Part shown: positions 1-64,000 of the stretch, piece after piece
Layout: each line of letters begins with the position of its first letter
How positions within the stretch are numbered: the stretch's first letter is position 1
Assembly: GCA_001969505.1 (NCBI GenBank)
Contig: LSSK01000518.1
Span: forward strand, 1 to 64,000
Direction: 5' to 3'
DNA: 64,000 nt
DNA from: Zancudomyces culisetae
Lineage: Eukaryota > Kickxellomycota > Harpellomycetes > Harpellales > Legeriomycetaceae
Program-made: the position numbers and the translations under genes
Notes under the pieces: model-generated
What the model was told of the DNA's origin: nothing
Database searches by the model: none
The model's input: the letters and a program-made list of their open reading frames with translations, nothing else

Positions 1-132
1 CTCCCTCCCGTACCATGGTCAATAAACTAGAAGTATGAAGATAATCCAACAACCTAACATGAGCGATACTACCAACCAATATGAGAAATGAGAGAAAAAA
101 CTCAAGCAAATGCGATATAAACATGGTTAAAC

Positions 133-2234
133 TCAGTAAAAGTCAAGATTAAAGAGTGCAAACAAAATGTTTTGTAGGACATGGATAGTAAGTAGAATTA
201 TTACAGGGATTATATGAGGGTATCGTTTTAGATTCGAAACCGTGATTCCGACAATATCAATATCAAAAAGGCGGATGGAGACAAGGCTTACCGCATGAGA
301 AACAATCAGTTCAGAAATCCAAATGATGCAGGAGGCTTTTCGAGTCAAATCAAAGCTGTAGTGATACTCAGGCTCGTCATCAGTAGGCTTGAACTGAAAG
401 TATGGATATAAACCCTGGTTTAGACCATAGTGGAGGATGTTTATATAGATCAAAAATGCCAGCATTGTGCTGTTTTCAGCCAGATTCCTGATGTAAAAAG
501 TTAGCGCCAGGTTCCTTTTGTATTCTTTGTAGGGGACGGAGACAAAGCCAAAATGCAAAAGAATCTTGTAGGTAAAGGAGCACATCCTTAGTGGGATTAA
601 AAGAACAATAAACAGCGAACTTAGTAGCTGGATGTACACATACTGCTTTGGATCTTTGAGGCGGGCAAAGATATTTCGATAAAATACAAAGTATGTCAAG
701 GTAAAGTACAGCTGGTAGGCATACTCCAACGGCCATGACCGAACCTTCTCAGTAATGATCCAGCTAGATATAACATCCAGAGAATTTACTATAAGAATCC
801 ATGCATACAAAAAGATTAATCCGGCAAAATTGGTGTGAGGAATGGTGTTGACATAGGTATATCCCAGGAATTCGCCTGCCATCAGCGCCGCATACCAAAA
901 TAAGAATAGCAAACAAAACCAAAAGAAACGTCTGTACGAACTTGGCGTTCTCCATTCCAGTTCGCTGTGAAACAACGCATCTTCTTCAACCAGCCGCTTT
1001 CGACCGCTGGTTTTTCTATAGTTTCTCTGAATCTGAATCATCGACATGATCAAAGGCAGTAAAAGGCTAATTTGAGTCAATAACATCCACAAGAGCGGCG
1101 ACTGGACCAGGCTAGGGTCGTGTCTGTAAACCAGGGCGCCAGTTGCAACAGCAAGCAGCCAAGATATTGTGTTTGCTGAAACTGCTGACATCGATTCTGG
1201 CCACCAGTTGAGAGAATAAATATGAAACAGCCTTGTCACAAGTGCCAAAGAAATTGCATTATATATTCCAAAGTACACAAACAAAAAGAAATAAAAATCA
1301 GCCTTGTATCTTTTTGTTCCATCATTCGTGTATTCTAGGTGGCTTTTTATTGGGAGAGAAACCCACAACAATACCACCAGCACCGGAAAAAACACCAAAA
1401 TCACAAATCGTCCTATCGCTCGATCCATGTAACCCTGGAGTCTTTCTTCAACAGTATTTCCTTTTGATTCTATGCTTATTAGTACATCCGACTCGCTCCA
1501 CGTTCTACTTTTTTGCCTCTTAAGCCGGCTTTCTCTAAACGTTATCATATCTTCCCAGTGTGGATTGAAGTCTAAAATATTATCTGAAAATATTTCTTCT
1601 TCTTCAAAGTTTTTTCGTGCAAACAAGTAATTTTCCGTGGCTTCGTTGTCAAGTGAACCATAATTTGCCATTTTTTGGGAAACTAAATTACCATTTCCAT
1701 AACCACTTTCAAACACATCGCTACCAAACGTATTGCCCACACTCGCTCTCTCACTCGCGCTTATTTTCTTTTTCTCATGTCCTCTCTTTTTCGATTGGTA
1801 ACTCTGCACCGATCGTTGTTCTTCTTTTGGATGGAAATTCCAAAATTTCTTTTTTTTCAATGCGACATTCTCGCCTCTTTTCGAACTACTGGCTCGATAC
1901 AAGTTGCCTTGACTTTTATGGTCCTTATTTTCATTGTAAATTTCTTCATAAAGCCTTTCTAATTCAGCATTGAGAATGCTTTGATCCCCATATTTATCAT
2001 TGCTTTTGCTGTATCCTGCGATTATGCTACTACGCTTTAGAGGATGTTCTAATATGCTGATTCTATCTCTATTATCAAAATCACCCCCTTCCTCCTCCCC
2101 TAAAATGTATTATTTTTTTGACATTTATTGCTATATAAAATTTATGGGAATGTCTAAATATTATACAAAAAGTATATCATACAACAATTTTTTTTATAAA
2201 GTATACTCATTTTACCTTCAAAATCTAAGCCCAT
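133..2234 (-). CDS. Unrecognised multi-pass membrane protein
   Basis: I do not recognise the family. The model has two exons: 2234-2216 (ATG plus 16 bases) and 2099-133, with an intron at 2215-2100. Removing the intron keeps the frame and gives 661 residues. The long exon has no in-frame ATG at its 5' end before a stop near 2110, which is why an upstream exon is needed; donor GTAAAA and acceptor TTTTAG fit in phase. The first roughly 240 residues are charged and soluble (acidic start, then Lys/Arg/Ser-rich). The rest holds about 9-11 hydrophobic segments with aromatic-rich loops (for example LNWWPES, RSWPLEYAY). No catalytic motif is visible. An integral membrane protein of the ER or plasma membrane is an inference from topology only. 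The downstream exon is secure; the 19-base first exon is less so. Confidence 0.7.
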
Positions 2235-3020
2235 TTTCGATATTTTTCTAGTATTGTACTGTGTTATGATAATTCGATTTTGCACTTTTTTTTTTGTGTC
2301 ATTTTATAATTTACAATTTTCTTTTTACTTGTTGATAGCTTTGGCAATTAAGAATATCGAAAAGTGCAATGATACTCTTTTAAATACTTGTAAGGATGAA
2401 AAGAAAAGAAAAAAATCGAATCTAATAAATAAAATACTATTAATTAATCTCCAAGTACTCTATGTGTCTTGTTTTTTTATGAATTCTAGTTGTCAGTTAT
2501 TATATTTGTATTCCCTTAGAGTCGTATAAAAACCTGGTTTAGTTGTTAGTTTCGATTCGTGTCTTGGAGCTCTTCTATCCACATCGCATTCTATCACTAA
2601 ATTTCTCCAGAAACTATCGAAGGTTGCTACTACTTTGACATTTAAAATGCAAACTAATAAATATATCCAAAAAATCAAAAGCTAAAAACTAAAAAAAATC
2701 GTTACAGTTATTAGTGCGTAAACTACCTACCGTTCATTTATTTACACTGATTGTTTAATAGCTTATTATCATTTTCAGATTATTATTGATATAATTGACC
2801 AGTTTTGTTTAGAAGTCCCAAAATCTGTGCAACAATGTAAATGGTTTTTTTTATTACTTTTATCATCTCTTATTTGCTACAAATTCAAAATCACCAGCAG
2901 TATTTATTCTAATTTCTGCAAATGAAAAATTTGCAAGACTCTATTTCCCTCTGTTTAATCACATGAAAGGAAAAACTCTTCATTTGTATTCAAAATCAAA
3001 CAGTTGATGATGAATAAGTG

Positions 3021-3137
3021 TTGTTGAGGGTTGAAGGGTTGGAAGAGTTGGAAGAGTTGAAGAGTTGGAAGAGTTGAAGAGTTGAAGAGTTGAAGAGTTG
3101 GAGGGGTAAAGGGGTAAAGGGGTAAAAGGGTAAAGGT
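3021..3137. repeat. GAAGAGTTG / GGGTAAAG tandem repeats
   Basis: Imperfect tandem copies of a 9-base unit (GAAGAGTTG with GGAAGAGTT variants) run into four copies of an 8-9 base GGGGTAAAG unit. The pattern is a small minisatellite with slippage-type variation. No inverted ends or coding function were seen. Confidence 0.85.
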
Positions 3138-4010
3138 TGTGTATTCATACAGATGCTTGAACAGCCTGGTGGAATGGTAAGTATTAAACGTGAAGTTTCT
3201 TAATAATAAAATAGTAGCCCACACACATCCCATCATGAAAATAGCCTCTTGGTAAAATCGGTGTTATCTGTGGTACACTTATTATGAACCAACTTTAGAG
3301 TCAACGTTAATTATAAATAACATCGAAAATCGGAACAATTACTGGGCGTGTGTACAAATGAATGATATCAAACCATAAGCATATGCGTTTCGATTAATGT
3401 CACATGGTTTATACATCATCACCATTCCTTTATGCTTAATGCATCAACGCGAGTCTATGATTTTGCGAGGTGGAAAATACTAATTGAAATAAAAACTATA
3501 ACTCAAGCGAGCATCCATGAATTAAAATCATATGCTCTTAATTTTAAATTTTATATCCAAGGGTAATAAACACCATGTAAATATTACTACAGCATACAGC
3601 ATGGTAGCTAGTTTTCCATAAACTGGGTTGTATTAATTTATAATTTATTTTTATTTTTAAATTAAAAATAAAAAAGCTAGGTTAGACATGATAATAGATG
3701 AAAACTCCCAAGGATCATAGTTATCATGGTGATGATTAGATTATAACAATGCAGCTTATTGATGTACACAAGAGCCATGGTTTAGTTTAGTTCTGGCCTC
3801 AACAATAATATCTAGTCAGTTGGTGGCATAATTACACCAAGGAGTTCATCAACTCTGCAATAACTATTGCAACACTAAAACGGGTTTTTAAGTTTGTACT
3901 ATTTAGTGGAAACACTTTTTACATGTAAACACACAAAAAAAGAAAGATGAAGGGATGAAGAGGAAGATGAATTGTTGAGAGAGAGAGAGAAAAAAAAAAG
4001 GAAAAAAAAG

Positions 4011-4018
4011 TATATAAA
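4011..4018 (+). promoter_or_regulatory. TATA box of the small surface-protein gene
   Basis: TATATAAA lies 158 bases before the ATG at 4176, directly after a long purine-rich tract and before a pyrimidine/CA-rich stretch that could hold the transcription start. Strong TATA boxes are usual for highly or conditionally expressed fungal surface-protein genes. The assignment rests on motif and position only. Confidence 0.5.
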
Positions 4019-4175
4019 CAGACACTACAACCCCTTCTGTTTGTAAATATCATCCATTCGACTTGCCAGCGTTAAAAATCACAAGTAAAGAGATATTATA
4101 CTCTCCAGTAAAACAAATATTTTCGAATTGAAATAAATAAATAAATAAATAAATACAGCACCAACTTCAATAAAA

Positions 4176-4613
4176 ATGAGATTCACAAAACTCGCAGTCA
4201 TCATTAGTACCGTAGCTTTCACCTTTGCCAGTGGAGCAACAACTCAAGAGCAGTGTTTCCTGACCACATGCAAGGGTAGTCCTACAGACACCGAATGTGT
4301 ATCCAGATGCTTCCAACTTAAAAATGTACCCACCAACGATCAAGTGCAAAAGGCAAATGCTTGTTTTGTAGACTGTAACAAGTACCAAAGGGACTTTTAT
4401 GGAAACTGTGTAATTAACTGTTTTGTGGTCCATTATAATGTGAATCAAACCTACACAAGCTTACCAAGTGCTAACTCTAGCAGTGAATTAGATAATAAAA
4501 AAAATAGTGCTAGTAGAGCTACAATTTATTTTGATAAATCAGATAACTCCATGTTTTTCACTAGTATTGGTGCTCTGATTATGTTTATGGCTTTTATGTT
4601 GGGACTATTTTAA
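4176..4613 (+). CDS. Small cysteine-rich GPI-type surface protein
   Basis: A 145-residue protein with an N-terminal signal peptide (about residues 1-20, cut near FASGA), a central cysteine-rich domain (about residues 27-88) and a C-terminal hydrophobic tail (about residues 126-145) preceded by Ser/Asn-rich sequence, the layout of a GPI-anchored wall or membrane protein. Eight cysteines are spaced in CxxxxC, CxxxC and similar pairs, and the domain ends in CVINC. The pattern is like a common fungal GPI protein family with repeated paired cysteines of unknown function, but I cannot name it. The start is the first ATG after a TATA box and an A-rich leader, with no intron visible. It faces DBP7 tail to tail. 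Surface localisation is inferred. Confidence 0.82.
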   Translation: MRFTKLAVIISTVAFTFASGATTQEQCFLTTCKGSPTDTECVSRCFQLKNVPTNDQVQKANACFVDCNKYQRDFYGNCVINCFVVHYNVNQTYTSLPSANSSSELDNKKNSASRATIYFDKSDNSMFFTSIGALIMFMAFMLGLF

Positions 4614-4680
4614 GAAGAAAGGAAGAAAGGAAGAAAGGAAGAAAGGAAGAAAGGAAGAAAGGAAGAAAGGAAGGAAGGGA
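4614..4680. repeat. (GAAAGGAA)n microsatellite in 3' flank
   Basis: About eight tandem copies of an 8-base AAGAAAGG unit start immediately after the TAA stop of the surface-protein gene, so they probably lie in its 3' UTR. The remaining bases to 5051 are AT-rich with no gene. Confidence 0.9.
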
Positions 4681-5051
4681 GTTGATCTACCAAGTAATGA
4701 TATGAAAAATAAAAACAGCCAGATTCGATAATATCTTTTTGACTATAAATATTTTTTTTTAATGTTAAGTTTAGTTCTTTAAGAAAGTAAAAAAATACTA
4801 GATACTGTAATAATGAGGATAACCGATATAATATATTAAAAGTGTGTAATAGGCAGAGTTTTAAATAAAGTATCTACAAATAAAAAAGGATCAATTAAAC
4901 TCCCACTCATTTCCAACTTTTATAACAAGTTTGGGTGTATCATACAACAAGACTAAAGACAGTTTTAAAATCTTTTAGAAGTTATGAAAAGAGGTTTATT
5001 TGTAAATGCATATCAGGAACTTACATTTAAAGATTGTAAAGAAACAAACTA

Positions 5052-7691
5052 TTAAGATCTAGATTTTTTCATTCTAGGACCAGAATATTCGGAAATATCA
5101 GAGGCGATAACAAAGTCACTAGAAGAGTTGGTATTGGGGTTGGAATTATAACTATTAAATTTGGAAGAAGAGGAAGAAGAGGAGGAGCGCTTGGAGGAAT
5201 TGGTAGAATTACTGGAATTACCCGCGGATGTAGCTTTTGAAGGTCGAGAAGGATTAGCAATAGATCTAGGAGATTCACGGAGAGCAAAGGACTTTGCAAA
5301 ATGACCAAGATGGAGAGATTTAAAGTTGAAATGTGAACGCTGAGCAGAGGAATGGGTATTGTAAGCCCTTACGGAAGAAAGATAAGCATTCTTGGCAAGA
5401 GTAGCAATACTAGGAGGTGATGATGATGATGATGATGATGATGTGGTGGTGGTGTTGGTCGTCGTCGTCGTGGCGGAGGAGGAGGAAGATGGTAAATTTG
5501 AGGAGGGTTTAGGATCAATGATGATCAGCAACTCAAAAATGGATTGCAGTTTGGCAGATAAAGTGACATATTGGTTTTCATAACCAGACAAGTATTTAGC
5601 AGCAAGTTTGAGTAGATCCAAGTAAGATTCATAAGAAGGAGAAAAACCAGCAAAATTTTTGTTTGTTGAAGAAAGCGAAGTTGATAAATAATTGACATAG
5701 GAAAGCTGATTTGGCAGCAAAAACAAACAGGAAGTACCGAAATTACCAAGTCTCGCAGTTCGGCCCACACGATGGATATAGTCATCAATAGATGTCGGTG
5801 GGTCATAATGCACGATGTTTGTGACGTAAGGTATGTCAAGACCACGTGACGCAACATCAGAACATATCAGAATTTTGTTTGTATCTTTGTCGGAAGCAAC
5901 AAAGGCGTTGGTAGTGGCAGTTCGAATCTGTTGAGAAAGGGAGCCGTGAAGTCTATAGATGTTTGTGTTTTTGAATAGGGCGCAGGTAGCGTAAATTTCA
6001 GAATCTTGGCTTTTGTTTTGGTTGTTAGAAATTACAGAATTCAAATCAAGATCTTCATTTGCGGCAGAGGAGGAGAGTAGTGAAGAGAAATCAGCTGACG
6101 AAAACAGATTGTATAAAAAATCGACAGAATCTCTATTAGATAAAAACACCAAGATTTTGCTACTGTTATTTTCGGCTAGTTGTTTCTTTTGTTGGTTGCG
6201 AATACAAGTATATAGCAAGAAGGCAAGAGCAACTAGACGAAGTTTTGTGGGAACAATAAGATACTCATTTCGCAATTGTGAAGGAATAGCTTGTTGCTGT
6301 TGCTGTTGGTGTGATAAAGAGTCATTGTTTGTATTTAAATCTATAGGATTATCAAGAGCAGACAGAGTAATTGGATTAACAAGAGCTAAATCAACTAGAC
6401 TTTTGACGTTGTTTTTTAGAGTTGCAGAACAGAGAACTGTAGTCAGTTCTTTGGTTTGTTTAGCCTTTAAATGCGATAAAATACTAGTGATTGTGTCGTG
6501 GAAACCCATTTCAAGCAATCGATCAGCCTCGTCCAAAACCAGCCACCCGAGCTGATCCACCCCAAACGATTGAGTATTAGTCAAATGATCCAACAATCGT
6601 CCAGGTGTACAGCAGAGAATGTTTATTCCCTTTCGAAGCCGTGCCTTTTCGCTGCTTTTCTTCTCTCCACCAATCAACACTCCACTTACAGCCCAATGGA
6701 ACTTTATACCTCCATGCTTACTCAAAATTTTTGTTGGAATATTCAGTAGTTTTCTGGCGGTTTCATGAACTTGGTTTGCAAGCTCTCTGGTCGGTACTAA
6801 AACGATCGCCAGTGTACCAACACTTCGTTCCATGTCATTTTTAATACTCTTGCTTCTATCAATTGAAAGGTTGAGAATCCAGTTTACTATCGGAACTAAA
6901 TAACTAAGTGTTTTTCCACTTCCTGTTTCAGCTTGGATAAAGCTGTCGCGGTTTTTTTCAATCAGTTTTGGAATTGCAATACTTTGTATCTTTGTTGGTT
7001 TTGTGATATCCATCATCTCTCCAAGCTGGTCACGGATAACCCCATGTAAAGCCTCAAAATCCTTTTTCTCCAACGTACTGTTTGAAGTTTTGTTTTGACT
7101 GTTTTGTTGAGCATTTCTTTTATCAGTCATGTTATTGGCGTGTTTAATTGTATGCTCCAGTATGGTCGTATCTACCTTTTCGGTATTTGAAAAAAGTGAA
7201 CTTGCTACTTTGATATGACTAATGGCCTTTTTCTGCTTGTTTGCCGCCTCATCCTCACCCTCGACCTCACCTCGACCTTCCTTCTCTCCATATTCTTCTC
7301 CTTCGTAATCCTCTGCTTGCATTCTATCGCCTTTTCTAGTATTATTTCTCCTTTCCACATTTGATCCAGTTGCATTTTTTGCTTCAGCCTTATTATCAAA
7401 CCTTTTTGATTCGAGTTGTGTATTTCCACTCTCTTGTTGTTTAGATCCTAGACTTCCCGTGTTGTCGTTATTGGGCTTTCGATCGTCATTCTCAGATCCT
7501 TGCCCTGATTTTCCTTTGGATCTGGCAAGTTTGTTGAACTTACGCCGCTCTAGCTTTTTCGCAAGATGTCGCTGTCGCCAGTTCTTTCCCTTTTGATTTT
7601 TACTATCTAATGCTACAGATCGGCTGAAGACCTTGGTGCTTTTTCCGGAATCACCTGAAGTTAAATTCAGTACTATATCGCCTCCTTCCAT
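5052..7691 (-). CDS. DBP7: ATP-dependent DEAD-box RNA helicase DBP7 (DDX31)
   Basis: An 879-residue, intronless DEAD-box helicase of the Dbp7/DDX31 type, which acts in the nucleolus on early 60S ribosomal particles. Motifs in order: Q-region KIQSIAIP, motif I AETGSGKT (about residue 255), Ia PTRELA, Ib TPGRLL, motif II VLDEADRLLEMGF (about residue 387), motif III SAT, motif V SDVASRGLD and motif VI HRVGRTARLG (about residue 644). The long basic, Lys/Asn/Ser-rich N-terminus (about 210 residues) and the extended region after motif VI fit Dbp7 better than other DEAD proteins. The C-terminal 150 residues carry Ser and Thr homopolymers from GAT/GTC microsatellites (near 5415-5490), making it longer than yeast Dbp7 (742 residues). 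The start is the first in-frame ATG. It shares ribosome assembly with URB1 at 26.9 kb. Confidence 0.93.
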   Translation of the reverse strand: MEGGDIVLNLTSGDSGKSTKVFSRSVALDSKNQKGKNWRQRHLAKKLERRKFNKLARSKGKSGQGSENDDRKPNNDNTGSLGSKQQESGNTQLESKRFDNKAEAKNATGSNVERRNNTRKGDRMQAEDYEGEEYGEKEGRGEVEGEDEAANKQKKAISHIKVASSLFSNTEKVDTTILEHTIKHANNMTDKRNAQQNSQNKTSNSTLEKKDFEALHGVIRDQLGEMMDITKPTKIQSIAIPKLIEKNRDSFIQAETGSGKTLSYLVPIVNWILNLSIDRSKSIKNDMERSVGTLAIVLVPTRELANQVHETARKLLNIPTKILSKHGGIKFHWAVSGVLIGGEKKSSEKARLRKGINILCCTPGRLLDHLTNTQSFGVDQLGWLVLDEADRLLEMGFHDTITSILSHLKAKQTKELTTVLCSATLKNNVKSLVDLALVNPITLSALDNPIDLNTNNDSLSHQQQQQQAIPSQLRNEYLIVPTKLRLVALAFLLYTCIRNQQKKQLAENNSSKILVFLSNRDSVDFLYNLFSSADFSSLLSSSAANEDLDLNSVISNNQNKSQDSEIYATCALFKNTNIYRLHGSLSQQIRTATTNAFVASDKDTNKILICSDVASRGLDIPYVTNIVHYDPPTSIDDYIHRVGRTARLGNFGTSCLFLLPNQLSYVNYLSTSLSSTNKNFAGFSPSYESYLDLLKLAAKYLSGYENQYVTLSAKLQSIFELLIIIDPKPSSNLPSSSSSATTTTTNTTTTSSSSSSSSPPSIATLAKNAYLSSVRAYNTHSSAQRSHFNFKSLHLGHFAKSFALRESPRSIANPSRPSKATSAGNSSNSTNSSKRSSSSSSSSKFNSYNSNPNTNSSSDFVIASDISEYSGPRMKKSRS

Positions 7692-8021
7692 TTCTATACT
7701 TTAAGTGTTTGGTTATACCCTGGTTTGTTCTGGTTCTATTCTTTTGTTTATAATAGCTATTTACATTTACTAGTGGTAATATTAATGCTCTCCTGCTTTT
7801 TACTGTAAAATACCTTTCTGTCCTTATTTTGATCCACAATATATATACTATGAAAAAAAATAAAATTAAAAAATTTTCAGCGAAAAAAAAAACCAAATAT
7901 GAATGGGAAGTACTTATTGGCTAATTTAAATGAAATAAATGATGGAATTGGTGGTAAAAAAAAATTAAAAAAAGGATGGAATAGCAAAATAATGCAATAA
8001 AAAAAATAGAATACTATCTCA
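7692..8021. other. Short intergenic spacer
   Basis: AT-rich 330-base spacer between the DBP7 start and the stop of the aminopeptidase gene, both on the minus strand. It must hold the DBP7 promoter. A TATATATA-like run lies near 7840-7848. No gene seen. Confidence 0.6.
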
Positions 8022-10510
8022 TTAATCGCAAATGATCTTGGAATCAAGTTCAGTGAATTCGTGGAAAAAGGCCTTGAAGAGATCAATGGAAAATTTGACA
8101 TCATCCGTGCCCATCGTTTCCCGAATACTGTGCATTCCGAGCATAGGATTTCCAACATCTATAAAATATATAAAAAAGTGTTGGAAATGGTTTGGCGATT
8201 ATTTACAAATTGTGCAGAAAGAAAAAGCAAATTATCGAAATAAATATAATCAGATTAAGAACTAACCTATTGTTCTAATGCCAAGGTTGGAGCTGATAAG
8301 TGGGCCAATGGTAGAGCCGCATGGTGAATCGTTGCGGACCACAAACTCTTGAATGGGGAGCTGGTGTCTCTTTGCTAGGACTTTTAGAGCCAAAGAAGTA
8401 GCATAGGTTGTGGCGTATCTCTGGTTGGCATTTATTTTGATTACAATACCACCATTCATTTTTGGAGCGTGGTTTTCCTCGTGTTTTTCACTAGTTTGAG
8501 TAGTGAAAAAAAATAATTAAGAAATGATTACAAGACGCAAAGAAGCTAAAAGGGGGAAATAAATAGAAAATAAAAACTTACGAGTAGTTTGGATGAATGG
8601 CATGGGCCATATCAGCAGAAATCAAAAAGCTGTTGGCTATACACTCTTCGAATGCACAAGGCGAGCCAAAGGCGTTCAAGCGCCTCAGAGTTGATTCTAG
8701 CAGCATTGAGTCGGCACCATATGCAGAGCGCGATCCAATTTCTTCATTATCAAACAGTGCAATCATCCGGATGCTTTTGTCTTGCTCAATTGAGTACGAT
8801 GGGTCATCCAAACTTCTTAGCAGAGCCTCGACGGAACAGTACGAACTGTTGAGATTATCGAGTCTGGGTGAAAAGATAAAGTCGTTTGATATTCCTCCGA
8901 CTGATGATGGTTGCGTGTCATATAAACACAACTCAAAGTCGTTGATTTGACTTACTATTATTTATTATTATTTTTTTTACTCGGTTAATCTCAAAGTATA
9001 TACATCAATAATAACAATATAATAATAACAATAAACCAACCTTGAACGCCCAATTTGTCTGCAATCCGAGTCAGAAGCAACGTGTGATGGTTTGCATCGA
9101 TTGTTGCCTCTGTTACAGTTCCATTATCGCCACTTACATCCTCTTTTGCTGCTCGCTCATTCGTTCCATTAGCCCTAATTATCCATAATCAACTTCAATG
9201 TTACCACACCAACTCATTCCTCGTCTAGTACACTGAAGGTGCCGCAATCGCTTTAGTTTACTCGATACTTACATTTTGTTAACCAATGCAATTATTGGTG
9301 TCACGTGTGTTTCCTTGTTGTATTTAAATGCTTCAGAAATTGATCTGTCCAGATGAATCGCCAAACTTGGTATCTTCATAATTGGTCTATTCAATTCAGT
9401 TATTTGTTTTACAATGTTTTATGCTTCCTTTATCAATTTAACAACATGGATACCTATAATGAGAAAAAAAAAACAAATAGTTAAAGTAATAGTATGACTT
9501 ACTCATCAATTCGAACCAATTCTCGCTTATAAACGCCCTCTTCCGTTTCCACCATAACTACTCCCGCCACACTAAGATCTCTGTCAAACCATGTATGCCT
9601 ATAGTATTTATTTATTCCATTCATCTTTGAACTTCATTCCTTTTTTTTTATTCTCCATACTACCAACTCCTTACCATAACCCTCCTCCATATAATTGAAC
9701 TCCCACTTTAAGATATCCCACGTTCTGCTTTTTCGAAACTGGTTTAAGCTATTTATCATTTTTTTTCATCAAAATTCTAAAGCCTCCGCCTTTATATCAA
9801 TTCTTTTACAATAACACCCATATATCCATCTAAAAGCAATACCTTTAAACATGGACTGTCTGTATGTGCTGCAATAACATTAACTCCATTACCGCATTCC
9901 TATTTATTTTTAGTTTTAATCTGTTCAATATAGCTCTCCTTTCCCTCCTTACTTTAGCCATCATTGATGTACTTTTTTGTTTTCAAACTTGGCTTTAAAG
10001 CTTCCATACTGTATATATATGTATGTATACAAATATCAAGGTAATATGGATATTTTTGAGATATATCACACTTACATATTGTCCGCCCACCACAAATGCT
10101 AGAATACTCGAACCATTTCGCGTAAAAAAGTATCTACCGAACGGTTTAACTGTCGATGAATCCCATCTTGATTTCTCCTTCAGCTCCACAAAGTTCTCCT
10201 TAAGCAACTTTTTGCGAACCTGATCGACGGCATGGAAGGGACTCGGTGCGTTGTTGACAAAGCTTACAAACCGCTCCGCTTCAACCAAAAATTCGTCTCT
10301 CATGGCTGTTGCTCCTGATGTTTTTGTTATTCCCGACATTTTATCACTTGAGAGTGTTACACTGCTATTTTTTTTGCTTGTTTTTTGTGAAGGGTTACTG
10401 ATTTTGTTTATTTGTTTGTCTGAGCTAAGTTTTGTTATACTTATTCCTCTTTTACTTGTCTTGATTGATACAGCTGGTTTAAAACAACTTTTTAGAATTC
10501 TTTTTAACAT
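8022..10510 (-). CDS. Aspartyl aminopeptidase (M18), nine exons
   Basis: M18 metallo-aminopeptidase, like human DNPEP and yeast Ape4, releasing N-terminal Asp/Glu from peptides with a two-metal centre. Exons: 10510-10076, 9899-9843, 9748-9675, 9598-9503, 9386-9273, 9174-9041, 8954-8582, 8490-8267 and 8158-8022. All join in phase with GT-AG sites and give 547 residues. Family motifs: NNAPSPFHAV near residue 90, metal-site GAHTD-like AAHTDSPC (His157, Asp159), YGGGLWHTWFDRDL, DNEEIGS, ADMAHAIHPNY and MHSIRE near the end. Typical M18 proteins are about 470-500 residues. The extra length is a basic, Ser/Lys-rich N-terminus of about 70 residues before the conserved domain that looks like a mitochondrial presequence; internal methionines at about 58 and 70 are alternative starts giving a cytosolic form. 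Confidence 0.93.
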
Positions 10511-11985
10511 TAATTCCTGCTTGTTGAGTATCTCTTTATTGCTGGTATTATTCTGCTTTTATCGCTTTGTGTGTGTTTTTAACTGTCCGTTTCCGGTTAA
10601 CCAATTCAGCAAATATATTTGTAGTTCGAATGAATTGTCAAAACCAAACATATTTCGGCTAAATATTCCCCTGTAACCTTTCAACCCCTCTTTCATTCCT
10701 GTGTGCTAGCCCCTTTTCCCGCTTATTATTTCTTTTTATAAACGAATAACATCTCTGTGTCACATCTATGTAAAAATTAAAAAAAACAGCCGGAAAATTT
10801 TTGGTCGCGGTTTCAAATAACCCAATCTATTTCGTGAGTTTATTCTGCCAATTTATTTCGTAAATCGTGAACTACAACAAATTCAACGCTTTTAATAGAA
10901 CATATAGTCAGCCTAAAGACAATCTCGGCTTTTCGGCATTGAAGAAAAGATAAACCACCACATATTTGCTCAAACATAAACTGTAAATAAGATTTAAACC
11001 ACTATTTCCGATCGGGAGACCAAACACGTAAGGAAGTAGAAACAGCTAGCTTGTAACGCCTATATTAATATACACAACGTTTGAAAATGAAAAAAAGTTG
11101 AGATAGCTTAATAACAATAGCTAGCAATCACGGTCATTTTAAGCATTGCTAGCAGCACCTCCACTGATACCATGTTTGGCTTCTCTTCTACACATTTTCA
11201 GAATTTATACTTTCCCATTTATATATACTTTGTATTCTCGTTTTAAACGTTACATTTATAAAAGTAAACTCACCAAAAAACAACCTTCTGCCATAAACCC
11301 CTCTTACACCTCCCTCACTTCTCCCAAGAGTATCACACTACAAAGGCTCACGCATCATTTGCATTTTTTATTTATTTACAGCGTACCAGATACCATGTGC
11401 GCTTTTTGATCACAATCATCTTTTGACGCTCTCATACATTCTTGCTACGTTTAATACCCATAATCAGCGAATTTGTTCTTGATAGTAAAACCCACTCACC
11501 CATACATCTATCCACCACACAGTAACTCTGTGTCTTTTTCACCAATGTATAAAGTATCTGTACTCGTCGCACATCTTCAAGAAAATTAAAAAGAAAGGAC
11601 AGGATAAATGATATACATTTGACTTGAAGCAACCACCATTTTTCCCTTCTGTTCATCCATTTCACCCCCCACCCCTTCTCCCAGTTCCTACCACTCTACA
11701 ATTACAATCAGTTCTTTCACATAACAAAACCTCAGACATACCAAAAACATGCCAACTCCTCGCTCGCCTCTCTTAATGAGCACTGTTGGGGAAATTTAAG
11801 GTACACTCCAAATATTATAAACAAATTGTTATTAGCTATTCAAATTTTAATATGCGTTTGACATTATTCTTAACCGTTAAGCCAAATCACAAAACATATC
11901 CAAACCAACACACTACTAAAGGTATGGAATAAAACTCAACAAAAAAATCAACAAAAGTAATAGCTATTTAACCTTTAAAAAGAAA
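10511..11985. other. Intergenic stretch, no gene recognised
   Basis: About 1.5 kb of AT-rich sequence holding the aminopeptidase promoter and the 3' flank of tropomyosin. Open frames on both strands are under 90 codons, rich in Ser/Thr/Phe/Tyr, and carry no recognisable motif. Confidence 0.55.
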
Positions 11986-12765
11986 TTACAACTCTTCGAA
12001 AGCCTTGAGAGTCTCTTCGTACTCTTGTTTGAGTTTGTTATATTTTTCAAAAAGCTCCTCAAATTTGTTTTCTTGATCACCTCGCTCCTTTTCCATCAAT
12101 GACACTGTGCGCTCAAGATTCTCGATCTTGATATCCATGTCACGGATCCTAGAAAGAAAAAAGCAGATAATTATCAGTAAAAAAAATTTTGTGATAGCTT
12201 GATTCGTAACTCCAAATCAGAATAGCAAGTGATGGTAAAATAAGCATAATAATAAAGAAACTTACTTTTCCTTGGAAAGACGGAGATCGGTCTCTGAATT
12301 TTCTAGCTGCTCTTCTAATATGGCAATCTTCTTGTGTAAGGCATCACCAACATTCTTTGAGCTCTCGTTGTCATTTGCAAGCTGCTTCGCAGTAGCAATG
12401 AGTTCATCTTTGCGTTCTATTTCCTCCTCAAGCAAACTAATGCGGTTTTGCAAAGATATTATTTCTTGCTCACGCTCCATTTGAGAATCATTGAGTTGCT
12501 TCAGAGCCAACTCGGCAGCATCTGCTCTCGCGCTAGCTGATTCTGCCTCAAGTCTTATTGAATTTATTCTCTATTTGTTTATATCATGTTTTAATATTTA
12601 AACTAGCCTCAAGTGACCATAAATACCAATAGTGGATTGGTGCAGTGATATAAAACAAAACAAGCCTCATATCACCAATAGTTTTGCATTCAAGATTTAG
12701 CAGCGTCACTAAAAACTAGTCGCAAGATGATCGAATCTGACACTTACCTCTTTGAGTCTATCCAT
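11986..12765 (-). CDS. Tropomyosin (Cdc8/Tpm type)
   Basis: An actin-binding coiled-coil dimer that stabilises formin-made actin cables and contractile rings. Exons: 12765-12748 (18 bases, MDRLKE), 12570-12266 and 12148-11986. They join in phase to 161 residues, the same length as fission yeast Cdc8. The protein is one continuous coiled coil with heptads throughout: a typical N-terminus (MDRLKERINSIRLEAES), an Ala/Glu-rich first third, LLEEEIERKDELI and LEEQLENSETDL in the middle, and an acidic end close to LKAFEEL. The N-terminal MD (or a processed form) is needed for end-to-end overlap, so the tiny first exon matters. CYRI (14.2 kb) and ARPC3 (59.8 kb) are other actin genes in the window. 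I am confident of the family; I cannot say whether other paralogues exist. Confidence 0.93.
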
Positions 12766-13551
12766 TTTATGGTTGGTTTATATCCAAATGTATCTTTATA
12801 TATTGCAATTATTGAAAAATAAAAGAAATCCCCTTATAAAAACACAAAGTGCCAGCTACAATTAATAACAATTTTTGAAGCGCTTTTCAAAATATATACA
12901 ATTTATCCAAGAATTTTTTTTTCCTTTGCTAATTCTCTGGATGGTAATTATTTCCAGTTCTCTTTCCCTAGGCTGCGTTTTTTGCAACGAATAGAGCGAA
13001 TAGATTACTGAGGTATGTTTTTAAGATGACCAAAACGTGAGTTGATATTTTTTATAATGGTGAAAAAATAAAATGAACGTAGAACTGGATTGCTATTAGC
13101 TTGTTTGATTTTCATTTGCTTATTTATCTGTTCCTTTATGTTAATAATAGGAAATTCAATGGTAAATCTCTGCAAATTTATGGCTTCTAAAGCTCCGTTG
13201 TATTCTATTTATAAAATCAATAATGTCAAGGTTCATTGTTTAGTCGAAACAAAAAGATGTTGGTGAACATCTATCCGCACCCAAAACCACACCCGCTATT
13301 TCTTTTCTGGCTAAATTGGCTGGGGATTTCTATATTTCTAGGATTTGCCGAGAAGCGCGTTCTTTTTTCTCTTTTTTGGAATTTTTATTCATGTTATGCT
13401 TGCATTTATAATGATTTCGGGTAAACTAAAGTAAAAACTGTGAATATTAGTAAAAGTGATGGAATAAATATGCATCAGTAATGCACAATGACCATGTATA
13501 TACACAAATGCACACATAATATTCTTTTTTCTACAGCCATTACCTTTTTAT
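12766..13551. other. Intergenic stretch upstream of tropomyosin
   Basis: AT-rich region with the tropomyosin promoter. No coding exon could be supported. A donor-like GAG|GTATGT lies on the plus strand near 13012-13018 without a convincing exon before it. Confidence 0.5.
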
Positions 13552-13841
13552 TTACAGAAGGAATGGTGTGTATAAACCCACTGTTATACCCCCCCCACTA
13601 CCCACCACATACCCTAAATAAAAGTTTGTATGAGAGGGTATTTGCAAGCTTGGGCTAAAGTTCAACAAACAGAGAAATAAATGCATGTAAAGAGTATACA
13701 GCTAATGCGTGAGTAGACATACCTCAATTCTACATTGCATTGGGGTGGCAAATATGTTTGCAATGTCATACATCTCTCTCTTGATACATTACCATGATCA
13801 ATCACAACCTCCGGCGTAGTAAGACATATGTGATTACCCAT
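13552..13841 (-). CDS. Possible tiny two-exon gene of unknown function
   Basis: A weak candidate. An ATG at 13841 opens a 39-codon exon (13841-13723) that ends at an excellent donor (GAG|GTATGT); 68 bases later an acceptor (CTTTAG) at 13655 continues the same frame (13654-13552) to a TAA. The 73-residue product begins MGNHIC, which fits an N-myristoylation plus palmitoylation signal, and has a Gly-rich segment (GYVVGSGGGITVG) near its end. I do not recognise the product. The exons could also belong to a longer gene with upstream exons, or the match could be chance, since the open frames are short. Confidence 0.25.
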
Positions 13842-14202
13842 TTCAATATTTTTAAACTTCTCATAGACCCAACACACAAAACGCACAGAAATGCAAGATA
13901 TTTTATGAATATATCTATTGCTCTTTAAACTTGCATTTCTATTTAATACACAGGCTTTGCAGATAAATATTTGTATGAAAAGGGGAAAACGCACTCTATC
14001 ATTTATTTTCAAAGTCATAATTAACCATGCCAACATGCTTCATAATTACATTATATTTAATACCTTTAAAAGGTAACTATTGACCAGAGAGAAAAATTAG
14101 GCTTAAACAAAGCACTTAGGTACGCACACTAACAGCGTGAAGTACAAAATCGTGATTTACTAGGATATAAACAAATAAACAACAAGATAAAAATACCAGA
14201 GT
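13842..14202. other. Spacer downstream of the CYRI gene
   Basis: AT-rich sequence between the possible small gene and the stop codon of CYRI. It would contain the CYRI 3' UTR. No other feature seen. Confidence 0.5.
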
Positions 14203-15937
14203 CTAAGCCAAAAAAGCATTTTTAATTGCAACCGGTATGTTTGGGTTGTTAAAGTCTCTACTGGCAATTTGAATAGGCAGTAGATAAATAGAAGGAGAGG
14301 CTGTACTCTTTTTTATCAACGAAACAACTTCAAGTATTGGGATTGTTGAGGAAGACTTGAAAATCCCGTCGATAGAGACCCAGTCATATAAAATACAAGC
14401 TGTTACAAGCATCCTGAGGAGAAGATTCAGTTCAACTTCGGGTGCACTAATAAATCATAATATTGTTATTACATAAACTAGAATGGGTATGCTAATTAAC
14501 TACAGTACCTATTATCTTTGATGGAGTTCATGGAGCCGGCCGCCAATATACACAAACTAAGCAAAAACTGGTTTCTGTTTTCATCCTATTTACCCAGTAT
14601 TCAATATCAGCACCATTCCATTGGTATATCTTGTTACTGAAATCAATACTAAATCTAATCTTACATTGACGTATTTCTGGGTCTGTTCAGTTATGATTCT
14701 AACCATTGGACTGTGATACGCGTAGAAAAGTGACATCTGGTTCGATACCTCACCGCTGGGAATTTCTGATCTCTCGACGCCCTACAAGGAGAAACATGTT
14801 ACAGATAAGATGCTGTACCAATTTGATATAATCTTGTCATATTACCTCAATTTCACGATGCCCCATCCGAGAGTAGATTCTTCGGTAGTAAGAAAGATCA
14901 TTCTGTATGTCTTTTAATAAGATCTATATGCACATATAACAGCGTTTTTTGTATTTTTTAATCCATGGAAGAAAAAAAGTATATAACTGTACAAGATTTA
15001 CTTACCTTGGCTGCGTCGAATCTGAAGGAGAAATCCATAATTTGTGCAAATTCGTACGCATAATTTTGTGCCAGCTTCTGGGTTTCGTTTAAATCTATAC
15101 GCTGTTCTTGCTCAAAAAACCTTTTAAATAGTTCCGGTATCTGCCGCTCTACAATAGCACGTTTTTTAGTTTTGGTATTGCCTTATTTATTAACTACTAG
15201 TGATTCTACTTCTTGCAAAAGCAAACAGAAATAAAAATGATACTCTGTTGCATAGGCATTTAGCTTACCTATATTACATGATAGCTCAAAACACTCTTGC
15301 AACAATTTTATCATTGGCAACATGTGCTTCCACGCAGCCTCTTCGTTTTCCGCTGTTGGCTCTGTTATAGCCTAAAAATACACCATGCTCCTATTAAAAA
15401 TATTCTCAAGAACATAGTCTTTTTAAATGCAAAGTGTGGGAAAATCTACCTACCTTTCGTATCATTTCTGAAGACCCTTTGTAGTTATTTACTTTTTGCA
15501 GCAATCCCACACCTCGAATTATGCATGTCTTTAGCTCTTTAATTCCTTCATCGTCTTCTAATCCATTGCCAGATTCTACCAAGTGTATAAATGCATATGT
15601 TTTATATTGATAAAATATGCATCCAGAAAATATGAGAATTGGTTCGATTTGGAGCAGCGTGACCAAGTTCTGGTTCATTATATTCGGGCCACTCGAAGTC
15701 TCAAGATTTTTCGGTAAATACCATATCGAAATAAAAAAGAGAAAAAAAAGCTGTACACAATGGTAGAAAAGTATATGGTCATTTTCAGTTACCTTTCATA
15801 ATAAGATATGCTTTGGGGTATCTCTGTATCAAACTAATCTGTTTGTCTAAAAGTTCCTTCGACAAAGTTTTGTCCTTTTGCTCGTTTTGTGTGAGGCTGA
15901 TGCCTCTACCACTCATTAACGATATGAATATTCCCAT
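14203..15937 (-). CDS. CYRI: CYRI (FAM49) Rac1-binding regulator of SCAR/WAVE
   Basis: Orthologue of animal CYRI-A/B (FAM49, DUF1394), which binds active Rac1 and holds back SCAR/WAVE-driven Arp2/3 actin branching. Eight exons: 15937-15793, 15575-15454, 15371-15269, 15148-15006, 14923-14846, 14781-14665, 14567-14509 and 14446-14203. All junctions are GT-AG and in phase, giving 336 residues against 324 in human CYRI-B. The start MGIFIS is an N-myristoylation signal, as in CYRI-B. Family landmarks: NNYKGSSEMIRKAI, a Trp-containing helix (EEAAWKHMLPMI), FAQIMDFSFRFD, the Rac1-binding segment QNDLSYYRR with both arginines (about residues 185-186), NQMSLFYAYHSPM and LVTACILYDWV near the C-terminus. 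The first exon is the least certain part; an alternative ATG at 15678 lies inside what I call intron 1. Confidence 0.9.
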
Positions 15938-17409
15938 TGCAATAAATTACTGGCCTTGTTTTTTTTCCCCCGCTGTGTTATTGTATATTAAATAGAACCG
16001 CTAATCTTGTTCTTATGTTCACCTTATTATTTAAAAGCTAAAGTGTTTACACAAGTATTTAGTTTTTTATTCCTATTTTTGTTGTGTTAATACAAGACAA
16101 TAATAACTGGACAATTCTCAATCTCAAAAACCAAGAAAACAAAGGAGGTTGATTATACTTTTTGGTAGAAACGTGAACTGCAGTAGTAAATCGCAAGCAA
16201 TCCCACCCTTTGTGACCTACGGATTTGTCATCACAGTTCAATTTTTCTCCCAGGTTTAGTTTTATATCCATGCTCACTTCCCCTAACTCTACTTATCTGC
16301 TAAATTGCGAAAATTAAACGTGTGCATAAAACTAACAATTTCTTAATTGTGTTCACCAATTGTTTGTTTGGTTCACCAAAATTTTGCTGCTTTGTTTTCT
16401 CGTTTTTTTTGGTGTTTGTGCAAGCAAGATGGACAAGAGTAGCAAATAGAGCTATGTATCCAAAGCTAGAGACCGATTATACTTGGTGAATTTTTTGTTA
16501 ACATGTGTGGTTAATCGTGAATGTGAAAGCTGACCAATTATAGATACTGTTAAGAACTCAGTCCAGAAACGAATCTATGCCATTTTTTTAAAACAACCAA
16601 GCCAAAAAAGAAAAGGGAAACAATAATTCAAAACATGGAACCTAAGCCTAAGTCGTAGCCAATTGCTGGTAACTGGAGGGGAGGGAGTGATACGTATCAT
16701 ATGCTAGATATCTACAGTTTTCGAGTACATGATATAGAATACTGAAGGCCGGTTGTATTCACATAAACTATATTAGCCGAATATGGTTTAATAAACATCA
16801 TCCAGTGTCGAGTAGCACCCCCTCCCCTTTCTCTCAAAAAAAAAATGGTAACAGCAAATTATTCGAAAACACCTCGTAAAACAAAGAGTTTGATTCAAAC
16901 TTTGAATGAATTTCTCACTCAGAGAATCATTACATCGTTTTCAGACTGGGTTTATGAGTAATAAAAAAAATTATCACAACAAAAGTTTGCCATCAATTAG
17001 AGTAACTTGCACCAGTATTCCACACTTGATTTTTAGGCTTGACGTTTATTTTTACTTTTTGCTAACCTGTGTATTAAATGTGTTAAACTCATTTGTTGAG
17101 TTGGTTTGTAACTTTCGCCACTCAACCAGAAACATGGTACCGTTTTAGATGGAAGATTGGATAAATTTGAAGCATATGTAGAACTGGAGAGAAATCTATT
17201 ATTTATATCATACCCCTTTTTTTGTTGCTCATTTTCTGAAAATAACAAAATACACTAATAATTCTAAAATATGCATAGCTAATATATCTAACAAAAGCTA
17301 AGGTGATAGACAAACACGTACTTTTTTAAAAAAAAATAAATTATAAAGTAAACCTTCCCACTCAAACATAGACTGGTTTAAAAAACAAAGTGTTTGAAAT
17401 ACAACCCGT
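15938..17409. other. Intergenic stretch, no gene supported
   Basis: About 1.5 kb between CYRI and the AGC kinase gene, both on the minus strand. Two minus-strand open frames of about 70 codons (16059-16277 and 17033-17248) are not low-complexity but match no family I know and could not be joined to other exons. CYRI promoter elements must lie at its left end. Confidence 0.5.
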
Positions 17410-19389
17410 TTATTGACCCTGGGTGGGAGCAAAATCCACATCAAAGTTTCCATCAAAATCAGTATCTAAATAACCACCCAATTCATTGCTTTGTCGCTCG
17501 AGACCAGAGTGAACAAGTGATATCGAGTTGAATCTGGCAAAGGGATTTCGTGCATTTGTGTTTGCTCTTTGTGAGAAAGATATCTCTTTCTCAACCTTTA
17601 TGATACCCTCACTTTCCCACTGCTTAGTACTCTCTTCTCCGCCACTTACGAGCAATTCTTTTTTTTCTTCCTTTGTGTGGCCGAGTCTACGTGCCTGCTG
17701 TAAAAATTTGAGTTTTTTGGGGTCATTTAATGGAACAATAGGTGGAGTAAAGTTCATAAGTAGAGCAAAATTAATGTCTTTAAACCAGCTACTTGATTTG
17801 ATCTCGGATGCACCATCTTTACCTCCAAGCCTTTGAAGTTTGTTTTTTTGTAATAAACCCCTTACCAAGGTTTTACAAGAGCTCGATACGTCTTGGTGAA
17901 GAGGCGCCCCATGAAAGATCAGATCTTTGTTCAAAATGTTTTCAAAAGTTTGGCTCCTATTTTTCCCCCTAAATGGAGTAAATCCATACAACATCTCGTA
18001 TATTAAAATACCTAAGGTCCACCAGTCCACGGTACTGGAATGCCCTACACCATTTAGGATCTCGGGTGCTATGTATTCCTCAGTTCCTACAAATGAATTT
18101 GCTCTCGTTTTTGAGGTACAAACATTTGTATTTAACATGTACTCTTGTGAAAAGATGGATGTCCGCTTAGACATGCTGGGAGGGTAAACCGGGTTTGCAT
18201 GTTTTGATAAATCAAAATCTGCCAGCATTATATGGCCGGACTCATGCAAAAGAATGTTTTCTGGCTTTAAATCCCTGTAAATATACCCATTCAGATGAAG
18301 ATATTCCAACGCCAATGTTATTTCTGCAGCATAGAACTTTGCCGCCGGTTCCAGTAAACGTTTTCCCGGTAACGAACGAAGCTCGCGATAAAACTCGCCA
18401 CCTAGACAGTAATCCATAACTAGATAAAGATATTTTTCACATTGAAATGAATGAAACAGTGTAACAATAAATGGAAAGTTGGCAGTAGCCAATATATCCT
18501 GCTCCGTCAAAGCTCGCTTAATTTTGTTTCGCTTGATCATATCCGTTTTTGACATAATTTTCATTGCATATAGATTTGATGTTTCTACCTGCCTTACTAA
18601 AAATACCTTTCCAACACCACCGATTCCCAAAAGTTTCACTTTTTCAAATGAGGATGGCCCAACAGTTACTTGTTGGATCTTTACTGAATTCTTTGAATAG
18701 TCACGGAAAATTGTAGATTTCCTACGTATTTTAGAGCTTCCTCGTTTCAATAGTTGGTTGCTGCTGTTTGTAAATGACCTTTCAAGTCTTGTATCAAAGC
18801 TGATTCTAAAGTTGGAGGTCGGGCTGATTGTGGTTGAAATGTTTGGAAAAGCATTTTTATCGGTTCCATTGAATGCCGAAGAAACAAATTGAGCTGTAGC
18901 ATTTATATTATTAACAGTTGACCGCTTTTCAAAACTAGTTGGACCAGGCATTTTGTGTAACGTGGATGAAGAATCTATCACATCTAGTTTTCCATTGTAA
19001 GGATTCTTCATTTCAGTCATCTCGTCACTAACGACCATATTACTACCCCTTTTTTGAAGTTCTGAGCCGTTGTTGTATCGCGAAGGATGGCCAATTTTAA
19101 CTGAAAACGGATAGTTTGCAGAATATTCTGAAGCATTCTTTATAGGTACTTTGGAGCTTGTAATGGTTTTTTTCTGTTGTGCTGCTCCAAGCTGTGTCGT
19201 TAATCCTGATGTCGCAAAGCTTTCATCAAAATATCCGCTATATTGGATCTTCTCGTTGTCATAAATATGTGTACTAAGGTCGTATATTAGTGCATTTTCG
19301 TGTTTATGCATTGCTCTAGTAGGCAATTCGGAAAGTGTACTATCCAAATTGTGATCACTCCTATATGTTTCGTTCATGACGCCTGTCAT
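17410..19389 (-). CDS. AGC protein kinase, NRC-2/FPK1 (flippase kinase) type
   Basis: A 659-residue Ser/Thr kinase. Residues 1 to about 245 are a Ser/Asn-rich regulatory region; the kinase domain follows to about residue 560. Visible motifs: Gly-loop LGIGGVGKVFLV (about 252), catalytic Lys in YAMKIM (about 271), YRDLKPENIL (about 373) and LADFDLSK, where DFD replaces DFG as is typical of the AGC-VIII group. An insert follows it in the activation loop, ending in NSFVGTEEYIAPEIL, then DWWTLGILIYEML and a PPIVPL tail. This fits fungal NRC-2, yeast Fpk1/Kin82 and fission yeast Ppk22, which phosphorylate lipid flippases and influence polarity and cell fate. It has no LOV domain. The start is the first in-frame ATG (a second follows at residue 5), and no intron is visible. 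The family is secure; the substrate is inferred. Confidence 0.92.
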   Translation of the reverse strand: MTGVMNETYRSDHNLDSTLSELPTRAMHKHENALIYDLSTHIYDNEKIQYSGYFDESFATSGLTTQLGAAQQKKTITSSKVPIKNASEYSANYPFSVKIGHPSRYNNGSELQKRGSNMVVSDEMTEMKNPYNGKLDVIDSSSTLHKMPGPTSFEKRSTVNNINATAQFVSSAFNGTDKNAFPNISTTISPTSNFRISFDTRLERSFTNSSNQLLKRGSSKIRRKSTIFRDYSKNSVKIQQVTVGPSSFEKVKLLGIGGVGKVFLVRQVETSNLYAMKIMSKTDMIKRNKIKRALTEQDILATANFPFIVTLFHSFQCEKYLYLVMDYCLGGEFYRELRSLPGKRLLEPAAKFYAAEITLALEYLHLNGYIYRDLKPENILLHESGHIMLADFDLSKHANPVYPPSMSKRTSIFSQEYMLNTNVCTSKTRANSFVGTEEYIAPEILNGVGHSSTVDWWTLGILIYEMLYGFTPFRGKNRSQTFENILNKDLIFHGAPLHQDVSSSCKTLVRGLLQKNKLQRLGGKDGASEIKSSSWFKDINFALLMNFTPPIVPLNDPKKLKFLQQARRLGHTKEEKKELLVSGGEESTKQWESEGIIKVEKEISFSQRANTNARNPFARFNSISLVHSGLERQSNELGGYLDTDFDGNFDVDFAPTQGQ

Positions 19390-21717
19390 TTCTGCTTTTA
19401 GTTCCCGATAAAGGATTAGTAATACATATGCTATCTGTGACTTTCAAAAGTGTAGATAGCGGGGAAATTGTGTATATTCGAGTTTTGATAATGTTTTATA
19501 TGTTTTATATGTTTGCTATTATAGTAATAGCGTTTTTTTTGAATTACCGATTTAAATATTGAACTTGGAGTAAAAATTTTGCTGTATATATAAAAACGAT
19601 AAAATATAAATAGATATAGGTAATGGTAATGGTTTGAAGAAAAAAAATCAGACATTTTCCACAGAACGCTATATTATGTTATACTATTCAGCTTTATTGA
19701 AAATCATCCTCGTATTATGTTTATTTTACGTAAGGCAAAATGTTTATTGAGAGTCTTAGAGTTTATTCGAATCGTTTTGCAACTATTTATAATCCATAAA
19801 TCTATTTTTAGTAAATTAAATATTAACATTGGGTATGTACAGAAATAGAGGTGGGAATTGGTGAATTGTTTGTAATACTATGGTCGGGTATTAGCTTAAT
19901 TGAATCGATGTTACAACAAAAACAAGAAAAGTAAATGATAAGAAAGCTTTCGGATATTTACTGATACCACTTAATGCTCGCATTTGTTTTCTCCCAAAAA
20001 AAAAAAAAAACAGAGAACAGGAAAATGTCTATTTTTCTAACGGTTTCTGCAAGATAGAGCAAATAGGTTTAAAAATCGAAAGTTCTTATGAGAACCACTA
20101 GCTAATCACAGCTCAACCAAAAACACACTAACAGTATCGCTATTACTAATTCAAGAAAAGTACTGCTTAACGTTTTAAGAGGTTGGTTGCAGACACTAAC
20201 ATGGGTGTAAGTCCGACAGATTACATACATCTTTCTATTGTGTAACTTTACATGGGAAATGAGCCGCTGTCCTATCTAGTACTAATAATAAATCTTTGAT
20301 ACACAAAGAGCTTCGTACATTTAATCCGCAAAAGTCGGGGGTGTATCTGAGGTAAAATCCTACAACCTTAGTATTTCTACATCATCCGATTTTCATGCTG
20401 GTATCCTTTCGCAAAACCTTCTTTCAACACAAATTTGTTGTCAGCGCACTTTTAGATAATTTTATCTGCTCATAATTTACTTTATAAATGAACGAAACAC
20501 CAATTTTTAAAAGCTTTTCCCATAAACTTCATACTATTAATATCAATTTCTGTATGTTAAACACCTAAACTTTGCAGAGTTGTATATCCAGGATAATATT
20601 CGGTTTTTATATCATAGTACTTGATATACAACACGAAAAAAAAGCATACAAAAGGACTACAGTGAAATAAAATTCAATTGGTTTGCTCTTTTGATGTATT
20701 TAACCCACACAACTCATATCTGCAAAAAAAGTAAAACAAATGGCGTTTAGTGACCCTCATCTATCTGATCAATTCAGAATCCAGTTTTTTATGTACGAGA
20801 TGTAGTTCTTACAAAAAATCTGTCCCCCTCTTCCCTCTCTTCCCCCCTTACCAGCTTTGCGCCTACACCTCATTAGCTGTATTTTGGCATTCAAAATTCT
20901 TTACAAATTAGGAAATTATGGTAGAATGAAATACCATACATTTCTGTAAACTTTAGGACAATTCTCAGCTAATGAGCTCTGGTAAACCCAAACGCCAAGA
21001 GATCTTTGTCTATAAAACCATGATGCGCATGCCTTTTTTTCAGTAAAATACATTTCTTGTGAGTGTGTTTAATTGGTACTCTAAAATGAAAAAGATAGGG
21101 AAATAAATATATTTCTTGAATTCCTTTTAAAAACCCCTTGCCTTTTTCGTCACCACTCCAAGAATGCTGACGATGCATATACTAGAATCAATAAATATCT
21201 AAACTCTGCGGTAAAAAGTCAAGTTTCTGTTGTAAAAAATATCCTACAGTTTTATGGTCAAGTAAAGCAATTAAACCAATTTTGATATTATATTAGTTCA
21301 TTTTCTAAATAGCGAAAACTACAACCACCAAGGCCTTGTAGCTTATCAACTATGCTACAATAATGAGAAAAATAAAAATAAGCATAGGGAAAGAAAAAAG
21401 AGCCCATTAGGCAATAGTCCGTTGATATAAAACAGCGAAGGAGAACCGAAATTATGCAAAGTTAAGCTGATAAACTAGCAATTTAGGTGGTTGTTAAAAT
21501 AAAATATTTGTTATTTGAAATTTTAATCTTTAGTAAACTGAACAAAAACGTTAAATTTAAAGCAAGCCTGTTTAAACCCTTTGATCTTATAATTAAAATA
21601 CAAACTTTTCTTTAATATATCTGTCAGTTCAACACTACAGTCATCAGAAATAGTAAAAATAAAAACACGAAAACACAAAAACACTCACCTAGCAGTCAGG
21701 TTGTATTAGGATTAGTT
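19390..21717. other. Long intergenic stretch, no gene recognised
   Basis: 2.3 kb of AT-rich sequence between two divergent genes, so it should contain both promoters. Open frames are below 75 codons. A minus-strand frame at 20969-21178 has an internal acceptor-like CATTTTAG but no recognisable product. No tRNA or repeat was recognised. Confidence 0.5.
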
Positions 21718-22239
21718 ATGATGGTTACCAAATATTTCAAGATATTTGTTGCTTTGATGGCTATAACTACAGGTAAAGAACATGTGCAATGTGGCGGTAA
21801 AACAGATGCGTCTGCCTACGGCAAAACCGTTAATAATACGTTTGTATTATATTGCAACAGTGCAGAGGATTGTTTTGCGTTTGGGAATGTTGTTGGGTGC
21901 AAAAATGGAGAAAGCGGTGAGGTGACATATCGGTATACTCACATTCTGGACAGTAGTATGCAAGATGTGTATAAAAAGAGTGACCAAAGGCTATTTAGTC
22001 ATCGTATCATTTCAAAATTTATACCTCGTAATATCCGTAAAGGATCACCAAGCGTTTCAGGGTCAAAACCACCTAGTTCATCTGGATCATCAAACCCGTC
22101 ACGTAACCCTGTGATCGCAGGAAAGCCACCCCGTCCTGTCCGCACGAGTCAGGCTTCCACCATTAAAACTGGGCGGGATTATTTCTACTGTTGTTTCTTG
22201 ATACTTTTTTATTATGTCATTGTGCTATCCCGCTTTTAA
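21718..22239 (+). CDS. Small secreted or GPI-type protein, unknown
   Basis: A 173-residue protein I do not recognise. It has an N-terminal signal-like hydrophobic stretch (about residues 5-19), a short region with four or five cysteines (CGG, LYCNSAEDC, VGC; about residues 25-61), and a Ser/Pro/Gly-rich linker (about residues 108-148) typical of O-glycosylated cell-wall spacers. It ends in a C-terminal hydrophobic segment (about residues 155-173) that could be a GPI signal or a tail anchor. Two ATGs are adjacent at the start; an A-rich leader precedes them. No intron was needed. A surface or secreted role is inferred from topology only. The downstream neighbour is the KAT14 gene on the same strand. 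Confidence 0.7.
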   Translation: MMVTKYFKIFVALMAITTGKEHVQCGGKTDASAYGKTVNNTFVLYCNSAEDCFAFGNVVGCKNGESGEVTYRYTHILDSSMQDVYKKSDQRLFSHRIISKFIPRNIRKGSPSVSGSKPPSSSGSSNPSRNPVIAGKPPRPVRTSQASTIKTGRDYFYCCFLILFYYVIVLSRF

Positions 22240-22678
22240 TCTTTTTGGTACTGTATTTATATCGTATTTTTGAGTCTAGAAGATAATCCCACCATGAAAT
22301 AAACTAGGTGAATGTAAAAAGTATAGTTCTTAAATACATGTGTGTAGAATGAAGAAAGAGAGGATATAAGAAGAAAGTATGTTATGTAGAGTTGAATATA
22401 ACATTAATTCGTTATTAACACTAAAAATAGGAAGCAGCACACATGTTTACATAGCCATTGTTCTTCCCGTTAGCTTGCTTTTTGGCTGCCAAATTTCTGA
22501 TTTTTTTTAGGAATGTTGAAAATATCACCAACTAGTATTAAATTAATGAAATAGACCACTATTAAGCAGGCAGCATTTTTTAAATTAAAAAACTTCTCTT
22601 TTGGAAAATCAAATCAGTTACAAATATACGCAGTACCAGCTTATTGTAAAATAAGGAGTGTGGAAAGTGCAAAAGAAA
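22240..22678. other. Intergenic spacer before KAT14
   Basis: 440 bases of AT-rich sequence with no coding signal. It should hold the 3' UTR of the small surface-protein gene and the KAT14 promoter. Confidence 0.6.
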
Positions 22679-24741
22679 ATGGAGAAAGGGGAAAAAAGGG
22701 CCAGGCACGTCAATGTAGAGTAAGTAATTGTAATAATAAAGTAAAAAAAACAATTACATTTGGAGGGCTAGAGGCCAGACTGATAAAAATCAACTTACAA
22801 CATAGGGTGTTTGGGAAGATTATATGCAACAAATGTGGCGAAAGCTATGGATATGGTAGGGCTAGAAGTTATAAACTTATAAACTACGAGAAATAGCATG
22901 GTTTAGCTAAACTTTGGCCATCTAACCAAATAGAGAGATCAGGAATGAAATTGGAACAGCTGCATGGCGATTGTTACTATAATTTTACGTGTGCTAAATG
23001 TAATAACGGGGAGGACAAGTATGAGAGAACGCAGATTAGTTGGTAAGTCTACATGAATGGAGAATGGGTGTGAATAAGGGGGTGATGGGTTAGTATTCTG
23101 CATTCTTCAAGTGTGCAAATTTAAGCGATCAGAAGAGTTAAAATGTATTAATAACGATCATAGGGTGCAGGCAGTGCATTTAATTATGTACCACTTGAAA
23201 ATGGAAGAGCCAGAAAAGAAGTATTTCAAGTGGAAAGAAAACATATGTGCGAAATTTGACAAGTACTGGGATTATTTGATGCCAGAGAAGATCAGAACGC
23301 CAACGTGGCACAATACGGTAGCTGGATGTATTTCTACGCACAATGCGCTTTTCAAGTCGGGATTTGAGGAAACTCAGCAAAATGGATACTGGGCATTGGC
23401 GCATTTGGAAAAGCCATGCCGCGATGGATTTAGCAGTTCGACTCGACTTAAAGAAACAAACAAAGAGTTGAAAACAGGAATAAAATCGGAAGGAAAAGGA
23501 GGGGTGAATGGTTCTGGAACGGGAGCAAATAGAAAGAAAAAAAAGAAGAGACCAAACACAGAAGGTGAGAAGGGTGGCGAGGAGGTCACATCGGGAAAAG
23601 TAAAAATATATTACGAAAGCGAAGGAAGCAGTATTGACGAGGATATCATTTTATCAGATGGCGAAGGCTGGTCTAGTGATAAAAGTGTGGAGGAGTATAA
23701 CCACAGTAAACAATTATTTATTCAGACATACACATACAAGAAGAGTGGAATAACTCAAAAATTAAGGTAAATTGATAAAAAATAGCATTTTCTTTATTTA
23801 AAAAAAGAGGGTTTAAGATAAATGAAGTCAAAAGCAATGTATGTGAAATACTACAATAGGAACGACTACAACTTACTAATTTAAAAAAGAAAATTTATCA
23901 GAATATAAAATACAATACTACAACAAATTAAAGATACAATACAATACAAGCGACAAGAACGAGAACAGAAACAACTATTGAAAATATGAACAAAGAAACA
24001 AGAGAAACACGTATCGCAAAACTGCGAGAAAGATTTGAAAAAACTAAAGAGAAAAGAAAAGCAAGAAAAAACACGCTGAAAGAAAGAACAAAAGACGATA
24101 TACAGCAAAACACAACATACGAGAGATCGTTTGCTAGAAGACTGTATGGATTAGATGTGGCTCACGAGGAGAAAGAGGCGAGAATTAGTGAATATTCGGG
24201 GATGAAGTTGTCTCGGATTATCTGGAGCTACACAATTGACGGGTTGAGGCAACCAGCGCGGCTAAAAATGCATAGCTACATAAAGGGTGTTAGAGCAGCA
24301 GGGCGGATAGAGTTTCGGTATGTTAAAAGCGAGGATTTACAGCAGATCAACGAAATGCTTGAAAATATATTTTGGCCAGGAATAGACATGTCAGACTCGC
24401 TTTCGACGCCCGAGTATTCAGTCGTCGCCACATATAATACATTTGTTATAGTTGGCTGTGCGTTCTTGTCTCCTATAGATTCATATCTATCATATATAGC
24501 AGTTCGGCCGGGTTGGGAATCGTGTGGGATAGCAAAGCACATGTTGTATTTATTAATCAAGTTGTCGCCAAGCAAAGACATTACGTTACATGTTTCAGTT
24601 ACCAACTCGAATGCACTGCTGTTGTATAATAAGTTTGGGTTTAAACCTGAGCAGTTTGTGGTTGGGTTTTACGATTCGTATTTCCCAGTAAACTCGTGGT
24701 TGTGTAGAGATGCATTTTTTATGAGACTTCGGTGTGTTTGA
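22679..24741 (+). CDS. KAT14: KAT14 (CSRP2BP) histone acetyltransferase homologue
   Basis: A GNAT-family protein; in animals KAT14 is an integral acetyltransferase subunit of the ATAC chromatin complex. Exons: 22679-22719, 22806-22855, 22934-23042, 23164-23766 and 23934-24741, all GT-AG and in phase, 536 residues. The N-terminal part has a zinc-finger-like unit (IICNKCGES and FTCAKCNNGEDKYER), then a winged-helix region (YFKWKENICAKFDKYW, TWHNTVAGC, NGYWALAHLEKP). A Lys/Gly and acidic linker follows, then a helix before the catalytic domain (ISEYSGMKLSRIIWSY) and the GNAT fold: FFWPGID-like IFWPGIDMSD, CGIAKHML as the acetyl-CoA loop, TLHVSVTNSNALLLYNKFGF and a FFMRLR end. Human KAT14 has 782 residues, so the middle is shortened. 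If the last intron is not used, a separate 251-residue GNAT protein would start at ATG 23986; conserved order of both halves favours one gene. Confidence 0.85.
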
Positions 24742-24910
24742 ATGAACATGTTTTATATATTATTTTCGATTAGGTTTTTTTTAATCATAAAACTTCAGAT
24801 GTTTACAACTACTTTTTTCCCTCGCTTATATCAATTGAAACAAATGCTAAATAAATAAAAATACATTAGTTAATTATTTGGTAAACAAATTTGTAAACAA
24901 AAAAAATATT

Positions 24911-24943
24911 CTAATGCACTAACAACAACAACAACAACAACAG
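24911..24943. repeat. (CAA)n microsatellite
   Basis: About seven CAA units in the spacer between KAT14 and PIGM, just before the PIGM start. The rest of the spacer (24742-24970) is AT-rich and holds nothing else recognised. Confidence 0.85.
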
Positions 24944-24970
24944 TAAAGTAAACTAAATGTTCAAACTAGA

Positions 24971-26583
24971 ATGGAAAAAACAACAAATATAAACAAAAAA
25001 CTTTTGGTATATGGAGCCGTCTTACGGCTAGCAATGCTGATTTTGGGCGAGTACCTAGATACAACAAAGACAACGTATACCGATATCGACTATTTTGTGT
25101 TTACGGACGCAAGTAGATATGTTTTCAACCTACAAAGTCCTTACCTCAGAGCAACCTATAGGTATACGCCACTTCTATCGTGGCTACTGGTTCCAAATAT
25201 TTTTGTTCACAAGGCATTTGGAAAATTACTATTTGTGGGTTTTGACCTAGCTATTGGTGTAGTTTTGGATTTGATTTTGGAAGAACGGATCGAAACGGCA
25301 AATCTGGTTGCAGCTACAAGGGGAGCTGAAAGAAAGGCACTTGGAGATCAGTACCAATCGATAAAAAATACAAACAGAATTGAAAACGAAAACAAAAGTA
25401 AAAGTAAAAGTAAAAGCAATAATGCCTACACATTACTGGAACCCAGTACTATTAGCACCAATAATGCGTGTGGCAAGATCAACAAGTCGGTTTATTTAGG
25501 GCTATGGCTATTAAATCCAATAGTTGCGAACATTTCGACTCGGGGAAACAGCGAGAGTATGATAAGCGTTGTGGTTTTGCTTTCACTATACTATTTCACA
25601 AGAAAGAGGTACGACTTATCAGCAGTACTTTTTGGACTTTCGGTGCATTTAAAAATATACCCAGCGGTGTATTGTGTACCGATTTTGGTAATCTTAGCGG
25701 GAGACAAGGCGTATGGATATTACGAGTTTCTGCCCAAAATATTCAACAAGAGACAATATAGGTTTGGAATTATAAGTTTTGGGGTGTTTATGGGTCTGAA
25801 TGCTTTGATGTACATGATAAATGGTCATGAATTTCTCTCAGAAGCCTTGCTTTATCACTTTTCACGAAAGGATCACCGCCACAACTTTTCGGTTTGGTTT
25901 TTATCAATCTATCAACTGTACAACTCACCCTCCATCAAACTGTACAGCTTGTTGTTTTCCTTCTTGCCACAGCTATTCACTGTGATATTGGTAGGGATCA
26001 AGTTTGGAAACGATTTGTATTTTGCAGCATTTTGTCAAACTTTTGTGTTTGTGATTTTCAACAAGGTTTATACTGCTCAGGTAAGTCTTTTTTAATTTTT
26101 TTTTGGGGGGGGGCGGGGAGGTTGTAGTTGGATTTATGGGTAGTGTATTATTTATTCATTTATTTACACATTTACGATTGCTATGGTATAGTATTTCATG
26201 TGGTTCTTTAGCTTTTTGCCTATAATATTTCCATTTACCAACATTAAATTGAGATACAAGGGGATCTTTTTGATTCTACTTTGGATAGCTTCACAGGTAA
26301 TAACTGCATATACATACTAATATAAATTATACATTATAAACTATACATTTACACATTTACGTATACTTTATCGTCACTACATTGTTGAAAGTAATACTAA
26401 AAATGCATAAAATATTAGGCATACTACTTGAATATTGCAAACCAGTTTGAAAACATGGGAATGAATGTATTGTACGAGCTATGGGTTTCGAATATCATTT
26501 TATTTGTTTCAAATGTGTATATTTTGATAGAGTTGATTAATAACCAAAACATTATACCCATTGACAAAATCAAGATTGCATAG
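24971..26583 (+). CDS. PIGM: GPI mannosyltransferase I (PIG-M / Gpi14)
   Basis: Adds the first mannose (alpha-1,4, from dolichol-phosphate-mannose) to the GPI precursor in the ER membrane. Exons: 24971-26080, 26192-26296 and 26419-26583, in phase, 459 residues, close to family length. Multi-pass protein with the family N-terminus: TDIDYFVFTDASRYV (DxD-like catalytic loop between the first membrane segments), SPYLRATYRYTPLLSWLL, then GLWLLNPIVANISTRGNSES and HLKIYPAVY. The short exons encode YFMWFFSFLPIIFPF and the last membrane segments. A low-complexity Lys/Ser/Asn insert (about residues 110-155, from an AAAAGT repeat) enlarges a loop. The start is the first ATG. GPI-type surface proteins in this window (4.2 and 21.7 kb) would be its kind of client. 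Confidence 0.93.
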
Positions 26584-26901
26584 AATAAAAGCGTTTTACT
26601 CTTTTTTTTTCACTTTATAAAGCATGTTTATATATTTTTTTGTACAATGTACCAATTACAGAGGAGGTATAGTACAAAAGTACATGTATATTTTAATTTG
26701 GTCCTCAGATCAAATAAATTGTATAAAAAAAAATTTTTTTTTATAAAGAAAAATTTTAGGTATTTAATATATTGCTAGTAAAAGTAGAAAAATAAAAGTA
26801 GACGTAGACGTATATATAGTAAAAAAAAAAAGCTAGTAAATAACCAAATAATAGTTCACTTGATTTTAGACTTGCAAAAATATAACATACAAAAAGTAGA
26901 A
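26584..26901. other. Spacer before the URB1-like gene
   Basis: AT-rich with T and A homopolymers near 26730 and 26820. No coding signal. Non-ATG codons extend the downstream frame left to about 26860, but the first ATG is at 26902. Confidence 0.6.
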
Positions 26902-29900
26902 ATGGTAAATGACCGGGGAAAAGAAAAGCGAAAGGTAAATGCATTTACAAGTGAAAATGAAGTGTCTATACAAGACAACCTGTTTAGGAAACGAGCTAAA
27001 CCAGAAACACCAACCAAATCCAAATCAAAATCAAAATCCGAATCCAAAACTACGATAGAAGATAATAGCAATAATACAGTAGTGGTGGGAAATACCGCAT
27101 TCAAAAGTCAAACAAAGAGAAATGAAACAAAAAAGGGGGAAATAAAAAGCGGTAGAGATATAGAGGCGGTTTTCAGCGCACAAAGTGTGGATTTGTTGGA
27201 GGTGGAAAAAGTTATTGAATTTTTGACGCAAATTGTACAAGAGCGTGAACAATTGGCAAAGGGTAATGGCGTTATTGATGATGAAGCTGAAGAAAGTAAA
27301 GATAATAAAAATATGGAGCTTGGCGAGTTGCGGATAGAATACGAGAGAAAAATGAGGATAGTTTATGATTGGGAGAAACAGAGCAACAGCACAGGTAGTA
27401 GTGGTGGTAATAACAGCAGCAATTCTGGCAGATTTGATTCGTTGTTTAAGCATTGGACGGAAACAAGCAGTCCACAAGAAGGTGGGCGAAATATCAAGGT
27501 AGAAAGTGGGGATATTAAGAGATCGGTTATCCGGGTGATAACGATACTGTTGAAGGTGGTCGATTCGGAGGTATTGCTTGAGGATTGTGGAAACAAGATG
27601 GTGAGGCGAATAGTGAGAGAGAAACTCAGGGATATTATTGAGCCAGATCAACAGCATTATTATAACCAAGGTAAAGGTCAAGATCAAGGTCAAGATCAGA
27701 ATCAGGAAAAACGAGCGCTTGAGCAACAATTACAAAGAATTAGTGCAAACAAGACAAGAGCAAAGAGAATTGAGGGAGTATACTATAAATTGATAGAAAA
27801 CATGATAGAATTTCAAAAAGGAAAATATGCGAATGAGCTATATTCGTTGATACAATGGAAGTTAATGCAGACATCTAGTGGAAGTGGGTATATAAATATG
27901 GGAAAGATTAGAATATGGAGTAAATTGATTGAGTACTTGAATGTGGAAAACAAAACCAAGTTGATGAATGATAAAAAGTTTTCTGGGGGAATGTTGATAA
28001 CACTATTATCAATACCACCAAAGACAAATAAAGAAAAAAGCGAAGAAAAAAGTGAAGGAAAGGGTGAAGGTGAGGCAGAAGACGGTAAAAAATTGAATAA
28101 TGAAAACATTGAAAGAGTAATCGAATTAATAAAAAGGATAAAAAAACATATATTGATGGACGAGAGAATTAAGAGATGGGAAAAGACCAAGTTTTTCCAT
28201 TACAACATTAACGATCAGTTGATAAAAGTTATGGAAATGGATTTAAGTGAACAACAACAACAACAACAACAACAGCAACAAAAAGAAGGAGAAAAAGAGA
28301 AGGAGTTGAGACAATTTTGTATAGAAACACTTGAAGAAACAGTTTATGGAAAGTATAGAGTATATGATAAGGAAAAAAACAAGCGAGAAATTATGGAATT
28401 ACTAGTTACAAAGTTAAAATGGGTATTTGGTAGAAATGATGTGATGGGAATGCAGCTGATAATCAGGATTTTGGAAAACTATACAACTACAGATAATAAC
28501 AATCCTGGTAGTGGTAGTGGTAGTGATAAAGATAAAGATAGAGATAGAGATAGAGATAGAGATAGAGAGGGTGGATTGATGATCAAGGAGTATATAATGG
28601 CAGCGAGTAGTTTTGGGGTATTTGAAATTGATGTGAAAACAGTGACAACAAGATACTTGGCAAGTATGTGGTTCATTTTGAAGATTATGCAGACGAGAAA
28701 GACGATCAAGGGAGATAAAGTTGATTCTAACGATTACCTTTATGGTATATTCAACAAAAACATATTGAGCCGAGGAATTCAAAACCACAACAGTCCATTG
28801 ATTCAGTATTTTTCGTTCCAGGTGCTTTGCAACAGTTTAAACAGCATGAGCAACCAAGAAAATAACGACGTTGCGTCAATGATACAGATGCAAATGCAAC
28901 AGCGGATTCCAGAGTGGAATGTAGTATTGAGTGTTTATAGAGCACAGATAAACAACATTACCAAGAAGTCGTTACAAAATTCAAATCCAAATTCAAATTC
29001 AAATCCAAATTCAAATTCAAATCCAAATTCAAATTCAAATTCAAATTCAAATGGCGAAAACGTGAATTTGATGCTATTGGAAATCACAAGTCGAGTAGTT
29101 AAAGAATATGCAGCTAATTTTAGTGAATGGATAATCCAAAGTAAATTTGAAATGGTAAAGCTGGTTCAGGACGTTACAATGCTTTATAGCCAATCTTATT
29201 TGAGACAGGATAAACAGCTGGACTATGTATCTTTGATTCTTGTCAATATTCTCAATAGTATTTTATTGGTAAATAATCGCAAATCGAGTATAAAATCGAA
29301 TTTGAAATCCGAAATACCTCTGCTTGTTGATCTTTACATTTCCACAGCAAACAATAACAGTGTTGTTGGAAAATTATCAAGAAAACTATTGATTAAACAT
29401 CTTGTTGAACATCAATTTGTAGAGAATGAACAACAGGCTAAACTGTGGATAATTCCTGAACTTGGAATGATAAAACAAGTCTTTGGAGACTTTTTGTTGT
29501 TGGTACCGGATGATACCAGTTCTTTTAATATTTACCACGATGCTATTAAACAACAAGATAATGGTATCAACTTGTTTAAATCATCCAACTTGCAAATATT
29601 AAAGAATGGTGATAATGATAATGATAAAGATAAAGATAACGATTCTTCCAGTATTGAAAAAAGAAAATCTGATTTAAATGATATTGGAATGTTTATACTC
29701 TTGAAACATCTTTATAAAACTGTTGAAACATTTAACAGCGACAATAACAACAAAGACGATGCTGAAAGAAAGACTAGTTGTAGAAACATGTTTTCATATC
29801 TTGCAAGCGTATTAATCAAATATTTTACTACTACTAAAAGTAATCAGTCAAAACAGCTATTAAGATTGATAAAACATGATATTCCGAACATACTTTTATC

Positions 29901-31377
29901 ATTGTTGGCGAAAAGCAATTCAAGTAGCAATGGAAATCAAGATGTTTTGGAAATGTATAGACAGCAAGTAGAATGGATAGTTTTGGGATTGGAGAATTAC
30001 TTGGAACTGAGTAATAACAAGATTGAATTTCCTCATTTATCACTTGGTTCTTCATCACCTACCATTCAAAAGCATATCAAATCACTCGAAATACTGTTTA
30101 CAAACCAAATTAACTCTAAAGATGTTTACGTTCAGGATTTGAACTTGGATAAGATCATTGATAAATATATTCGTATTTCACTAGCCAGTACCAGCAATAG
30201 TGACATTTGGATACAGTATAAGAAAATAATCAAGATCTTGGGTACTCATAATGATGATGGCAATACAAATAATAACAGTTTACTACAGGCTTTATTCGTT
30301 CCTTTAATCCAACACATTGAACAAATAATCGACAAGAATAGGTTGGAGCTCATCTATATCGGAATCAATGCAGTTTTGTTATCATCCGCAAATACTAACC
30401 AGATCAGAAATGAACAAATAATTATTCAATTTGGACAACTTGTACTTTCTAGACTTGTTGATTATTATTGCGCCACTTTTAACAAGAATGGTAATGACAA
30501 CGAGAGAGTAACCATCATGGCTTTGATTTATAAAGTAATGAAATTCGACATTCAATTCAACATCAATCCTGACCAACTTTTGGTATTTCAACGCAAGTTA
30601 ATTGCGCAATTCAACACCAACACCAACACTAACACTAATAATTACAATTACAATTACAATGGTAACAGTGTCAATGTATTTATCAAAACTTTGTTACTTG
30701 GTAGTCACAATGATGGTTTTGGAATTGTCAGTCTAGTACTTGATATCCAAAACAAAGATATCATTGTCGATATTCTTGTAAACCTGAAACATTTGATTCC
30801 TAATTTCACCTTGACTAGTGTACAAACAACACACTCCACTGAACTATTGGAAAAAAGGCTTTTACAGCTAATTCGCGACTTGATAATCGAGAAACAGTCA
30901 GCTTTGCTTGAATCTCTCTTTGCCTCCGACATTGGATTGTTAAACAACCAATCTATTCTATCTCTACTGGTTGATTGTAGTAACACTCAAACCCAAACTC
31001 AAACTCAAACTCAAACTCAAACTCAAACTCAAACTCAATCAATGTTATCATTAGACATGCTACAACTGATAATCAAGGTATGTTTTGACTACAACAACAA
31101 CAATAACAACAACTCTTGTGTAAATAAAATTGCTTTTAAACGCGATATTTCGAATATCCTTACCATACAGCGTATACTGAAATTCATCAACCAATTTGAA
31201 TTACCCACACTCATTTCCGCTATTACTTTTAACTCGGATAATGACTGTTATTTGGATATCCTCTACTACTACCACAACCTACTTGAAGATTCTGTTGCCT
31301 GTTTAAATCTTGTAAAGAGTATTCAAAATCCAAAACTATATACCATTGTTATTGATAAGCTAAGTATTGAATCCACA

Positions 31378-31408
<31 letters not shown>

Positions 31409-34400
31409 ACAATATCGAACTGATTTTAACTCTACTTGAAAATATTATTCAGCTTGTTTCCAAAAATAACAACAACAATAACAACCAGGATTACTCGATT
31501 TTGCAATATAATCTTGGTTTCTGTCTTGAAAAACTTTATGCTTTTATTGTCAATCTTTCTCGTAAATATTCACCAACAAATGACAAGTCTACTTCTTTTT
31601 CGTCAACATCGTCAACATGTTCTTTTACGAATAAAATTCAAATTTTGATTTCTGATTATCTTGGTAAAGTCATTAATACTTTGGATATAAACACAATTCA
31701 AAAAGATATTACTTTTCTTGAAACAACCACCAAGCATGACAATGACAATGACAATGACAATGAGAATAATAGTGGTATTCATCTGTTGATTAATGGCATA
31801 TCTTGTACTCATTTTAAATCTATTCAACTCGTTTCCTCAATCTTGGTTTTATTACTTGATGTATTGGCACCATCACCCCCTTCTCTTCTCGATACCACTA
31901 CCACTACAACTACTACTACAAAATGTACGTTTATCAATGATCTAATCAATACAAATCCTTACATCCTTCTACTTTTAAACCAACAACAATCAACTATTCG
32001 TTATGAATTAATCAGCCTGCTAATCAATATTTACAAATTAACAATCCCAAAGACCACCACCACCACCACTACTACTACTACTACTAATCCTTCTATTGAT
32101 ATTGATATTGATATTGGAAATACTTTGATTCGTATTTTGTTTATGGCTTACTATGGGACTCGATCTCTATCTGATTGCTTGATCTATGACTTTGGCAAAT
32201 ACTTTGAATCCTCCACCAAAAACTCTCTACTCAATATTATCTCGTCTCATTTCCAAACTCAATCGTCACTAAACTCTATTGCTCTACAAACAATTTCTCA
32301 ATACTTTATTTACCACTACAACAACAACAACGACAATTACAATGACAGTAATGATGTCGAAGATGAAATGAATAATCCAGGCAATGGATTTAGTTCTCAC
32401 TATCTCGATTTGTTTAAAAATACAGATTTGGTTCAATCAATCCTGTTTAAACTCGACTACAGAAAGATAAAACGGTCTATATACACCAACTTTAATCCAG
32501 TTGATCAACTACTCTTCTCTTCTTCCAATACTATTGATGATACCAACAATACTCTCAACGATTCGGTCGGATACAATGATGATTACAATCTAGAGTTTTT
32601 GTTGAAACTTGCTACTATTGTTTTGCTGTATATCAAACTACAAATACAACCGGTTGTTGCTCAAGATACCTCGAGTCGCTCTACCCTTTTGAATAATCTT
32701 TGTTTGTTGATTGAAGAATTCTACAAATCAAACCTCCTTTGCGTTTTAATCATTCATCTCTCTAGTGATCATTTACCCTTGCGAAAGATGGCTTATTTCA
32801 ACTTGGATCTGTGTTTCCATAACCTAAATTCCCTTGTATTCCTATCTACCGAATCCAAAAACTCTTCTATTATTGTCAATGCTAACAACAATTCTAAATA
32901 CAAAAACCATTTACTATTATTACTATCTCATATTAAAAACTACAACTCGCCTTCTTCTTCCTCCTCTTCCTCCTCATCATCATCAACATTAATTGATAAA
33001 GACAACAATATGGATATAGATATGGATAAAGATGAAATCAAAACTACCTCGAATATTCAATCTGAGACTAAAACTGAGACTAAAACTGAAACTGAAACTG
33101 AATGTGTACCATTTACTAAACTACCTCACTTTTATTGCCTCCTATTTTGTGAATTCTCATCTATTCTCGTCAACAAAATTCACTCTCCTTTATACAAATT
33201 TACAAATCACTTTTTGCTACTCTATCCCTCCCTCGATTTCTCCAATGCCTACTATTTCCTCAATAACCTCATCTTATCCTATTCTCCAAACAACATCAAT
33301 AGCCCTATTGGTTTCAATCTTATCATCCAGTCTCTTAAATTCTACTACCAACAACGCCAACTGTTCCAAAAATCTTTTACTGTCCAACAACTCGTCTCTG
33401 CTTTACTTCCCTCTTCTTCTTCCTCTTCCTCTTCTTCTCTCTCTCTCTTCCCCTTCTCCTTCTCCTTCTCGTCCTCCTCCCATACTACCAATATTATTCC
33501 TTCTCATCATCAATCCCTTCTTTTATACAAATTATTCTTCAATTTATCTTGTGCAAACAACTCACTTTCTCTTTTCTCTGCTCTATTCGCTCGTGATGGT
33601 TGCCTTGCTTTCACTTTTCTCAATCTGTTCCCTCCTTCAGTTACCCCTTCCCCTTCCCCTTTCTCTTCTTCTTCTTCCTCTTCTTCTCCTTCCTCTTTGA
33701 TTAATCTCCTATATCTATCAAGATTATCCTTACGTTTCCTCCTAAACTCTCCCTTTGCTCTCTCATCACCATCATCCTCATCTCTCCCTCAATCTGTCCT
33801 TTTCTCTATTCAATCTGCCACTAAAACTCTTTCCTCTCTTCCTATCAACTCTAAACCATCTATCCTCTCTCTTGCCATCTTCCATTCAACCCTTGCCTCT
33901 CTCTATTCCTTGTTCAACATCCATTACACCACAAACTCTATCACCACTCCTTCTGCTCCTTCATCCCTCTCTACGTCCTCTACATCCTCTACCTTTGACC
34001 TCATCTCCCTTCTCTCCAAGGACTTGTTTATTCAAATTTACAACGCCTTTTCCGCTCACACAGCTACTACTACTCCCTTCTCCACTACTAATTCATCTCC
34101 CCCCTCACACAGCTTCTCTTTTGACTCTTTCCTTGAATTTATGTCAACTTGTACAAACTTTGATTCTATCACTTGTCTACTACTACCTTCCTCATCAACC
34201 ACAAAATCTACCAATATCAACCCCTCAATCTTTTCATCTCATGCTATTGATACCGACTTCAAAGTTGCCATCTATAACCACTATTACTCCTCCTGTTGCT
34301 TACTACTTTTCCACCTCTCTGTTATTTACCACTCTACTGACCCACTTTCCCCAAACTCTACTAACAACTCTGCAAACATTTGCTTACAATCATTTAAACT

Positions 34401-34446
34401 CGCCTTGAAATTTTACCCCGACTTGGCCAATTATCTTGCCAATTAA
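26902..34446 (+). CDS. URB1: URB1/NPA1-like 60S ribosome-assembly scaffold
   Basis: A very large (2514-residue) intronless helical-repeat protein, placed with the nucleolar Npa1/URB1 family, which organises early pre-60S particles with DEAD helicases and snoRNPs. Support: N-terminal helical region with LFKHWTE and IVREKLRDII, then a segment equivalent to the conserved URB1 passage where a Lys/Arg pair precedes TKFF (KRWEKTKFFHYNINDQL, about residue 425), and ILSRGIQNHNSPLIQYFSFQ (about residue 620), matching the family's 'ligated copy number one long repeat' pattern of L-rich helices. Yeast Npa1 is about 1760 residues; the excess is mostly homopolymer: poly-Gln, (TQ)n, poly-Asn, poly-Thr, Asp/Lys and Ser runs. 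The base composition shifts from purine-rich in the first half to pyrimidine-rich in the last 1.4 kb on the coding strand. The family call is probable, not certain; it is otherwise an ARM-like scaffold. Confidence 0.7.
28981..29051 (+). repeat. Coding tandem repeat (Asn/Ser/Pro)
   Basis: AATTCAAATCCA-type units repeat in tandem in frame inside the URB1-like gene and encode alternating Asn-Ser and Asn-Pro. The 3-base periodic structure means length changes stay in frame. Confidence 0.9.
30985..31038 (+). repeat. Coding tandem repeat (Thr-Gln)n
   Basis: About eight tandem ACTCAA units inside the URB1-like gene encode a Thr-Gln dipeptide run. Confidence 0.9.
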
Positions 34447-36611
34447 CTTTTATTTACTTTTATTTACTTTATTTAATATTTTTATTACACTTTGTTTTGT
34501 TTGGATCAACAACCTTGGATATAATATACACTCATACACAACTATAAAGTGCTACTATTCAGATCAAACTTGATTAAAACCCGTATTTCTATTCTTCTTT
34601 TTCTCTACTTGTCTTTTTTCTGTACTTTTTAATTAATAATTAGCCAACGGATAGAATCGACGGGATAAAAACTTGGTCAAATCACCCCACCAGCGTATTT
34701 ATTCCATTTCTTGTAGCTCTATTTATTCTTTATTCATATTTGAATCACATTAACCTCCTCTTTTTCAATAGCAATATTATCCTAACTCTCCTCCTCCTCC
34801 CTCTGCTCCCTTAAAAACATAAATTTATTTATTTGTTTAATGGTGTATCTTTTTTCTTTTGTTTGTGTTTATCTGCTAATTATCAGCGAATGGTGTATAG
34901 TTTTTATTGACAAGTAATAATCCCGCAAATAAAAATAAACCGCTGGCAATTCGGCTAATTATCTCTCTACAACCTTCATTTCAAATTCAGCCCTTTCCCA
35001 CTCCACTCGCATTGCCCTTCCAGTTCCGAAACTTTATTCCATTTAAAGCAATCAATGGTGTTTTCTACATTGTTATCCACAATTTATGCTCATAAATATC
35101 ACACCCTCTTTTCTTATTCCTGCTCCTAACTCCCCCCCCCTTCCCACCAAACAATCATAATTTTTTTTTGTTAAAGTCGGAATGAGAAGGAGAAAAAAGA
35201 AAGTGATAATGTTTGAGCCTCTTTTACTTTTACCGCTCATTCGCAAAATAATAAAAATATAAAAATCCACCGCCTCCCTTCTCCCTTCTCCCTTCCTTCC
35301 TTCTATCCTTTTTTCCCGCCCCACTCTTTTTTTACCCTTTCAGATTGTGCAATAATTTCAATGGTAATAATGATCGGCAAGTGGTGAGAGAAATGGTTTG
35401 GGAAAAGTCAGGAAAGGGAAGGGAAGGGGAATGGAAGAGGTAGAAGGTAACGGTCGTGTTCCGAACATGAACATTCATTCCGAACTATTAATGTTTATTT
35501 TACCTTTTTTTCAGTATACACATCACAATGCACAATGTACACATACACCTTTGGAATCAGAAAATCCCCCCCTCCCCTACTTCACACCCTAATTGCTGTT
35601 TACCTTATGGAAGATCAAAAAGTGAAATAACAATTTTCGGGTTATAAAAATAGCAAAAACTTCCCCTCTTTTCTTTTTTTTTTGTATTTGAACGACAAGG
35701 TAAAAATAAAAAGCAAAGGGGATACAGGACTGTTAAATTTCAAACAAACAAACAAATCCCCAATACATGTTTTATGGTACATACCTACGAAACTCTTTAT
35801 TTATCCTACGATCTTGAATATTCCAGTTTAAGCTTTTTTTTTTTGTTTATTCAGTTTGTATAATTACTGAAATTTCATTTGCTCATGTACATTTACCACC
35901 TTTACCACATTTATCCTTCCTTTTTTTTAAACATATACAGGGTTATATTTGCATTAAATCTGCAAAATTCAGTTGGCTCATGATGTGTTTACGAACTGTC
36001 AAATAAACTGTCTTGATATCAATAGCAGTTAAAGTTTAGGTGGATGGAAGGTGGATATTAAAGAAGACGAAGAGGAGGAGGAGGGATAATATGGGAGCAA
36101 GCACGAGAGTGGTGTTGTTTTTTTATTATTACCCTTCTTCCTTCAGCTTATTTGCAACCGAGGCAAAACAAAAAATAACATCCAAATCCACAAAACTTTA
36201 ATCTCTAATATAAATGCATTATATTACTACATTTGTTCTTCGTAACTACAAATCCTCTCCTTTTTTTTCCACTTATCTTTTATTTGAAAAAAGAAAATAT
36301 GCCAATACTTTCTTTTCATAGTTTTATCCCTTTTAATGAAATTGTACTTTAATACAAATTATATAACGGTAATGAACTAAGGGATTCCACAAATCGAAAC
36401 CATATATTTGTATCCGGATATAAATCATATATTATTGGAACTTACAAACGTGAAAAAAAGTGTCGTTGTAGTAGTTACCCTTGTATTTCATACATGGATA
36501 TAGTGTCCGAAAAGCAATATTTATACTCTAGAGAAGAAAAAAAAAACTATATTATAAATAACAAGTAATAATAGTCAACCCTTTCAGCATATATTTTTGT
36601 AAAAGAAAAAA
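34447..36611. other. Long intergenic stretch, no gene recognised
   Basis: 2.2 kb, AT-rich with C-rich/T-rich pyrimidine tracts (for example near 35130 and 35270). Short frames on both strands are low-complexity. It should hold the promoter of the downstream oxidoreductase gene. A TATTTATA-like element lies near 36518. No RNA gene recognised. Confidence 0.5.
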
Positions 36612-38468
36612 ATGAGTGACGACGAAGTAAAATCCAGATCTCGTCGGGTTAGAAAACTAGATGATCAGTGTGCACCTCCACCCAAGGCCATGTTAAACCA
36701 GAACAAGGATTTGCCATCTAGGATTTCTGACGATTCATCAAGAACACTAACTGATGCTTCACAAGCACCAGACTCACAGGCTCCAGGCAAAAAAAGACTT
36801 TTTGGCAAATTCTTTGGGCTCAGGAAGGATAAGTCTTCTGGTGTAGGGTCGAATGAAGGAGCTAAGGCCGATGACAAAAACACCGGCGATTCCGCATCAA
36901 TGTACGACGGTGGCCCTGATTCCAATGATACCAAGAGTATCTTTTCGTTCAGAACTAGAGATTTGTTGCGAAGTGAATCTGGAAACGGTGCAGAAGCATC
37001 TGTAGTCAATGAAAATGTCTTGGCCGTTGCACTAAAAGTTGTAATTATTGGCTTTTCCTATTCTGGAGCCACGCTCAGTGCGTATCTGGAGAAAATTGCC
37101 AAGTACCACGTCAAAATCATTATTATTGAGCAGGATAAGGAAGTTTATTTTACCGCTGGTGCCCATGCTGCATGCTTGGATGTCACACTCGCTCCGTATC
37201 TCGAAGTTCCAATTAACGAAGAAAAGGTGTTCAAGTACAAGCATAACCAGATAATCAGGGGTTCAGTCTGTGATATCACCGACGAGTATGTCGAAACCAA
37301 GGATGGAAAGATGATACATTATGACGTCCTTGTGGTTGCTACAGGAAGTATATACCCACCACCCAATCAGTTCCAGAACACTACAGGTCCTGGTATGGGT
37401 CTACTGCGGAAAAAGACCGAAGATGCCGATACTACCCACACTAAAACAACCAAAGAAATGACCAGCTACTTCCAGCAATACCTAAAATCCAAAACTATCC
37501 TTGTTATTGGAGGTGGGCTGACTGGGTGTGAATTTACCACTCGTATCAGAAAGGATGCAAACGCAAGGAAAGTCACCCTGATTCATGACAAACCTATGCT
37601 TCTTGATGATAGCTTCCCTGAAAAATTTAGAAAGAAGCTTGCTGATAAACTCAAATATGAAGGCGTTGAATTGTTACTTAACGAAACGGCTGCCATTCCT
37701 ACAGATGGCAATTTTGGATATCCACCAAAGGGAAGATGGGTAGAAACAAAGGCAGGAACGATGATATTTTCCGATATTCAGGTAATTAAGCAGCTTTAAC
37801 TTTTTTTTTTTCCAACTATATATATTTATCTGCATAAACCAAAATAATCAAAGATAACAGAAAACTAAAACACTATGGTTATGTATGTGTAATATGTAAC
37901 TTTATAGATAAATTGTACTGGACATAAAGGAAACACTTCATTCATGTTCAAAAACGAAAAAATGTTCAAGAAAGCCGTCGAAGAAACCAGCAACTTTATC
38001 AAAGTCAACCGATACATGCAGGTTATAGGGCATCAAAAGATCTTTGCCATTGGGGACTGTACAAACATCGACGGAATCAAGTGCTTTGACCGGATCAAAA
38101 AACAAGTCGCAGCAGTTGGAAACAGCATTTGTAATTGGGCTATGGAACACGTAAAGCTTCACCTCGAAGAATTTGGTGATGATAGCGGTGGTGGTGGTGG
38201 TGGGTCCCATATCGATGCTGCTGCTATTGTTGACAGCATCAAGTTGGAGTACTGGCATCCTGATTCTGATGTGGCTCTTGATAGCATCAAGCGCAATGAA
38301 ATCGATCAATCTATCTACTTTACAAAGGAAAAATGGATGAACAATGAAAATTATCCTCTGGAACCCAGAATTACCACATTTGGGGAAATCTCGACAAGAA
38401 AAGTGGATGACTTGAAACACTTTTACCGGTTGTTGGGTAGTGAACTGGAGAGTCACAGTGGATTCTAA
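36612..38468 (+). CDS. AIFM2/FSP1-like FAD-dependent NAD(P)H oxidoreductase
   Basis: A pyridine-nucleotide disulphide oxidoreductase-fold protein resembling AIFM2/FSP1 and yeast Aif1/Ndi-type enzymes. Exons 36612-37781 and 37908-38468 join in phase (576 residues). Residues 1-135 are a charged extension with a basic patch (KKRLFGKFFGLRK). The FAD domain starts at VVIIGFSYSG (about 142), followed by an acidic strand end (IIIIEQD), YDVLVVATGS (about 240) and a second nucleotide fold ILVIGGGLTGCEF (about 300), which should bind NAD(P)H. The FAD-side GD motif is in IFAIGDCTN, encoded by exon 2. The first Gly motif is GFSYSG rather than the usual GxGxxG, so cofactor binding at that site needs care. 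No transmembrane segment or clear mitochondrial presequence is visible. The substrate is unknown; quinone reduction is an inference from the family. Confidence 0.78.
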
Positions 38469-38736
38469 GCCGATCATATATTATGTACATTTGCTTATAT
38501 AAGTGTATGTTTTATTGATCAGAATGGCATTTTGTTTACCTTAATCTACTAGCAGTAACTATTATTATTATTATTATTTTACTAATGTAAATGAAATAAA
38601 TGACTTTCAAAGTATTCATAATTAAGATAAGAAAGAGAAAACGAAAACAGAAAAAGTAAATAGAAAAGAAGGGGAGAGAGAGACAGAATCAAAAAATATA
38701 TAATAATTAATGTATAGATGCGTATATAAAAGTGAG

Positions 38737-41700
38737 CTAGTGATACCAAGATTCAAAATTATAGACATTAAACGCATTCCACACACAATGTATTGGAGGA
38801 GTAGGACTGGGTCTGCTGGCATGACCATCGTTGCTGTTGCTATTTTTGTCGGTATTCGAATGCTCAAATTCAAAGTGTACATTTGGAACTTCGCAAACCA
38901 AATGATCCTTGATAAAAAACAGAATCTGGGAATTCATTGGGTTGTAACCAAAGGTGAGCCAGGATGAATTGATTAGGTTTGGTGGCGGAGGTGATGGAGA
39001 TGATAAAAGTGATGGCGAAGACCTAGTGCTTGGAGAAGAATAACCAGGTGTACCGTCCCTGGTGTCTTGAATATTAGTGTCAAGTGGGTAAAATGATACA
39101 TCATCACTACTGTTCACAGGTTCTTTACCTTTACCATTTATGGCTGTTGTTGTTGTTGCTGTGAAAGAACTGTGGTTGTGGTTGTGGTTGTGATGAAGCA
39201 TAAATTTGGTGTGTGAGTCAACCAGATAATTATAAATGCGCTTGCCAGTAATATCGGAAAAACGGCTATCTTTATGTAGAGAAGACTCTACTGTTGGGAC
39301 TGTTGAATCCAGACAAGTGGATGAGGCGAGCTTATCAATGATATTATCAGCTTTGCAGATTACAAGGTACCAAGAAAGATAAACAGAAGAGCTGTCACAA
39401 TCGTGAGGATTGCTATCATCATGATAATCATTATGATTGTTTTTGTTGTTGTTGTTGTCATTGTCATCACTGTCGTAGTCAGAATGGTTGGTTTGTGGAA
39501 GACAAAATGGAAGTGTTGGCAAACAAAGTAGGGATAGGTAGATGTTTGTAAAGGGAATTTTGGAATAGACAAAGGGGCAAGAGCCGAAAGAGGGAGAGGT
39601 AGAATGACGAGCGACAGAGAGTTTTGGATATGCAAACCTAATGCTTTCAAAAGATGAAGAGTTAAAAGATGGTTGAGAAAGATGGTGTTGATCATCCGAA
39701 TCCAACCCTACATCCAAACCATAAAGGGTAGAGGCAAAAGTATTTGTGGGAATGGGAAATCTTGCGTATTGAGAATCAGAAGACAAAATAGAAACGGGGA
39801 TAGAGGAAGGTGATGGAGAGGGTAAAAGGTATTCATAGTTCCAGGGCAGAAACTTGACGCCCTGATACTGCGAGAGACTAATAGCGGGGAACCAAAGCCG
39901 CGGATTTTCAGGTGGAGTGGGAAGGTAGCTAAACAAACCAGAAGAATCATTTTGGGCACCAGCACCAAAAATAATGCCATGTTGCACACCGTTGACCAAT
40001 AACTCAACAGTGTTGGAGACACAGTGGTAAGTCAAGGTCACAATGTCACCAGGATGCCAGCGGCCGCCAAACTCATCATACGTCGAAATGCCATACCAAC
40101 GACATTTCCGGAATCCATCAAAGGCAATAGACTCAGAGTCGTCGTCGCCAACACCCTTGCCGCTGATTGGGTACTGAACGGACTTGTCGGTTACGAAGCC
40201 AACCTGCATTAGACCGCCAGTCAGCAGCTGAACGGAAAACGAAACCTTGTCCAGAATTCCAGAGCTGCGAACATTGGGACCATACATCGGATATTGCGAA
40301 GTTATGGTGACAAACTCAAAAGAAGTGTTGAACACACTGGACTGGCTCGATATAAACACCAGTGGGTCGTACAAATTGTCGCGCACATGGCGGAACTGGC
40401 TGTTGCCAACAGTTAAGCCACAGCGCCGAGTTAATTCCGGAGTCTGTAGCGGTTTGTCACTGATAGTCCGTTTTAGCAGGATTGAGCGAGCCATAACTGC
40501 GGATATTTCGGTGCTAAACATACTGCGTTTGTAGATATTGTCTTTTTTTGGACCTTTGATGGTACTAAGACAATCTGACACCGAAGCATCAATTACATTG
40601 TTGAACACGAGCGTTCGCTGGTTAAACCCACTACCTTCTAAACCGTCATTTTCTCCATCTTCTGATGCAGTATAGTACAAGTCACCCAGCAAACCCTTAT
40701 TGTAATCACCTTCACTCTGGCCTCTTTTAATTATCATGACTCTTGTATTGGGTTTTGGCGATGATTCCTGTGTTTTTTTCTGTTGAGCTGCTGCTAAGTC
40801 TTCGATTTTCTGTTCACATTCTACTTTACAATAGTCTACCAAAAGTTCAACTATTTTGTTGGTTTTGTGCAGCGAACAATTGTCTAATGGAATGTTCTTG
40901 ACCAAAAATAACTCCAACCCGCGTGGAGTGAACGGCGCCTTGTTGATGGCTTGGGCTAGTATACATATCTCTTCGCAATCTTCTTTAACGCCCACAATGT
41001 TCCCTAACGCCATCACTGCCAAATGCAACAGTGTCAGCTCCATAGTCAGATGAAGGTTTTTAAGCCATTCACTAACCGACCTGTTAGCCCTGTCTTCTGC
41101 ATTCCTCTCTTCTTCCTTGTCCCTCTTTTCTCGCCCGTTTCCAGCTGCTGGTATTGTCTTGATAACCATTGATTCTTGGATGCCTGTAGCCGTCTCCTGT
41201 GCGGAATTCAGCCCTGTGGTTCCTATCAACTGCTTTGATTTCTTTATCAAACTCGATGCCTCGCTACTTCTACCTTTTCTTGTTTCTGTAAAAACTGTTC
41301 TAAACTCATCAGACCCCAAAACCCTCATTACTCGTCTGAAAAATCCCCGTTTATTATCCCCATTGCTGTACTTTACCAATGTGTCCCATAGCTTATATTT
41401 CGCCTCTTTCTTCACAGCCGTCACTCCCCCACTTCCCACTGCTTGATTTGCCACATACTTCAATGTTAATATTCCTAAAAGCATGGCTGTCAGATCCATC
41501 AACAACTTGGTAATTTTGTCCCATTCTCCCGGCTTGCCTACTCCCGCCAACATATCAATCCATTTTACCACGCTCAATGAATCCACCGTACTTAAAAAGT
41601 TCGAAATACCCATTGTAAGCTTTCGTGGCATATCTGCCTGTTCAGCCTCCGTTTTATTCGTCGAAGTAATCGTCCCATAAACATTGACATCACACTCCAT

Positions 41701-43473
41701 CTCCTTCATCAGTGCCTCCAATCGTTTCTCAAACCGGTCCATAAATAACCTGACACATTTGACTTTGACCTCTGCAGGATTTACCTTTTCAAATATCAAC
41801 AACGCCAAAATCGATTTCACTACCTGTAAACTAATCGTATCGTATTCCTTATTCCCAAATAATCCATACACCCAATCTCTAAGGTCTGGATCGAAATATC
41901 TTGTAGCTGTTTCGTTATCACTTGAACAAACCCCTATAATTGCCGAAACCAAATTCATCCTCACCTCCAGCGCATCTGTCTGAACTAGCTTTTTAAATAT
42001 CGATTTTACGCCCTTGTGCTCTCCAACTCGTTTTCCCACCGCTTTGGAGTTAAACAAATTCAATATTATTACAGACAACGCTTGGCACATTTGGATACTA
42101 TAATTCTTGTCTGGCTGGTCAATGTAACTCTCCCCAACCTCAAAAATATCACTACTCAAGATTAGTCCATGGGTTTTGACGTTGGATGATATCGTGGGCA
42201 ATAGTGTCATTGCCCAGTAGCACGTTTCGTAGTCCTTGTACGTAAAAAGCCCCAGTATCCGCTGTATAACTTTGGATTCTACTATTTCCTCTATAAACTT
42301 GTCTGAATCCGTCTTATCTGATAGTATGTACCAATATATCCTTAATATAAGCTGGTTTGAATACACCACCTTGGTCACCGACAAGTGCTGCCCAAGTAGC
42401 CCCGTAAACCCCTTGATCTTTCTAAACTTTGTCCGACCCACGTTTTTCAGCACCAGCTCGTGAATCATTCCTATAGACCACGATAAAATCCCTTGATCTT
42501 CTTTGTGTAGTGAAGTGCACAAAAACTCTGCTATCCCCATTTCCAGCATCAGCTCAAACTTTTCCGTTTTTATCTTTTCATATTCCTTTGTTGGGTTGGT
42601 TGCCATTCTGACCATTGCCTCTAAAATGCTTCGGTTTATCGTTACATCTGCAGTAAACCCAGTGGCCAATTCGTAAATATTTATCATTATATCCTTCTCC
42701 AGCATTTGCAAACAATACTCCCCCTCAAGTGACAACTTGTGTATTATCTTTATTATACTCTCTATCATATTGTATGGATAGTTGCTATATTCATTCAACA
42801 CCTCATGCATTTTGTCAATAATTGCTTCTAGATTTTCTTGCAGCCCACCCCTCTTGACCGTTTTCATCGTAGAATGGTCGATAATATTATACAACGAGTT
42901 AAATACCAGTTCTAAAATCTGTGGACGCGTTTCCCTCGATAAAATATCTGTCAATACCTGGATCACACCCTCCTCAACCATCTTTTTGCAGTATGTTTTC
43001 TTTTCTGTCAAACTCAAGAGCACCATAACCGCCGCTTTGATTCTATCCTTGTTTCTACTTTCCATACATACTGCAAATAGCTGTCGCAGGTTTTTCTTTA
43101 CCGTAAGTGTCGAATACAAAACCTTTTCCGCCTTGACTCTCGTTTTGTGATCTGGAGATTGGCTCAACAGGTACACTGCCATCTCCTTCATATACCTTTG
43201 TCTCTCTCTTGGGCCCCATCTATATAATAACCCCGGAACAACTTCATTATGCTCGTTTATCAGCTCGTCCAGAGCGAGTTCTCCGCTTTCTCTCTCCTCT
43301 TTTTTTCTCACACGCCTTTTCTTCTTGTTTTTGCCTGATTGCTTCCCATTTGCCTCACTATCTGTAATGTTCTCATTAAAATTGTCGAATTGAGTTTTAA
43401 TATGGTAAATGATTCCTAGCACACCCAGCGCCACTGCCACATTTACGATCAAATTTACGTTTTTCGACTCCAT
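38737..43473 (-). CDS. Membrane-anchored armadillo-repeat + SPRY protein
   Basis: A 1578-residue intronless protein. Start is the ATG at 43473 (MESKN); upstream in-frame codons lack ATG. One membrane segment lies at about residues 8-25, followed by a basic stretch (KNKKKRRVRKKE), so the bulk is probably cytosolic. Residues about 60-700 are armadillo/HEAT-like helices (for example AVMVLLSLTEKK, LELVFNSLYNII, LVSAIIGVCSS). Residues about 1045-1215 form a SPRY/B30.2 domain with VQVGF-like GGLMQVGF, the GRWHPGDIVTLTYHC and VELLVNGVQHG strands and LWFPAISLSQ. The last 360 residues are low-complexity Ser/Pro/Asn with a possible second lectin-like piece (WLTFGYNP, ILFFIKDH). ARM+SPRY combinations occur in uncharacterised eukaryotic proteins; I know no function. 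It ends tail to tail with the oxidoreductase gene, 268 bases apart. Confidence 0.82.
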   Translation of the reverse strand: MESKNVNLIVNVAVALGVLGIIYHIKTQFDNFNENITDSEANGKQSGKNKKKRRVRKKEERESGELALDELINEHNEVVPGLLYRWGPRERQRYMKEMAVYLLSQSPDHKTRVKAEKVLYSTLTVKKNLRQLFAVCMESRNKDRIKAAVMVLLSLTEKKTYCKKMVEEGVIQVLTDILSRETRPQILELVFNSLYNIIDHSTMKTVKRGGLQENLEAIIDKMHEVLNEYSNYPYNMIESIIKIIHKLSLEGEYCLQMLEKDIMINIYELATGFTADVTINRSILEAMVRMATNPTKEYEKIKTEKFELMLEMGIAEFLCTSLHKEDQGILSWSIGMIHELVLKNVGRTKFRKIKGFTGLLGQHLSVTKVVYSNQLILRIYWYILSDKTDSDKFIEEIVESKVIQRILGLFTYKDYETCYWAMTLLPTISSNVKTHGLILSSDIFEVGESYIDQPDKNYSIQMCQALSVIILNLFNSKAVGKRVGEHKGVKSIFKKLVQTDALEVRMNLVSAIIGVCSSDNETATRYFDPDLRDWVYGLFGNKEYDTISLQVVKSILALLIFEKVNPAEVKVKCVRLFMDRFEKRLEALMKEMECDVNVYGTITSTNKTEAEQADMPRKLTMGISNFLSTVDSLSVVKWIDMLAGVGKPGEWDKITKLLMDLTAMLLGILTLKYVANQAVGSGGVTAVKKEAKYKLWDTLVKYSNGDNKRGFFRRVMRVLGSDEFRTVFTETRKGRSSEASSLIKKSKQLIGTTGLNSAQETATGIQESMVIKTIPAAGNGREKRDKEEERNAEDRANRSVSEWLKNLHLTMELTLLHLAVMALGNIVGVKEDCEEICILAQAINKAPFTPRGLELFLVKNIPLDNCSLHKTNKIVELLVDYCKVECEQKIEDLAAAQQKKTQESSPKPNTRVMIIKRGQSEGDYNKGLLGDLYYTASEDGENDGLEGSGFNQRTLVFNNVIDASVSDCLSTIKGPKKDNIYKRSMFSTEISAVMARSILLKRTISDKPLQTPELTRRCGLTVGNSQFRHVRDNLYDPLVFISSQSSVFNTSFEFVTITSQYPMYGPNVRSSGILDKVSFSVQLLTGGLMQVGFVTDKSVQYPISGKGVGDDDSESIAFDGFRKCRWYGISTYDEFGGRWHPGDIVTLTYHCVSNTVELLVNGVQHGIIFGAGAQNDSSGLFSYLPTPPENPRLWFPAISLSQYQGVKFLPWNYEYLLPSPSPSSIPVSILSSDSQYARFPIPTNTFASTLYGLDVGLDSDDQHHLSQPSFNSSSFESIRFAYPKLSVARHSTSPSFGSCPFVYSKIPFTNIYLSLLCLPTLPFCLPQTNHSDYDSDDNDNNNNKNNHNDYHDDSNPHDCDSSSVYLSWYLVICKADNIIDKLASSTCLDSTVPTVESSLHKDSRFSDITGKRIYNYLVDSHTKFMLHHNHNHNHSSFTATTTTAINGKGKEPVNSSDDVSFYPLDTNIQDTRDGTPGYSSPSTRSSPSLLSSPSPPPPNLINSSWLTFGYNPMNSQILFFIKDHLVCEVPNVHFEFEHSNTDKNSNSNDGHASRPSPTPPIHCVWNAFNVYNFESWYH

Positions 43474-44082
43474 TTCTTGTATTGTATCCAAATATTTTAT
43501 CTAACATAGTTTCTTGTATTTTAGCTTATTTGAAACATGAAATTAAACAATTTAAATTACGTTAACTAAGCTGCACCAATGAATGTTGCGATAACTGGCG
43601 GAGAAATATTGCTTCAAAATCTGGTTACAAGATAGGGTTGGACTAGGTTAGAAATGCAAGAATGGAGGGAAAAGAAAAAGAAAGTGATGCTCTCATAAAA
43701 GTCGAATTACACCTGCACAGCAGTCACGTCTAATTAGTAGGATCTTCCTCCCACTTTCTGTCTTCAATACCACCATGAAATGTTATTCGCCTAGTAAAAC
43801 CGGAATCAAGAATGTTGATCAAAGTTATGACTGTGTCTGGGCGGGTAAATACGTTTACATGTTTTTATTTAGCTCAATTGTTAAATATGAAATAATGGTT
43901 TAATTGGAAAACAAGCCAAAAAATATTTTAAATACTCTCCTTATCTCCCTATCTCTTCTTCTCTCTTTTATAGATTGGGAAACTCTAATCATCAAAAAAG
44001 AAGCGTATATACCAAGGGAGAAACGTGAACGGATATATAGATATACTATATCTGCTGTTTCTGAACGCTAAAGTTATATTCT
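43474..44082. other. Intergenic spacer
   Basis: 600 bases between the ARM/SPRY start and the subtilase stop (both minus strand), holding the ARM/SPRY promoter. No coding or RNA feature recognised. Confidence 0.55.
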
Positions 44083-47000
44083 TTACACAAGGCCAACGGC
44101 ATTGTATGATATACTGAATGATGGTGAACTCCAGTAATCGAATGTAGGTCCTTCAGAGTATCTACCAATTGGTTTCAGTGCCTTTAACTTGATATAATAT
44201 GATCCAGGACTGATTTTTCCCACCAAGGGCCTGAAGGAAATGTCATCACTATCCTCCTTGTCCATTCGAGGTTTAACATCGTCAAGAGTGTTCTTTGGGT
44301 AAATATCATTCTTCATTGTATTTTTATACATAATTTCACCCAAGCTGGTTGAGGTAACAAACTTTGGCTGTCCAACACCTGCTAACTTTCTGAGCAGACC
44401 CATTATATCCCGCTTGATATTTACCATGGAAAATGCGCTATAGCCGCTCTGTACTCCCTTGAACTCTTGAGCCTGATTTGTATCCTTTAGCATGTAACTG
44501 TTTGAGTAGACTGAAGCATCGTTCAAACCCATTATTTTTGCTGAAACGGGGTCATAATCAGGAGCCGCTATCTGCTCAAACTTTCCACTTTTTCCTGCAC
44601 TACCAATTCTCTTCATAAAGGAAGATACCTCGGCTAACCGCAATCCTATTCCAATAAACTCAAACATGTACATTGACCGCTTTGATGCAAATGGATTGTT
44701 ATCATCACCTCCCAAACTGCGTCCCACGAGCGTACTTATTCCCTTTGGATGAATGAAACTTACTGTCTTGTTTGTGTTTGCATCAACAAGTTCGGCAGTA
44801 AGCAACATGGTTGGATGATGCAACTTCAACGACACAATTGGATGTTCTCCCTTTGCCAAATTGAAGCTCAAATCCTTTGCAATCAGTTTGTCTCTGACGT
44901 TTTGAATGACTGGTTTGCCAACATTGGCGGATTTTAAGTACTCTTTAATCAACGTATTTGAAGTAAGGAATGGCGCGTTTTTATCTGCACCTCCAGGCAT
45001 TACCCTCATTTGTGAGTAGTCGTCAGCCATGCCCAGGTAGGTTACTGTCAAATCGTTTTTGACTTTGGAGTCGCTATCCTTTGGCACCTTCAACAAAAAG
45101 TATCCACTAAAGAGCCAGAATTTTCCGTTGGCAGAAGTAGTGGGAGAAGTAAGTGTGTAGCTTATATCTTTTGTCTCTCCAGGAGCGAGTGTTATTTCTG
45201 AATTGTCAAACTCAACTTTGGCCTCTGCCTTTCCATAACTCACCTTGCCGTTATACTTGCCATCTTTGTCATGCTCTGTAATTGCCTGGACGGGTACATG
45301 TTCAATCTTGTAACGTACAGAGTTTTCGGAATTATTTTTTACTGTTAGGGATCCCTTATACTCCTTGCCTTGTTTCAGATCACCTAATTTTATTTGTGTT
45401 GGGAATACATCAACCTTGTTAGTTATAAGGCATTCAGCATCAAGCAACCCAGAGCCTTGAACGGGAACACTTGCAAATTGATCAGTGACCTTTTCGTTTT
45501 CATCTACATGCAGCACTGGTCTGGAACATGCCTTGACTACGTCCTTGAACTTCATGGCATAGTTTTTGCTTTCGCCTTTTTTTGCGTTTTCCTTGTTTTG
45601 GTACTCTAGCCATAGCGCAGCCACACCAGAAAGATATGGTGCTGCCATGGATGTCCCAGAGATCATGGTGTATCCACCCTTTTTCATTGGATATGTCGAG
45701 TAGATTTTTCCTCCTGGTGTCACAACATCGGGTTTGCTTTCCAAAACAGGGCCTGGACCAATTGATGAATATTGTGATACTTTTCCACCAGTTTCGGGCA
45801 CAAACTTGATATTATTCTTTGTAGTAGACAATTTCAACGATTTGCCGCTTTTAGCTTGCTCCTTGATTTTCAACCAGTCGTTTTTGCTAATCATTACTGC
45901 TGGAATTTTAAGTGACTGTTTTTTGAGCATCATCTTTGCATGGCCTGCCTTGTTGTTGTAAATAACCACACCATCGGCACCGGCTTTCTGAGCGTTTTCT
46001 ATCTTGTCCTGGAAGGTACACTCTCCTCTTTGTACAAACAATATTTTTCCTTTAACTGATGAATCGGTAATTGGAGTACATCCAAGTTTATTTCTAATAT
46101 CTTCACCAAGCACTATTCCTGCGTTATCCAGATCAAACTTTTGGTTTGTTGATGATTTACCCATTTCTAAGTCACAGTTTTCATTTACACCATAAATACA
46201 CATTCAGATATAAATATCAGATAAGGGGTTATATTGTAGGTTATAGCAGTCAAATATAAATACTTACCAATAGTAACGTCTTTTTCGCCATGTAAAATAA
46301 AAGCACGAGCAAAGAATTGGCTAGAATCAGTTGAGCCAACAGCAATCACATCATCACCCATTGATGGTGATCCGCCAGTCCAAAGTCCGAACTCTCCTTC
46401 ATTTCCAAAAGCGGCCACCACAATCACTCCGTATTGTGAGATTGCAGATGAGATTTTGGAGTCGAGATACTGTGACCAGTTTGAAGTTCCCCCAAACGAC
46501 ATATTTATGACATCGCTTTTGTCTCTGAACGCCTGCAATAGCGCAGTTATGACAACATCATAGTCAACCTGTGACTTTTTTCCACAACCAAATATTCTGT
46601 AGACAGACAACTTTGAATCGGGTGCAACACCTACAAAATCCTTATCCCTTGCAGCCACAATTCCTGATACATGCGTTCCGTGACCAACACAGTCGTCATA
46701 TGGGGTCGCAAGTGCTTTTGCTCTGTTTTTGGATCCACCACCCACATAATTCAAGCCACTTTCGACTTTACATCCCTTTCCAAAGCATCCACCCAAGGAC
46801 GCATGTGTATAATCCACACCTGAATCGATTATGGCAACCTTTATTCCTTTACCAGACAGGCCGTATACTTCGTGCAACTTTGACACACCAGTGTCCTTGT
46901 GTGTAATGTTTAGATTTGGCTTTCCGTCAAATTCAACAAGCTGTGAATGCAAATGGTCTACCTTTTTCCTTAGCTACACGTGAAGTTTTTTTTTTCAAAG

Positions 47001-47463
47001 AAAAATTTGTTAATACCTTTATCATTAATAATACAAATAGATAACTATAAAGTTAAAATCAAGTCATACTAAAGTCAAAACTTACTATGGGCCACACTGA
47101 CTTCACCATCGGAATAGAGGAAATTTTATTCAAGTATTTAGAATCCACATCTATTGAAGCACCATGCATCAAGTGGCTGTTGTACACCTGTCGGACCTTA
47201 TACGGAACGTCTTTTTTAGCCATCTCAGCTTTAAAAATTGCTTGCTGTTTATCAAAGTCTTTCAAAAATGAATCGGCAGAATCTCTATCAATACTCATAC
47301 TCTGAATGTGTTTTGGTAGGTGAAACTCAACTATCGAAGCATCTTTGATAGCACTCACTCCATTTTCGTTAAATTCTTCCGTGAAATCATGTTCAATAAT
47401 TTTGCTTGATAATACTGGTGTTACCAGCACCAGTATTGCGCCTAAAAAGTTAATGTATAGCAT
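44083..47463 (-). CDS. Secreted subtilisin-like protease (S8) with PA insert
   Basis: A pyrolysin-type subtilase of the kind fungi secrete for protein degradation. Exons: 47463-47086, 46973-46268 and 46166-44083, in phase, 1055 residues. Order: signal peptide (about 1-19), I9-like propeptide (about 45-126), then the catalytic domain with Asp176 (AIIDSGVD), His224 (GHGTHVSG), oxyanion Asn in AAFGNEGEF and Ser534 in ISGTSMAAP. A PA domain is inserted between His and Ser (VKGKILFVQRGECTF and GADGVVIYNN, about residues 380-450). The C-terminal 450 residues are beta-rich with a fn3_5-like domain (LKQGKEYKGSLTVKN). The catalytic triad looks intact. Exon 2 ends after the Asn and exon 3 begins before the PA domain. 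No wall anchor is seen. Confidence 0.93.
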
Positions 47464-49461
47464 TTTTCACGCAAATTCTACTTTCTTCCAATATTTCTTT
47501 AGTTACTTGTCGGTACTGTTACTCTGATACCTAGTATTACTTTATTGGAAGTACAATTTTTGCATTTATGCTTTTTTTTACTGATACCTTTATATTTATT
47601 ATTTCTTTGAGTTTACTTTTTATAGTTTAAAGTCCAGTGTATACTATAAATAATATAATGAATGGATGAATGAAAAACTAAATAGTACAAACTATAATAA
47701 AGCGGAAGGAAATGAATTAGAAAGCTAGCCTGTGTCTTGAATTGGATTAATACCTATTGAAAAGAAAAAAAAAGAAAAAAAAAGAAAATCCCCTTTCTAT
47801 TAGTGTTGTTGTTCAATACTCTACAAGCATTGGAATACCAACACACCTAGTACCTCGAGAATATTAAGGCATTTCCCTTTTCTTCAACTAACTTCTTTCT
47901 AGAGTTGCATATTAGACGCAAAGATAATATTAAAACAATTCGATATTTAAGTCTAGTAACTCTCGATCTACATTATTTTAAAAGCCAATTCACTACAACC
48001 TACAAATAAATGCATGAATATAGGGGGGTTAGCCCTCTTGTTTTTGCCTGAGCCATATTTCTGTCGTTCTATTGAGAAAAGACAAGCTCTGATTAGCTTG
48101 AACGGGAATCCCGAAAGTTCCATAGCATAAGTACAATATAACTTTAGCATTACAACTAAAATTTTGCGGCTTTACACTCGAACATCGCTTTCGCCTACTT
48201 GAAATGAAAAAACAAGTCGCTAACAGAATTCTAAAAGCTCGATTTGTGGATATATTTCTGCATTAACACTCAACTCACCCCCTCATTTCAGGGTATTTGA
48301 AAAATTGTGACACGCTTGTTACACGCTATTGGTATTTTGCGAACATAAAAAAATCGAGGTCAAATTCAATATAAACATTCCCCAGGTTAGGTCGTTTATG
48401 ATGTTCATAGATGCTCTAGATGTAGCTAATTTCATTTCCATTGCAACAGGATAGCTTTAATTTAGCTATAAAACGAGAAAAATGCTCAGCTAATTGGATA
48501 CTGCCATTTTACTCGCACAAAAAAAAGCATCCCTATCCACTCGCTCACATATCCACTTGCATAATCTCTCCTACCAGCTGTTATTCGAGCCCCTCCCCTC
48601 TCTCTCACCCTTTCTGTACATCATAAAGTTAGTATGTAAGTATGGGAATGGAGGAAAAAACAGAACTCAGGCGTGTTAAACAGCCGAATATCGTGGGAAC
48701 ACATCCCGCGCCCACTTTTGGAACTTTACTATTTTTTAGATGAGTTTTGTAAAAGAGTAGCAGGTGTAATGCAAAGTGTAGTATAGATGTGAAGTTAACA
48801 TCTCATAAACTTGCATCACTTCACAGGCACATCCCCGCAAGTTAGAGGTGACATTCAGTGTTGGTTCTGTAAACATCATTCATTTGAGAGTACACATCGA
48901 GAACCCAGCCAAGCGATATATGATTTTGATAAATCCGTGTTGGTAGTTGTGTAGCAGTACCAGCGAATACAGGTCATTGATATTTGTGTAAAGTGAGATT
49001 TCAACTTCAAGGTTGCTTCTCCCCTGTCTTAGTACAGCTCAGGCACTATGTCAACTGAATACTGGGTGCTATTGACAAACTAGCAGTGAGCTTTTATATA
49101 ATAGAATGGATATACATATCTATAATAACAGCTAAAAGAAGAGTTTTTTGATAGATATGAACTATGTTGCAATACAAGAAAATGATTAAACGTGCCTTAT
49201 GAATGAATCACCGATAGCAAAAACCCAACCTCTACTGAATTTTTTCTCCAGTTAATGAGATAGTTACATCCAAGCTGATTATATTAGTTTTTAGTGTATA
49301 GTTCTCCGAAATTGAAATCGCAAAAATCAAACACAATTATTGTGAATACAAACAACTGGAAAATAATACAAATTCCTTTCTCACTAAATTTCTTGAAGAT
49401 TATCCTAAATACGAGCACAATTTTAAAATAGAGCTTTCTGGAAATTTGAGTTCAAAAGAGT
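47464..49461. other. Long intergenic stretch, no gene recognised
   Basis: 2 kb between divergent genes, so it holds the subtilase and cap-methyltransferase promoters. It is AT-rich; open frames are about 60 codons and not conserved-looking. No tRNA-like B box with matching stem was found in it. Confidence 0.5.
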
Positions 49462-50644
49462 ATGGAAAAGACAATCCCGACATCACGCGAAGAAAATACA
49501 GGAAGTATGACGAAGGGGGAAAAAACTGAAGACAAGGAATTGGTTGCATTGCATTACAATCTCAGACCAGAAATTACTCTGGAATCAAGGAAACAATCGG
49601 TTATAATTCGTATGCGCAGCTTTAATAATTGGATAAAATCAGTGTTGATTGCAAAGTATTCGAGAAAAGATAGGGAAAAGATCTTGGATGTAGGCTGTGG
49701 AAAGGGAGGGGATTTGCTAAAATGGAGAAAAGTGAATATTTCAGATTATGTTGGGCTGGGTAAGTTTAATAAACCATCATATTTACAAGATGGGTACAAA
49801 CGAAATCGGATAATACACTACGCGTAGATATATGGAAAACGTGGTGCTTGTATGCTTTTAATCAAGCTGGTGGTAAAAGACACAATTCTATAAAAAAAAT
49901 AAATGCAAAAACAAATAGATATTGCGGAAAGGTCGGTTGAAGAGGCAGAAAGACGATATCAGAAAATGAGAAATCGAAGATTCAGGGCACGTTTTTATGT
50001 ACATGATTGTTACGGAGAACCACTAAGCAAAATAGAAGGATTGCGAGGGTTCAAGGCGGATATTGTTAGTATACAGTTTTCAATACACTATGCATTCGAA
50101 ACCGAAGCCAAGGTTCGACAGATGCTTTCGAATGTATCTGAGCATTTAGAACAAGGGGGGCTTTTAATAGGCACCACACTAGATTCATACTACTTGGCGT
50201 AAGTATTTCAAAATATTCCTAGATAGACTATCATATAGCGAACCAATACAAACGCGATGTGTGTTTGTTTGCCATAATAGGAAACGACTGGCGAATTCTC
50301 CAGGACTATCATTTGGGAATTCAGTATTTAACATTAGATTTGAAAAAAAAACATCGGAGAGCGTTTTTGGCAGGAGATATTGGTTTGTATTAGAGGATGC
50401 AGTCGATGACTGTCCAGAGTACTTGGTCCATTTTCCAACTTTTATCAAACTTGCAAGAGAGTATGGAATGGAGTTTTTATACAAGGAGTGTTTCCATGAT
50501 TTTTACCAGAAATCTATAAACACTTATGAGCATGTTGACCTTTTCGGATATATGAAAGTAGTAGATAGTGATGGTGGACAGCCATCGACAGATGAATGGG
50601 AGGCTGCGGGGATGTATTTGATATTCGCATTTAGAAAGCTTTAG
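49462..50644 (+). CDS. ABD1: mRNA cap guanine-N7 methyltransferase (Abd1/RNMT)
   Basis: Transfers methyl from S-adenosylmethionine to N7 of the cap guanosine of nascent mRNA in the nucleus. Exons: 49462-49759, 49919-50198 and 50281-50644, in phase, 313 residues, shorter than yeast Abd1 (436) because the N-terminal tail is short. Family features: LHYNLR near residue 30, FNNWIKS, motif I ILDVGCGKGGDLLKW (about residue 75), Y-x-G-x-D-I-A with the acidic residue formed across the first splice (GLD|IAE), VSIQFSIHYAFE (cap-binding/active-site segment) and LIGTTLDSYYLAKRL. The C-terminal FGN, Y-x-F-x-LEDAVDDCPEYLVHF and KKxFxDFY-like segments complete the fold. The enzyme looks complete. Confidence 0.95.
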
Positions 50645-51014
50645 TTTTTTTTTCTGTAAAACATTGTATTTATTTGCCTAAGCATACTTTTAATCTTTTG
50701 TAATTTTCTTTACTGAAGTGCCAAGTTAATTTTTTTAAACAGGATATATATTTGAGACGAGTGGGTAAATACGCAAAAGTAGAAAACATGTTTGTTCAAT
50801 ATATACCTAGAGGGTATGTCGATAAGGATATTCTCTTTATTCAAGCTCTGGTTTTGTCATATGGTAGTTGGTTTATGTGAATACCAGATTATCCAAAACG
50901 ATCAGAGAAATATAATCAAAATGAAAATCAGAACCAAAATCAAAGCTAAAACTAAAATCAAGATCAAAAACCAAAGCCGATGAATGAAACTTGTATACAA
51001 AATGCGTTTAGATT
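50645..51014. other. Spacer between convergent genes
   Basis: 370 bases of AT-rich 3' flank for the cap methyltransferase and the AGTRAP-like gene. Includes an AAAATCA-type short repeat near 50920-50980. No gene seen. Confidence 0.55.
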
Positions 51015-52052
51015 TTAGTTTCTCTGGTATTCGCCCCCAAGATCAATAGGTGTGGCATCCTCTTCGTCAAGTTGATCATAGATAGTATCTCCTCCTAGCA
51101 AAAAAAAAATATATTCAAAGGGTTGAGTGGTGATAATTACGTAACGTTGAAATATAAAACATGCAGAGATCCGGTAAAGAAATGCTATTATGGATCAAAC
51201 GAAGAGGATACAAAATAAAAATGCAGAATAAAACTCACTGAAACTCAATCCTGGGTCTGTGGATCGGCTGCCGCTTAGAGATTGGATTGAAGTGGCAACA
51301 GTAAATGGCTATCAAGTTTATTCGGAACAAGTTAATTAAGTTACGCTTTTAAAACACTTATCAACAGAACTCTGGCTTACCTTCAAGATTATATTTAAGA
51401 GCACAAATCTACAGAATAATATGGTTTTTCGGTTACTTTCCGTTTATATTTTAAAAAAATACTGTAGTAGATAAAACGTAATAAACGTTTACTGGATCAA
51501 TACCAAACTACTTACAATATATTTATCCCGATGCTGTCGGTAATCAACATCCAGAAAATATCCAGAATAATCGTAAACGCAACCAGTACCGCAAACTATT
51601 TGATATTTTCATAAATACCATTTTCAATGTTAACGAACAAATCAAAAGCACAGGATCTCTTTAATTAAAAAAAAAGTGGTAAGGTGATAGATACGTGTTA
51701 GCTGAAAGAATATGTTACCCTTTTGATTTGTTTTTCAGTAGCGTCGTTTGATTGTGTGATGACAAGACCAAACAAATAGATTGGTAAGTTATAGCTTGGA
51801 TTCGGTCCAAGTGCGGTAAGCATGGAAAGCGCCTTTTGTAAACCAAATATAAATTACTCGAATTAGTATTAAAGATTCTGTACCGGTGTATTGAAAGTAA
51901 TAAAAAGAATCTCATTATGTGATTCGTATAAATAGGAGGGTAAAGAATGTTAATTTGATCGAGTTTTTTTTAAGAAAATCAAAACTTACGACGTGTGCCA
52001 AGATTAATTGAGCAAGATCGAGTTTCTGTGCCGTAGAATTTATAACGTCCAT
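51015..52052 (-). CDS. AGTRAP-like small multi-pass membrane protein
   Basis: A 144-residue protein from six short exons: 52052-51990, 51832-51719, 51595-51516, 51408-51381, 51308-51239 and 51094-51015, all GT-AG and in phase. It has four hydrophobic segments (AQLILAHVALSML, NLPIYLFGLVIT, FAVLVAFTIILDIFWMLI, ILFVLLNIILK) and then an acidic soluble tail ending in GGEYQRN. The order of membrane segments, the LDI in the third segment and the hydrophilic tail resemble the AGTRAP family (animal angiotensin-receptor-associated protein, 159 residues), which also occurs in some fungi. In animals the family binds a G-protein-coupled receptor tail and resides in ER, Golgi and vesicles; the receptor is not expected in a fungus, so the role is unknown. 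The 28-base exon 4 is unusually small but keeps the phase on both sides. Confidence 0.68.
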
Positions 52053-55000
52053 GTTATTTGCGTTTGTTTATACCTAGTATAATATATATAACCTTGTTCT
52101 TATTATTCTATGTCTAGAAAATGAACTATCTTTGCTGCTGTTATATAGCTCCACAGTTCGAATACCGAAAACGGGAATTAAACGGATTTGAAACGAAAAT
52201 GCGAAAATGGATTTTTTTTTTGTTTTGGGAATAATGTTATTTATTTTAGCAATAGAGAAAAATTAGGAGGATAAATCAATTGAAACTTAACTACACGAGT
52301 GTCTGGGAAAAAATGTTGAAACGATACTGTGTTACTTAATCTTGGATATTTTTGGGGCTAGAAGTCCTTGGTTGAATTTCAGAGTGTATAAGTGGTATAC
52401 ATGAGTTATGTCTCATAAAACCAAGTAAAAATAATATACAATTTACTGCACGCCAGTGACTACATTAACGGCCATCTGGAACCCAAATTACAAACATACC
52501 GACTCTTTTTTTTATTTCCTTTAGTTAGGGCCATGTTGATATTCCCTGGAATCTTGTATTTGCTTGTAAATTTTTTACGGAAAATAGGGTTTGAGGGAAA
52601 GTCGAAAAAATGGAGGTGAAATCTTAACCAGGGGCAATACCAACACATAAAGCAACTGTTGGCATAACAGTCAAGACTTATAAATGAATAAATAAATATA
52701 GGAAGGAAGGGTATTCTCGCCGCTTTTATACCTGCTAATAACCAAACACTTATTTTTAAACCTAATATCAAATTCTTCGTACGACTGAAAGGTGTATAGT
52801 TTCCAAGTTTTGCTTATTTTCAACCAAGCTATCCATGCTCTCTTTTGGCAACACGAATACAGTCACTATGGAAATAGTAAAAACCTTGGCTTAAATAAAA
52901 GCTGGCTACTAGTTCTCAGTATAAGCAAAGCTCGGCATCTGATCATTTGCCAAGAGCTAAAATTGGTAAGCCGGGTATCGCTGATATGATCAAAGATTCC
53001 AAATGTTAGAAGTATCCTGTATTTACTTTACGTACCTGTTGATACAACTTATCTTTATACCCACTACTGTAAATATGACTCTGCCTTTGAATCAAATAAA
53101 CCGTTGAGATAAAAGTTGTATAGAATGAAAGAGAACCAAGCATTTGCTACAATCTGTGAGTCTTTAGGTTAATAAGCAAAACAAACATCTGAGAGTAAGG
53201 AATAAGAAGCTACTCTTCAGTCATAATACAATATATATCCGGTTCTGTAAAGCAACCTATACCACTATTTCAGTGTCGGTGCGACATTTACCACCTCAAC
53301 CTGTTTTCGTTAGTATGCACATAGAAACGTATAGTGTAGTAACAAGTGCACCCTCGTTCCTGAGCCCAAAGACACCCGTATTTGTACACTTTTAAAGGAA
53401 AAAAAAAAAGAAAAATAGAAAATCCGGGAGCAAGAGGGATCTATGTTTCAATAACGCTAATGTTAAGCTGAAGATTTTTTTTCCAAAACATTTTCCGAAC
53501 TCTGGAACTCTTTTCAATTTTCATTAATGTGTGATAACAACTTTATTTTTAATGCTGAGGTGTAATCTACGGCTGTAACACTTTGGCAGTCGCAAAGTTG
53601 CCTGAGTTTGAAAACTGGTGGTCATTACATAAACAATGCTCAACGGGGTTTAGAATGCTAACACATATAGATGTAGCAGGTTATACGTAGAGATAAAGTA
53701 TAGATTGGCTGAGGGATGGTAGATATGGATGTAGATTTGAGGTTGGGGTGGATGGGTTATGAGTATGTGTGGACATGTGTATGAACATGTGTATGAGTGT
53801 AAAAAATCCTCAACCCTTGTGTTTCAGGTCTATTTTCTATGCTCACTTGTATCATTGTTTTCAAAACACAAAACAAGTTCTTACTGATGGGTGGTCAGAA
53901 TACTAACATATCCAAAAATCCGCTCCAAAAAAAGGGGAGGGAATAGATCTAACCGCGCCTGATAATAGGGTGGCTCGCCACTCTGTTCCTAAAAACTCTG
54001 TTGATGAGTATCCCAACCCATACACAAAACACTTCAAACATGTTGCAAAACCGAGTTACACGTGCAAAAGTAAAACGAAAATTCCATCTAAAGGTGATTA
54101 TTTGGCTATGATTTAAAGACAAACATCTGCCATTTAAATATGGCTGAAAACTTTGCTTATGTGATAATGACAATTTACGCAAAAATAAAGAAAAGGAAAG
54201 GATAAGCACATCAAAGACGGAAAAGGTTGAACTTTTTTTGGCATTTAATGGTCACAATATTATACGCTGTTTATGTTTACTTGATGGGCTTTTTTTTTTT
54301 TTTTTGATTTCCGATATTAAAGTGGAGAACGTGACCTCTGGGTCCTGTGAAAGCGAATAACATAATACACGGAAGGGCTATTACATGACTTTTTGGGATG
54401 AACTTGTTATTTGGTTTTTTCTCTTATATATTTACTTATTTTTTTAAAAAAGGTTATAATTGAGTAGGATGGAGGGGGGAGGCGATAAATATGTTTATAT
54501 CGATTGTTTTAGCCTTTAGGTACCAAAAGGTAAATCCTAAAATATGGTAGCGGTATTTTAAGCAAATTAGCTGGCACTATGTGGCTTTCTTTATCCTAAA
54601 GCTGTTTTTGAAATAGAAGGGTTGTTACACATCTTCTGGTGACAGATGGTCGCTGTTTGGGTTATATTTATTACCAGATCAGCAACGTGTTAGTGATGAG
54701 CTAAAGCACATACCGTTTCATAGTCAATAGTACCGTTTGTTCATCCATCTGGGATAAGCTTGTTTACAACTCAGGCTAGGCTGGTTAACAGTATATTGTT
54801 TATCGTATCTTTATCGCCAGGTTATTACTCGGCGTTTTTATCACAAATAGATTTCGTGCGATTACGTAAAAAAACCATGCAGAACCTGGAAATGCGAGTT
54901 TGAACTTGGCCTAAGTGGAAGCAAAAAATAATCTAAAAGAGTCATAAAGTGTATAAACCAGCAAACCAGGATAAAGAAAAAAATCTTGAACAGGTGATTC

Positions 55001-55722
55001 AACTTGGTTAGATGAATATATAGAAAATGGTGCAAACTTGAGGGAGGGGGGAGGCAGCTTTGTTTTGTTGAGCTAAAATTTCACATTTACGTCTATACCT
55101 GTGTCAATAACATTTAGGTAAAATTGCGCAATTCTTTTTTTCAATCTATTTTGATTAATTGTGATTAAAAAGAAAAAAACTAGTGCCATAGACATAATAG
55201 GTACGCCAAAAAAGGAGAAAGAATGTGTGATAAGTATAGGATTGGATGGCTATAGATTGGTAAATTTGTGATTGGGCCATTACTCTAAGGAGGTGGAAAA
55301 ACAAAAAAGTTTTTGAAAAAAAATATAAATGCGAGTTGTAATGGAGTTGGAGACAGTTTTGCAACAGACATTCAAAATCGCAGACAACACAAGCTTGGCT
55401 TTTTTAAAAACAAAATCATATATATAAGTACAATTTAGCAAGAAACCTGAATAAAATACACAGGTTTATACCAAACGGAAACAATGCGTAATAGGTAGAG
55501 TCAGGGTGGACTTTCATTACTTTTTTCCGATTTGCATGGAGTGCTTTTAGGATAGGAAATTAACTACGAAAAAGCGAGAAATAGCTGAAAAATAGCGATA
55601 TAATATTACAAGTTAAATAATCTCAATACCATTACCTTCTCTTTTTCATACCATAAGGATCACATCAAAAATAACAAAACCCAATATAAGGTTCGTACAT
55701 ATGCAGTTACAAAAGACCAAAG
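52053..55722. other. Longest gene-free stretch (3.7 kb)
   Basis: AT-rich sequence between divergent genes. Short frames on either strand are low-complexity or unrecognised. It contains GATG/GTGTGAACATG short repeats at about 53690-53800 and a T17-like tract near 54290-54305. Its length, immediately upstream of a transcription-factor-like gene, suggests a large regulatory region, but I can point to no specific binding site. Confidence 0.5.
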
Positions 55723-58365
55723 ATGGAGAGAATTTCAAGATATTCGTTCAACAGCTCTGTAAAAGAGAGTAGTCCATATCAAAGGGTGTTAGGATCGGGG
55801 AATGATAGTATTGGAAAAGAAGTGAAGGTGAATATGACAGAATATCAACACAACACTGAGCAAGTGGATGCTACAGATTTTGAAAGGTACAATGGATATA
55901 GCAGATACATGGAAAAAGGACAATATTACCACGAAGAGCAGTATAGAAACAACAACAATAAAAACAAAAACAACAGCAGTATAGAAATATGTAGTACACC
56001 TGAACTCAACTTTGGCCAGTCCGGCTATAACTATAGCAAGCCAGCTAGTAAAGAACAGGGTTTAAATCACAAATCCCAATATTTGGAGTATAGTACGAAA
56101 ATGCGAGAGAATTTTTATGAAACAAGAACGAAAAGAGAATTCGAATTCGTACGGGATTCGACCACCAATAACGTGGGCACAAACTATAACAGTTTATACA
56201 GTACGAGATATAGCTCTACAGGAGGCGAGAGCTCAAGTGGGAGTTTTACCACGAATGACGGCGACGATGATCATAAATATACAAACAGTTTAAAACGACC
56301 GAGGTCGTACGATATGTACCAGACATCTGATGAGATCAACAGCGTCGATATGAAGTATCGGAACAGGGGTAAATCCAACGAGCTGAGCTGGGCGCAGGCT
56401 GAGAATGCGGAGGGTTATAAGGTTAGAAAGTTAGACAGTGGTGATGGTGGTAGCGGCATCGATGGTAGAAATGTGGCAGAAGAACCAGAAAGCTATCACA
56501 CAAACCCCAACGAACATAACCACAATTATAGCCACGAACACCAGTATAGACATGAGACTCAACTTCATTACAATGATAGTCATAGCAGTGGTAATCTCTA
56601 TGATAGCTATTATTGTGATTATTACGGTAACCAAAAGAAGAACAAAAAAGAATTTGAGGATACGCGGGATGACAAGAGAGTGAAGATAGTGGTAGAAACA
56701 GCACCAATGATTCTTCCTACAGCAATAGGCGAAAGAAGCAAAGACGATTCACTGGCTGCCCATCAAACTAATGAAGGAAGCCTTGAATATGAGATGATGG
56801 ATAATCCTCAGCACCATCACCATCACCACCACTCTCTACATCAACAACGACAGAGCCAGCATGATCAGTCTAGCATTCATAACACTATGCTAAGGAGTTA
56901 TGGGATTCCTCAGCCATACTTTTCACATGAAAATTTATACGAAGATGTCGAAGACGAGGATGAGGATGATGACGATGAGGAAAATCAGGGTATTTACAAG
57001 GTTGATAGCCGGAAGAGCGTATACATCTCGCCACCCAGATACAAAAGTTATGAGATGGAATCCGACATTCAAAGTCTGGGGCTAGGAAAGCCACCACAAG
57101 AAAAGACCGTTACAAAAAGTGGTTTGACTACTGGGGATAACGTAATGTCGATAAGCAACCTAATTTTTGCACATGATAGCATCGAAGATCAACGTACTGG
57201 AGGCGATGAGCATCCAAGGGAGAAAAAAACAACCAGCAACCCACTACTAGGGATAACAGATTTTATTCGCACCGAGTTGGAGCAACTGAAAACTCGGGAT
57301 TGTACTGAACCCACCACAAATAAGATTTGCGACGAAGACTCCTCAAAAACCACAACATCCGTTGTAAAACCACAAAGGCGAAGGAAACTAAGTATTGGCA
57401 ATAACAAAAAAAAGAAAACCGATGCTCCTGGAAAGAAACCACACGAGAATGTCGCCGTCCAGGAAAATGTACAAGTAAACAACTCAGATGACAAAAACCA
57501 AGAAACTCTTGATGTATCAACAAAACTGGATATTCCAAAAGAAGCATATGCCGAGGCTCAGTCTCTATACGACCAAATAAAAGGAACAAAAACCATCCAG
57601 AGCCGCCGACCGGTCCAGAAAAAAGCATCTATAATTGCTGCACTGCTATTTATCATATGTAAAAACAAAGGATACCCACGAACATTCAATGAGATTTGTA
57701 GCGCTACAAAAGTCTCAAAACGAGATATAGGGATGTACTATAAACTAATAAAGGCTCTGGTGGTGCTTCCTGGCATTGAAACCTCCGAAGATTCACTCAC
57801 GCAACATCTCAATCCAAATGACTTTATTAAACGCTGGTGTATGTTCATGTCATTGCCTGAGGTTGTTTTCAATTCAGCTATTTTTATGTATCACAAGGCA
57901 GACCAGCTAAACCTGGTAATTGGGAAGTGTCCTGTAAGTATTGGTGCCACGTGCATTTGGCTGATTGTTTGGTGTTTGCAGAGACTTGATTTTCTCATTG
58001 AACTAGATTTTAAACTCCCTGAGAATACTTTTGTCAACTCTGCTGGTGTCCCGACAGTCAAATCATCCCCTTCAGCTCCACCACGAAAACTTTTATCACT
58101 TTCCTCATCACTACGTCCCATTTTATCCATATCTGCATCTTCTGCATCCACATCTACACCATCTCCCCCGTCTACAACATCTCCGCCCTCCCTCCCCGAT
58201 AGCAGCTACCCATATTCCGGCATCTCTTTAAAGGATGTTTGCAAGGTGACCAATGTCACTCCCACAACACTTTTGTCCGTCTTTAAATTGCTTCTTCCAA
58301 GCCTTCACAGTCTACTTCCCCTAACCTTTGTTTCTGATGTGTCACAGCTGATTTCTTTGGAATAA
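55723..58365 (+). CDS. TFIIB-like core protein with disordered N-terminus
   Basis: An 880-residue intronless protein. Residues 1 to about 600 are low-complexity and hydrophilic (Tyr/Asn/Ser-rich, a His run HHHHHHHH near residue 365, an acidic run EDEDEDDDDEE near 415, a basic stretch RRRKLSIGNNKKKK near 553). The C-terminus carries a TFIIB-type cyclin-like core. Repeat 1 (about 606-690) has QKKASIIAALLFIICKNKG, PRTFNEIC and VSKRDIGMYYKLIKAL, matching TFIIB's PRTFKEI and SKKEIGRCFKLI landmarks. Repeat 2 (about 697-880) has CPVSIGATCIWLIVW and ISLKDVCKVTNVTPTTLL, interrupted by a Ser/Pro insert at about 775-825. No CxxC zinc ribbon is visible anywhere, unlike true TFIIB (about 310-345 residues). 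It is probably a divergent TFIIB paralogue acting in gene regulation; the general factor should be elsewhere. Confidence 0.75.
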   Translation: MERISRYSFNSSVKESSPYQRVLGSGNDSIGKEVKVNMTEYQHNTEQVDATDFERYNGYSRYMEKGQYYHEEQYRNNNNKNKNNSSIEICSTPELNFGQSGYNYSKPASKEQGLNHKSQYLEYSTKMRENFYETRTKREFEFVRDSTTNNVGTNYNSLYSTRYSSTGGESSSGSFTTNDGDDDHKYTNSLKRPRSYDMYQTSDEINSVDMKYRNRGKSNELSWAQAENAEGYKVRKLDSGDGGSGIDGRNVAEEPESYHTNPNEHNHNYSHEHQYRHETQLHYNDSHSSGNLYDSYYCDYYGNQKKNKKEFEDTRDDKRVKIVVETAPMILPTAIGERSKDDSLAAHQTNEGSLEYEMMDNPQHHHHHHHSLHQQRQSQHDQSSIHNTMLRSYGIPQPYFSHENLYEDVEDEDEDDDDEENQGIYKVDSRKSVYISPPRYKSYEMESDIQSLGLGKPPQEKTVTKSGLTTGDNVMSISNLIFAHDSIEDQRTGGDEHPREKKTTSNPLLGITDFIRTELEQLKTRDCTEPTTNKICDEDSSKTTTSVVKPQRRRKLSIGNNKKKKTDAPGKKPHENVAVQENVQVNNSDDKNQETLDVSTKLDIPKEAYAEAQSLYDQIKGTKTIQSRRPVQKKASIIAALLFIICKNKGYPRTFNEICSATKVSKRDIGMYYKLIKALVVLPGIETSEDSLTQHLNPNDFIKRWCMFMSLPEVVFNSAIFMYHKADQLNLVIGKCPVSIGATCIWLIVWCLQRLDFLIELDFKLPENTFVNSAGVPTVKSSPSAPPRKLLSLSSSLRPILSISASSASTSTPSPPSTTSPPSLPDSSYPYSGISLKDVCKVTNVTPTTLLSVFKLLLPSLHSLLPLTFVSDVSQLISLE

Positions 58366-58656
58366 TTTATACCATATCCCAAATTCTTTTTTTTTTTTCA
58401 TTGATATTTGTACTTTTATTTTGTCCCCTTTGATTATTTATGCCCTCCATAAATTATGTACTAAAAAAAAATATTTTTTCTTTTACATTTAACTCTGCCA
58501 ATTACCAAATAAATCAATGTTTTTCTCTTGCTTAAGTAGCTGGATAGTGTTCTAATTAATACACAGGTAGATCGAATCGACAAAAGTTGGCGATTTAATA
58601 ATAGAATTGTGCCAAAGGAGGAGATAGATACCAGGATAAACTAACGAAATCGAGCC

Positions 58657-59578
58657 ATGTCAATACAAGAACTGTCAGGCCTCCTGGTTCAGTGGTACGA
58701 ACTTCACAAAAATGGTATAAAGATTCTTGCAACACTTGGAAAACCCGCCGAAAATCCTCGCGAATCTCTAAATCCCGAGTCTACTGTTTCGCCAACTCAA
58801 TTCAAAGACGCACAATCTCCACTCGATACAGCCAAATTCAGCAAATTAGACGGCATCATTGAGCAAATGAGCCAGATAATGCTAAAGGTTCATACTCTGG
58901 TTAAAGAACAGTCGAAATGCGTAAAATCATCTCTTTCTTCTCAACAGGATCCTTCTTTGAACTCTCAAAAGAACGAGACTGTTGGAGAAAAATCTGGAAA
59001 TGAGGCCGGAAATGAGACTAAAAAGCCCCAGTTTAGCTTTTTAAAGACGCTGAATGCTGCTAAAGCCCCAGTGGTTTCGTTAGATCCCGAAAATATAGTT
59101 AACGTATCATTTGATTTTGAAAACGAACTACAACTCAAAGAAATAATAGTCAATTTATTAAGACCGACTGGAAACTGTACTTTGGCGCAACACGACCACC
59201 TAATATCGCTTTGGACGCATTTACCTTTTGTCTTTCAGTATTTTTAGCTTTACTTTCCTGTTTTTTTTTATTTATCTCTATTTTTCTTTTTTGTCTTTTT
59301 TTGTCTTTTTTTGTAGAATACCAAGACATGTAACATTAATATCAGAGCGTGTAAAAGTTCTACCTGTGAATACAATAGTAGTTACTCTGCTCAACTCATC
59401 ACTCCCTCCCCCCTTAAATCAAACCCCCCACCCTAAATACCCCATACTGATCTCTAGTTTTGTATGTTCAGGATGTTTGCGGCCAACAATCCTGCTTTGC
59501 GCCAAAGAAAGGCGAGATTTTGAGGTTTTGAGCTTTGCATTATGTGATTGGCCACGTAAAACTCGCACATTTTTCTAA
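58657..59578 (+). CDS. CINP-like protein
   Basis: Tentative CINP (CDK2-interacting protein) homologue; in animals CINP is a subunit of the 55LCC ATPase complex in ribosome maturation and is linked to checkpoint signalling. Features: an N-terminal helix with a Trp (LVQWYELHKNGIKIL), a coiled-coil segment (LDGIIEQMSQIMLKVHTL, about 68-90), a Ser/Asn-rich linker, and a C-terminal helix pair with LKEIIVNLLRP, a CTLAQHDHLISLWTHLPFV stretch equivalent to the end of animal CINP. An intron at 59238-59316 (donor GTATTT, T-rich tract, TTTGTAG) joins in phase to 59317-59578, giving 280 residues; without it translation stops at 59247 (196 residues). The second exon (IPRHVTLISERVKVL then Pro- and Cys-containing sequence) is less certain. 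Confidence 0.5.
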
Positions 59579-59831
59579 CACCTATGAGTGCTTAGCGCCA
59601 ATAATCTAGCTTCCTTTTTTCTTCGCCTCAATGTTGTAAGATTTTGCTGCCTTTTAAATAAAAATAAAAGCGGTTTAATACTGTTGTTGGAGCGGCTTAT
59701 TTGTATTCCATAGATTTATACATACATATAAACATTCCTTTTCTTAAAACGTGTTTAAATTAAAGGAACATTCGAATAAATAACAGACGTTACTTACATC
59801 AAAAAGAAACTAAAAAAACATTCTACCAGAC

Positions 59832-60657
59832 ATGCCTGTAAGTACACTTTTATTTATACAATCATCTCTAGCAAAGCCTTTGCATACATTTACCTTTAAA
59901 AAAAAGGGGGCGACCTTGCAAACAAGTCTCAAAATATTGGATATTTATTTTAGGCCTATCATTCTTCTTTTAATGAAGCTAGTGAGAATGTACAAGTAAT
60001 TGGAGGAATTCCCTTCCTCCCGATAAAGACGAAAACAAAGGGACCTGCCCCATATGCTGACCCTTCGATGGAATTCGACATTGTAGATGAAATAATCACT
60101 TTGTTCAGGCCAAACTCCTTTTTTAAGAATTTTGAGATTCAGGGAAATGCCGACAGATTGCTGGTTTACGGAATGTTATACATCTCGGAATGTTTGAACA
60201 CCATAAGGAACACCTTCAGTTTAGTTTTAACAAACAGATATCTATACACTCTGTCTGTTTCCAGCTTTCCTATCCCAGGGGAGCCTCTGTTTCCTCTTAG
60301 CGCAATGTATAAAACAGTTAGACTCCGACAGGATAAAGGTATGTCTTTTAATAACGATATTTTGATTTTACCAAAATAATAAATAAATAAATGAAGTGAG
60401 CGAAGGGAAGGAAAAGAAATTTAGCTATTAACACGAAGGTGTGTATTTATAATGAGATTGATATGGATATTGATACTGACATTGACATTTATATGAATGC
60501 TAATATAGATCTGCTTCGACAGTACCTGACACAAATTCGTCAAGAAATATCATCAAGGCTAATACCGATTCTTTATTCCGAATCGCAATCTAACCCCAAC
60601 AAGTGGTGGATGATGTTCCAAAAGCGCTTTTTTATGGGTAAACAAATCCATGCCTAG
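59832..60657 (+). CDS. ARPC3: Arp2/3 complex subunit 3 (ARPC3)
   Basis: The p21-Arc subunit of the Arp2/3 complex, which nucleates branched actin filaments for endocytosis and motility. Exons: 59832-59837 (only ATG CCT), 59954-60338 and 60509-60657, in phase, 179 residues against 178 in human. The start MPAYHSSF spans the first splice and is nearly identical to the family. Other landmarks: GPAP, FDIVDEII, FFKNFEIQGNADRLLVY, LYISECL, SSFPIPGEPLFPL, then after the last splice DLLRQYLTQIRQE and NPNKWWMMFQKRFFMGK. The 6-base first coding exon followed by a GTAAGT donor is striking but exactly what the conserved N-terminus needs. With CYRI in the same window, an intact Arp2/3 pathway is likely. 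Confidence 0.95.
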
Positions 60658-62115
60658 GGAAAGGGTGTTTAGTTGTATGGTTTGTGTTTTTTTTCTAATA
60701 ATTCTTCAATATTATCTTTTTATGTTTATTTGCTGCATAACAAAATAAATGGTGATACGAGCTATTCATGGCTAAATCAATCGTTTATTGGGTCTTCTTA
60801 CTTGAGGATGAGAACACACATCAAGGCTGATAGATATCTCGTAGTAAAACTCGTTGGAAATATTGAGCTAACGAGAGGAGTGGGGTGTGGGTTTATTTTT
60901 TTATGTGCATGAATTTCTTTCACTTGTATTGATTAAGCGAACTAGCTATGCTAAATATTTAAGCAAATCTAATGCATATCAGAATCTAGCTCAAGAAGTA
61001 AAAAAAAAGAGGTAATATTAAAACCATTTTCGTAGAAGACGGAAGAGAGTTTGTGTCATTAAATGAAAAAACAATTTGCTGTGCTTCAAAGTATATTGGT
61101 GTTTGAAAAATAATGAAATGGTGTATCTGGTAGACAGTTGGTAAACATCCTCGCTTTTTCTGGCAACAAAAGGCTGATAATGGTAAAATTGCTCAATTAG
61201 GAAAACGAGTAAGGAGGTTGTACAGAACAAGGGATAGAACTTTTTATATGACTGCTGGTAAAGTTGATACCTGTGCAAAGTAAACAAAACAAAACCCAAA
61301 GTTGCGCGTTTGTGCGATTTGAAAGCCCAAAGGGGAGGGAGGGGAGGTATGCTCACTTTGAAGTTTACAATTTTTCTCAAAGTTGGTTGGTAAAACATGT
61401 TATAAAGATTATTTTGTGATTCATCTGTATTTTTCTGTGGAATATGCATAATTATAAAACTAAAAACAATGGGGGGGGGGAAACCGGTATGGAATAGGCT
61501 AAGAAAGGGAAAAAGAAAAAAATAAGGAAATCTTTGGATGTGCTGCTTATTCTTCCTTGACACAGTTTTCTTCCTTGATACTGTCCATAATAGATTAAAA
61601 TAGTGCAATAGAATGGTGAATTTGAAAAAGAAAATAGGAAAAAAAATGTTTTAGCATATATAAACTCGATGGGTTTTCGGGGGGGGGAGGGGGAGGAAGA
61701 GGAAATGAAAGCATTAGTAAAAAAAAACAAAAACAAAAGTAAGAATAGTAGTGGTAGATGTATGTATTTCTGCATGCTTACAGAATACTTTTACATCCCC
61801 ACTGTTTGGAAAGAGTCGACGGGTGTTAATAAACAATATTTTTGAGAAAAGAAGCAACTATTAGCCTTTACAATTGTTTTCTACAAATTTCTTTTAGATA
61901 GCTTTTTATAAGAAGCACTTGGTAGACGGTTATTGTCTTTTTATTTAATCTTAAAGAAGGCATGGGGGAAGTAATTGGGTATTTATGATATCAGTATAAA
62001 TCATAAATAGCTATGATACTGTGCAAAGTATAAGCAAATAAGCAAAGATAAATAAATAGTTAATACCCATATACAAGAATAAAAGATATTACAGAAAAAA
62101 AATATTGTAAGAGAT
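60658..62115. other. Intergenic stretch, no gene recognised
   Basis: 1.5 kb of AT-rich sequence. A 196-codon minus-strand frame at 61018-61608 is rich in Phe/Ser/Leu with no domain and looks like chance in T/A-rich sequence. G-rich runs occur near 61330 and 61470-61700. Confidence 0.5.
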
Positions 62116-62601
62116 ATGACCGCCATCACTCCCAAAAAAAGCGAGGTTGACTCCGGTGGGTCCATCGAGACCTTACCCAACCGATGGGGTACAATTCTAG
62201 GCTTGGCCAGCGAAAGCAAGTATCTTGGCAGGGAAATAACCAAAGAAAAACGAAGGTTGATAGTGGACAAACTAGAGAGCGGGATGGGAATAAGGGAAAT
62301 TGCAAAGGTAACGCGGTCGAGCATTTCGACGGTATGTAAATATAAGCGGCTAGATGTACCGGCCCGGCAGAACCTGCGGTCTGGGCGTAAGAAGAAAATT
62401 GGAGCTGAGGAAAAAAATATTCTAAACGTACTCATATCTACAGCGAAGCTGACAACAATTTTGGAGGTCCATGAGTATTTGGTAACTAGAAACTACATAA
62501 TTTCACATTCAACTGCCAGGCGCATCATTAAGGAGCTGAATTTTGATAGCAAGTCCGTGAACAATAGACTTACTCTTGTCAAAAAAGAAGGATACGTGTA
62601 G
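62116..62601 (+). CDS. Tc1/mariner-type DNA-binding protein lacking DDE domain
   Basis: A 161-residue protein carrying the paired-like double helix-turn-helix of Tc1/mariner transposases. First HTH (about residues 38-75): LGREITKEKRRLIVDKLESG, then IREIAKVTRSSISTVCKYKR. A basic Gly-Arg hook follows (SGRKKKIG), as in the GRKK/GRPR linker of these transposases. Second HTH (about 95-150): EEKNILNVLIS, TILEVHEYL and ISHSTARRIIKELNF. Translation ends at a TAG shortly after, before any catalytic aspartate. The DNA-binding half is intact and lacks frameshifts, so it may be a domesticated DNA-binding protein or a recently truncated element. The ATG at 62116 sits in a good A-rich context. No terminal inverted repeats were found by eye. 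Confidence 0.75.
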   Translation: MTAITPKKSEVDSGGSIETLPNRWGTILGLASESKYLGREITKEKRRLIVDKLESGMGIREIAKVTRSSISTVCKYKRLDVPARQNLRSGRKKKIGAEEKNILNVLISTAKLTTILEVHEYLVTRNYIISHSTARRIIKELNFDSKSVNNRLTLVKKEGYV

Positions 62602-62646
62602 AAAACACACGATTGGTAAAGGACCATCGGAAGTAGCCAATGCTAA

Positions 62647-62754
62647 TCAGACAGAGTGATTGTAACTCAAAGTGATCTACTACCTCACAACACGCCCAAT
62701 GTGTACAAACGCCGTGTGGGAGTATCGGGGTTATTGCGGCTAAGCGGTATGTGA
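62647..62754 (+). pseudogene. Possible remnant of the transposase catalytic start
   Basis: After two in-frame-breaking stops, a 35-codon open stretch reads SDRVIVTQSD...VYKRRVG, which loosely resembles the beginning of a Tc1-type catalytic domain (a 'W-x-x-V-I-F-S-D-E-S' strand followed by a 'V-W-R-R' strand). The acidic catalytic residue position is not clearly kept. The match is weak and may be chance; if real, it shows the element decayed after its DNA-binding half. Confidence 0.25.
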
Positions 62755-63650
62755 AATCTATAAATCAGCCTATTATTTATTGAAGTTGGAGAATACCGGG
62801 GATGTGAGAGGTATTGGGTTGGTATGTGTGGAAGTTTTTTTTTTTGCTTGTTTATAACTGTATTTCAATACCTGTGAGTGCATATACCATTTGTTTGATT
62901 ATCTGTTTGATTATTTGTTTAGTATTTTATGATCAATAAAATAGAAATAACGGAATAGCCAGCAAATGCAAAGATGTAGAATAGATTTACTGATATATCT
63001 TTACGGTTTTTTTATTTTTATTTATTTTCACTTTTGGTTAAAAGTGAAAAGATGGGTAACATGTGCAAATAACAAGAAGATGAGAAACGTTTATCGTTAC
63101 TATTGACTTGATTTGAGCACAATTTCGAAAAAACAATAGATACAGGAAACATTAATTTTTGTTTAGACAATCGAAATGGTTAGTATAGATGTGTACGCGC
63201 GTTCGTTTAACAACAGAGACTATTGAAACAACAATTGCTGTACTAACAATCTAATATATATGTAAACATATACAAAAAAAAAAGTAAAAAAAAAATAGAG
63301 GAGAGGGTTGATTTCAGAATAGCTGGATGTTCAATCGCTTGTGTAAATAAGGTTGCTTGAATAATACAGAGTTTGTGTCTAAAAGTATGGATGAGTGGGT
63401 GGGTCGGTGGATGATACAATGGGATACATCACTTTGGTCTATGCTTGATGGGAGATGAGAGTGTGAGATAGAGATAGAGATAGAGAAAGGTTGAACCAAA
63501 TGGTATTCAATAGGCATGTAGAGATGGTTGGTATAAAATAAATACCTACATTTATACCTACTTACTTTTTTCTTCGTTAACCCCCTCTCTAAAATATCCC
63601 CTAAAACCTATTACTATTTACTTAAAAACAAAAACAAAAACAAAAACAAA
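62755..63650. other. Intergenic stretch, no gene recognised
   Basis: AT-rich with (GATAGA)n near 63467-63485 and (AAAAAC)n just before the next gene. No coding signal or terminal inverted repeat seen. It holds the promoter of the downstream secreted-protein gene. Confidence 0.55.
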
Positions 63651-63980
63651 ATGAAGAATAGAAGCATAACACTGACAATATTCCCAACACTTCTTTTACT
63701 CTTGTCAATAATAAGCCTACAACTTGTAAGTTGCAAGAAAGAGCAAAAAAAAGAACAAGAACCACCACAGGAACAAGATCAAGGTAAAACACAGGATAAT
63801 ATAGTCAGATACCCATTCCCCGGCGCAAAATGCGAGCAACGAACGCTTGAATGCTACTACTTTGTCTCTGAATATTACCTGGAATGCGTTGAAGGCGTGT
63901 TTATTGCCCGCAAGTGTGCTAATGGAAATATTTGCAAGACTAGCGGCGGTGTGAGCTACTGTGCTCACTTTTCGACATAA
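63651..63980 (+). CDS. Small secreted protein with CBM19-like module
   Basis: A 109-residue protein. An N-terminal signal peptide (about residues 1-28, ending near LVSC) is followed by a Glu/Gln/Lys/Pro-rich spacer (about 29-52) and a six-cysteine domain (about 58-107). The cysteine spacing (KCEQRTLEC, YLECVEG, ARKCANGNICK, SYCAH) and the 'C-x-G ... C-A-x-G-x-x-C' order match the CBM19 chitin-binding module, usually found at the C-terminus of fungal chitinases and in small secreted chitin-binding proteins. This suggests wall or host-surface binding rather than catalysis, since no catalytic domain is present. The gene ends 20 bases before the window edge and appears complete; no intron is needed. 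The module name is by pattern recognition and needs a profile search. Confidence 0.68.
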   Translation: MKNRSITLTIFPTLLLLLSIISLQLVSCKKEQKKEQEPPQEQDQGKTQDNIVRYPFPGAKCEQRTLECYYFVSEYYLECVEGVFIARKCANGNICKTSGGVSYCAHFST

Positions 63981-64000
63981 TTCTCGAAAGAAAAAAAAAA

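Follow-up and report, generated by a model that had tools for sequence, protein, structure and literature searches.

A compact KAT14 (CSRP2BP/ATAC2) orthologue and candidate ATAC partner genes in the fungus Zancudomyces culisetae

The locus and its gene model

The genome assembly of Zancudomyces culisetae, a member of the Harpellales (Kickxellomycota), comprises 23.1 Mb in 859 contigs. The window analysed here, a stretch of 64,000 nucleotides with a base composition of 36% GC, contains on the plus strand a candidate gene at positions 22679-24741. According to our splice model the gene consists of five exons and encodes, from the ATG to the last base of the stop codon, an uninterrupted protein of 533 aa (Table 1). 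The coordinates of the original prediction are correct, with start and stop codons at the two ends, and the four introns it proposed are reproduced as four GT-AG introns which keep the reading frame. A gene encoding the GPI mannosyltransferase PIG-M adjoins at 24947-26095 on the same strand, and upstream lies a small ORF (21616-22239) with, as judged by eye, a signal-like N-terminus and several cysteines.

Table 1. Exons and introns of the candidate gene; positions refer to the window.
Feature	Position	Strand	Content and basis
Exon 1	22679..22719	+	start codon at 22679; splice model
Intron 1	22720..22805	+	GTAAGT...TAG, 86 nt; splice model
Exon 2	22806..22855	+	first CxxC pair (IICNKCGESYGY); splice model, aligned with KAT14 relatives
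Intron 2	22856..22942	+	GTAGGG...CAG, 87 nt; same residue interrupted in the C200 paralogue
Exon 3	22943..23042	+	second CxxC pair (GDCYYNFTCAKC...ISW); splice model and alignment
Intron 3	23043..23163	+	GTAAGT...TAG, 121 nt; same position (ISW) in the paralogue
Exon 4	23164..23766	+	winged helix (about 23165-23410), then charged, low-complexity linker; AlphaFold model and PDB matches
Intron 4	23767..23933	+	GTAAAT...AAAG, 167 nt; alternative reading as intergenic gap between two genes
Exon 5	23934..24741	+	basic helix region (about 24004-24055), GNAT (about 24301-24738), stop; Pfam, AlphaFold and GNAT matches

Support for the individual boundaries differs. Introns 2 and 3 are backed independently by a paralogue present on contigs C200 and C406, which is interrupted at identical residues. 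For exon 1 no confirmation by homology was obtained, as tblastn with the N-termini of the relatives yielded no upstream exon, and in the same search intron 1 received no homology support; a search further upstream for an exon carrying the N-terminal motif known from Coemansia and Paraphysoderma was negative. For intron 4 at least three phase-compatible acceptors can be seen by eye within about 30 bases, 23958 and 23964 being further possible first bases of exon 5, and this ambiguity concerns up to about 10 residues of the model.

The N-terminal and the C-terminal half belong to one protein only if intron 4 is spliced; left unspliced, the locus would comprise two neighbouring genes, one for an N-half protein (22679-23770) and one for a stand-alone GNAT protein starting from the ATG at 23986. 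Such an arrangement would agree with the near-invariant columns of the C-half alignment, all of which lie 3' of this ATG (residue 283 of the model), with intron 4 being the longest of the introns and ambiguous in its acceptor, and with the existence of lone halves, namely the GNAT-only proteins P0051 and P0060 of basidiomycetes and the C200 paralogue, apparently an N-half only. We nevertheless regard two genes as quite unlikely, because the aligned full-length relatives (P0001, P0003, P0007, P0011, P0015 and P0024) are single proteins and intron 4 keeps the frame between GT-AG ends. For the locus we infer one transcript across intron 4.

Domain composition and family membership of the protein

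The protein begins with a cysteine region, which in the spliced model has only two CxxC pairs; the further zinc ligands known from Kickxella and Hydra were not found in the alignment of the window protein. For exon 4 (23165-23764, 39-row alignment) AlphaFold predicted a winged helix with block means of the pLDDT of 95-98 across the first 80 residues and low confidence beyond them. The nearest PDB structures of this model are PHF1, MTF2 and Polycomb-like, followed by ASH2L. The C-terminal half matches the Pfam family Acetyltransf_1 at 24406-24642 with 35.3 bits (cut-off 20.7), and the model of exon 5 (23935-24738, 45-row alignment) shows a GNAT fold with a mean pLDDT of 85 and 420 PDB matches at E ≤ 0.001, which are GNAT enzymes with Naa50 as the best. 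A sequence search against solved structures returned six distinct sequences, belonging to PHF1/MTF2/Pcl and NAA50, with no KAT14 among them.

The original prediction had described a zinc-finger/winged-helix N-terminus followed by a GNAT domain, with a much shortened middle. The winged helix, the GNAT domain and their order stand, whereas of the zinc finger the spliced model retains no more than two CxxC pairs. The shortening is real as well: the window protein has 533 aa, six measured fungal relatives have 739-925 aa, and two animal proteins 696-853 aa; a similarly compact homologue of 569 aa occurs in the blastocladialean Paraphysoderma. The order of cysteine region, winged helix and C-terminal GNAT is that of animal KAT14 (CSRP2BP/ATAC2), in which the cysteine region is PHD-like. 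The window protein differs from animal KAT14 in its overall length, its short linker and one-residue insertions within the GNAT domain, and it differs from Hydra and Kickxella, both with a fuller PHD-like set, in its two CxxC pairs.

With the 533-aa protein as query, 63 homologues at E ≤ 0.001 were identified in a large protein database. The best homologue derives from Mycoemilia scoparia (5.8e-98), Coemansia also ranks at the top, and fungi occupy each of the first 20 rows; Kickxellomycotina and chytrids head the list. Named fungi account for 25 of the 63 rows, distributed over 24 taxa. Four fungal rows (P0014, P0017, P0018 and P0019, including Geranomyces and Mortierella) are already titled ‘Cysteine-rich protein 2-binding protein’; many others are ‘hypothetical protein’ or nameless, among them the Kickxellomycotina homologues of the same family, and the fragment P0054 is titled as a RimI-like enzyme. 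Names for fungal KAT14 and ZZZ3 thus exist in protein databases, and the window gene is an added member of a known family. No row from Zancudomyces was present among the 63 homologues, so its database annotation probably lacks a single protein of comparable length for this gene. GNAT-only proteins of the KAT14 type, 343 and 405 aa long and lacking the N-half, were observed in the basidiomycetes Sphaerobolus and Clathrus (P0051 and P0060).

A profile of the KAT14 C-half, built from 22 of these hits and the window protein, matched 61 of the 63 homologues; the remaining two, P0043 and P0047, are N-half pieces. It scores the GNAT domain of the window protein at 304.6 bits (3.1e-92), the sequence of the window protein being itself part of the profile. 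When the window protein was aligned with 13 selected hits, the conserved blocks followed one another in the same order (winged helix, basic helix, ‘TPY..SF.SRL.G’, GNAT), and the GNAT motifs of the KAT14 type (FWPGID ... KDITLHV ... FYD.Y.P ... AF..RLR) are found in the window protein. On this sequence evidence it is near certain that the gene is an orthologue of KAT14. The assignment made in the original prediction is borne out by the profile, by the split between fungi and animals in the tree described below (100/100), and by the GNAT and winged-helix models.

As the closest solved structures of the N-half are the winged helices of PHF1/MTF2/Pcl and a weak Pfam match points to the winged helix of ASH2L, the N-half could alternatively be an ASH2 or Polycomb-like protein joined to a GNAT domain from an unrelated acetyltransferase. 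The winged-helix fold is common to all of these proteins and the window protein, both in sequence and in the model; neither the PHF1/MTF2/Polycomb-like nor the ASH2L family is known to possess a GNAT domain. The Pfam score for the ASH2L winged helix is 18.9 against a cut-off of 25, the known KAT14 of Hydra stays below the threshold in the same way (24.3), and the PDB sequence matches offered no KAT14 for comparison. In the window protein no SPRY domain was matched by Pfam and a GNAT is present instead, which departs from the ASH2 architecture of PHD and winged helix followed by SPRY, and a separate ASH2-like gene with SPRY is located on contig C718, distinct from the window gene. Moreover, both halves occur together in 43 of the 63 homologues as judged by crude motifs of each half, many of them full-length. 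A composite origin of this kind is thus hardly conceivable, and the KAT14 assignment outlasts the comparison with ASH2.

With regard to catalysis, the acetyl-CoA loop of the window protein reads WESCGIA, with Glu in place of the Arg or Gln that is usual in GNATs. Glu is also found in nine of 11 aligned fungal relatives, and Gln in both aligned animals. Among the one-residue insertions revealed by the alignment, the one ahead of the A-x-x-LY-x-K-x-GF block is confined to the window protein, all 13 aligned relatives lacking it. Judging from the modelled fold, acetyltransferase activity is likely but unproven, and because of the insertions and the Glu in the acetyl-CoA motif it is not assured.

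Descent and duplication

Two trees were used to trace the origin of the gene. The first comprised the window protein and 42 of the 63 hits (21 were omitted, chiefly near-copies from flies and fragments) and separated 24 fungal rows, including the window protein, from 11 animal rows by a branch with 100/100 support, eight rows being without an organism name. In this tree the window protein grouped with ten rows of Kickxellomycotina (95/99), and in the second, with 21 chosen rows, with five (100/99). Its branch is long in both trees (2.42 and 2.07) and its letter make-up is unusual, which flags the placement as less sure. Fungal and animal KAT14 thus form the two sides of one branch, and the family is at least as old as the ancestor that fungi share with animals.

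Z. culisetae inhabits the gut of aquatic insect larvae, and evidence for horizontal transfer in this species is mentioned (both PMC12611240), so that acquisition of the gene from an insect host has to be considered. The trees place the window protein within the Kickxellomycotina (95/99 in the first), with all 11 grouped animal rows across the 100/100 branch; the top homologue is Mycoemilia and no insect. A clade of the window protein and seven Diptera was rejected in the 21-row tree (p-AU 0.003), and an insect origin was discarded on this basis as a practically negligible alternative. With the fungi apart from the animals, and the window protein within the Kickxellomycotina, the gene was inherited.

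Searched against the whole genome, the window protein matched its own locus, the ASH2-like gene on C718 and a second gene of the KAT14 type on C200 (6760-5872, minus strand, locus L056), of which a copy lies on C406 (4709-3821, L057). C200 and C406 align at 99.4% identity over 4950 bases and at 99.2% over 1991 bases. This paralogue codes for the cysteine region and the winged helix; its N-half is 56% identical to that of the window protein over 151 columns, and a tree built from 20 N-half rows places the two as sisters (99/97). In the region C200:1-9000 no GNAT was detected, neither by tblastn with seven KAT14 proteins including that of the window (best GNAT-half E 3.3, upstream of the gene) nor by the KAT14 C-half profile (best E 3.6). 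By the sister relationship of the N-halves and the lack of a detectable GNAT near the C200 gene, KAT14 was duplicated in the Zancudomyces lineage and one copy appears to have lost the enzyme half. Redundant or allelic contigs are probable in this assembly, as C200 and C406 are about 99% identical and C101/C526, C19/C27/C409 and C129/C291 gave equal scores.

Partner genes and the putative ATAC-like complex

KAT14 is known from ATAC, which a 2021 review (PMC8194025) describes as specific to metazoans, with the ADA2A/ADA2B pair confined to higher eukaryotes; a 2024 review (PMC11439848) assigns the ADA2 paralogue pair to metazoans. YEATS2 and ZZZ3 are components of the same complex (PMC8143797, PMC6138639). 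In a literature search which was not exhaustive, no report on a fungal KAT14 or a fungal ATAC was recognised, and earlier reports are possible.

The YEATS domain encoded on contig C542 (about 4233-1684, minus strand, L027) reaches 105.2 bits with human YEATS2 compared with 68.2 for YEATS4 and 51.1 for Yaf9, and it matches solved YEATS2 structures at 2.6e-29; we take the gene to be the YEATS2 orthologue. When this candidate was searched against the large protein database, none of 48 candidates was found at E ≤ 0.001; since the domain matches the YEATS2 structures so well, we attribute this result to the pre-filtering by word and length. By eye no C-terminal histone fold was seen at the locus. 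Upstream of the YEATS domain, on the same strand, a helix-like charged coding stretch was noticed by eye, and further on an exon resembling C2H2. Two other YEATS loci, on C113 and C804, were judged by eye not to be YEATS2.

A ZZZ3 orthologue was detected at C101:26506-26697 and on C526 (L036) with an approximate human fragment, which matches with 66% identity over 64 residues. The ORF shares 69% identity over 67 aa with hamster ZZZ3 in the SANT domain, and the 96 residues searched are 100% identical to an entry titled ‘ZZ-type zinc finger-containing protein 3 [Zancudomyces culisetae]’. In this Zancudomyces protein no ZZ finger was detected, only the Myb domain; many of the 65 ZZZ3-type matches, from Kickxellomycotina and Mucoromycota, possess both Myb/SANT and ZZ. 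Of the 24 fungal taxa with a KAT14 row, nine recur among the 44 fungal taxa of the ZZZ3 list, and by virtue of the window gene Zancudomyces itself adds a tenth; length and word filters restrict both lists, so that absence from them means little.

The genome furthermore contains genes for ADA3, SGF29 and GCN5, the latter found with an approximate yeast fragment. ADA2 is represented by a single locus on C271. A search with human TADA2A for a second ADA2 returned only this locus and weak matches with E values of 0.09 or worse, by which a strongly diverged copy could be missed. Of the four pieces of the ADA2 protein, some resemble human TADA2A more closely and others TADA2B (both sequences approximate), the pattern to be expected if ADA2 never duplicated. 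The SWIRM matches on C19, C27 and C409 are located away from the ADA2 gene. For MBIP no match was found in the genome with an approximate query and without a positive control. WDR5 and NC2-beta (DR1) are common to other complexes and not diagnostic of ATAC. Of the partners proposed for a search in the original prediction, YEATS2 and ZZZ3 were thus recovered and a second ADA2 was not found. The GCN5 and ADA2 genes (C271:3279-4843 and C271:19104-20656) lie about 14 kb apart on the one contig.

Like human and Drosophila ATAC, Zancudomyces encodes KAT14, YEATS2, ZZZ3, GCN5, ADA3, SGF29 and an ADA2. It differs in having a single ADA2 in place of ADA2a and ADA2b and a ZZZ3 without a detectable ZZ finger. 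We consider it most likely, with a probability of roughly 70%, that the window gene is a KAT14 orthologue, inherited from the ancestor that fungi share with animals, which acts in an ATAC-like complex acetylating histones. A short flexible linker would connect the winged helix and the reduced, zinc-binding N-terminus to the C-terminal GNAT, and the protein would operate within a coactivator together with YEATS2, ZZZ3 and the GCN5-ADA2-ADA3-SGF29 module. Its GNAT domain would acetylate nucleosomal histones, H4 by analogy to animals; the HAT activity of human KAT14 resides in its C-terminal part, and H4K5ac on core histones increases when KAT14 is added (PMC6503952). YEATS2 and ZZZ3 may read and position the complex, the N-half of KAT14 may serve assembly or chromatin contact, and the single ADA2 would have to be used by both SAGA and the ATAC-like complex.

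Alternatively, KAT14 could work outside ATAC in this fungus, for instance as a free-standing acetyltransferase or in a different chromatin complex. A second ADA2 and, with the approximate and uncontrolled query, MBIP were not found, and a ZZ finger was not detected in ZZZ3. This alternative is weakened and we hold it to be unlikely, as the ATAC components YEATS2 and ZZZ3 are kept although about 20% of the fungal BUSCO genes are missing in Z. culisetae (PMC12611240), and as ZZZ3 co-occurs with KAT14 in other fungi as given above. The notion put forward in the original prediction, that part of ATAC is older than animals, gains support from the orthology of KAT14 and the presence of YEATS2 and ZZZ3 genes, assembly of the products being presumed.

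Much of ATAC thus probably predates the animals. As a tentative extension, for which we would not claim even odds, ATAC may have existed in the shared ancestor of fungi and animals before the split of ADA2a and ADA2b, built around one ADA2 shared with SAGA, and may persist in reduced form in Zancudomyces, with a full-length KAT14 copy in the window and a GNAT-less copy on C200/C406 from which a non-catalytic variant of the complex could be formed. The presence of KAT14, YEATS2 and ZZZ3 in a fungus with one detectable ADA2 sets the origin of the ATAC subunits apart from the duplication of ADA2, and the age and ancestral make-up of ATAC become testable in a fungus. If this holds true, the model yeasts lost ATAC and are not primitively without it.

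Two further ORFs of the window may be recorded. A protein with TFIIB repeats and a very long, low-complexity N-terminus is encoded at 55690-58365, and on the minus strand an ORF of 1587 aa (38737-43500) shows weak armadillo-type matches and a SPRY match slightly under the cut-off.
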